A stretch of 34,760 nucleotides of DNA from a virus. The notes under the pieces were generated by a model. It was not told the DNA's origin, searched no databases, and saw only the letters and a list, made by a program, of their open reading frames with translations. The position numbers and the translations under genes are program-made. This document shows, one piece after another, positions 1 to 34,760 of the stretch; positions within the stretch are counted from its first letter, which is position 1, and each line of letters starts with the position of its first letter. The DNA lies in IMG/VR virus record IMGVR_UViG_3300030385_000697, positions 1 to 34,760 of that record. One strand, given 5' to 3'.

Positions 1-817
1 TAAAATATTTGTGTATTTCATTAAACATTTGTACCTGTGTTGCTTGTCTGTGCTCTTGTGTCTTGCAGTATATCCTATCAATAAATATTTTGCTATTATC
101 TAATTTTTTGCGTCTGTCTATCTCATGTGTTGGCTTGTCTATCCATACTAAAGCCCGTGCTACTATCTCATCATTTTGCGTTAAGATAGCAATTTTTAAT
201 GTATGTGTGTCGGGGTTTAAGTCGTTGTATATCTCAAAGTAATTCTTTGGCTTTCCTTGCATACATGAGGAATTTAATTCAGTAGAGGCTGCAAGATATA
301 AAGGCGTTTCAATATCAGGATATTTAACAGGCTTCTGTTCACTGCATGCGCTTCTGTTTCCTACTGTTGCGTCGGTGTGTTGTTGGTTGTATATTGTCGG
401 GATATGCTTGGCGTCTAATATGTGGAAAGTTTTGGGAAGTAAAGCGGCTGCCGCATGTGTTGCGTTTTTTACTATCATATTAAAATCTTCTAACTGCTCG
501 CAATTCAGATTTGTTTTATCAAAATAACTATTTGCAAATTTAGTAATAGAACAGGCGGCAAAATATTTATTTCTTTGCTCGGCTGTTGGGTGGTTTGTTA
601 TCTTAACTTTTGCATGTTTTGCCAAACTCTTTATTTTATCCTTTTTTATATAACTAACTTTTGAAGGATTAATAACGGCGTTTGCTATTGTCTTACTGCA
701 AACATCAAATTTATGATTTACTGCTATTCCTGCGTTTAATATATCAAGCAAAAGCGTTTTAATAATAGTTGTAAATTGTGTGTTTTCTTGATATTTTCTA
801 GTGTTTATATTTAACAT
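1..817 (-). CDS. Hypothetical phage protein, 3' end outside the window
   Basis: An open frame of 272 codons starts at ATG 817 and runs off the left edge without a stop, so the C-terminus is missing. I do not recognise a named family. Visible landmarks are SSCMQGKP at residues 183-190, then a beta-rich stretch with ARALVW (220-225) and FIDRIY (245-250). A similar order of motifs (SCM, RALVW, DRIY) occurs in phage proteins of unknown function that I can recall only loosely. Codon choice is richer in GCC, CCC and CCG than in the virion genes, which suggests a different history for this end. It is the last visible gene of the left operon, 26 nt after its neighbour. Confidence 0.75.
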   Translation of the reverse strand, partial: MLNINTRKYQENTQFTTIIKTLLLDILNAGIAVNHKFDVCSKTIANAVINPSKVSYIKKDKIKSLAKHAKVKITNHPTAEQRNKYFAACSITKFANSYFDKTNLNCEQLEDFNMIVKNATHAAAALLPKTFHILDAKHIPTIYNQQHTDATVGNRSACSEQKPVKYPDIETPLYLAASTELNSSCMQGKPKNYFEIYNDLNPDTHTLKIAILTQNDEIVARALVWIDKPTHEIDRRKKLDNSKIFIDRIYCKTQEHRQATQVQMFNEIHKYF

Positions 818-839
818 TTTTTTTAGTTTTTAAGGGTTT
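815..839 (-). repeat. Duplicated 25-nt translation leader, copy 1
   Basis: The 25 bases ending in the ATG of the gene at 817 are identical to those ending in the ATG of the gene at 1056. Read on the minus strand they contain CCCTTAAAAACTAAAAAAA followed by ATG. There is no Shine-Dalgarno sequence. A-rich leaders of this type are normal for Bacteroidota, but exact identity over 25 nt is not required for that. Confidence 0.7.
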
Positions 840-843
840 ATAT

Positions 844-1056
844 TTATTTTATTTTTTTATTTGGCTGTAGTCCTGTTCTTATATATTCGGCAAATTCATT
901 ATCTTTACAAGTATAAAGAATATTATCTATTCGGTTTATAATTGTATTTGCGGCGTCTTTGTCGCTTGTGTATTTCCTTAATAAATTTCTTATTTGACTA
1001 GCTACGGCAATACATAGGTTTCTGTCCGATACATAATAATAATTTTCTTCAATCAT
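844..1056 (-). CDS. Small hypothetical protein (70 aa)
   Basis: A 70-residue acidic-to-neutral, probably helical protein with two cysteines (near residues 15 and 50) and no motif I recognise. It sits between two small genes in the left operon and has the duplicated 25-nt leader directly before its ATG. No signal peptide or membrane segment is visible. The function is unknown. I accept it as real because of its spacing and because the leader is identical to that of the gene downstream. Confidence 0.65.
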   Translation of the reverse strand: MIEENYYYVSDRNLCIAVASQIRNLLRKYTSDKDAANTIINRIDNILYTCKDNEFAEYIRTGLQPNKKIK

Positions 1057-1078
1057 TTTTTTTAGTTTTTAAGGGTTT
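1054..1078 (-). repeat. Duplicated 25-nt translation leader, copy 2
   Basis: Exact copy of 815-839, ending in the ATG of the 844-1056 gene. It fills the whole space between that ATG and the stop codon of the preceding gene, so it probably acts at the translational rather than the promoter level. Confidence 0.7.
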
Positions 1079-1342
1079 TTATAGTGTTTTTAATAGTATA
1101 TCTATTAAAAGGATTAAAGCTAAGGAGAAACAAGAAAAAGCTACAATATCGCAAATTAAGTTATGTATTTTAACTGCTTTCTGTTTGCTTGGCTTAATTA
1201 CAACATAATAATCAATATTATTTTTTTGCTTAAATGTTTCAAGTTCTGCAAATGTTAAATTTAAAATTGTTTCGCTGTTGTATCTACTTACTTTATAATA
1301 TTTGCAATTTTTTAAAATTGTTTTGTTTAGTAATTTTTTCAT
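1079..1342 (-). CDS. Small membrane protein with C-terminal anchor (87 aa)
   Basis: Residues 1-60 are polar and lysine-rich. Residues about 63-84 form one strongly hydrophobic segment (VAFSCFSLALILLIDIL), so this looks like a tail-anchored inner-membrane protein facing the cytoplasm. No known domain was recognised. It follows the 1347-1544 gene by 4 nt and is clearly in the same operon. Together with the 35-residue membrane peptide at 1544-1651 it gives the left module two small membrane proteins, which would suit a host-takeover or exclusion role. That role is inference only. Confidence 0.65.
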   Translation of the reverse strand: MKKLLNKTILKNCKYYKVSRYNSETILNLTFAELETFKQKNNIDYYVVIKPSKQKAVKIHNLICDIVAFSCFSLALILLIDILLKTL

Positions 1343-1346
1343 AATT

Positions 1347-1544
1347 TTATTTATTATTTTTTGGATGATTAACTTCTAATTTTATGTTGTTGTTTTTATC
1401 GCTTAAAATAGAGAAAATGCTATGGAATAAATCGTAAAAACTATTACTTTGTTTTAATGGAATGCCGTTTTTTTCTAATGTATAAACTTGCTTTCCGTTT
1501 TCTTTTTTGTGGCTTCTTAATGTGTAATTGTTTTCAGTTTTCAT
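1347..1544 (-). CDS. Small hypothetical protein (65 aa)
   Basis: A 65-residue charged protein with a short central hydrophobic helix (FYDLFHSIFSIL, about residues 37-48) between basic ends. No family was recognised. Its ATG overlaps the stop codon of the upstream 35-codon gene as TAATG (1542-1546), a coupling arrangement seen at several other junctions in this window. That supports both genes being translated. Confidence 0.6.
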   Translation of the reverse strand: MKTENNYTLRSHKKENGKQVYTLEKNGIPLKQSNSFYDLFHSIFSILSDKNNNIKLEVNHPKNNK

Positions 1545-1651
1545 TATATTAGGTTTTTAATGATTAAGTAAAAAAATACAGGAGAAACTAAATAAAAGAT
1601 ATTAAAAGCTTTTTCTGTTGTTGTTAGTTTGGTTGTTGTTTTTGTTTTCAT
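1544..1651 (-). CDS. 35-residue single-span membrane peptide
   Basis: ATG at 1651, TAA at 1546-1544, 35 residues. The N-terminus is Lys/Thr-rich (MKTKTTTKLTTTEK) and is followed by one hydrophobic span (about residues 16-31, with FYLVSPVFFYLII) and a short polar end. It starts 2 nt after the stop of the 1654-1878 gene, and its own stop overlaps the next ATG, so it fits the operon without slack. Function unknown. The topology is what would be expected of a small membrane modulator. Confidence 0.6.
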   Translation of the reverse strand: MKTKTTTKLTTTEKAFNIFYLVSPVFFYLIIKNLI

Positions 1652-1653
1652 AA

Positions 1654-1878
1654 TTAAAATTGGTTTTGTAATTCGTTAAGGCGTTTCGCTTCTGAAAGTA
1701 GTTCTTTCAGTTCTCTTTTGTACTGACTATTTAGAAAAAAATCTATAGTCATAAATGTTCTATACTCATCTGAGTACATTTTGTAAATGTCTGTTTCCAT
1801 TAAAAAGAAACTAGCTTCTTTTAATTCTCTTTTAATGTCGTTTTTCAGTTCTGTGTTTTCGTTAAAATTTTGGTTCAT
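1654..1878 (-). CDS. Small helical hypothetical protein (74 aa)
   Basis: First gene of the left operon, 74 residues, predicted almost entirely alpha-helical with heptad-like leucines in its last third (YKRELKELLSEAKRLNEL). No known domain, signal peptide or membrane segment is visible. It is separated by 494 bp from the next gene upstream and lies just downstream of a -7-like element (1905-1912), so it is likely to be transcribed from the regulatory region at 1879-2372. Confidence 0.65.
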   Translation of the reverse strand: MNQNFNENTELKNDIKRELKEASFFLMETDIYKMYSDEYRTFMTIDFFLNSQYKRELKELLSEAKRLNELQNQF

Positions 1879-1904
1879 TTTTTTAAGTTTAAATTAATAA
1901 TAGG

Positions 1905-1912
1905 CAAATATA
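1905..1912 (-). promoter_or_regulatory. Possible -7 element (TATATTTG)
   Basis: On the minus strand this matches TAnnTTTG and lies 27 nt before the ATG at 1878. No TTTG is present 19-21 nt upstream, so the promoter would be weak or activator-dependent. Confidence 0.35.
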
Positions 1913-1954
1913 ACAGCTAATTTTTTTAATATCCTAATTAATTTACAAAGAATA

Positions 1955-1970
1955 TAAATAATTTGGTAGT
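1955..1970 (+). promoter_or_regulatory. 16-bp copy of the early-promoter operator half
   Basis: The plus strand reads TAAATAATTTGGTAGT. Its reverse complement, ACTACCAAATTATTTA, occurs exactly at 6939-6954 over the -33 element of the promoter at 6916-6947. Here no matching -7 element follows, so it looks like a protein-binding site rather than a promoter. Confidence 0.5.
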
Positions 1971-1985
1971 TTATAATGATTCTAA
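1971..1985. promoter_or_regulatory. Fur/PerR-like box, copy A
   Basis: TTATAATGATTCTAA differs at one position from the PerR-type consensus TTATAATNATTATAA. It is embedded in a 24-nt sequence (1970-1993) repeated at 2067-2090 with 22 of 24 identical positions. It lies about 90 bp before the left operon. Confidence 0.45.
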
Positions 1986-2067
1986 ATAAGGAATAATTTT
2001 TATATATTGAAGCGCGTCTACAAAAATAAATTGTAAAAAACAAATAAATAATTGTTTATTTTTTAAT

Positions 2068-2082
2068 TTATAATCGTTCTAA
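2068..2082. promoter_or_regulatory. Fur/PerR-like box, copy B
   Basis: TTATAATCGTTCTAA, two mismatches to the same consensus. It lies 97 bp from copy A and shares the flanking AATAAGGAA. Confidence 0.4.
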
Positions 2083-2123
2083 ATAAGGAAATCGTATAAT
2101 AAATATTATGTTAAATAGAAAAA

Positions 2124-2141
2124 TACTATGCATGCATAGTA
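2124..2141. promoter_or_regulatory. Perfect 18-bp palindrome
   Basis: TACTATGCATGCATAGTA equals its own reverse complement. It has no loop, so it is better explained as a dimeric protein-binding site than as an RNA hairpin. It lies midway between the Fur-like boxes and the ACAGTTTCA repeats. Confidence 0.55.
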
Positions 2142-2175
2142 AATCTCAGAAAATCTCCCTTAATGTAAGCCACTA

Positions 2176-2328
2176 ACAGTTTCAGGGCTATAAGGGTAGG
2201 ACAGTTTCAACGGTAAAACAGTTTCAGGAATTTTTTGTTGGGGAAGAAGAAAATATTTTTTTTATTTTTTTATATAAGGGCAAGACAGTTTCAACATCTT
2301 TTTTATATATAAGGTCAAGACAGTTTCA
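2176..2328. repeat. Five ACAGTTTCA repeats, iteron-like
   Basis: Copies start at 2176, 2201, 2218, 2285 and 2320. Those at 2201, 2285 and 2320 are preceded by TATAAGG and a purine-rich linker, giving a longer unit of about 22 nt. The spacing is irregular (17 to 67 nt). This would suit an initiator or repressor binding array. The small HTH gene directly to the right (2373-2576) is one possible partner. Confidence 0.55.
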
Positions 2329-2372
2329 ATCTATCCAGGCCATATTACAATTAAACTATCCTTCATTAGACT

Positions 2373-2576
2373 TTAATCTTTAGTGTAGGTTTTGTATGTA
2401 AGTATTTGATTTATAATTGGTTGACTAACTTCACACACTTCAGCTAATTGGTCTTGTGTATATTTTCCTGTCTTATATAATTCTCTTATACCCTGAGCTT
2501 GTTCGTATGTAAATTTTCTTTTTGCATATCCTCCTCCTCTCCTATCTTTTCTATCCTCTCTCTTAATCTTACCCAT
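2373..2576 (-). CDS. Small helix-turn-helix protein (67 aa)
   Basis: Start chosen at ATG 2576. A longer frame from a GTG at 2639 would overlap the upstream gene deeply. The first 20 residues are very basic (KREDRKDRRGGGYAKRK). They are followed by a clear helix-turn-helix: residues about 22-60, with YEQAQGIRELYKTGKYTQ leading into QLAEVCEVSQPIINQIL. This resembles the DNA-binding module common in phage regulators and at the ends of homing endonucleases. Its ATG overlaps the previous stop by 8 nt (ATGGGTAA). Being next to the repeat-rich region, it may bind there. That last point is inference. Confidence 0.7.
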   Translation of the reverse strand: MGKIKREDRKDRRGGGYAKRKFTYEQAQGIRELYKTGKYTQDQLAEVCEVSQPIINQILTYKTYTKD

Positions 2577-2775
2577 GTTTCTTTTTCTTATCTTTAATCT
2601 TATCTTTAATCTTGTTTCTTTCAATCTTATAACAGACACTACATAAACCTATGAGTTCTGTTGTTATGGGGTCGCATTCTTCAGGATGTTTAGATGTTAA
2701 TTTAGCTCCTAAATAACTTTTATCCTTAAACAACTCAAATTCTTTCTCACATATACTACAAACAATCTCCATCAT
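2569..2775 (-). CDS. Small zinc-ribbon protein (68 aa)
   Basis: Two CxxC pairs (CSIC at residues 6-9 and CSVC at about 45-48) frame a short spacer, which predicts a single zinc ribbon. The C-terminus is a lysine-rich tail. Such proteins in phages often bind nucleic acid or RNA polymerase, but nothing here decides this. Two ATG codons occur in tandem at the start. It lies downstream of the G-rich tract at 2819-2856 and overlaps the HTH gene by 8 nt. Confidence 0.65.
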   Translation of the reverse strand: MMEIVCSICEKEFELFKDKSYLGAKLTSKHPEECDPITTELIGLCSVCYKIERNKIKDKIKDKKKKHG

Positions 2776-2818
2776 AATTTTTTTGTTTTAAAATTTATGA
2801 CTTTGAAAAAAGGATGTA

Positions 2819-2856
2819 CCCCCTCCCCCCTATACCCCCCTCTATAGCTTCCCCCC
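2819..2856 (-). other. Potential G-quadruplex sequence
   Basis: Read on the minus strand there are four G tracts of 6, 6, 6 and 5 bases, separated by loops of 10, 4 and 1 nt. The first tract lies inside the last codons of the VRR-NUC gene and the rest lie in the gap before the zinc-ribbon gene. On this strand it would also form in the mRNA. Confidence 0.55.
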
Positions 2857-3279
2857 ATCATACTCCCTATACATATAATCATCAATAACTTCTTTACACT
2901 CATCAAATCCTTTACACACTTTGGCTGTATATCCAACTTTGTTTAGATATTCAATCCATTCGTGTTGATGTTTTGAGGCGTAAGATTTTCTATCTTTCTT
3001 TATTTCTAAAAAAAGACCACATGATTTTCTAGTAGGGTAGCATATTTGAAGGTCTGGGAATCCCTTTACATAACCGCTGGCTTTCGCTTTTACGGCTTGG
3101 GTATATGATGTTCTAATACCTCCTAAGCTAGCACAGAATTTAGCTAGGGGATATTGTAATTGTAGATATTTAACTACTGACTTTTGGAGTTCGTACTCGC
3201 TTGCCTTTTTTAATAATCCGTTTTTTGTTGTTTCGTTGAGGCTCGGATTTATCTTTAACTTTTTCTTTTTCTTTTTCAT
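2842..3279 (-). CDS. VRR-NUC family nuclease
   Basis: A 145-residue protein with the compact VRR-NUC fold of the PD-(D/E)XK superfamily. Visible signature: SEYELQ (residues 27-32), GFPDL with the catalytic Asp at 76, FLEIK with Glu92 and Lys94, then KHQHEWIEYLNKVGY (103-117). Phage members are thought to act as structure-specific or Holliday-junction-type nucleases during replication and recombination. The lysine-rich N-terminus (six Lys in a row) overlaps the preceding membrane-protein gene by 110 nt in another frame. The length is normal for a stand-alone VRR-NUC. Confidence 0.85.
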   Translation of the reverse strand: MKKKKKKLKINPSLNETTKNGLLKKASEYELQKSVVKYLQLQYPLAKFCASLGGIRTSYTQAVKAKASGYVKGFPDLQICYPTRKSCGLFLEIKKDRKSYASKHQHEWIEYLNKVGYTAKVCKGFDECKEVIDDYMYREYDGGKL

Positions 3280-3433
3280 CTTTTGTTACTTTCTGTATAG
3301 TATCAACAAGTGTAAAAAGATTTTTGTCTGTATTATGCATAATCTTTATTTTCTTGTTAACCTGATAATATCTTATATCAACTCCAATGAGCCATAAGAT
3401 AATAACTGCTAATGTAATGTAAATTGTTGTCAT
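3170..3433 (-). CDS. Small membrane protein with basic tail (87 aa)
   Basis: Residues 3-19 form a hydrophobic N-terminal anchor (ITLAVIILWLIGV). The remainder is strongly basic and glutamate-rich and probably cytoplasmic. No known family. Its last 36 codons overlap the VRR-NUC frame, so that stretch codes for two Lys-rich sequences. It starts 4 nt after the stop of the 41-residue gene upstream. I think the gene is real because of that spacing and the clear membrane segment, but the overlap is unusual. Confidence 0.55.
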   Translation of the reverse strand: MTTIYITLAVIILWLIGVDIRYYQVNKKIKIMHNTDKNLFTLVDTIQKVTKDEKEKEKVKDKSEPQRNNKKRIIKKGKRVRTPKVSS

Positions 3434-3437
3434 GGTT

Positions 3438-3563
3438 TTACTTTTGGTTAATTTTTTCTAATTCAAGTTCTAAATGTTCTATTGATTTTTTTATACAATT
3501 AAGATGATGGGTTATTTGTGTGTATGTTATAGTATTGTTTTTTAATGGATAGGTACTGCTCAT
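3438..3563 (-). CDS. 41-residue hypothetical protein
   Basis: ATG at 3563, TAA at 3440-3438. The protein has a short polar N-terminus and a C-terminal amphipathic helix (IKKSIEHLELELEKINQK). No family was recognised. It fits exactly between its neighbours, with 4 nt to the next ATG. Confidence 0.5.
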   Translation of the reverse strand: MSSTYPLKNNTITYTQITHHLNCIKKSIEHLELELEKINQK

Positions 3564-3591
3564 ATTCCTATCATAATCATAGTAATATTTA

Positions 3592-3774
3592 CTATACTCT
3601 TTCTTTTTCATCTAAATAATTAATGAGTTGTTGTGGTGTATATATAGATAACTGATTAGTGTAGTCTTTATATATCATTGTAAATTCTGGTATAATTTCA
3701 TCAAAAGTCCAGAAAGACCTAACTCCATTTTCAATTTGTTGCCTTAATACTCTTTTTATATTATTGTATTTCAT
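3592..3774 (-). CDS. Small hypothetical protein (60 aa)
   Basis: A 60-residue protein, mostly helical, with aromatic residues concentrated at 21-40 (FWTF, IYKDY). No motif recognised. A -7-like TATATTTG lies only 5 nt before its ATG, so it may open its own transcript with almost no leader. Otherwise it continues the chain of small early genes. Confidence 0.55.
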   Translation of the reverse strand: MKYNNIKRVLRQQIENGVRSFWTFDEIIPEFTMIYKDYTNQLSIYTPQQLINYLDEKERV

Positions 3775-3778
3775 ACGG

Positions 3779-3786
3779 CAAATATA
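3779..3786 (-). promoter_or_regulatory. Possible -7 element (TATATTTG)
   Basis: Minus-strand match to TAnnTTTG, 5 nt before the ATG at 3774. The expected -33 TTTG is not present at the usual distance. Confidence 0.3.
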
Positions 3787-3805
3787 TAAATAATTATTTA
3801 ACTAA

Positions 3806-4015
3806 TCATTTTTTTCTTTTATTAAATAGATTGTTGTAAAAATTTTTTAATATTCCTATTTCTTTTGTTGGGGGTGGTTCTCCAAATACTTGTCTTATCC
3901 ATTCCTGACCGCTATCTCTATTTTTCTTTATATTTCTATCTATTGATTTTTCTATTTGAGTTGATACATACAGACCACTCACAAATCCTACTCCGAACAT
4001 TATTATTGCTATCAT
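3806..4015 (-). CDS. Small membrane protein (69 aa)
   Basis: An N-terminal hydrophobic segment (residues 1-17, with glycine-rich GVGFVSGLYV) is followed by a basic soluble part, giving one N-terminal anchor and a cytoplasmic tail. No known family. Its ATG overlaps the stop of the preceding gene as ATGA (4012-4015), so translation is probably coupled. Confidence 0.6.
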   Translation of the reverse strand: MIAIIMFGVGFVSGLYVSTQIEKSIDRNIKKNRDSGQEWIRQVFGEPPPTKEIGILKNFYNNLFNKRKK

Positions 4016-4224
4016 AAGTCTAATTTTAATTGTCTATTTTTTATCATTATTTCTTTCCAGAGTTGATTAATTTCTTCTCCCGAAAGTTCTGTTGTTATCG
4101 CACTATGTAATTTACATTGTAGATTAGTGTCTGATGTCATTACTTCAGCCATAATCCTAGCCTTCCCTATTGGGTTGCATGCAAATTCTTCTATTTCTTT
4201 TTTAGGCATGTCTAACAGTTTCAT
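4012..4224 (-). CDS. Small hypothetical protein (70 aa)
   Basis: A 70-residue helical protein with two cysteines and no recognised motif. It overlaps by 4 nt with both the upstream gene (4221-4224) and the downstream gene (4012-4015). Such ATGA junctions in series are good evidence that these short frames are expressed together. The function is not deducible from sequence. Confidence 0.6.
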   Translation of the reverse strand: MKLLDMPKKEIEEFACNPIGKARIMAEVMTSDTNLQCKLHSAITTELSGEEINQLWKEIMIKNRQLKLDL

Positions 4225-4412
4225 TTGTTTGTTAATTTATTATATTCTTTTACTACCTCAGTCCATATCTCATGTCCTTCATAAACTTTAGAAACTCTTA
4301 TATAAAATATAGATAAGAATCTTTTATATATAGCTGACTTATCTTTATCACTCAATATAGTATATCTCTTATGGTCGGGTATAGTCCTTAATGTTATATG
4401 TATTGGAGTCAT
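4221..4412 (-). CDS. Small hypothetical protein (63 aa)
   Basis: A 63-residue basic protein with no recognised domain. The ATG at 4412 shares one base with the TAA of the preceding gene (TAATG), and its stop overlaps the next start. It lies downstream of replication genes and is probably an accessory early protein. Confidence 0.55.
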   Translation of the reverse strand: MTPIHITLRTIPDHKRYTILSDKDKSAIYKRFLSIFYIRVSKVYEGHEIWTEVVKEYNKLTNK

Positions 4413-4789
4413 TATTTTAGTTTTTTAATTTCCTTATTCATAATCTTTAGTCCTGTTCCTTTCCTGCTTCTATATACTAATCTCTTATCTCTATGCTCAG
4501 GTTCTTTACTTTCCTCATTCCATATTAATTGTCTATGAGCTCTTATCCATTTATAATAATTTTGCACATTAAGAACGAAGCTATCTGTACTTCTAACTCC
4601 CTGTCTAAAAGCCTGAGCTATATCCTCAAACTCTAGATTCTTAAAATCTTCTTTAACATCATAAGCTAAAGACTTAGCGAGTATAACGATATGTTTCTCA
4701 TCCTTAACCTGTCCTAATTCAACTAAAGTTCTACTGATTAAGTCAACGCACATTAATTCTAATTCTTTTATATCTATGTCTTTTATCAT
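4412..4789 (-). CDS. Hypothetical early protein, possibly replication-associated
   Basis: 125 residues, helical. The central part, with DIAQAFRQGVR (about residues 56-66) followed by FVLNVQNYYKWIRAHRQ, resembles segments I associate with helicase-loader-like or accessory replication proteins of Bacteroidota phages: a pattern of AF..GVR, then LNV..YY.WI. That recollection is weak, and no catalytic motif is visible. It is translationally coupled to the gene on each side and lies two genes after the replisome organiser, which supports a replication role. Confidence 0.55.
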   Translation of the reverse strand: MIKDIDIKELELMCVDLISRTLVELGQVKDEKHIVILAKSLAYDVKEDFKNLEFEDIAQAFRQGVRSTDSFVLNVQNYYKWIRAHRQLIWNEESKEPEHRDKRLVYRSRKGTGLKIMNKEIKKLK

Positions 4790-5046
4790 TTTATTTGGTC
4801 TTTTCTTATTATTAATTTATCTGTAAACTTACCTTCTTCATCTTCTAAGATTAACATATTAAGATTATCTACACTCATAGAGATATGGTCTCCAACAACT
4901 AATCTAATCTCATATCTTTCAAAGTATCTTCCATTCTCAGGATGCACACTATACCTATCTCCACATAAAGACAATACATAAGCGTCTAAAGATTTATCTG
5001 TTAGTTGATTTAATTCCATTTGAGTCATTCTACTTCTATGTTTCAT
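4786..5046 (-). CDS. Small hypothetical protein (86 aa)
   Basis: I place the start at ATG 5046, where the stop of the replisome-organiser gene and the start codon overlap as TAATG, rather than at the TTG 36 nt upstream. The protein is predicted alpha/beta with an acidic C-terminal half that ends in a short basic stretch. No family recognised. The same TAATG junction occurs at 1542-1546 and 4410-4414, which supports the choice of start. Confidence 0.65.
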   Translation of the reverse strand: MKHRSRMTQMELNQLTDKSLDAYVLSLCGDRYSVHPENGRYFERYEIRLVVGDHISMSVDNLNMLILEDEEGKFTDKLIIRKDQIK

Positions 5047-5717
5047 TAACTGTTCTCTACTATATCTCTGGCTTTTTGCCAACTACTTATCTGTTTATCT
5101 ACCTTACCTACCTTAACCATTTCTATTTTAGTTTTGTTACGCTCCCAATTCCTAACGGCAGCCTTCCAATCTTTCATTTTATTCTTACCTACCATCCATC
5201 CCTTACTTTCATAAAAATCAAAGAAGGCTTCTCCAAACTGACCTTCCTTATAAAACTCATCACTATTATTTCTCTCTAAATAGTAAGTATTAATATCTTC
5301 AACTGAAGGCTTAATAAATCCTGTCCTTTTCTTTAAGATTGGCTTAGACACTTCCCCTGTATCTAGGGGACTTATCCCTTTAATGTTATACAAATCATAT
5401 TTATCTAACATCTTAATAACAGATGCGTGTGGTCTAGAATTTTCATTCAATACTCCATACTGAAAGTCAATGAATTTAGGTATAAATATCTTTTCATTAC
5501 TATCAAACCACACAACATCCTTACCAAGAACTTCAACAGCCTCATCATGGTTTATAGGTTCTCCTATTCTGATTCCAGCAACTTCTAAATCAACATCCCA
5601 TATACCAGCAGCACTACAATCATCTAAGACATATAGCCAGAATAATCTTTGTTTAGGATTTAGTTGTTTGAACCATCCTTTTTTCCATTTGTCTGTGTCT
5701 GTAAATCTCTTTGCCAT
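5046..5717 (-). CDS. Phage replisome organiser / helicase-loader-like protein
   Basis: 223 residues. The N-terminal part (1-110, with WKKGWFKQLNPKQRLFWLYV) looks like the winged-helix origin-binding domain of phage replication proteins. The C-terminal part carries the pattern FFDFYESKGWMVGKNKMKDW, continuing into KAAVRNWERN (residues 166-195), which is characteristic of DnaD/replisome-organiser proteins. In relatives, the N domain binds the origin and the C domain recruits the host helicase. Gene context agrees, since nucleases, SSB-like and DnaA-like proteins lie in the same block. The start at 5717 lies 2 nt after the peptidase stop. Confidence 0.8.
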   Translation of the reverse strand: MAKRFTDTDKWKKGWFKQLNPKQRLFWLYVLDDCSAAGIWDVDLEVAGIRIGEPINHDEAVEVLGKDVVWFDSNEKIFIPKFIDFQYGVLNENSRPHASVIKMLDKYDLYNIKGISPLDTGEVSKPILKKRTGFIKPSVEDINTYYLERNNSDEFYKEGQFGEAFFDFYESKGWMVGKNKMKDWKAAVRNWERNKTKIEMVKVGKVDKQISSWQKARDIVENS

Positions 5718-5719
5718 AA

Positions 5720-6859
5720 TTATTTATTTTTAGTTTTATAATGTTTATTTAATATATTATTGACTACTTGCTTATGTTTCATACTGCCATCATAGTTGTC
5801 TGCAATATCATCATAATCTATTTGAGTTTGGTTAGGGTCTATATCAATTTCCCCCTTACCATAATACACTTCTGAATTACATCCATGACACCATCTATAG
5901 TTTTTGCCCCAATTAGATGGGAACACACTATCTCCACAATAATAACATACTTCATCATCTCCTTCTAGGATAACTTCTGAATTGAAATCTTTATATTCTT
6001 TCTCATAATCATGCCAGTAATGACCTCTATATCCACCATATCCATTATAGCTATTCCACTGATTACTCCAAGATGTTTTTCCAAACTCACTATTAGTATA
6101 TCTCTCACATCCTAATTCTTCTATCAATCTTTCAATCATTAGTAAGCAATTCTCAGCTGCATAAAAATCAACAATCTCATTATCTGAATGTGGATTGTAA
6201 TATCCACTACTCATATTAGCTACACAAACATCTAGTCCATTATCAACTAATTGCTCAACATCTGTCATAGCACCTGATGTTTCTTTATATCCATAGTGCT
6301 TAATGATTTTAGATATCTTTTTAGAGAACTTCTCATCAAACAAGTCCTTTCCACCAATACTGTTAACAAAGTCTCCATGACCTCTCCTATCGGATTGAAA
6401 CACATATCCAACATCACTAAACCATTCCATATCAGCTTGGCTACTTCCCACACATCCAACTTCTTCTGAATGGAAAAACGCACATTTAATATTATCACAA
6501 GATATAAGCATTTCTAAAGCTATCCATACTCCAACCTTATCATCTCCACCTACACCTACCTGTCCGCATTCATCATTACTGAAAGCAAAGATTATATCTT
6601 TATTTTCATACACTTGAAAGTCTTTATGTATTTTGTGAACTGTATCAGTATGAGCTACCACACAAGGATAAGTTTCTGTTGTTCCTTTAGTAACATAAAC
6701 ATTATTATCTTTTATAATAATATCAGCATCAGGAACATTGTTTTTAACAAACTCCTTTATATATTCTATCATCAAATCTTCTTGACCTGATGAGGTTTGA
6801 ACTGATAATACATCTATTAAAAGTTCTTTGTAATTTAAAATTTTATCTTTTTTATTCAT
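5720..6859 (-). CDS. M20-like zinc metallopeptidase with C-terminal zinc ribbon
   Basis: 379 residues. A full di-zinc site of the M20 type (PepT-like) is visible: H70-T-D72 in VVAHTDTV, GGDDK with the bridging Asp106, HSEE with catalytic Glu132 and ligand Glu133, Asp157 in QSDRRG, and His224 in NPHSDNE. Only 67 residues separate Asp157 and His224, so the dimerisation lid found in PepT and most M20 enzymes is missing. A Tyr/Gly/Trp-rich linker (about 254-290) leads to a zinc ribbon (Cys305, 308, 324, 327). It would hydrolyse peptides or a similar amide in the cytoplasm. The substrate is unknown. It is the first gene after the consensus promoter at 6916-6947, so it is probably made early and abundantly. 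Confidence 0.8.
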   Translation of the reverse strand: MNKKDKILNYKELLIDVLSVQTSSGQEDLMIEYIKEFVKNNVPDADIIIKDNNVYVTKGTTETYPCVVAHTDTVHKIHKDFQVYENKDIIFAFSNDECGQVGVGGDDKVGVWIALEMLISCDNIKCAFFHSEEVGCVGSSQADMEWFSDVGYVFQSDRRGHGDFVNSIGGKDLFDEKFSKKISKIIKHYGYKETSGAMTDVEQLVDNGLDVCVANMSSGYYNPHSDNEIVDFYAAENCLLMIERLIEELGCERYTNSEFGKTSWSNQWNSYNGYGGYRGHYWHDYEKEYKDFNSEVILEGDDEVCYYCGDSVFPSNWGKNYRWCHGCNSEVYYGKGEIDIDPNQTQIDYDDIADNYDGSMKHKQVVNNILNKHYKTKNK

Positions 6860-6888
6860 AGTTTTTATAGTTTTTAGGGTTAATAATA

Positions 6889-6902
6889 GGGTATATATAC
6901 CC
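6889..6902. promoter_or_regulatory. Palindrome GGGTATATATACCC in the leader
   Basis: A perfect 14-bp palindrome between the start of transcription expected from 6916-6947 and the peptidase ATG. It could be an operator or a small RNA hairpin. The same GGGTAT/ATACCC core recurs in the repeat array at 9697-9734. Confidence 0.5.
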
Positions 6903-6915
6903 CTTAATTCTTATA

Positions 6916-6947
6916 CAAAGATACGAAAAATATCCGAGACTACCAAA
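6916..6947 (-). promoter_or_regulatory. Consensus Bacteroidota promoter
   Basis: Minus strand: TTTG at 6947-6944, a 20-nt spacer, then TATCTTTG at 6923-6916. This is the known Bacteroidota primary-sigma pattern (TTTG, about 19-20 nt, TAnnTTTG). Transcription should start near 6910 and read the metallopeptidase and replication genes, leaving a leader of about 50 nt. Confidence 0.85.
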
Positions 6948-6959
6948 TTATTTAGTAGT
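6939..6959. promoter_or_regulatory. 21-bp dyad over the -33 element
   Basis: Arms ACTACCAAAT and ATTTAGTAGT around a central T, with one mismatch, covering the -33 element. It aligns with the dyad at 9545-9565 at 15 of 21 positions. A repressor or activator bound here would control the promoter directly. Confidence 0.55.
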
Positions 6960-6965
6960 TTTCTT

Positions 6966-7322
6966 CTAAATATCTATCAATAATTGTAATAAAGGTAGTA
7001 ATATACCTTTTGAGGTGTTATTATCCCCCCCTACAGTGTCTAAATTTGTATTGAGGAACTTTCTACACTTATCTTTTAGTTTTTTTGTTGTAATTAAAAT
7101 GAAAGAATCTTTAGAAACAACGAAACAATAGTAATCAGCTTCTGATTTAGAGATACCTGACAGTTTCCCACGACTCTCATACTCTACAAATACACTGCCA
7201 GTTTCAGCAGCCTGTAGGTCTGTCTTAACTTCTATTGATTTATTGTTAAGTATGTCTCCAAGTTCTTTCTCTTTGATTTGTCCTAACTTTAAATCATACT
7301 TAAAATCGTTTGAGTATTCCAT
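6966..7322 (-). CDS. PD-(D/E)XK-type nuclease
   Basis: 118 residues. The core reads KEKELGDILNNKSIEVKTD, with Glu17/Glu20 as the likely helix acid and Glu31-Val-Lys33 as the (D/E)XK motif. It is followed by beta strands (TGSVFVEYES) and a conserved-looking C-terminus (GGDNNTSKGILLP, 98-110). This matches small phage Holliday-junction-resolvase-like or VSR-sized endonucleases. The motif II acid preceding EVK is not obvious; Asp23 is the nearest candidate. It is the last gene of the block driven from 9522-9553 and lies immediately upstream of the second early promoter. Confidence 0.75.
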   Translation of the reverse strand: MEYSNDFKYDLKLGQIKEKELGDILNNKSIEVKTDLQAAETGSVFVEYESRGKLSGISKSEADYYCFVVSKDSFILITTKKLKDKCRKFLNTNLDTVGGDNNTSKGILLPLLQLLIDI

Positions 7323-7427
7323 ATTAATTTTATAAAAGGAAGGGGAGAGTTAAATGATGAGAGTCTCTATCACCTGTATCTTATTCACTCTACTCAACCC
7401 CGACCTATTAATTAACTAAACCATGTA

Positions 7428-7691
7428 TTAGAATGGTACATCTGAATTATCTGATGATGTAGATTTAGATTCTTCAGTGTCTTTTTTAGGAGCTTCATAA
7501 GTGTTCTCAAAAGCGTAATGAGTAGCTCCTTTTTCTGATGGGGTTTTTCTTTCAGCTATTGTAATCTGCACCCATCCATTTTTAGCTATCTTTTGTAAGT
7601 CATCTAACTTAAGATTAGCGTTTATTAAACTTCCGTACTGAGTAGTAAATTCTTTAATACTACTAGCTATGTAATTCTTTTCTTCTGCCAT
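7428..7691 (-). CDS. Small protein with SSB-like C-terminal tip
   Basis: 87 residues: an N-terminal domain (1-68), a Ser/Glu-rich linker, and the end SDNSDVPF. That end copies the acidic Asp-x-Pro-Phe tip through which bacterial SSB recruits replication and repair partners. The N-terminal part (NLKLDDLQKIAKNGWVQITI, then GATHYAFENTY) is beta-rich but shorter than a standard OB-fold SSB. I infer a phage single-strand-DNA-binding protein. Overlap with the preceding gene is 29 nt. A 105-nt gap with no gene follows. Confidence 0.6.
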   Translation of the reverse strand: MAEEKNYIASSIKEFTTQYGSLINANLKLDDLQKIAKNGWVQITIAERKTPSEKGATHYAFENTYEAPKKDTEESKSTSSDNSDVPF

Positions 7692-8088
7692 TTTGTAATT
7701 GTTTAATTGTTATTAATTTATCTAGTTGTTTGTTAATTAAAATTATTTTTTCTTTTATATCTTCAACCTGTTCTTCCACAGAGTCTTTCATTAAATCTAA
7801 TTGAAAGCATATATCTTTGTATGGTAATATAGTAAGTTTAGGATAAGGAATACTGTAGTCATCAAATGTTTTGCACGAATGTAATACAGTTGCGTGAGTG
7901 TGAAATGTAATTTTACCTATCTTTTCAAAGCTGTATTTAAAATAATTTCTCATAACATAAAAAAACAATCTTCTTGCATCTAGAATATCTCTTTTTCTTA
8001 CTTTACTTCTAATTTGTTTCTCACTTATACCCATTTCCTTATGTATGTAATCAAATACAAATCCTATTTTTTTTCTATCGCTTTCCAT
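7663..8088 (-). CDS. DnaA domain IV-only protein
   Basis: 141 residues. Residues 20-78 follow the DnaA DNA-binding domain: a basic loop (KVRKRDILDARRLFFYVMRN), a helix-turn-helix (YSFEKIGKI), and HTHATVLHSCKTF, which corresponds to the signature helix that reads the DnaA box (HSTVLHA in DnaA). The AAA+ ATPase of DnaA is absent. Residues 90-135 look like a coiled coil. I infer an origin- or operator-binding protein made in the replication block. It starts 2 nt after the HTH gene. Confidence 0.8.
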   Translation of the reverse strand: MESDRKKIGFVFDYIHKEMGISEKQIRSKVRKRDILDARRLFFYVMRNYFKYSFEKIGKITFHTHATVLHSCKTFDDYSIPYPKLTILPYKDICFQLDLMKDSVEEQVEDIKEKIILINKQLDKLITIKQLQNGRRKELHS

Positions 8089-8090
8089 AA

Positions 8091-8402
8091 TTACCTTCTA
8101 TTAGTTGGTAAAGCTCTTGCCATATCATAATCTTCTTCCCCACTAACTACTATGTTATGTATATTAGGGACATCAACTTCTATGATATCTATTATATCTC
8201 TAACATCTATATCTAGAAAGGTAGCTAATCTAGCCATGTGAAAGTATCTTAAATAAAAAGGGTTATCAATATATTTTTCTATTGTACTTCCCTTAACATT
8301 TATTATTTTACCAAATCTTACTTTGGATATACCTCTAATTCTAAGTATTGCTTCTAACTCATTTTTTGAGTTTCTTATTTTATCATAATTATTCTTTGCC
8401 AT
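8091..8402 (-). CDS. Cro/C1-like helix-turn-helix protein
   Basis: 103 residues. Residues 15-75 read like a five-helix Cro/C1 (XRE) DNA-binding domain: LRIRGISKVRFGKIINV, then STIEKYIDNPFYLRYFHMAR, then LATFLDIDVRDII. The C-terminus has no peptidase or dimerisation domain that I know. It is a candidate for binding the dyads over the two early promoters, since it is itself transcribed from one of them. That would be autoregulation and is inference. Its ATG has the typical A-rich leader. Confidence 0.7.
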   Translation of the reverse strand: MAKNNYDKIRNSKNELEAILRIRGISKVRFGKIINVKGSTIEKYIDNPFYLRYFHMARLATFLDIDVRDIIDIIEVDVPNIHNIVVSGEEDYDMARALPTNRR

Positions 8403-8414
8403 TTTTAGTTTTTT

Positions 8415-8654
8415 TTAGTTAAACATTTTTTTCCATTGGTCTCTAGGGTCTGTTGCTATTACATCTTTTTTTAATAAGGATATAATTTTATTAGCTTCTT
8501 CTTCAGAATAAAATTCTAGTTCGTTATATATTTTATTTTTTTCTTCTTCTGATATAGGACTAATTCTTAATAGAGACTCTATTATACCCATCTGTATAGT
8601 TGAGCATAATAAAGGTTCTCCATTAGTTAATTCATCAAACCACCGCTCGTTCAT
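8415..8654 (-). CDS. Hypothetical protein (79 aa)
   Basis: 79 acidic residues, almost wholly helical, with no recognised motif. The ATG shares a base with the TAG/TAA region of the upstream annealing-protein gene at 8654, so the two are probably co-translated. The acidic character and position suggest an accessory factor for recombination or replication, but nothing in the sequence proves it. Confidence 0.6.
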   Translation of the reverse strand: MNERWFDELTNGEPLLCSTIQMGIIESLLRISPISEEEKNKIYNELEFYSEEEANKIISLLKKDVIATDPRDQWKKMFN

Positions 8655-9193
8655 TAGTCAACAATTTCATCTTGACCGAACACTCCTTGCTCATAGAATC
8701 CAGCAATCTTTAATACAACTCTACTCATTGCTCTTTTCTCTGCCATAGCAACAGGGAATTTCTTACCTCCTCCCATTAAGTTACATTGGTCTCCACTAGC
8801 ATTAGACTCTCCAAACGACATCATGTTTCTAGCTTCTCCATTAACAGTCATAGAAGCAACAGCTTTTAATACACAATATCCTTTCTCAATATCCATACTT
8901 ATAACTTCATAAGCTACAGTTATCTTTTGTTTAGATACAATCTTATCAATTCCTGTTCTAGTTATAATTACAAATCCTCTTTTGTCTTTGTAAATATCTT
9001 CTTCGGTTAAACCGTTTTCAATATAAAGCCTTCTTAAAGCTTCTTTCTTGGTTTCAATTTTTACCTCAGTGTTGTTTTCAACTTTTTTCATTTTAGTTTT
9101 AGTTAAGTTATTACTCATTTTATAATTATTTTGGTTAATATTCTCTTGTTCTTTCTCTAGCATTGCCATAAATTCTTCTTTCATTCTACCCAT
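8654..9193 (-). CDS. Rad52-like single-strand annealing protein candidate
   Basis: 179 residues. The strongest clue is GGGKKFPVAMAEKRAMSRVV (141-160), then LKIAGFYEQGVFGQDE. This resembles the Rad52-superfamily segment in which an AEKRA..R..L helix is followed by a G-y-SE/DE end, as found in DdrA/ERF-type phage recombinases. The central beta region (70-125) fits the fold. The first 45 residues are a polar extension with further possible ATG starts (residues 4, 26 and 35). With two nucleases and an SSB-like protein nearby, a role in recombination or end repair is plausible. Confidence 0.6.
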   Translation of the reverse strand: MGRMKEEFMAMLEKEQENINQNNYKMSNNLTKTKMKKVENNTEVKIETKKEALRRLYIENGLTEEDIYKDKRGFVIITRTGIDKIVSKQKITVAYEVISMDIEKGYCVLKAVASMTVNGEARNMMSFGESNASGDQCNLMGGGKKFPVAMAEKRAMSRVVLKIAGFYEQGVFGQDEIVD

Positions 9194-9473
9194 ATCTGTA
9201 TGTTTTTTTATTGAAATTATGTTCTCTACAATATGAGTCTAGTGCTGTTTCTGAATGGTCTTTACATTGATAACATAAATTCATGTCTGTATCTATAGTT
9301 GCATCACAACAATAACTTACTGTGTCCAATTCATCAAATTCATCACTACATTCCGAACAGACATCCATATCATCCATCTTGTCGTTCATTCCGCAGTTCT
9401 TACATTGTGGGGTATCATCTTGGTAATTTCTTGGGTCATCATACTGACCTCCTGTAATAATAGTTTTAATCAT
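9186..9473 (-). CDS. Cysteine-rich zinc-ribbon protein (95 aa)
   Basis: 95 acidic residues with CKNC (24-27) and CSEC (39-42) forming one likely ribbon. CC (54-55) and CYQC (67-70) form a second site with a nearby His and Cys. It is the first gene after the promoter at 9522-9553. Phage early zinc-ribbon proteins often act on host RNA polymerase or nucleic acid, but this is only a family-level expectation. The stop overlaps the next ATG by 8 nt. Confidence 0.65.
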   Translation of the reverse strand: MIKTIITGGQYDDPRNYQDDTPQCKNCGMNDKMDDMDVCSECSDEFDELDTVSYCCDATIDTDMNLCYQCKDHSETALDSYCREHNFNKKTYRYG

Positions 9474-9521
9474 AGTTAGTTTTTTTAGGTTAATATTCTA
9501 TTTATTGTTTTAAATCTTTTA

Positions 9522-9553
9522 CAAAGATACGAATAATAAATGGAACTTCCAAA
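9522..9553 (-). promoter_or_regulatory. Consensus Bacteroidota promoter
   Basis: Minus strand: TTTG at 9553-9550, a 20-nt spacer, then TATCTTTG at 9529-9522. The -7 octamer and spacer length are the same as in the promoter at 6916-6947. ACAAAGATACGAA is shared by both. It should drive 9473 down to 6966. Confidence 0.85.
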
Positions 9554-9565
9554 ATAATTTGGACT
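9545..9565. promoter_or_regulatory. Dyad over the -33 element
   Basis: Perfect arms TCCAAA and TTTGGA (9548-9563) around ATAA, enclosing the -33 TTTG. The 21 nt align with 6939-6959, pointing to one shared regulator. Confidence 0.55.
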
Positions 9566-9696
9566 TTTTTTTTAATTTTCTTTGTGTCTCTACTATATTA
9601 TACGAGATATTTTAGTAAAAGGTTACAATTTTTTTACCCTTTCTTTGTCTTTATCTTTAGCTTTATCTTATTCTTATTCTTGTTCTTTATCTTTAA

Positions 9697-9734
9697 GGGT
9701 ATAGATACCCTATAGATACCCTATAGATACCCTT
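9697..9734 (-). repeat. Three tandem 11-mers with a closing inverted arm
   Basis: Plus-strand TATAGATACCC occurs three times exactly (9700-9710, 9711-9721, 9722-9732), preceded by GGG at 9697. On the minus strand, three successive GGGTAT arms can each pair with the single downstream ATACCC, giving alternative hairpins just after the phosphoesterase stop. It could act as a terminator or a protein-binding array. Confidence 0.55.
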
Positions 9735-9737
9735 TAA

Positions 9738-10829
9738 TTAAAAATAATGTGTAATTCTTGCAACCTGTCCGTTAAACCTCTCATGTAAAAAACCTTCAAC
9801 AGCTTTAGGAATACCTGTAAACCCCTTTCTACTATGCCAACTATCTGTTCCGCTGGGACTTCTTAAATATTCAATAGTAACTCCAATATAATCTTTAGCA
9901 TCTAAATATTTATGTTTAACCTTATGATGTAAATGATGTAAATACCAATACCTAAATTTAGTTTCAGACCAATATTTTGGTTTTTCATTAGCCATTAATA
10001 ATGGTAATTTATCCATTTTAGCTCCATCTCCATGCTCTAATCCAATTAAACTATTACCATACTTATAATATTTTCTATGAGAAACCTCAGCATCAACAGT
10101 AACATCATCACATTTTCTAAACCAACTCTTAAGTGCATGAGCTAAATGAAAACCACTTTGATAATCATGGTTGCTCATTGAATGCACACAATCTACAGGA
10201 GCTACCTCCCTTAAAATCTCCACACATTGCACATATAAAGCTAAAGCAATTTCAAAATGTTCCCACCATTTTCCATCTGTATCTTGATGAGTTCCTTTTG
10301 TAGTTGTATTGTAAACATTATCTATATGCAAAATATCGTTGCCTATACAAAATAATATCCTATCTATATTAAACCCCTCAACCTTCCATAGTATTCCATT
10401 AATACCCTCTATAACTCTTGCTACAGCTATATCTATATTATAACCATCTTTAGTTTCTGAATCATTAGAATATTTACCTATATGTATATCAGCTGGGTTG
10501 ATTATTAACAGATGTTGGTTAGCATCTTTAGGATTTCTTTTTATTTTTTTGTAGTATGGAGAATGATTTTCAATTAATTCTTTTATTTTGGGTAAAATAA
10601 TTTCTCTATCATCAATATTTTCTTTTGTTACAATAGAGAATCTTAATTCTCCTGAAGCTGATTGCCAATGTTTTACACTAACAACATCATTTTTATCTAT
10701 TCCCCTCTGATTTAAGTGTAGTTCTAAAGCTGTATTCCCATTTATATTATCAACAGTTTCAGCTCTATTTTGATAAACTAATTCTTCTTCCTCTTTAGTT
10801 AATCTTAATCTTCTTCCGTATTCTTTCAT
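9738..10829 (-). CDS. Calcineurin-like metallophosphoesterase
   Basis: 363 residues. Metal-binding motifs appear in family order: ADIH (Asp114, His116), GND (163-165), NHD (220-222), HGD (266-268), and a histidine cluster HHLHH (298-302). The first 100 residues are a charged extension (RRLRLTKEEEELVYQNRAE) that may bind DNA. Phage members of this family are thought to act as nucleases or DNA phosphoesterases related to SbcD/Mre11, though the substrate here is unknown. It lies alone between a strong terminator and the early block, with a -7-like element only 10 nt before its ATG. Confidence 0.8.
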   Translation of the reverse strand: MKEYGRRLRLTKEEEELVYQNRAETVDNINGNTALELHLNQRGIDKNDVVSVKHWQSASGELRFSIVTKENIDDREIILPKIKELIENHSPYYKKIKRNPKDANQHLLIINPADIHIGKYSNDSETKDGYNIDIAVARVIEGINGILWKVEGFNIDRILFCIGNDILHIDNVYNTTTKGTHQDTDGKWWEHFEIALALYVQCVEILREVAPVDCVHSMSNHDYQSGFHLAHALKSWFRKCDDVTVDAEVSHRKYYKYGNSLIGLEHGDGAKMDKLPLLMANEKPKYWSETKFRYWYLHHLHHKVKHKYLDAKDYIGVTIEYLRSPSGTDSWHSRKGFTGIPKAVEGFLHERFNGQVARITHYF

Positions 10830-10838
10830 AGTTTTTTA

Positions 10839-10846
10839 CAAATATA
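10839..10846 (-). promoter_or_regulatory. Possible -7 element (TATATTTG)
   Basis: Minus-strand TAnnTTTG, 10 nt before the phosphoesterase ATG and just beyond the terminator at 10868-10895. A clear -33 element is lacking. The gene must have a promoter in this gap if the terminator is efficient. Confidence 0.4.
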
Positions 10847-10867
10847 TAAAAAAAAAACTAATAAAAC

Positions 10868-10895
10868 ATAAAAGGGGGAACTACCCCCCTTTTAT
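10868..10895 (-). terminator. Rho-independent terminator of the late operon
   Basis: Perfect 11-bp stem (ATAAAAGGGGG with CCCCCTTTTAT), a 6-nt loop, and on the minus strand a T-rich tail (GTTTTATTAG, then ten T). It follows the last late gene (stop at 10966) and separates late from early genes. Confidence 0.8.
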
Positions 10896-10927
10896 AACCC
10901 AAAAAAACTACTTGAAAACATAGAAAT

Positions 10928-10967
10928 ACTCCCGAGCGGGAGTGTGTAGTTATCAGCAAAGATAACT
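10928..10967 (-). other. Two further hairpins upstream of the terminator
   Basis: 10928-10943 (ACTCCC and GGGAGT around GAGC) and 10948-10967 (AGTTATC and GATAACT around a 6-nt loop). The second overlaps the stop codon of the 10966-11244 gene. With the terminator they form three hairpins in a row. Confidence 0.5.
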
Positions 10968-11244
10968 ATTTTTTACAACAATCCTTATCACAAACAGGAT
11001 TTTTCTCAAATGCTGAAAAAACCAAAGGTAAAACACCTATCCCTGTTAGTATCAAATTATTTGTTGTTATACCATGAGTAGTTATATTAGCTGCTGCAGC
11101 TAATACAATAACACCTGATACTGTTCTTTTACTAGACCACTTACCTTTAGTATCTTTAAAAAGCTCTAATACAGATTTTACTAAATCGGCAATTGGTTTG
11201 ATTGCGTTCTCCGCTATCGCAGAGCCTATCCATTTCTTAAACAT
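10966..11244 (-). CDS. Putative holin (two membrane segments)
   Basis: 92 residues. An amphipathic N-terminal helix (1-30) and a basic turn (KGKWSSKR) are followed by two hydrophobic segments (about 41-54 and 63-79) separated by a short polar loop. The C-terminus is short and Cys/Lys-rich (CDKDCC). Size, topology and position at the end of the late operon beside other small membrane proteins and a DUF5675-type protein fit a holin. Sequence alone does not prove it, and the neighbour at 11246-11422 could be its partner or the holin instead. Confidence 0.6.
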   Translation of the reverse strand: MFKKWIGSAIAENAIKPIADLVKSVLELFKDTKGKWSSKRTVSGVIVLAAAANITTHGITTNNLILTGIGVLPLVFSAFEKNPVCDKDCCKK

Positions 11245-11245
11245 A

Positions 11246-11422
11246 TTACTTCTTGGAGATATCAGCTATTCCCTGACCTAAGATAAGTGCGAGAATTGCA
11301 TAGTAAACTTTTTCAACTTCTCCTTCACTTAATCCTAATTTAGCCGCAATAAAAGGAACAAATATAGCTCCCATTGTGTACCAAAATTTTCTTGAACCAA
11401 ACATTCTTTTTAAAATATCCAT
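11246..11422 (-). CDS. 58-residue small membrane protein
   Basis: ATG at 11422, stop TAA at 11248-11246. After a basic start (KRMFGSRKFWYT), residues 17-29 (MGAIFVPFIAAKL) and 41-54 (YYAILALILGQGIA) are hydrophobic, with the acidic turn SEGEVE between them. I recall similar short proteins (SRKFW, then LGQGIAD) in lysis or tail-end regions of other phages, without a known function. It is 1 nt from the next gene and is probably co-translated with the putative holin. Confidence 0.65.
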   Translation of the reverse strand: MDILKRMFGSRKFWYTMGAIFVPFIAAKLGLSEGEVEKVYYAILALILGQGIADISKK

Positions 11423-11447
11423 TTTTTTATTTTTTAATTATTAATAT

Positions 11448-11834
11448 TTAGAAACGGATAGCCGCTCCTACTTTAAATTCTCCATCTCTATTGTATGATG
11501 GTTCTACATATATATTCTCCCATACCTTTAAAGAATATCCTATACTTAAATCCAAACTATCTAAATCAAACCCATCTATTGAAGATTGAGCTGATATAAA
11601 AATACCTCCACTTAAATTATATCTACCAAAAACATCATATTCATCATCTCTCTTTCTTAATCCTACTGTTAAATTATCATCTACTTGATATCCAACTCCT
11701 ATACTATTAGTGAAATTACCTACTCCCCAACTCTCATCATCTGATGGTTGAGAAACATCACTCAATACCATAAATTGAGCTGATGATACTAATGTTGTAA
11801 AAACTACTGCTAATGTTAATAATACTTTTTTCAT
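11448..11834 (-). CDS. Secreted outer-membrane beta-barrel protein
   Basis: 128 residues. The signal peptide is clear: basic start MKK, hydrophobic core LLTLAVVFTTLV, and an SSA-QF cleavage site after residue 19, of the type common in Bacteroidota exported proteins. The mature part alternates polar and hydrophobic residues in about eight short strands (for example NSIGVGYQV, LTVGLRKR, IYVEPSYN) and ends GAAIRF with C-terminal Phe, the usual BAM-recognition end. I infer a small outer-membrane barrel made late in infection, for exclusion of other phages or envelope remodelling at lysis. It is unusual in a virion/lysis operon. Confidence 0.7.
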   Translation of the reverse strand: MKKVLLTLAVVFTTLVSSAQFMVLSDVSQPSDDESWGVGNFTNSIGVGYQVDDNLTVGLRKRDDEYDVFGRYNLSGGIFISAQSSIDGFDLDSLDLSIGYSLKVWENIYVEPSYNRDGEFKVGAAIRF

Positions 11835-11842
11835 TTTATTTT

Positions 11843-12313
11843 TTATTTTAAATTAATATACTCTATTGTTACTTCTTTACCATCCTCTAAAGCTTTCGCT
11901 ATAGGAGGATATATTCTTGTGTAAGCCTGAGTTGATTTTCCTATATAACCATCTTTTTCAATTTGATTATTAACTTGAGTATCTCCAACAAGCAAACAAC
12001 CAGCAGTGTGCTCATCAGTATTACCGCAATGTATAAGGATGCAACCAAAATTCGGAACATCTCTGACCCACAAAGTTCCCTTATGTATCTCTGAAAATCT
12101 ATTTTTATATTTCTCATGTATTCTTCCAACTGTTCTTAATGTTATTCTGTATGTACCTTCTAGTATTCTAGTTTCTGTTACTATCTTATCCTCCATACTT
12201 CTATACTCATCTTCCAAAGTATAACACAAAAACTTTACTCCATCTGTTACATCAAACAAAAGTCCATTTGTAGAATCTTCTTCACTACTAAATCGCACTA
12301 CTCTTAATTTCAT
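11843..12313 (-). CDS. DUF5675-type protein, possible cell-wall enzyme
   Basis: 156 residues. The pattern LLFDVTDGVKFLCYTLEDEYR (broken here by the 18-36 beta hairpin), then ILEGTYRI (50-57), then CILIHCGNTDEHTAGCLLVG (91-110) fits the DUF5675 family as I know it. His95 and Cys106 in this last motif recall the HxG...GC catalytic arrangement of L,D-transpeptidases. The spacing differs, so catalysis is not assured. Members often sit in phage lysis regions. Here it is flanked by a beta-barrel protein and small membrane proteins, which suggests a murein-directed function. Confidence 0.7.
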   Translation of the reverse strand: MKLRVVRFSSEEDSTNGLLFDVTDGVKFLCYTLEDEYRSMEDKIVTETRILEGTYRITLRTVGRIHEKYKNRFSEIHKGTLWVRDVPNFGCILIHCGNTDEHTAGCLLVGDTQVNNQIEKDGYIGKSTQAYTRIYPPIAKALEDGKEVTIEYINLK

Positions 12314-12322
12314 ACTTAGATA

Positions 12323-12772
12323 TTATTTTGTTATCATTAAGAACTCAACATCACAAGCTGATGTATCTGCGTCTACTGCTATTTCATCTATATCTGCAAA
12401 AGCAACAAATGTACTTCCTGCATCATCTATATCAATATCAGGACTCATTAAGAAAAATGATTCTCCCGCCTCTAACTTAAAAAATTGAGAGTCTGTCGCT
12501 GTATTTGTTAATCTTAATGTTACAAAATTTGTATCATCTAAATTTGTTATTCTAAAATAACACCAATCAGCAGCTACTACCTGACCTCTACCATCTACAG
12601 TAGAAGTTATTAAAATCTCTGCTTCAGTTGTTGCTATACTCATTATTCTTTGTATAACCTGTCCTTGAGTTGTAAAACTTTTAGATATAGCATTACCATA
12701 AGTAACACCATTCAAATTTAGATTTTCTGATATTGTTATTGTTGCCGTTGAGGCTGTTACCGTACTTGCCAT
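12323..12772 (-). CDS. Beta-rich virion-associated protein
   Basis: 149 residues rich in Thr, Ala, Asp and Ile, without charged helices, so almost surely all-beta. The central part (FRITNLDDTNFVTLRL, about 73-88) and AGESFFL (102-108) form a jelly-roll-like pattern that I associate with small accessory virion proteins of marine siphophages. The function could be decoration or adsorption. The first ATG codon follows the stop of the 52-residue membrane gene by 1 nt, so they are linked in expression. Confidence 0.6.
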   Translation of the reverse strand: MASTVTASTATITISENLNLNGVTYGNAISKSFTTQGQVIQRIMSIATTEAEILITSTVDGRGQVVAADWCYFRITNLDDTNFVTLRLTNTATDSQFFKLEAGESFFLMSPDIDIDDAGSTFVAFADIDEIAVDADTSACDVEFLMITK

Positions 12773-12773
12773 A

Positions 12774-12932
12774 TTATTTATTTTTTAATTTGTAAAACTT
12801 ATATATTGTAAATGCAATCGCTAAAGATATTGAAATAAAAGTCAATATCTGATTGCATTCTGTAAGCATTAGAGAACTCGCTCCTCCATTCGCTATTATT
12901 ACCTGCACACTATCTTTCATTTCTGATTTCAT
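12774..12932 (-). CDS. 52-residue single-span membrane protein, holin candidate
   Basis: ATG at 12932, TAA at 12776-12774. A polar N-terminus (MKSEMKDSVQVIIANGGASS) precedes one hydrophobic span (about 27-44, ILTFISISLAIAFTIYKF) and a basic tail (KLKNK), giving N-out or N-in single-span topology. Short proteins with an NGGA motif before a single span recur near fibre genes in other Bacteroidota phages and are sometimes labelled holin-like. That is the extent of my evidence. Two other small membrane proteins lie at 10966-11422. Confidence 0.65.
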   Translation of the reverse strand: MKSEMKDSVQVIIANGGASSLMLTECNQILTFISISLAIAFTIYKFYKLKNK

Positions 12933-12955
12933 TTTTTATTTATTATCATTCTATT

Positions 12956-13228
12956 TTATGGAGCTGTGAATCCTATCGCCACTGCACCTGTGTCTGCAGC
13001 ATCAATTTTAAAAGAAGTAACATTTGTTATTAGACAGAACCTTTTAGCTGACATCCCATCTAAAGCTGTTGTTGTCTGCCCATCTATTGTTACTTCATCC
13101 ATATCTACATCTGTTACACATAGTACTTTATAAAAATTTCCTGTTACTGTTCCATCAGCTGATGTTATTATAGTTTGAGCTCCTTCTCCATTTAATTCTC
13201 TTAATGCATCTAATGTTGGTTTATCCAT
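12956..13228 (-). CDS. Small beta protein, copy 1 of a tandem pair
   Basis: 90 residues. It begins MDKPTLDALRELNGEGAQTI and shares with the gene at 13241-13522 the same opening, the VTGNFYK segment (about 28-34), TIDGQ (47-51), and LITNVTS. It is therefore a paralogue at about half identity by eye. It is acidic, all-beta in appearance, and in the fibre region. It is probably a small accessory virion or fibre subunit. It has lost the C-terminal PTVPGIES extension present in its partner. Confidence 0.65.
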   Translation of the reverse strand: MDKPTLDALRELNGEGAQTIITSADGTVTGNFYKVLCVTDVDMDEVTIDGQTTTALDGMSAKRFCLITNVTSFKIDAADTGAVAIGFTAP

Positions 13229-13240
13229 TTTTTTTTATTT

Positions 13241-13522
13241 TTAAGATTCTATTCCAGGCACCGTAGGAGCTGTATAGCAAATTACTACTCCACTACTTAC
13301 TGCAATAGAAGTAACATTGGTTAATACTAAATGTCTAGTGGCTCCTATTCCATCTAAACCTGTCCCTGATTGCCCATCTATAGTTATAGATATTATATTT
13401 GCTGTTTTTGCAAAATATATTTTATAAAAGTTTCCTGTTACTACTCCAGAACCGTTATTTACTATTGTCTGAGTTCCCTCTCCTGTTAGTTCGTATAATG
13501 CGTCTAATGTTGGTTTATCCAT
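13241..13522 (-). CDS. Small beta protein, copy 2 of a tandem pair
   Basis: 93 residues, paralogous to the gene at 12956-13228 and 12 nt upstream of it. Conserved blocks are MDKPTLDAL at the start, VTGNFYK, TIDGQ, LDG and LTNVTS. The stretches between them are diverged, especially the residues before TIDGQ. This pattern would fit a conserved beta scaffold with variable loops, as in subunits that contact a receptor. Duplication and divergence is the simplest origin. Confidence 0.65.
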   Translation of the reverse strand: MDKPTLDALYELTGEGTQTIVNNGSGVVTGNFYKIYFAKTANIISITIDGQSGTGLDGIGATRHLVLTNVTSIAVSSGVVICYTAPTVPGIES

Positions 13523-13545
13523 TTTTTTTATTTTTTATTTTTTAT

Positions 13546-14199
13546 TTATATGTTATATCTTATCTCTATTGAAAAGTTGAAAAAAGTTTGATTTAATCCT
13601 CCAGCTGATTTAACTATAGGTATTAAAAAATCTCCCTGAGATAAACTATTTACTACAAAAGACTCATCATCTATTAATCCTAGTTTATCGTTAGACGCAT
13701 AAGTAGAAGCTGTAAATTCATCTAATATAACTAGAGTATTAGTAGCTGCTCCAATAGTAAAAGGGTCAGATGTATTAACAGTCGTATTACTTCCCTTTAA
13801 TAAAGTAATTGAAACAGATTCAGTAACAGTTCCTGATACCCACCCCTTAACATTTGATATAGTGCAATCTGCAGGAGCCACAAAACTAGCTCCCCTTAAC
13901 ATAGCAGAAACAGTTATAGGGAATCCAACTAAAACATCAGGACTACCATAATCTTCAGTAAAACCATTTGGATAATCAGCATTCACATCTGTTCTGTAAA
14001 AGTAATTTACACCAGGAGCTCCTCCAGGAGTAGAATAACCCCTTACTACAATAGTGTGTGTTTTAACAGTTCCAACAGCAGCCCAATCCAAATCTCCAAC
14101 AGAATTTTTAGTTAATACAGTGCTGTTACTAGCTGTACTAAAATCTACAGGCACATGAAGATTAGCATTACTTAAATTTTTATGTTCGTTAGATGCCAT
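13546..14199 (-). CDS. Tail-fibre or receptor-binding-like virion protein
   Basis: 217 residues. The opening MASNEHKNLSNANLHVP is a recognisable N-terminus of phage fibre-like proteins (N-E-H-K-N-L-S-x-A-N-L-H). The rest is Thr/Ser/Val-rich beta structure with no enzyme motif. Segment FVAPADCTISNVKGWVSGTV (about 105-124) recalls the beta sandwich of small virion adhesins. It overlaps the next upstream gene by one base, in a series that starts from the portal region. Confidence 0.65.
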   Translation of the reverse strand: MASNEHKNLSNANLHVPVDFSTASNSTVLTKNSVGDLDWAAVGTVKTHTIVVRGYSTPGGAPGVNYFYRTDVNADYPNGFTEDYGSPDVLVGFPITVSAMLRGASFVAPADCTISNVKGWVSGTVTESVSITLLKGSNTTVNTSDPFTIGAATNTLVILDEFTASTYASNDKLGLIDDESFVVNSLSQGDFLIPIVKSAGGLNQTFFNFSIEIRYNI

Positions 14200-14723
14200 T
14201 ATTTTTTATACTTATTATTAATATCTTTAAGTTTCTGAGCTAAATTCATAACTTCATCACTAATAGTTCCATTTTCCTCTTTTTTATCAATCATATCTAT
14301 AAGCTTACCAGCAGCCTCAAACACATCATCATAACCAAATTGACCTGCTCTTTGTCTGATAGCTGTTAGTCCTTTTCTATAAACCTTATCGTTTTTACCA
14401 TAAGGAAATTTATATCTATCTTTTGTTTCTTTACTAGCATCTTCATTTATAAGTAAAAACCACTTCTCATAATTTTCCCAATCATCTCCATCATCTCCCA
14501 ATAACTCATTACCATCTTCAGAACTAAAAGACCAATCACTATTTTTATCTACTTTATCTTCTTCAACAAGAGATTGAGCATGAGAAAAACCCTTACTGTT
14601 TAATTTAGATTCATCATAATACCCATTATTATCTTCTTCACATTCTTCAAGAGAATTATACTTACACTCTCCCTCATCTGTCCATCTCCATTTATTTATA
14701 TTTTCACATTCTATACAAGGCAT
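14199..14723 (-). CDS. Virion-region protein with a KFPYG-type domain
   Basis: 174 acidic residues. An N-terminal CxxC (Cys3, Cys6) plus a further Cys pair may bind zinc. Residues about 63-140 contain DWSFSSEDGNELLG, WENYEKWFL, YKFPYGKNDKVYRKGL, then AIRQRAGQFGYDD. That order (W-f ... YKfPyg ... gl.A...Ra.q.g) occurs in proteins linked to head maturation in other phages, often fused to proteases. Here there is no protease part. I infer a head-associated factor; the exact role is unknown. Confidence 0.5.
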   Translation of the reverse strand: MPCIECENINKWRWTDEGECKYNSLEECEEDNNGYYDESKLNSKGFSHAQSLVEEDKVDKNSDWSFSSEDGNELLGDDGDDWENYEKWFLLINEDASKETKDRYKFPYGKNDKVYRKGLTAIRQRAGQFGYDDVFEAAGKLIDMIDKKEENGTISDEVMNLAQKLKDINNKYKK

Positions 14724-14734
14724 AATTTTAATTT

Positions 14735-15325
14735 TTAATAATAATATCCACTATAACAATTTCCACACCCATTATAACACCCACAATTCCTAGTCCAATC
14801 ATATATACTGTCATACATTATAATACCATGATTTTTCCATACACCTGAACTACAAGGTTTATTATCTTCATAAGTAGGGAACATTCCATCTTGGTCAGAA
14901 TCATTAAGATATTCTATTGAGTCTTGTAAAAATATTTCGGCTTTTCTATAAGTATCTTGTTTATAAACATTTAATTCATCAGTGGTAACAATATGACTAA
15001 ATTCATCTATATTACTTACAACCCCCATACTACTACTATTCATCTGAATCTCTGTAATAATTTCAAATCTAGTAAACCAAGCTAAAGTATCTAAAAGATA
15101 ATCTGTTAGAAAAGTTTGGTTATCAGCTGTTAATGTGCCTGTATCATTTTGTAATTTCAATTCCCCATAAAACTTAACTCCTAATTTATCTTTTACATGA
15201 GCTAATTCTGCGATAACTAAATTATTTGTACTAATTAAATATGGGTCAGTATTAGCATTAGTAAATGACTTGCTAATTACTTGAGCTGCTGTTATAAGTG
15301 GTATATATTGTTTTAAATTTGCCAT
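14735..15325 (-). CDS. Head-tail adaptor-like protein with Cys-rich tail
   Basis: 196 residues following the portal gene by 1 nt. The helical body (KDKLGVKFYGELKLQ, about 46-60; FLTDYLLDTLAWFTRF, 72-87) is like the DUF6712/adaptor group of Bacteroidota phages that plug the portal from the tail side. The last 20 residues are highly Cys/Gly/Tyr-rich (NCGCYNGCGNC, then YSGYYY). This is unusual for an adaptor and may bind metal or form disulfides after release from the cell. Confidence 0.65.
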   Translation of the reverse strand: MANLKQYIPLITAAQVISKSFTNANTDPYLISTNNLVIAELAHVKDKLGVKFYGELKLQNDTGTLTADNQTFLTDYLLDTLAWFTRFEIITEIQMNSSSMGVVSNIDEFSHIVTTDELNVYKQDTYRKAEIFLQDSIEYLNDSDQDGMFPTYEDNKPCSSGVWKNHGIIMYDSIYDWTRNCGCYNGCGNCYSGYYY

Positions 15326-15326
15326 A

Positions 15327-16685
15327 TTAATTCTGTTCTATAGTTGTTTCTTTAACATCTCCATCTCTTTCTGTTACAATAATTTCTCTATCTGCAACAA
15401 ACATATCTCCATCTTCCAACATATCAAAATCTTCATCTAGTAAAGCTCTCTGTTCGTTAATAGTTAATACTTGTTTAATATCAACATCATTAGCATAAGA
15501 TACAGGCGGCTCATAATGTATCGTTAAATTCTTAGGGTCAAATCCCATCTCATGATATAAAAGTTTATGAATACCTGTTAGTAATAAATCTGATGTTTCT
15601 TTAATAACTGTAGTCATAACTAAGTCATAAGATATTCTAATCTCACTTCCTGTATTATTCATCTTACCAGAACTAACAATACCACTTAAAGATGGTTGCC
15701 ATCTATGAGCGGTAATTATATTTTGGTCTGTAATCTGTTGTAATTCCATCCAACTACCATCTCTATCATCTTTTAATATCTGAACATTAGCATTTGCTGT
15801 ATCTCCATTCTTAACGATAAACATAATCTTACCATTATTACCTTGTCCACAAAATTTCTTTTGAGCTTCAGTAACTAATTTTCTAGCTTCTTCTTCTCCC
15901 ATATCTCCACTTATCTCAACGATAGCTGAAGGTTGGAATCCATTTTGGAATTGTGTATTATTCCATAACCCTATTTCATAATCTACTGATATATGCTCTA
16001 GTCCAGCAACATAATCAGGTAGTCCATAAAATGTAAAAGTAGGTTCATAATCTTTGAACTGCATTACGAATCTACTTGATGTTACTCTAGGGTATAGAGC
16101 TATTTTTTGTAATTTTTCATCTTGACTTCTATAGTTTTTCCAATCAGGATGCACATAAACATCTCTTTTGTTTTTAGATAACCTAACTGTAGTAGCGTCT
16201 AAATGATAAAGATTAACTCCTCCATCATATAAAACTCCTTCTAAATAAGCGTTACCAAATGTATAGTAATCATCTGCTAATTTTTTGAATACATCTCTTA
16301 GGGATTCTCCATCAGCATTTACATCTTTAATAAATTCTCTTGTAGTATCATCTTTACAAACAAATTTAGCTCCAGCTGTAAATACAACTTTCTGAGCTAA
16401 CACAGACCTATGAGTAGATGATTTTCTTTTAAGCTCTGCTAAGTATTGAGGGAATAGATTATCCCTTCCAAAAGGAATAAATTTAGTATGTATGCTCTCT
16501 AAATTTAGTGGCTCCACAACACTTGGAGGGACTATTAAATCAAATACACCAAACTCAAAAGTGCTACTCTTTGTCTTTTTGGTCTTTACCTGACTCTTTT
16601 TCGGAGTCGTTTGTTTCTTTGACTTTGTTGACTTTTTTAGCATCTGTTTTAGTAGTTTTATTAGTTTTTTCTGTTCTCTCAACAA
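15327..16685 (-). CDS. Portal protein
   Basis: 452 residues, normal for a siphophage portal. A Lys/Thr-rich N-terminus (1-40) leads into the portal fold: AQKVVFTAGAKFVC (97-110), ADDYYTFGNAYLEGVLYDG (about 136-154), then YHLDATTVRL. A clip/stem region follows, and the helical C-terminus has LLTGIHKLLYHEMGF. It forms the dodecameric channel at the head vertex through which terminase pumps DNA. The start at 16685 overlaps the preceding gene by 122 nt; a start at Met15 (16643) would still overlap. It lies downstream of the capsid genes instead of next to terminase. Confidence 0.85.
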   Translation of the reverse strand: MLREQKKLIKLLKQMLKKSTKSKKQTTPKKSQVKTKKTKSSTFEFGVFDLIVPPSVVEPLNLESIHTKFIPFGRDNLFPQYLAELKRKSSTHRSVLAQKVVFTAGAKFVCKDDTTREFIKDVNADGESLRDVFKKLADDYYTFGNAYLEGVLYDGGVNLYHLDATTVRLSKNKRDVYVHPDWKNYRSQDEKLQKIALYPRVTSSRFVMQFKDYEPTFTFYGLPDYVAGLEHISVDYEIGLWNNTQFQNGFQPSAIVEISGDMGEEEARKLVTEAQKKFCGQGNNGKIMFIVKNGDTANANVQILKDDRDGSWMELQQITDQNIITAHRWQPSLSGIVSSGKMNNTGSEIRISYDLVMTTVIKETSDLLLTGIHKLLYHEMGFDPKNLTIHYEPPVSYANDVDIKQVLTINEQRALLDEDFDMLEDGDMFVADREIIVTERDGDVKETTIEQN

Positions 16686-16872
16686 ATTTAGTCTGTCCTA
16701 GTTCCTCATAAACAAAAGCTAATTCTTCTTGAGATGAAGCTTGAGTTATTGTAATTGACTTATTGCCTCCATAATTAAACTGTTGAGAACTTGTAAGTGC
16801 CTTATATTTTGCCATAATAGTATATATTTTTAATTGCTGTAAATCTACAACATTATTTTCACAATCACACAT
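16564..16872 (-). CDS. Small head-region protein with charged tail
   Basis: 102 residues from ATG 16872, or 83 from ATG 16815. The second start gives MAKYKALTSSQQF with the A-rich leader typical here and is my preference. Core: beta-rich with SITITQASSQEELAFVYEEL (about 39-58), then KFVER. The tail is a long Lys/Glu/Thr low-complexity stretch that overlaps the portal N-terminus in another frame. It is probably a small connector or capsid accessory protein. The terminator-like hairpin at 16887-16912 lies directly in front. Confidence 0.55.
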   Translation of the reverse strand: MCDCENNVVDLQQLKIYTIMAKYKALTSSQQFNYGGNKSITITQASSQEELAFVYEELGQTKFVERTEKTNKTTKTDAKKVNKVKETNDSEKESGKDQKDKE

Positions 16873-16886
16873 ATTGTTAAGATAAA

Positions 16887-16912
16887 AGTAAAGGGGTTTT
16901 ACCCCCCTTACT
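16887..16912 (-). terminator. Terminator or attenuator after the capsid genes
   Basis: Arms AGTAA-A-GGGG and CCCC-TTACT with a 7-nt loop, followed on the minus strand by TTTATCTTAAC. It falls between the tail-tube-like gene and the portal-side genes and could keep capsid and tube mRNA above portal mRNA. Confidence 0.6.
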
Positions 16913-16929
16913 ATTTTCTTAAATTAATA

Positions 16930-17529
16930 TTATGTAGTTGTAGCTGTCATTGCAACTAAATTTTCAGTTATAACACCTGTATAAAGTCTAGGTAACTCAA
17001 ACTGTCTAGCTGTTAAAACAACTGTAATTCCATTTTCTTCCGAATAAGCAGCTCCTGTCGCACCTTCCATTGAAGTAAGGTTTAAGTAAGTCTGACTTCT
17101 TGAAATACTAGCGTTGTTAGAACCACCTACTGAATATAATTCACTTGCTCCAATTACATAGTTATTACCATTTGTGTCTGTTACAATACCCATCATACAC
17201 TCATTTAATAACTCTTGTAACGCTCCGTACTTAACTTCATTCATTAGAGGTAAGTAAAAAGAAAGAGCACACTCAAAAGCTGTTGAACCATTCTCTTTTG
17301 ACGCTGTTACTGATAATGTAGGAATTTCATCCTTAAACTCATACATGAACCAATCTGCAGAAGCAGTAGCTGGGCCATCTTCTATAAGAGATATCCCATG
17401 TGTAGCTGAACTTGCAGCTGAAAATGTAACCTCATCAGCAGCCTCCCAACTTCTTAATAATATTCTTGTTATACCTCCTGTTCTTTGTAAGTCAGTACAA
17501 ATAATTGCTAAACCTGTATCTATTGCCAT
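16930..17529 (-). CDS. Tail-tube-like virion protein
   Basis: 199 residues. The order of segments, GGITRILLRSWEAAD at the start, WFMYEFKDE, then LSFYLPLMNEVKYGALQELL (about 88-107), then GIVTDTNGNNYVIGA, and a beta-rich end with YLNLTSMEG, corresponds to a tube-type protein family that I know from Bacteroidota siphophages. The tube would polymerise around the tape measure. Its place directly after the major capsid gene and before the hairpin suits a high-copy protein. A decoration protein is the alternative. Confidence 0.6.
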   Translation of the reverse strand: MAIDTGLAIICTDLQRTGGITRILLRSWEAADEVTFSAASSATHGISLIEDGPATASADWFMYEFKDEIPTLSVTASKENGSTAFECALSFYLPLMNEVKYGALQELLNECMMGIVTDTNGNNYVIGASELYSVGGSNNASISRSQTYLNLTSMEGATGAAYSEENGITVVLTARQFELPRLYTGVITENLVAMTATTT

Positions 17530-17555
17530 TTTATTTTATTTTAATTGATTAATAA

Positions 17556-18662
17556 TTATACTAACATTCCTCCATTAACCAAAGAGTTCCAACCGTATTG
17601 GAAGCCCATAGTAAACGCCGCTCTGATAAGCATTTTTTCTCCTACCTCATCATAGAACATTTTTAACTCATTGTCTGGAGATGAAACATCAGTACCAATA
17701 AAGATATTATCTTTAGCTATATAGATACAACCTTGTGTAGGGTCTGTACCTGCACCAGCTGCAGTAAATAATGCTGGATGTGTTGCACCAGCTAAAGCTG
17801 TTAAAGACTCATCCCACTCATATATAGGAACTAACTCAACACCTCTATATCTTAATCTGTTATAGTTAACACCTGATTGAGCTTCTGAATGAGAGTAATC
17901 AACCGCACCCGCAACTCCTATAGTCGTTAATGAACCATAGTATGCATTGTAAATGTTTGGAGTAACGAACATTCTTTTTTCTGAAGCTGGAACTTGTTGT
18001 AGTTCAGCTGGAGCAGTATCAAATACTGTTTGTAGTAATAAATCTGCATCTGGTGGGTCAATTGCAGCACCTACAGCAACAAGGTTAGCCGCAGCTGTTG
18101 TAACCGCAGTAACTTCTCTTAACTGAGTTCCCGCATTTATTGCATTTCCTGCAGATAATGATACCCATAGTCCATCTCCCATTGAGTCGTAAGTACAGTC
18201 AATAGCAATAACTGCTGCTGCTGTATCTCCTGCCCACATATTTCTTACTAAGTCATGTCTAATTCCATCTCTTATTCTATTGATAATTACATCAGCTAAT
18301 TCTGTACCTGTTAAATCTTGCATGTTTACACCTCTCTTATAAGATTCAACAACAACTTCATCCTTAAATGCAGCCCAACATTGTTCTTGTTTTACTGCTG
18401 TATTTGAAACTGTAATTACCTTATCAGTAATAGTAAATCCTGTTACTGCTGTATCACAAGCGTTTGTTCCACAACCAATGCTTAATGATGTTATACTTGT
18501 TAACTTTGGAGCTAACAAAATATTTTGCTTATATTTTACATTTGGATAGATAGTATAATTTCTCATAATATCATCTCCAGCGAACATTGGTTCTAACAAC
18601 ATTCTAGAAGCGTAAGTACCTGAATAAGCAGCTCCTATTCCATTTAATGCGATATTTGCCAT
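17556..18662 (-). CDS. Major capsid protein (HK97 fold)
   Basis: 368 residues, Ala/Thr-rich, low in Lys, preceded by the protease/scaffold gene and followed by the tube-like protein, as expected of the main shell subunit. Segments typical of HK97-type capsid proteins of this host group are QEQCWAAFKDEVVVESYKRG (92-111), IINRIRDGIRHDLVRNMW (the long spine helix, about 125-143), RMFVTPNIYNAYYGSL and VELVPIYEWDE in the A domain, and a C-terminal IRAAFTMGFQYGWNSLV. Several Cys residues are present but no obvious cross-linking site. Confidence 0.85.
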   Translation of the reverse strand: MANIALNGIGAAYSGTYASRMLLEPMFAGDDIMRNYTIYPNVKYKQNILLAPKLTSITSLSIGCGTNACDTAVTGFTITDKVITVSNTAVKQEQCWAAFKDEVVVESYKRGVNMQDLTGTELADVIINRIRDGIRHDLVRNMWAGDTAAAVIAIDCTYDSMGDGLWVSLSAGNAINAGTQLREVTAVTTAAANLVAVGAAIDPPDADLLLQTVFDTAPAELQQVPASEKRMFVTPNIYNAYYGSLTTIGVAGAVDYSHSEAQSGVNYNRLRYRGVELVPIYEWDESLTALAGATHPALFTAAGAGTDPTQGCIYIAKDNIFIGTDVSSPDNELKMFYDEVGEKMLIRAAFTMGFQYGWNSLVNGGMLV

Positions 18663-18683
18663 TTTCTTTTTATTTTTTTATTA

Positions 18684-19697
18684 TTAATTAGTTATTTTAG
18701 AAGCTAGCGCATTAAAAAATGCTGTTTCATTACTTACTTCTTCTTTTTCTTCTACTACAGATGGGTCTGATTCTGTTTTAATTTCAGTTCCCTTTGCGAT
18801 AGACTTACTTGTTAATCTCTCTACCTCTTTGTTAAGTGAATCTACAGTATTTTGTAATTCTGTAATTTCTTCATCTTTAACAATAGATAAAGCATTAACT
18901 TCTTCTACTTTAGATTCAAATTCAGAAAGTTTATTAGAAATTTCTTCATTATCAGCTAAAATAACATTTACTTCTGGTACATCAGTTGAGTTAACATCGC
19001 CCTTAACTGCAGCAACAATTTCTTCAACTTTTCTACCAAACCATGATTTTAATTCTTCTGTCATTGTTTTACTTTTTTTATTATTATTTAATTGATTTAC
19101 GATTTCCTTTTGAGTTTTATTTTTGAATTTAGTAATGTCGTATTTAGCTGCTACCATAACAGCGTCTGATACAGTATCAATAAATCTATATTCTAAAGCT
19201 TCTTCTGAATTGAACCAAGTTTCCTCATCCATCATATCTTGAATCTCTACTAATGGTAATCCTGTTTTCTTTGTATATATATTAGCTATCTCAGAACTTA
19301 ACTTATCTAGCAGGGTAGCTGTTTTTCTCATATCACTAGCCTCTCCCATTGCTCCACCCCAAGCATTATGTATCATATATAAAGAATTTTCTGACATAAT
19401 AATCTCATCAGCGGCTAAGGGAATAATGCTACCCATACTTGCTGCTATTCCTTCTATATAAGCTGTAACCTTACCTTTATATTTTTTAAGTGTGTTGTAT
19501 ATAGCCATACCATCAAACACTTCTCCACCAACACAATTAATATGTAGGTAAATATCTTTACCTTTTAATAATTTTAAATCATTAACAAAATCTTTAGCTG
19601 ATATACCATAGCTTCCAACCTCATCATATAAATAAACATCAGCATACTGCTCTGTGTCTTTTGCGTTTATTGAATACCAACTCTGCTTATTATTCAT
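18684..19697 (-). CDS. ClpP-type prohead protease fused to scaffold
   Basis: 337 residues. Residues 15-185 are an S14/ClpP-like protease: INCVGGEVFDG (53-63), nucleophile Ser87 in GIAASMGS, His110 in MIHNAW, and the third-residue region EETWFNSEEALEY (158-170). Residues about 210-337 are an acidic coiled coil (LSEFESKVEEV, then ELQNTVDSLNKEVERL), the usual internal scaffold that is removed during maturation. It would assemble inside the prohead and cleave itself and perhaps the capsid protein. The ATG lies 5 nt beyond the -7 element of the late promoter, so the message may be leaderless. Confidence 0.85.
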   Translation of the reverse strand: MNNKQSWYSINAKDTEQYADVYLYDEVGSYGISAKDFVNDLKLLKGKDIYLHINCVGGEVFDGMAIYNTLKKYKGKVTAYIEGIAASMGSIIPLAADEIIMSENSLYMIHNAWGGAMGEASDMRKTATLLDKLSSEIANIYTKKTGLPLVEIQDMMDEETWFNSEEALEYRFIDTVSDAVMVAAKYDITKFKNKTQKEIVNQLNNNKKSKTMTEELKSWFGRKVEEIVAAVKGDVNSTDVPEVNVILADNEEISNKLSEFESKVEEVNALSIVKDEEITELQNTVDSLNKEVERLTSKSIAKGTEIKTESDPSVVEEKEEVSNETAFFNALASKITN

Positions 19698-19701
19698 TTT
19701 A

Positions 19702-19746
19702 CAAAAATAATTTTAATTAATATTTTATTTACGAAAAAAATGGAAA
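19702..19746 (-). promoter_or_regulatory. Late promoter, copy 2 (head module)
   Basis: Minus strand: TTTCCATTTTTTTCGT (19746-19731), 21 nt, then TATTTTTG (19709-19702). The 16-mer, the octamer and the spacing are identical to 33003-33047, while the spacers differ. The canonical -33 TTTG is missing, which suggests a phage-modified or activator-dependent promoter. Confidence 0.75.
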
Positions 19747-19752
19747 AAAGAT

Positions 19753-20076
19753 TTACCCACGAACATTTCGTTTTAACACTGACTTATCTCTCTCCTTATA
19801 AACTATGTTCTGAGCTGTTCGTTCAGTTATATCATATTTTATTGATAAATCTATAAAACTATTAGTCCTGTTACCATCATTAGTAACAAGTAAACTATCA
19901 AAATCTTGAATTACCATATAATTCCTTAGCCTCTTTGGCTCTATCATACCCCTCTCAATTAAATGAGCTAGCATATCTTTTATTTGAGGTTCTTCCCCAA
20001 ACCTTACTCTTAATTCAGTATATAGTAAATCAATATACTCTGTTATTATATCTACCTTATTTTCTCTTTGAGCCAT
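19753..20076 (-). CDS. Helix-turn-helix protein, candidate late regulator
   Basis: 107 residues. The C-terminal part, with FIDLSIKYDITERTAQNIVY (about 74-93) and then KERDK, is a helix-turn-helix like that in Mor/sigma-type regulators: an acidic helix, a turn at YDIT, and a recognition helix ERTAQNIVYK. The N-terminal part is helical (IITEYIDLLYTELRVRFGEE). The gene ends 7 bp before the late-promoter block at 19731-19746. It may control the late promoters, but a structural or packaging role cannot be excluded. Confidence 0.6.
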   Translation of the reverse strand: MAQRENKVDIITEYIDLLYTELRVRFGEEPQIKDMLAHLIERGMIEPKRLRNYMVIQDFDSLLVTNDGNRTNSFIDLSIKYDITERTAQNIVYKERDKSVLKRNVRG

Positions 20077-20077
20077 A

Positions 20078-20320
20078 TTATTCTCCCCAATGTTTAGTTA
20101 CTTGAGTCCAGAATTTAGTTACCGCTTTCCTACATCCCATACAAGTAATAGATTGTTTAATGTTTGGGAAATATCTATTCCATTCTGAAAATAAGAAAGG
20201 TAAACTTGTAGGATGGTACATCTCCTTAGATTCCATATGTTTTTTATTTCTCATAACATTCTCCATTATTTGTTTTCTCTTATCTCCCTTAATCTTTTCA
20301 GCTACTAATTCTACACTCAT
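20078..20320 (-). CDS. Small hypothetical protein (80 aa)
   Basis: I choose ATG 20320 over a TTG 18 nt upstream. 80 basic residues. The C-terminal half has LPFLFSEWNRYFPN and then CMGC (about 61-64), a pattern (hydrophobic, W, F-P, then CxxC) I associate with short proteins near tape-measure genes in Bacteroidota phages, without a known function. Only one CxxC is present, so a zinc site would need a partner chain. It is 1 nt from the HTH gene downstream. Confidence 0.55.
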   Translation of the reverse strand: MSVELVAEKIKGDKRKQIMENVMRNKKHMESKEMYHPTSLPFLFSEWNRYFPNIKQSITCMGCRKAVTKFWTQVTKHWGE

Positions 20321-20356
20321 ATTATTCAACAGTTTCAACTCTATTTAAGTTATTAA

Positions 20357-20557
20357 TTACTCTTTCCATTTATCTAATGGGCACTCCCCAAAAAATTCTT
20401 TAGTAAGTGTTGTTTTAGCATCTAAAAAACATTTACATTTACCACATCTTGCTCCCCATTCCCATTTAGGATTTCTTAACATTAAAAAATTTCTGTAAAA
20501 ACTACAGCTTTTACAAGTATCTAATCTATCCTGTTTAACTTTTTTATTAACAAACAT
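20357..20557 (-). CDS. Small zinc-finger protein (66 aa)
   Basis: 66 residues with CKSC (15-18), CGKCKC (38-43) and CPLDKW at the end. The order C..C, then CG.C.CFL.AK, then CPL.KW is a common phage zinc-binding module near tail genes. Four or more Cys could coordinate one or two zincs. It begins 3 nt after the tape-measure stop. The role may be in tail assembly or regulation, neither demonstrated. Confidence 0.7.
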   Translation of the reverse strand: MFVNKKVKQDRLDTCKSCSFYRNFLMLRNPKWEWGARCGKCKCFLDAKTTLTKEFFGECPLDKWKE

Positions 20558-20560
20558 ATC

Positions 20561-23500
20561 TTAAAAAGCTGCTTGTGATTCAATTGCACTTACTGTATTT
20601 TGTGATTGAGTTATATCCGCTTCTACCACAACTACTTTATTTCTCTGACTTATAGCTCCTTTTAATCCCTGCTGTCCCGCCACATCAAATTGTGTTTGTG
20701 CAAATGAAGGGATATTTGTTATACCACCATCAGCAAAACTAACTCCACCACCCGCATAATTCATAGCTGATAATTGACTTCTAAACATAGCTGTGCTTCT
20801 TTTATTTATAACAGCTTCTCCACCTTCTAATTCTACAACTCTACCACCTACAGCAAACATTTCTCCCCCCTGAGAATGAGAATTTCCATACACAATACCT
20901 CCATCAGCATATCCAGAAATCTCTCCAACTGTAGTATGTTGACCTCCAAAAGTCATTAAAGCCATCATTGATGAATTTGTTGATGAGTCAAGGCCTCCAC
21001 CACCACCACCACCACCACCACTAGCTGGAGTGCTACCTCCCGCAGCACTTGCTCCATAATCTCCACCGAAAAGGTTTTTAATACTAGCTATAACCCCAAT
21101 TATAGCCAATATTGTTCCCGCCATAGCAATTAGGTTGTAAGGAAATATAAGCCCTGACTGTCTTGTAACTCCCGCAGCAGCGTTTGTACCAGCTTTAAAT
21201 AGATTAGCAAATCCAGCAGCCATTGTGGTAGCTATACCTCCAGCTTCTTGTATTTGAGATTGTAAAGCGTACATAGCTTTCTTTTTATCTGACAAAGCAC
21301 TTAATTCTTTTTGTAAAGTAAATATAGATTCTGCTAAGGCAGCCGCTCTAGTAATTGCTATACCAACTTTTCTCAACCCTTGTAATTTTTCCTCATCTCC
21401 AGCCATTTCTTCTATCAATCCTCCCATCTCTCCAAATTTACTGATAGTAGCATCTCTCTCATCCGCTAACATCTTATAAGCTTCAGAAGTATTAATTATT
21501 TGCTGATTCTCTAAATCTGTTATATCTTTATTAGCCTTATCATAAAGGTCTATCTTTTTCTGCAACCATTCTCCTGTAATACCATTTAATAGAGCTTGAT
21601 AAGTCCATTCATCAATGAGCCCTTGATTTCTCTGCTCTTCTAATTTAGCTTTTTCTGTAGCGTAAGCGTCATCCATCACCTTCTCCTTCTTCCTAAATTT
21701 TTCTTTATCAAGCTTAATCTCTATATCTTTTCTCTTAGCTTGAGCGCTTATTACATCTTTATTATGTTTCCTATCTTTTTCATCATATTGAGCTATAAAA
21801 GTATCTATAGCTGCTAATTGACCTTCTAGTAATTTTTCTGTGTAATCTTCCTCTCCTATAACAACACCCTCATAAATAGCTTTAGATATCTCCTCATCAA
21901 GCATTGCTGACTGCACAATCTCTTTAGCTTTAGTCATAAAAGTCTGTAAAGTATGTATAGCGTCTGTTTCTTCTGGGTCATCATCTTCCTTCTCATCTAT
22001 ACCATAATCTCCAGCTAATAACTCCTCTAATGAAGTTTGACTTGTGGACTCTATAATTGTCTTTAATATCTCTCTTTGTCTCTCTAGGTATTTTGTTGAA
22101 GCTGTACCTCTGCCTGCAACTGGCAATCCATCCTTAAACTCATCCGTAAAAGACCTGCCTGGAGATGGGCCATAATCCTGTAGATAAGACATATAATCTA
22201 CTTTAGCAGAAACTAGGCCTGGGTCTAGAATTTCTATAAATGTAGCAAATGTCATCTCATATTTGTCTAATAATTTAGATAATCCAATAACACCTACATT
22301 TGTATCTTTCTCTAAGCTTGCTTTCTGTTTTGAAATCATTGCTTCAGGGGTTCCACGACCAAATAGCCCAGCAATCCAATCTTCCTGTTCGTGCACATAA
22401 GTAGGCATTCTTAAATCTTGACTTCCCTGTTTAGCTGTTAGAACATATTTAGCAATAATTTTCTTCCAAGCCGCTCTTTCCGCCAGATGAGGTTGCCACT
22501 CAGCCATTTCATCTATAAATGGCTGAAGCTCCTTTCTAATAGTCTTAGCTGTAACTATCTCTCTTACCGCTTCTCTCTCCATTTCCATATATATATCAGC
22601 CATAGCTTTATCTTGCATTAGTTTCATTAGCTCAGTTGTCTCCCTCTTTATATCTTTTATAGTATCTCTTTCATCTAAGAGAGTCTGCCCATATTCTTTT
22701 CTAACAATATTGATGTCTTTAAGAGCTCTTTTTTCCTTTGCCTTCGCATCTTTATATTCTAGTGTAGCAACAGCTGACTTATCAATTAGTTCGCCTTCGG
22801 TATCTGTTAGTCTATTTAAGGTTGTTTTAGCGTCAATAAGATTAAGTAAACTTTGATTTACTAACTCTATTTCAACATTAGCGTCAACCATTCTCTCATC
22901 TATCTGTTCTTGCAAGCTAATAAACTCGTATGATGCATCATTTACACCCATCATACCAGCTACCCATTCCCCTAAAGCAATTACTAAAAGACCTATACCT
23001 GTAGAAACTATAGCAAGCTTTAATGTTCTAAGAGCTCCTGAAACAAGAGCTGTAGCTCCCGCTAATCCAGTCATCGCTAAACCTGAACCTGTAGCTGTCG
23101 CACCCATAGCGGCTATAGCTACTTTAGCTGGTTTTAACCCTATAACTAAAGCAACTATAAATCTAGTAGCTGTTTTTACCTGTAACCATAACCTTCTTAC
23201 TTTATCATCACTATCAACAATAGCATTTAACCACTTAGCAAATTTTTCTAAAACTCTAGATAGGCTTTTACCAAAATTTTTCACAAGAGCTATTGATAGT
23301 CCCTGAAAAGCTGATTTAACCTTAAATATACTTCCTTGTAAAGTATCTCCAACTGTATCAGCCATTCTTTGCCCAGCTCCATCAGCATTCTCTAATTCCT
23401 CAACCAAAGCTTTTATATCATCCGCTCCGCTCAACATTGTACCAAAAGCAGCTACCTGTCTAACATCCATAAATGTTAAAACATTAGCTAGATTAACTCC

Positions 23501-24445
23501 CTCATCTTGCATATCCTTAAATACTTGTAACATACTATCTAAACTACTTATAGTATGACCTACCCTTCTAGTTAATTCAGATGTAGGGTCTTGCATTTTT
23601 AAGAATATATTTCTTAAAGATGTACCAGCAATAGAAGCTTCAATACCTGTATCAGATAATTTAGCCATAATAGCTGTTGTTTCCTCAATACTAAATCCAG
23701 CCATTGCAGCAATTGGAGCAACTTTAGTCATAGATGTTTGCCATTTTTCAATATCTAAAGCGGAACTTGTAAATGCTACAGCCATAACATCTACCACTCT
23801 ACCAGCTTCACTAGCGTCTAACTGAAAACCTCTAATAGCATTACCAGCAACAGTAGCCGCTCTCGCTAAATCACTTCCTGTAGCTATAGATAGATTAATA
23901 GTAGCTTTAGTAGCGGCTAATATTTCATCAGTTGTAAATCCTAATTTAGATAAGTTTAACTGTAAGTTAGCTACTTCTGAAGCAGTAAAGAATGTTGAAC
24001 GACCTAATTCTTGAGCTGAATTAGATAGTTTTCTAAATTCCTCTGCGTTAGCCCCACTAACAGCTTTTACCTTAGCCATAGTAAATTCAAACTCAGTAAA
24101 TGTTCCAATCATTGTAGTTAAAGCTTGACTAACTCTCCTAAAGGCAGTTACTAATATAGAGAAAGCAGCAGCTCCCTGTATAACCCCCATAGTCATTGAC
24201 TTTTGAAGTTTATTTGATTTTCTACTCTCTTGGTTAGCACCAGACATTGCTTTCTTTAACTCTCTAAGCTCTTTTGCTTGAAATTTAATAGATTTAGATG
24301 TCTTTCCGTAAGCATCAGCATCTCCTTTACTTTGCTTAGCATTGTCTCTTTGCTGTTTTCTTAATTTCTTAAGACTGTCCTCAAGTTCTTTTATTCTACG
24401 AACTCCCTCAACTTTTACATTTATTATCTTATTTATCTTTGCCAT
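20561..24445 (-). CDS. Tape measure protein
   Basis: 1294 residues, the longest gene. The N-terminus is coiled coil (1-80). The family core lies at about 110-390: FEFTMAKVKAVSGANAEEF, then GFSIEETTAIMAKLSDTGIE, then ASIAGTSLRNIFLKMQDPT. Hydrophobic segments at about 425-500 may enter the host membrane for DNA passage. A run of nine glycines occurs near residue 1145 (plus-strand CCA/ACC repeats around 20996-21022), followed by a Gly-rich end. By the usual rule of about 1.5 angstrom per residue the tail would be near 190 nm, so a long-tailed siphovirus is expected. Confidence 0.9.
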   Translation of the reverse strand: MAKINKIINVKVEGVRRIKELEDSLKKLRKQQRDNAKQSKGDADAYGKTSKSIKFQAKELRELKKAMSGANQESRKSNKLQKSMTMGVIQGAAAFSILVTAFRRVSQALTTMIGTFTEFEFTMAKVKAVSGANAEEFRKLSNSAQELGRSTFFTASEVANLQLNLSKLGFTTDEILAATKATINLSIATGSDLARAATVAGNAIRGFQLDASEAGRVVDVMAVAFTSSALDIEKWQTSMTKVAPIAAMAGFSIEETTAIMAKLSDTGIEASIAGTSLRNIFLKMQDPTSELTRRVGHTISSLDSMLQVFKDMQDEGVNLANVLTFMDVRQVAAFGTMLSGADDIKALVEELENADGAGQRMADTVGDTLQGSIFKVKSAFQGLSIALVKNFGKSLSRVLEKFAKWLNAIVDSDDKVRRLWLQVKTATRFIVALVIGLKPAKVAIAAMGATATGSGLAMTGLAGATALVSGALRTLKLAIVSTGIGLLVIALGEWVAGMMGVNDASYEFISLQEQIDERMVDANVEIELVNQSLLNLIDAKTTLNRLTDTEGELIDKSAVATLEYKDAKAKEKRALKDINIVRKEYGQTLLDERDTIKDIKRETTELMKLMQDKAMADIYMEMEREAVREIVTAKTIRKELQPFIDEMAEWQPHLAERAAWKKIIAKYVLTAKQGSQDLRMPTYVHEQEDWIAGLFGRGTPEAMISKQKASLEKDTNVGVIGLSKLLDKYEMTFATFIEILDPGLVSAKVDYMSYLQDYGPSPGRSFTDEFKDGLPVAGRGTASTKYLERQREILKTIIESTSQTSLEELLAGDYGIDEKEDDDPEETDAIHTLQTFMTKAKEIVQSAMLDEEISKAIYEGVVIGEEDYTEKLLEGQLAAIDTFIAQYDEKDRKHNKDVISAQAKRKDIEIKLDKEKFRKKEKVMDDAYATEKAKLEEQRNQGLIDEWTYQALLNGITGEWLQKKIDLYDKANKDITDLENQQIINTSEAYKMLADERDATISKFGEMGGLIEEMAGDEEKLQGLRKVGIAITRAAALAESIFTLQKELSALSDKKKAMYALQSQIQEAGGIATTMAAGFANLFKAGTNAAAGVTRQSGLIFPYNLIAMAGTILAIIGVIASIKNLFGGDYGASAAGGSTPASGGGGGGGGGLDSSTNSSMMALMTFGGQHTTVGEISGYADGGIVYGNSHSQGGEMFAVGGRVVELEGGEAVINKRSTAMFRSQLSAMNYAGGGVSFADGGITNIPSFAQTQFDVAGQQGLKGAISQRNKVVVVEADITQSQNTVSAIESQAAF

Positions 24446-24458
24446 ATTTTTTTATTTA

Positions 24459-24992
24459 TTATCCTGCGAATATATCTATTACATTACCACCTTCTTCTAA
24501 GTATTTGAAATACTCATCTATTTCTTTTGGTAAAGCTGTGTCTAAATTATTATACAATCCTATTTGCATCGCTATTAAATCTGCTTTTTCTACAAAGTTT
24601 GACCTACCCATATCTCCTCTACCAAATTTAGTAGGGTATTTAGAAGCTAATTCACGAGCTATATTTTTAGCCCACCTCTCTTTTTCATCATTAGAATAAC
24701 CTCCAAAAATACTTGATTTACCACTACTAATCATCCATTCTAATATAACTTCATATTCAACAGATAATCCATCACTACCCCTACCATAATCATTTATTCT
24801 TTCCCAATAATGTGCATTATTAGCAATATTTAACTCTACTAAATCACTAGAAGAATTAACCCTATATACAAAACTATCGTTTAATCTACCTGAAGCTACA
24901 TGGTCTTGTTTTCTTAATATATCTCTCATTATCTTAACAAGTTGTTCTCCTATTCTTCTTAATTCTATTTCTAAGTGTTGAAATTCTGCCAT
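24459..24992 (-). CDS. HK97 gp10-like tail completion protein
   Basis: 177 residues. LRRIGEQLVKIMRDILRKQD followed by HVASGRLNDSFVYRV (about 11-45) is the typical start of HK97 gp10-like proteins, which join tail to connector. The rest contains beta strands and helices. It overlaps the following gene upstream by one base (24992) and precedes the tape measure by 13 nt. In most phages this protein lies in the head-tail joining block, whereas here it lies within the tail-tip/tape-measure block. Confidence 0.65.
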   Translation of the reverse strand: MAEFQHLEIELRRIGEQLVKIMRDILRKQDHVASGRLNDSFVYRVNSSSDLVELNIANNAHYWERINDYGRGSDGLSVEYEVILEWMISSGKSSIFGGYSNDEKERWAKNIARELASKYPTKFGRGDMGRSNFVEKADLIAMQIGLYNNLDTALPKEIDEYFKYLEEGGNVIDIFAG

Positions 24993-25465
24993 TATATTGG
25001 GTATTCTCCATCAATAACAGGTTCTTGCTTCCACTCTTTTCCATGATAACTATCTTCTGTAGTTGCACTTGCTACCACTTCTTTAATCTTATTAAAATCA
25101 TCTATATATAAAACATTTAAAAATACTTCATCTTTATTATCTACAATCGCAACGCCAGTTACTGTCTCCGCTTCTGTAAACGAAACATCAGTTACTAGAC
25201 TGTCAACAAGCTCACAACACCTAGTGTCTGTAGTTACAGTAATACTATCCACTCTATCTCCTGTTTCAATAGTAGTAGTAATATCCTCCACAAAACTATG
25301 AGTCATATAGATAGGGCCAGCCTGATTCTCCATAATACCCTCTGTATTTATATTAGCTAACTTATGGTTAAATTCTATACCCAAATTAGGACTAAGGGAA
25401 TTAAGACTAGGCTTACTCCCACTTATATTACTTCTTGGTGGTTTCCCTATGTAATTTTTTGCCAT
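24992..25465 (-). CDS. Hypothetical tail-region protein (157 aa)
   Basis: 157 residues. A Pro/Ser/Asn-rich, probably flexible N-terminus (IGKPPRSNISGSKPSLNSLS) precedes an acidic, Thr/Val-rich beta part (about 60-140). Two adjacent cysteines (Cys83-84) occur in TDTRCCELV. No family was recognised. It sits between the 1049-residue tail protein and the gp10-like gene and is probably a minor tail component. Confidence 0.5.
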   Translation of the reverse strand: MAKNYIGKPPRSNISGSKPSLNSLSPNLGIEFNHKLANINTEGIMENQAGPIYMTHSFVEDITTTIETGDRVDSITVTTDTRCCELVDSLVTDVSFTEAETVTGVAIVDNKDEVFLNVLYIDDFNKIKEVVASATTEDSYHGKEWKQEPVIDGEYPI

Positions 25466-25496
25466 TTATTTATTTTTTATTTACCTTATATATTAA

Positions 25497-28400
25497 TTAA
25501 AATGATGAAGCTTGAGAAGTTCTTTTTTCTAAAGGTACTTGCTCAGTCCATTGAATGAACTCTACTTTTGTTAATTCGTTTTTAGCAGGAGCAAAATCTA
25601 TTATTTTATTTATTCTCCAATACGACCCATCTATATAAGCTAGCCTCCTTAAATTAATAGTAATCATATCTGACATATCTAATTTAACATGATAAGTTCT
25701 TATTCTAGGGTTAGCTTTATACTGCTCAATCATATTCCTCCAATATAATGTATATAATCCAGCTGAATATTGCAGAGTAGCTGTCATAGGAGGATTTATA
25801 ATCTCATCAGCAAAAGATAGATTATCCATTAAATTTATACTTGTATCTTCCCAATCTACAAATACAGCTCTAGGAGAAGAAGATGCTCCATGAGGGCCTG
25901 AACCATCTTGATAAACCCAAGTAGTCATAAAATTAGCAACATTTGGACTTTGTACATGTCCCTTGAATTTCATTATTCGTGGAAGATATTTTATAATTTT
26001 ATCTGGTCTTGTTGGTAACCCCTGAACTCCATAACCATATATAGAATGAGTTTTATTTATAACAGGCATTAACATAGGATGAACCCCACCTTGCCCACTA
26101 GAATCTGCGTTCCAATCCATCCAAGTAGAAGCAAATACAGGATTTACAGACTTATTAGTTCCTTTACGGAAATTATCTCCAATTTCTTCTCTATGATTAA
26201 AAAAGTGATAAGCTGAGTCAGCATCTCTGAATGATTCATTTACAAATTTCATTAATCCATCAGAGCCATCATTTTTATATTCCCAAGACATTTCCTCATA
26301 TAACCCAATATCAAATGTATCTTTAATTTCCTTAGAATAATCTACCTTACCATCCCAATTATAAGCGTCTTTTTTCTCCCCAAAGAAATCATCAAATGGT
26401 TCTATATATACTTTTCTTTCCTGAGCGTCAGTTCTAAATTGTAAATTAAACATGTGAGCGATACCTTTAAGAAAATTTGTTTGACTTATATCACAAGGTA
26501 AGCAATTTCTAATCAAATAAGTTTCTCCATGATTAAATCCTTCGTTAGCTATAGGTTCTACTTTGAAATATGGTTTTGCGTGCTGAGACCATATTTGCCT
26601 TACCGCTCCTACATTCCAACTACTACCTGTGTTACCTATAAATCCCTGACATACATTTGAGTAATAACTATCTCCATTAAAGAAATGTACTCCATTCTGT
26701 CCTGTTAAAGAAGTTCTATTCTCATCACTTAAGCATATATATCCAAGTTTAGCATTACCCTCATTAACATTACCTGTACTTGTCCCTCCTGTAGTAAAAT
26801 GAAATCTTACTTGAACCTGCACATTAAGTTGCCAGCCAGTAGGAATCCACCAAGCGTAGGGATTTTGCATTTCTTTTTCTACTGCCATTAACACAGGTAT
26901 CGCTGTAGATGTGTATGGAGCGGGAGAAGAAGCTTGTGTCGTATATTTACCCCACTGCATTTTAAATGGTATTCTAGTTTGAGATGTACCAAAATTATCA
27001 AAAGCACTAACCATTGTATTCCCACTACCATCAGATAATCTTACCCTTATTCCAACCTCAACATTTTTAACATGAGAACCATTAGAGTTCCCCGAAGCTA
27101 CCACACCTGTAGCAGCTTGACTATTATCAAAATTTCCTACCAATAAATGTACTACTGCGGCAGCATTATACCTTCCCGCTTTCTGACAAGTCCAATATCC
27201 TGTTGTTGGATTATAACATCCATCAGGGTCATCAATAACTTCATCAAGTATAATATCTTGCCAACTTGAATCTCCTAAATCTCCTCCAGCAACTCCTGTT
27301 ACCCAATTAGAAGCTCTAACTATCTGATAATCTTTTTGTGCAGCAGGTATTGATGCGTCCCAAATACCCACATTAGGTATTGATGGGTTAGATTGATTCC
27401 ACTCTTTTCTTGTTGCAAACATGGAGCCACTAGTTGATGTTATAAGTCCTGTTGGGGGGAAATGAGATATTAGTTGTTTAAATCCCGTAGTATTTATAAA
27501 ATTACTCTCTATACTATAACCTATATTATCAAATATCTTTTCTATCATATTGTAAACCCAAAAAGATGGTCTCCAATCTTGAGAACTATCCGTTGCATCT
27601 ACTAAATTTACATATCCCGCTCCATATAAACCAGCTCCCCAATTAGGCCAAAAATCTCCATAACTAATTAAAGGATAACATAAGTCAGAATTAGCTTGAG
27701 TATTATTTTTAGCCGCCCATATCTTAGTATAAGTATATTCAAAATCTTCTTTATCATATATATCACATAAATTAAAGTTTTTTAATTGTGAAATCCATCC
27801 AAAATTACCTCCATATATAGTACAGGTATAACTATCAGGGCTAGATGTTTGTGTAACACCACCAAGCTGTATCAATCCTCTAAAAAATTCTGTATCTCCA
27901 ACTAAAATTCTACAAGGCTTCATCCCAGCCATATCTTTCTTATCGGTCATTTTAACATCATACCTATGAGCGAATAATTTATTATTATTATCTGTCGCTG
28001 GAACATCAAATGATTTAGAGTAATCTCCAAACCTCTGCTCTAAATTTTTACCATCAGAAACAGCGTAGGACATAGCTAATGGGAAATCTTGACTATCTGT
28101 TATATCTAACTCTCCAACTACATTCTTATCTATATCTAAATTCTTTTCTCTTATACTTACAGCTATCATAGTAGATGAATACGCAATCTCTCCAGGTACA
28201 TAAGTATTAAATGTAGTAGTGTTATCAGAGTAAAGTCTAACTTCGGGGCCTGTAGCAATAAAAGTTTCAACATAAGTCCCATCTGTACTTCTTTTAGCAT
28301 TCGCAGAAACTCCTCCCAAAGTATCAAATCCCATAAATCCATCAAAAGTAACCCCATTTACAGGCTGCATCCATTGTGTCTCAAATGATAAAATATATTC

Positions 28401-28646
28401 AACGCCTGTAACTAATGGAGTCTGAAGTATATACTCAAAATAATGAGGGGCATCATTTGCCATTCCAGGCACAATAGGGCCTGTGAATGGAACTACATAT
28501 TGATACATATTAGTATTCCACAAGGGAGGTAGAAAAAAATATAATTTAGTTGATGTAGCTGTCCCTAAATGTAAATCAACTAGATTACTTCTTAATGGGT
28601 CTTCTACAATATCTAATATCTGTATTCTAATTTTTTCTTGAGCCAT
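25497..28646 (-). CDS. Large tail-tip (baseplate hub-like) protein
   Basis: 1049 residues. Residues 187-230 (DFPLAMSYAVSDGKNLEQRF, then GDYSKSFDVPATDNNNKLFA) are the signature I associate with tail-tip hub proteins in Bacteroidota siphophages. The first 165 residues look like a carbohydrate-binding-type beta sandwich (YFEYILQTPLVTGVEYILSF at 69-88) added ahead of it. Further Gly/Ser/Asn-rich inserts occur around 440-690. It should lie at the distal tail end and take part in adsorption or opening of the tail. No lytic motif was seen. Confidence 0.7.
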   Translation of the reverse strand: MAQEKIRIQILDIVEDPLRSNLVDLHLGTATSTKLYFFLPPLWNTNMYQYVVPFTGPIVPGMANDAPHYFEYILQTPLVTGVEYILSFETQWMQPVNGVTFDGFMGFDTLGGVSANAKRSTDGTYVETFIATGPEVRLYSDNTTTFNTYVPGEIAYSSTMIAVSIREKNLDIDKNVVGELDITDSQDFPLAMSYAVSDGKNLEQRFGDYSKSFDVPATDNNNKLFAHRYDVKMTDKKDMAGMKPCRILVGDTEFFRGLIQLGGVTQTSSPDSYTCTIYGGNFGWISQLKNFNLCDIYDKEDFEYTYTKIWAAKNNTQANSDLCYPLISYGDFWPNWGAGLYGAGYVNLVDATDSSQDWRPSFWVYNMIEKIFDNIGYSIESNFINTTGFKQLISHFPPTGLITSTSGSMFATRKEWNQSNPSIPNVGIWDASIPAAQKDYQIVRASNWVTGVAGGDLGDSSWQDIILDEVIDDPDGCYNPTTGYWTCQKAGRYNAAAVVHLLVGNFDNSQAATGVVASGNSNGSHVKNVEVGIRVRLSDGSGNTMVSAFDNFGTSQTRIPFKMQWGKYTTQASSPAPYTSTAIPVLMAVEKEMQNPYAWWIPTGWQLNVQVQVRFHFTTGGTSTGNVNEGNAKLGYICLSDENRTSLTGQNGVHFFNGDSYYSNVCQGFIGNTGSSWNVGAVRQIWSQHAKPYFKVEPIANEGFNHGETYLIRNCLPCDISQTNFLKGIAHMFNLQFRTDAQERKVYIEPFDDFFGEKKDAYNWDGKVDYSKEIKDTFDIGLYEEMSWEYKNDGSDGLMKFVNESFRDADSAYHFFNHREEIGDNFRKGTNKSVNPVFASTWMDWNADSSGQGGVHPMLMPVINKTHSIYGYGVQGLPTRPDKIIKYLPRIMKFKGHVQSPNVANFMTTWVYQDGSGPHGASSSPRAVFVDWEDTSINLMDNLSFADEIINPPMTATLQYSAGLYTLYWRNMIEQYKANPRIRTYHVKLDMSDMITINLRRLAYIDGSYWRINKIIDFAPAKNELTKVEFIQWTEQVPLEKRTSQASSF

Positions 28647-28654
28647 ATATATAT

Positions 28655-30343
28655 TTAATTAGATTGTGTATTTATCGCATGAGACATTGTATATTCTATA
28701 TTTAGTTTAACTAATCCCTCCTGTTGATTTACTGTTACAAATTCACTATTATTTATTGTTACAGGAAAATAATCTCTTGTTGATGGATGCATAGAGGTAT
28801 TTCTAGCCTCTACCCACTCTCCAGCCTCAGTATCAAGTTCTATCCATACATTTGGAGATGTTATTATTTCTTCCAACCATTTTGCTTCGGGGATATTAAG
28901 AGGTTCGGTATAAACACTTTTCTTCCTTGTAGCTTCAACACTAAAAGTAGTTACTGAAGGTTTATATAAATCAGAACCAACAGGGTCTCTTGGAGTACCA
29001 TATGTTGTACCATTATATTGTTGAGTATATAGGGGATTAGGAGATTTTCTTTCAAAAAATATTTTTTCAGAAGTTATTGTTTCACTAATATCTCTCTTAG
29101 CGGTATAACTATCTATCCCCCCCATTCTATTCAACCAATGGAATCTTACAAAATCATAAGCTAGTTTAACAGGCTCTCTATCTATTTTGTAGTATCTTTT
29201 TTCAGAAACAGTTTTGCCTGAACCTAATGTCGCTCCTGAGCACACTAATCTAGCCTCATACCAAGTATCAGCAGCTGTTATTGTTCCTGCGGTATGACTC
29301 TCTATAAAAGCGGGAGATACATTTTGAGATAATACTTTACGGACAGTAGCGTCTGTAAATTGAGTATTACCTACCCACCAAGCAGAACTAATAGCTCCAT
29401 CATTACCTAATGTCTCTTGGAAATATCTTAAATTAACAGTAGCACCTACTTCTGTGGTTACCCTTATATAATAATCTGTCATATCGTAAACACCTGAGCC
29501 ATCATTAGCGAATGTATATTGGAACCAACTTAAAAATTCAGCTTCATCATCCATTCTTACTGACTTATATCCTGTTATTCCTCTACTAGCAAAATTTACA
29601 AAGGGAGCTCTAGTTAAAAATTGTTTACTCATAGTAGAACTACCACAAGTTACTAGGCTATTATTTAATCCTATCTTATCGGTATGTTGTATAGCTGCAT
29701 TTATCACACTAACAGTAGGAGTGTTTTTATAATCTCCAGCAGACACTACTAATCTTTTAGAAACACTAACATCATCCTCATAAACTTCAAATCTTGCTTG
29801 CACATCAATAAACCTACTCGTACCATCTATACTTGTATAATCAAGAAAATCATTTGTAGTATAATCTCCACTCATAGCAAATTGAGATGATGGAGAGCCT
29901 TTCATCATAGGGGTAAGAGTATAGGATAAATAATTTTTAACAATAGGAGATATATCTATCGTAAAAGTATGATAATTTACTAACGCATTACCAAGAGTAT
30001 ATTCAGGGTCAATACCTTCTCCACCTATATAAGGTAAGTCCCTTGATTTTCTTAGGGAGCCAGCAAAAAACATATTACCTGTCGCTTCATCAAATGAACT
30101 TTCAAAATTATTACCAATCCACACATCAAAAATAATATTTACTACATCATTTTTTAGATAATCTGACTCAGGCATCAAGTTAGTAATTCTACTTAGCGTT
30201 TGTCCCCATTGTAATTGATATATCATAGGGCTATTACAGCTAACTAAAACCTGATGGTCGCTATCGGGATATCCATAATTAGCTAAAGATGACCTTGGCG
30301 ATTTTAATATATTTACATTTCCTACTCCTCCGTTTATAGCCAT
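28655..30343 (-). CDS. Distal-tail-like structural protein (562 aa)
   Basis: 562 residues, beta-rich. The central part with AYDFVRFHWLNRMGGIDSYT (about 400-419) and the following SVEATRKKSVYTEPLNIPEA, then WLEEIITSPNVWIEL, is like a family that in Bacteroidota phages precedes the large hub protein and is taken as distal tail or baseplate. No enzymatic motif is visible. It lies 8 nt before the hub gene and 2 nt after the tail-terminator/lectin fusion, so all three are translated from the same transcript. Confidence 0.65.
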   Translation of the reverse strand: MAINGGVGNVNILKSPRSSLANYGYPDSDHQVLVSCNSPMIYQLQWGQTLSRITNLMPESDYLKNDVVNIIFDVWIGNNFESSFDEATGNMFFAGSLRKSRDLPYIGGEGIDPEYTLGNALVNYHTFTIDISPIVKNYLSYTLTPMMKGSPSSQFAMSGDYTTNDFLDYTSIDGTSRFIDVQARFEVYEDDVSVSKRLVVSAGDYKNTPTVSVINAAIQHTDKIGLNNSLVTCGSSTMSKQFLTRAPFVNFASRGITGYKSVRMDDEAEFLSWFQYTFANDGSGVYDMTDYYIRVTTEVGATVNLRYFQETLGNDGAISSAWWVGNTQFTDATVRKVLSQNVSPAFIESHTAGTITAADTWYEARLVCSGATLGSGKTVSEKRYYKIDREPVKLAYDFVRFHWLNRMGGIDSYTAKRDISETITSEKIFFERKSPNPLYTQQYNGTTYGTPRDPVGSDLYKPSVTTFSVEATRKKSVYTEPLNIPEAKWLEEIITSPNVWIELDTEAGEWVEARNTSMHPSTRDYFPVTINNSEFVTVNQQEGLVKLNIEYTMSHAINTQSN

Positions 30344-30345
30344 AT

Positions 30346-31545
30346 TTAATAAATTTTATATTTGTTATTTAAGTATTCTAATACTTGTGATTTTTCATCA
30401 GAATTAATTAGTTTATTATATCCAATTATCTCCGATATATTACCATTTAAAAAACCAGCATTAGCTCCACCTTGAAGGGTACATCCTATCTGAAATCCAG
30501 CGGTACTATAATCTGTATCTTGAAATGTACCACTAACATCACTTTCAGCTCCTCCATTAATACTTACAATTACACTATAATTAGTAGGAGTATTTTCTTT
30601 TAATTGGCAATAAGCTATATTCCATTCTGTAACACCAGCAGGAACAGTTATACTATTAGTAACCTGATTACCACCACCTATAGCTGAAACAATAATAGTA
30701 GCTAACTTATATCCAGCCGTAAATATAGTTGTGTCATTTCTATTCATACTAAATATTATTTGAGAGCCAGAAGTACCTAAATTAAGACTACTAACAAAAA
30801 AGAAAGATAGTTCATTATTAGCAAATGGAGCGTTAGCATCTGAATCCATATTATCTAGTTCTCCATCAAAAACTATTTGAGCTTTATCGGAAGGGCCATC
30901 ATATCCATATCTTAAAGGCTGCATAGTGCTTGTAGATTCAGACACATCACTACTTGCATCTGATTGGTCTAACCATGTACTTACTTGTTTAGTTGGAATA
31001 CTAAAAGTAACATCACTATCTGCTTTTAACCATAGTTTTAACTCTGATATAGTGTCTGGATAAAGAGATTTTGGAGTAAAGCATCGTGTAAACATCCTCA
31101 TATCAAATCTCATTGTTATTCTACATAACTTATCATTCTTATCATTTTTTATTCTCTCTATCTGTACTGATTCTTTATCTATGTAAACTTGGGTTGGAGT
31201 AGGAGATGAGGTTGATGGATTCACTAAAACTCCTCCCGAATAATTTATTAAAACATTATCTAACCATTCTAACGCTAAATCTTGTAGATTGTCCCATCTT
31301 TGTTGTAATGTAACTGCATCTTGTGTAGCTTTTTGATAACTATTGTAAAATTCCATCTCTACATTATAATGCTCCCATCCCTCATAAATATCAGGCATCC
31401 TAGATGTAGGGGGCACCATAACCATTAGGGGATATATTGTATTATGGTCTTGGTTTACTTCTCCCTCATATTTAAAAGCACTATCTCCATAAGTCCATTT
31501 ATTTGTAGCTACTGTTATAAAATCTGTTAGTCTTGTGATAGCCAT
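30346..31545 (-). CDS. Tail-terminator-like domain fused to a LamG/lectin-like domain
   Basis: 399 residues in two parts. Residues 1-158 (MAITRLTDFITVATNKWTYG, then NTIYPLMVMVPP, then WDNLQDLALEWLDNVL) match a tail terminator-like family of Bacteroidota phages. Residues about 163-399 are a concanavalin/LamG-3-type beta sandwich: LKLWLKADSDV, TWLDQSD, IVFDGELDNM, SFFFVSSLN, and NGNISEIIGYNKLINSDEKS near the end. Such domains bind glycans. Attached to a terminator they would stand at the upper tail or be exposed laterally. The linker is only a few residues long. Confidence 0.65.
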   Translation of the reverse strand: MAITRLTDFITVATNKWTYGDSAFKYEGEVNQDHNTIYPLMVMVPPTSRMPDIYEGWEHYNVEMEFYNSYQKATQDAVTLQQRWDNLQDLALEWLDNVLINYSGGVLVNPSTSSPTPTQVYIDKESVQIERIKNDKNDKLCRITMRFDMRMFTRCFTPKSLYPDTISELKLWLKADSDVTFSIPTKQVSTWLDQSDASSDVSESTSTMQPLRYGYDGPSDKAQIVFDGELDNMDSDANAPFANNELSFFFVSSLNLGTSGSQIIFSMNRNDTTIFTAGYKLATIIVSAIGGGNQVTNSITVPAGVTEWNIAYCQLKENTPTNYSVIVSINGGAESDVSGTFQDTDYSTAGFQIGCTLQGGANAGFLNGNISEIIGYNKLINSDEKSQVLEYLNNKYKIY

Positions 31546-31691
31546 ATTTCTTTGTGTTTATTTTTTCTGTTATATTTCTTTTTATTCAAATGGATTTTAT
31601 TACCAATCATGCCATTCTTTTTATCTTCCTGAATTTCTAACCACTTCAGGTATTCTTTTAATTTTTTCTTATCTTCTTCTGATATTATCAT
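31527..31691 (-). CDS. 54-residue basic hypothetical protein
   Basis: ATG at 31691 overlaps the TGA of the T-extension frame as ATGA, and the stop at 31529-31527 lies 19 nt inside the next gene. The protein is an amphipathic, Lys-rich helix (DKKKLKEYLKWLEIQEDKKN) with a basic end. No family was recognised. The coupling on both sides argues for translation. It may be a tail-assembly cofactor. Confidence 0.5.
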   Translation of the reverse strand: MIISEEDKKKLKEYLKWLEIQEDKKNGMIGNKIHLNKKKYNRKNKHKEIWLSQD

Positions 31692-32011
31692 GCTACTTTA
31701 TTTGGATTCCTAATTTTATCTGTAACAGCTGATTCAAAATCTTTAACAGCTGTTTGCCAGCTCATATATGTTAATACTTTATATAAATTTGTATCTTTCA
31801 CTGAATTTATACTATTTTTACCCCCTTCTGTAAATACTCCTTTCTCAGCTATACCATATAAACTATTTAACCAACCATAAGGTTTAATAAATTTTTTATA
31901 CTCTCCCGCTGTCCTTACCCCGCCCGTTGAAGTATTTCTTTCTCCGAAGATATTTGGAAAAGATTTATCAATTGCAAGTTTTGTACGCTTAAAAAAAAAC
32001 TGAACTCCCAA
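31688..32011 (-). CDS. Tail chaperone T extension (-1 frame of G)
   Basis: The frame runs from 32011 to a TGA at 31690-31688, overlapping G by 97 nt. Its own ATG at 32011 precedes the slippery run (31990-31996) by only a few codons and is probably not the true start. The natural product would be G residues 1-196 joined to 100 residues beginning KRTKLAIDKSFPNIFGERN, about 296 in total. In lambda-like phages GT and G bind the tape measure during tail assembly. The T part here has a Gly/Arg-rich start and an aromatic helix (LTYMSWQTAVKDFE). Confidence 0.65.
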   Translation of the reverse strand: MGVQFFFKRTKLAIDKSFPNIFGERNTSTGGVRTAGEYKKFIKPYGWLNSLYGIAEKGVFTEGGKNSINSVKDTNLYKVLTYMSWQTAVKDFESAVTDKIRNPNKVA

Positions 32012-32577
32012 ATGATATCCATTGTAAGTTTCTTAAATCTCTCTGTCTTTTTATCTATAACATCTTCATTATATTCCTCTCCCGCTTTCCTACATAGAAT
32101 TGCCATCTGCTCGGGTAATACATCAAATACTCCATGCTTCATACTCTCAATAGTCATATCTAACTGTGTAGATTCAATATAATCTCCAAAAGTATTATCA
32201 AACATAGCTTCTTTAGGGAAAAAGTATTTTTCTTCTTCAAACATAAACCCATCTATCGCTTTAGGTTCATATTCTTCTGTTACCTTCCCAATAAATTCCA
32301 TCGCTCTACTAATACTATCTACATCACATCTTTGTAGAGTTTCATCATCAATTTTTGTTATATACTGAAAAATATCAGTATTCATCTTTAACATTTCAAC
32401 CGTACTAATTTTAGCGAAGGGTTTTTCTTCATCAAACTCCCCCTCTTTTAATTTAGCTCTATGTTTTTGCTCATGACTTTTTATTATCTCATGCCAACCA
32501 CACCAATACTCTAATGTGATATCCTTCCATTCTGTTGGAACTTCATATTTTTTACCATCAATATCTAGTGTTACCAT
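31915..32577 (-). CDS. Tail assembly chaperone G
   Basis: 220 residues, acidic and helical. Residues about 1-40 form a beta-helix start (MVTLDIDGKKYEVPTEWKDI, then TLEYWCGWHEII). The part VLPEQMAILCRKAGEEYNED (about 153-172) is like the chaperone family in Bacteroidota phages (LP..iAi..R..gE.Y), and a C-terminal aromatic segment ends in WEFSFFL at the slip site. The gene begins one base inside the stop of the membrane-protein gene. Note the position: far from the tape measure, unlike lambda. Confidence 0.65.
   Translation of the reverse strand: MVTLDIDGKKYEVPTEWKDITLEYWCGWHEIIKSHEQKHRAKLKEGEFDEEKPFAKISTVEMLKMNTDIFQYITKIDDETLQRCDVDSISRAMEFIGKVTEEYEPKAIDGFMFEEEKYFFPKEAMFDNTFGDYIESTQLDMTIESMKHGVFDVLPEQMAILCRKAGEEYNEDVIDKKTERFKKLTMDIIWEFSFFLSVQNLQLINLFQISSEKEILQRAG
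31990..31996 (-). other. -1 ribosomal frameshift site U UUU UUA
   Basis: Minus-strand heptamer T TTT TTA in the frame of G (codons 195-196), within a run of nine T (31999-31991). It has the X XXY YYZ form known from HIV-1 and some phage tail chaperones. The -1 frame stays open for 100 codons afterwards. No strong downstream hairpin was evident by eye. Confidence 0.65.
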
Positions 32578-32984
32578 TATATTTCTTTTAATTTAACTGT
32601 AAATTCATCGCTTACCCTATCTTCAGCGTATATATCGTATGTTTCTCCAATTATTTCTGATGTTTTTCTAAATAATTTCTTTTTTAATATTTCAATATCT
32701 TTACTTATAGATTTTGTTTTAATTCCCGCCAAAAATCCTACAGATGCGAACACTACTAAGTTTGGAATCATATATCTCCATTCTTTCATTAAAGAGTGTT
32801 GATTTTCATTATCTTCTCTAAATTCATTAGAATATGTTATTATTGTGTCTAATGTATCTATAAAATCTCCAAATTTACCCGCTTCATGCTCTTCAGTTAT
32901 GTAATAAATAACTGCCTTCACATTATGGATGTATTTATCCAATATTTTCTTGTGTTTTATGTTATCGCAGACAATTTTAGTCAT
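32577..32984 (-). CDS. Hypothetical late membrane protein (135 aa)
   Basis: First gene after the late promoter at 33003-33047. 135 residues: a helical N-terminal part, a hydrophobic segment (YMIPNLVVFASVGFLAGI, 71-88), and a basic-to-acidic C-terminal part. The segment suggests one transmembrane span, or insertion into a hydrophobic core. No family was recognised. Position at the head of the tail operon is unusual for a membrane protein; exclusion or assembly roles are possible. The stop overlaps the ATG of G by one base. Confidence 0.6.
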   Translation of the reverse strand: MTKIVCDNIKHKKILDKYIHNVKAVIYYITEEHEAGKFGDFIDTLDTIITYSNEFREDNENQHSLMKEWRYMIPNLVVFASVGFLAGIKTKSISKDIEILKKKLFRKTSEIIGETYDIYAEDRVSDEFTVKLKEI

Positions 32985-33002
32985 TTAGGTAAAATTTTTT
33001 TA

Positions 33003-33047
33003 CAAAAATACTCTATTAAATAATACAACCCACGAAAAAAATGGAAA
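33003..33047 (-). promoter_or_regulatory. Late promoter, copy 1 (tail module)
   Basis: Minus strand: TTTCCATTTTTTTCGT (33047-33032), 21 nt, then TATTTTTG (33010-33003). It lies directly beyond the terminase stop and reads the tail module. See 19702-19746 for the matching copy. Confidence 0.75.
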
Positions 33048-34505
33048 TCAAGAAAAGTAAACTATTTTCCCTGTATTAGACCATATTTCTCTATTCACAG
33101 CCATCACAAGACAATCTACCATATCATCATGCCTACCTGATGGGAATTTTACACATTGTTGTATAAATAATTCGTTCCAATCCCCCTTCAACAAACTTAC
33201 TCTTTCTGACTCTAAACTTGCACTTATATCTTGTACTCTAGCTACTTTATCTTTAGTTGGAGGTTTATCTTCCCTTACATTTAAACCTGTTTCTCTTTTT
33301 AATGTCTGAACTATTGACTGACCTGACGCTTTTGGCTCAACATATATTCTGCTGCTATTTGTATATCCATTCATCTGCACCCATTGAGGTATAAATCTTA
33401 TTAAATCAGGAAAATCTTTATGCACATTTACACAATTTATAATCTGCCATTTATTATCTAAATAAATATAAGCTAATAATGCTGAGGGGTCGTTCTTCTG
33501 ATTTTCTGTATATGCTGGGTCTATTATAAAATTCACTGTTACTCCATTATTTTTTTTGGAATACTCATCTATTTTAAACCAACTTGCTTTTATCAATCCT
33601 GAATTAAGGGGAGTTGGAGTTTGCATTAATTGTCCCGCATATCCATAAGTACCCAACGCTTCTTTATAATCTTGTAAAATAGCTCTACTAAATCTATCAG
33701 TCCAAAATAAATTATCTTCATCATAGTATTCTCTTAAAGAAGCTGGTTTTACATCATCTGATAATTCTGCTGGAATACAAATATGTTTATATTTTAATCT
33801 TGTGTTTATACCACCTACTAAATATCCACTTAAATCGTTTTCATGGATTCTTTGCATAATAATTATACGAACTCCTGTTAAGGGATTATTTAATCTTGAA
33901 TAAAATGTTGTTCTGTACCATTCATTAGCATTTTCTCTTTCAACTTCAGACGCAGCGTTCTTAGGAGATACAGGGTCATCAATAATTAAGAAATCTGCTC
34001 CCTGTCCTGTAATAGTACCACCAACAGATGTAGCTCTTCTCATTCCCATATAATTATTCTCGTATCTAGCTTTTAAGTTTTGGTCTTTCTTAATATGAAA
34101 TACATCTCCCCATCTTTCTCTATACCAATCACTCTGAATAACATCTCTACTTTTAGTTGCATGTTCTATAGACAGGTCAGCAGAATAAGAAGCTGTAATG
34201 AATCTAAGCTTAGGGTCATTTATCCAACACCAAACAGGAAATAATACTGTAACGATTAAAGATTTAGTTGAACGGAAAGGAACATTAACAATAATGTCTT
34301 TCTTTTTTGGTTTCCCCGCAGTTATTCTTTCAGCTTCTTCTTGTAATAAATTACATAGATATTTATGATGCCAATTAGTTGATAGGGGAACAGCGGGCTC
34401 TACAATATGCCAAGACCTCTTAAAAAATTCATAAAAAGACATCTCACATAATTTTTGCTCAATAGCAAACTTTATAATGTCATCATTATTCTTTGTTGTA
34501 CTCAT
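33048..34505 (-). CDS. terL: Terminase large subunit
   Basis: 485 residues. ATPase part: Walker A-like VPFRSTKS (75-82), Walker B FLIIDDP (172-178), and the motor segment IIIMQRIHENDL (214-225). Nuclease part (RNase H-like): Asp329 in FIIDPAYTENQKND, Glu390 in VEPKASG, and Asp460-Asp461 in HDDMVD. All acids needed for cleavage appear present. It cuts and pumps concatemeric DNA into the prohead. Its start overlaps the small subunit gene by 20 nt. Unlike most siphophages, it is followed by tail genes, not by portal. Confidence 0.92.
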   Translation of the reverse strand: MSTTKNNDDIIKFAIEQKLCEMSFYEFFKRSWHIVEPAVPLSTNWHHKYLCNLLQEEAERITAGKPKKKDIIVNVPFRSTKSLIVTVLFPVWCWINDPKLRFITASYSADLSIEHATKSRDVIQSDWYRERWGDVFHIKKDQNLKARYENNYMGMRRATSVGGTITGQGADFLIIDDPVSPKNAASEVERENANEWYRTTFYSRLNNPLTGVRIIIMQRIHENDLSGYLVGGINTRLKYKHICIPAELSDDVKPASLREYYDEDNLFWTDRFSRAILQDYKEALGTYGYAGQLMQTPTPLNSGLIKASWFKIDEYSKKNNGVTVNFIIDPAYTENQKNDPSALLAYIYLDNKWQIINCVNVHKDFPDLIRFIPQWVQMNGYTNSSRIYVEPKASGQSIVQTLKRETGLNVREDKPPTKDKVARVQDISASLESERVSLLKGDWNELFIQQCVKFPSGRHDDMVDCLVMAVNREIWSNTGKIVYFS

Positions 34506-34760
34506 CTAATCTTTTTCTCAACTCCTCAACAGATATATCATCATTAAAATCAACTTTGATTCTTTTTGAAGTATTATCTGTAATCTCAGATGATGAGAGT
34601 TTGGGAACTGTATAATTCATTAATTTAGCAATAGCATTTATGTATGCCTCGGGGTCTTTATCAAATAATTTCTCCAAAGCCATTTTGATTTTTGTTGAAT
34701 GTCCTTCTAAAGCCCAAGCTAAAGCATTTCTACTCATAGCAGTAGTTTTCGCTTTTCCCC
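34486..34760 (-). CDS. terS: Terminase small subunit, 5' end outside the window
   Basis: The frame is open to the right edge and continues upstream of the first ATG (34737) with codons for GKAKTTA, so the true start may lie outside. The visible part has a helical core (HSTKIKMALEKLFDKDPEAY, about residues 13-32 from that ATG), then INAIAKLMNYTVPKLSSSE, which is the recognisable C-terminal region of phage small terminase proteins (lf..dP..y......Ll.Y..PK). It binds the packaging site and loads the large subunit. The 20-nt overlap with terL supports the assignment. Confidence 0.7.
   Translation of the reverse strand, partial: GKAKTTAMSRNALAWALEGHSTKIKMALEKLFDKDPEAYINAIAKLMNYTVPKLSSSEITDNTSKRIKVDFNDDISVEELRKRLDEYNKE

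Follow-up and report, generated by a model that had tools for sequence, protein, structure and literature searches.

A conserved pair of predicted late promoters with a putative phage-specific activator site in a lineage of uncultured phages

Comparison of a phage genome fragment with its uncultured relatives gives good support to a conserved pair of predicted late promoters, each carrying a putative phage-specific activator site. The window, which is the whole stretch analyzed, corresponds to a single IMG/VR record (34,760 bases, 32% G + C), and its annotated genes are all located on the minus strand. The pattern TTTCCATTTTTTTCGT-N21-TATTTTTG occurs in two exact copies, at 19702-19746 (P1) and 33003-33047 (P2), and nowhere else in the window. 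Both 45-bp sites have the minus-strand orientation of the genes, and a control search with the pattern written backwards gave no occurrence. The duplicated element reported by the first-pass annotation was confirmed in full, as the 16-mer, the 8-mer, and the 21-nt spacing are exact in both copies and no other copy is present. The arrangement of P1 and P2 very probably represents a switch for the particle-building genes that is read by a phage protein. The elements of the two sites and the genes flanking them are as follows:

19731-19746, minus strand: P1 upstream block TTTCCATTTTTTTCGT, proposed activator site (approximately -49 to -34), conserved at the same register across 77 distinct P1 sequences
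19702-19709, minus strand: P1 -7 element TATTTTTG; predicted RNA start at approximately 19697, the A of the protease ATG
33032-33047, minus strand: P2 upstream block, the same 16-mer as in P1; clades A, B, and C all have a counterpart of P2
33003-33010, minus strand: P2 -7 element TATTTTTG; predicted RNA start at approximately 32998, leader of approximately 14 nt
18684-19697, minus strand: head maturation protease, first gene after P1 (phrog_94, E value 5e-78)
19753-20076, minus strand: helix-turn-helix (HTH) protein of 107 aa, best activator candidate, adjoining P1 in 87 distinct loci, with Arg86 in its predicted recognition helix
32577-32984, minus strand: 135-aa protein, first gene after P2, with a weak PHROG match and homologues after TerL in relatives
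33048-34505, minus strand: large terminase (TerL), whose stop codon abuts the P2 block (phrog_38, E value 9e-99)

P1 lies between the genes of the HTH protein and the head maturation protease, and P2 lies between those of the large terminase and the 135-aa protein, with the tail genes coming next and the tape measure protein among them (20561-24445). The genes from P2 through the HTH protein form one run, directly after which P1 is located. The contig begins within a replication gene and stops just short of the start of the small terminase (TerS). Its relatives are circular permutations with the same one-directional gene order and with extra DNA between the replication gene and TerS.

Only one pair of repeated 16-mers in the window is accompanied by an exact 8-mer at equal spacing, and no such pair was found in 30 Markov shuffles, which preserve first-order base transitions only. 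When up to three mismatches were allowed, the 16-mer was found at three more places in the window, each with three mismatches. The shared -7 block is longer than first described, extending to TATTTTTGTAAAA, and upstream conservation in the relatives begins earlier (TTTTTTCC) and extends to CGTAA. The identity of the two blocks over 16 bases is exact in the window as claimed, but it is partly luck, as P2 in the relatives varies after TTCC (TTCCT, TTCCC).

IMG/VR was scanned with the full pattern and, separately, with the 16-mer alone, the latter being the less biased test. The full 24-base pattern was found in 20 further IMG/VR stretches with drifting spacers; the search for the pair elsewhere, which had been proposed as a check, thus led in every case to a position ahead of a homologue of the protease or of the 32577 protein. 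Among the 16-mer copies read from the second scan, 22 of 81 had TANNTTTG exactly 21 nt downstream and one had it at 41 nt, and no other distance within 50 nt was observed. This retention of a single spacing makes a chance motif unlikely. The copies lacking TANNTTTG appeared coding-like, as an overall impression rather than from a copy-by-copy reading. In a looser viral scan, the matches listed were mostly coding-like repeats with other spacings, and those among them located soon before a protease start all had a spacing of 21.

Protease homologues were collected down to approximately 55% identity, and the DNA ahead of their start codons was compared. Three uncultured phage clades had P1 with its register conserved. 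Its block reads TTTTTTCCATTTTTTTCGTAA in clade A (the window and G001-G006), mostly TTTTTTCCACAAATTAGGTAG in clade B (G007-G010, G017, and G018), and mostly TTTTTTCCAAAAACTKCGTAA, with a variable left half, in clade C (G011-G016). Located between TerL and the 32577 homologue, counterparts of P2 were identified in each of these clades; the -7 element is weaker in clade C. The block sequence drifts by clade, and its register to the -7 element is held. When sites were scored with clade-specific matrices from which the scored genome had been left out, P1 and P2 gave the top two scores in all nine genomes scanned (27-45 vs. shuffle maxima of 15 or less).

The spacers of the two sites are unrelated, yet the blocks and their spacing are retained in three clades, in agreement with the earlier claim that selection acts on both blocks. 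Repeated 16-mers are in excess in the window (119 pairs vs. approximately 7 in shuffles), so some repeats are expected, and P1 and P2 might on that ground be attributed to chance, to a recent duplication, or to a non-promoter signal such as a terminator or packaging site. Such an origin is extremely improbable given the conservation across clades and the strong spacing test; moreover, the genes flanking P1 and P2 are unrelated, and therefore no duplicated segment is present. On these sequence comparisons, the pairing of the 16-mer with the -7 element is not due to chance.

Croceibacter phage P2559Y and Cellulophaga phage phi17:1, named phages among the best TerL matches, contain no site of the P1/P2 type, and an Rfam search returned no match. 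The first-pass annotation named no earlier description of the motif, and no published account of it was found in the papers searched.

The -7 element TATTTTTG fits the Bacteroidota consensus TAHHTTTG at both sites, as first annotated. P1 and P2 resemble Bacteroidota housekeeping promoters in this exact -7 element and in the usual AT-rich spacer, whereas the -33 TTTG of those promoters is replaced by a conserved block running upstream from that position. The hosts are probably Bacteroidota because of the -7 element and because phages of Croceibacter, Chryseobacterium, and Cellulophaga are among the best TerL matches. In Flavobacterium johnsoniae, probable transcription starts lie 4 or 5 nt past the -7 element (PMC6847099), which places the predicted starts at approximately 19697 for P1 and 32998 for P2. 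The P1 -7 element ends 4 nt ahead of the protease ATG in the window. Of 77 distinct P1 sequences, 74 have a gap of 4-6 nt here, so the protease mRNA is predicted to have no leader or almost none. Such an mRNA would be an unusual case, given that 87% of the predicted leaders in F. johnsoniae are longer than 10 nt. Further -7 elements were observed approximately 3-4 nt ahead of an ATG at 3779-3786 (minus strand), before the clade C homologues of the 9738 gene, and before the TerS operon of clade B, so that a lack of leaders may be common among the mRNAs of these phages.

The replacement of the -33 TTTG that had been pointed out is real, as CGTA or CGTG occupies this position at P1 and P2, but the absence of TTTG alone is weak evidence because F. 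johnsoniae promoters barely show a -33 motif and have more conspicuous A/T-rich motifs at -18 and -28 (PMC6847099). The main argument is the conserved block. The same F. johnsoniae data and the T-rich upstream tracts would suit a block that serves as an UP-like polymerase contact for the host RNA polymerase, with no phage activator involved. We regard this as quite unlikely: C and G are among the conserved positions of the block (TTCC, CGT) even though the genome is AT-rich, the block changes by clade together with a residue of the HTH protein, and it is found at two places per genome. It is also absent from the early promoters of the phage, which counts against an UP-like element. Two promoters of the early type were identified:

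9522-9553, minus strand: early-type promoter with canonical -33 TTTG, TTTGGAAGTTCCATTTATTATTCGTATCTTTG, with counterparts in clade A
6916-6947, minus strand: early-type promoter with canonical -33 TTTG, TTTGGTAGTCTCGGATATTTTTCGTATCTTTG, with counterparts in clades A and C

These two promoters have TTTGG at -33 and TTCGTATCTTTG at -7 in common, and inverted repeats (CCAAATTATTTTGG; CTACTAAATAATTTGGTAG) lie across their -33 elements, as for a repressor operator. Among the other non-coding stretches, 1879-2568 contains several GAAACTGTC-like repeats, which are perhaps iterons of a replication origin, and the intergenic region 9474-9737, between the genes at 9738-10829 and 9186-9473, contains tandem copies of GGGTATCTATA.

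The first-pass annotation had allowed for a sigma-like factor as well as an activator. Two blocks at a fixed spacing do resemble a sigma promoter, and a phage sigma factor or polymerase-modifying protein could read the entire 45-bp unit. The -7 block, however, is the host's own consensus TAHHTTTG, and Pfam and PHROG scans of the window proteins, which covered part of the small ones, detected no sigma or RNA polymerase domain. The sigma-like factor was accordingly dropped from the interpretation, and a phage reader of this kind is considered very improbable.

A phage activator acting on the block is the preferred reading, and the probable reader of the block, on the available sequence evidence, is the 107-aa HTH protein encoded at 19753-20076. 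This candidate, already pointed to by the first-pass annotation, is strengthened by its conserved position beside P1 and by a coupling between one of its residues and one P1 base. In 87 distinct loci the HTH gene immediately precedes P1, and the gene turned up in no other context. An AlphaFold2 model of the protein, computed with 38 homologues, was confident and all-helical (pLDDT 86.6), with residues 85-95 forming the last long helix. Residue 86, the second position of the predicted recognition helix, partitions perfectly with one P1 base over 86 loci, Arg going with C and Ser with G or T. Arg86 was found in 49 of 49 loci with CGT or CGC in P1, and Ser86 in 37 of 37 loci with GGT or, in three cases, TGT. 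The P2 base agrees with the coupling, being C in clades A and C and T in clade B. Columns that separate the two groups are few (2 of 75 in the HTH protein and 2 of 329 in the protease), indicating that the coupling does more than distinguish two deep clades. On the best protease tree, residue 86 and the P1 base change together twice, but the well-supported branches require just one of these changes. Shared descent may therefore account for the coupling, which was noticed post hoc and not predicted beforehand.

The weak point of assigning the block to the HTH protein is the placement of its gene within the late operon. The gene has no clear promoter of its own, and the first molecules would therefore need read-through, a weak site, or basal P2 activity. 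Two proteins of the early region could read the same late promoters instead:

8091-8402, minus strand: Cro/C1-type HTH protein, rival reader (HTH_26 matched by 11 of 14 homologues, sub-threshold for the window protein), with homologues in three clades
7663-8088, minus strand: stand-alone DnaA domain IV protein, rival reader (PF08299, E value 1.6e-15)

Both are kept in the three clades where the early region is covered, the DnaA domain IV protein in 16 of 19 records, the remaining three being fragments of 23-25 kb, and their early timing would suit a late switch better. The DnaA box is TTWTNCACA. The clade B P1 block includes TTTTCCACA, which fits this box, but neither clade A, to which the window belongs, nor clade C retains the fit. 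The window has TTTTCCATT at P1 and ATTTCCATT at P2; only part of the relatives have a DnaA box in the activator block. In one clade A relative (G002), the DnaA domain protein has diverged, yet both blocks are identical to those of the window. This protein is 56% identical in G002, and many of its neighbours are approximately 80-90% identical. A DnaA box was rejected as the activator site of the window on account of the block misfit and the unchanged blocks beside the diverged protein. Stand-alone DnaA domain IV proteins are known from phages, and the phages studied here encode one; part of the clade B block fits a DnaA box, and the block of the window does not. The 8091 protein shows no profile similarity to the Mor/C family, although none is needed for a reader role. 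Since the coupling of residue 86 favors the protein adjacent to P1 over both early proteins, we consider an early regulator an unlikely reader.

Searches against 50,697 phage records gave no match to either the HTH protein or the 8091 protein. In host genomes, the one contig match to the HTH protein was set aside, since this short frame overlaps a large opposite-strand gene.

The layout of P1 and P2 recalls the middle and late promoters of phage Mu. The binding site of the Mor dimer in Mu is a 16-bp element (-51 to -36) in place of the -35 element (PMC4390567; PMC4287176); the block of P1 and P2 is also 16 bp long and lies at nearly the same place, approximately -49 to -34. In both cases a -10-type element is recognizable and the -35 or -33 element is missing, as judged for P1 and P2 by sequence and with a predicted start. 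The Mu mor and C genes lie directly before promoters that they activate, and the HTH gene likewise lies directly before P1. Mu differs in host phylum and sigma factor, and in the phages studied here the candidate activator gene is inside the late operon.

Similarity of the proteins themselves was weak. The site of a Mor-type dimer should contain a dyad, and no significant dyad symmetry was found in the P1/P2 block (best z 2.4-2.6 among 30 centres). A GG-x-Y-x-P stretch that lies ahead of the HTH and is near-invariant in 14 Mor/C proteins is absent from the 38 HTH homologues. The window protein had no match to Pfam Mor (PF08765) at E values up to 1, and 7 of 38 homologues matched below the curated cut-off (best E value, 0.032). 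The 'late transcriptional activator' family phrog_836 was matched by 36 of 38 homologues (best E value, 0.008) and by the window protein at an E value of 0.24, but the same search also gave matches in all 14 control genomes, so the signal reflects HTH rather than Mor. Alignment of the HTH family with the 14 Mor/C proteins by hhalign gave an E value of 0.0013 with a probability of 18%. In a Foldseek search with the HTH model, Mor (1rr7) was the top PDB row (E value, 2.7; prob 0.16), and VIA-align of the model against Mor and C gave Z scores of 4.8-4.9 over 44-47 residues, tied with unrelated HTH proteins. A PDB sequence search with the HTH profile returned nothing useful. The arrangement is Mor/C-like in position and layout, and the HTH protein is weakly so in sequence and fold; it would act in the manner of Mor/C but was not filed as a Mor/C member.

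A third copy of the block was found on the opposite strand between the replication gene and TerS in five clade C genomes (G011, G012, G013, G015, and G016). It is followed approximately 21 nt downstream by TACCTTTG (TACCTTTA in two of the five) and then by a conserved stretch with GTTGCTCATATCGCAAC; in G011, the site lies at coordinate ~14344 of the oriented record, on the minus strand. In three clade A genomes (G002-G004), a block is present at a similar place with a poor -7 element. The corresponding region is missing from the window because the contig ends there. No gene lies directly downstream on the strand of the third site in G011 and G013, the two clade C genomes examined. The third site perhaps gives rise to a small RNA made late, or it belongs to a packaging site. 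The conserved stretch after it lies around GTTGCTCATATCGCAACTAGCATATTT, and the same 17-mer GTTGCTCATATCGCAAC is present in clade B genomes G007 and G018 (minus strand of the oriented record), with no obvious promoter block ahead.

Overall, P1 and P2 would be the late promoters of this uncultured phage lineage. The host RNA polymerase would read the -7 element TATTTTTG, and a phage activator occupying the block (approximately -49 to -34) would replace the -33 contact and recruit the polymerase. This activator would most likely be the 107-aa HTH protein (19753-20076), whose gene closes the P2 operon and precedes P1, so that the protein may boost its own operon by positive feedback and turn on the head genes, with P1 giving rise to a leaderless or nearly leaderless protease mRNA. 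We favor this proposal as a whole with moderate confidence.

At somewhat less than even confidence, the HTH protein may further represent a new family of late activators outside current libraries, with a small regulon in Bacteroidota phages that consists of P1, P2, and sometimes a third, antisense promoter. One Arg/Ser switch in the recognition helix would set the operator base, and the position of the gene in its own operon would make the late switch autocatalytic, with a leaderless capsid-protease mRNA. In the papers searched, no late promoter or activator has been described for phages of this group, whose likely hosts are marine Bacteroidota with an unusual sigma factor and promoter. If the proposal is true, it would provide a defined operator, a candidate for its activator, and a specificity switch at one residue; late operons of uncultured phages could be marked by a DNA signature, and Bacteroidota genetics would gain a switchable promoter part.
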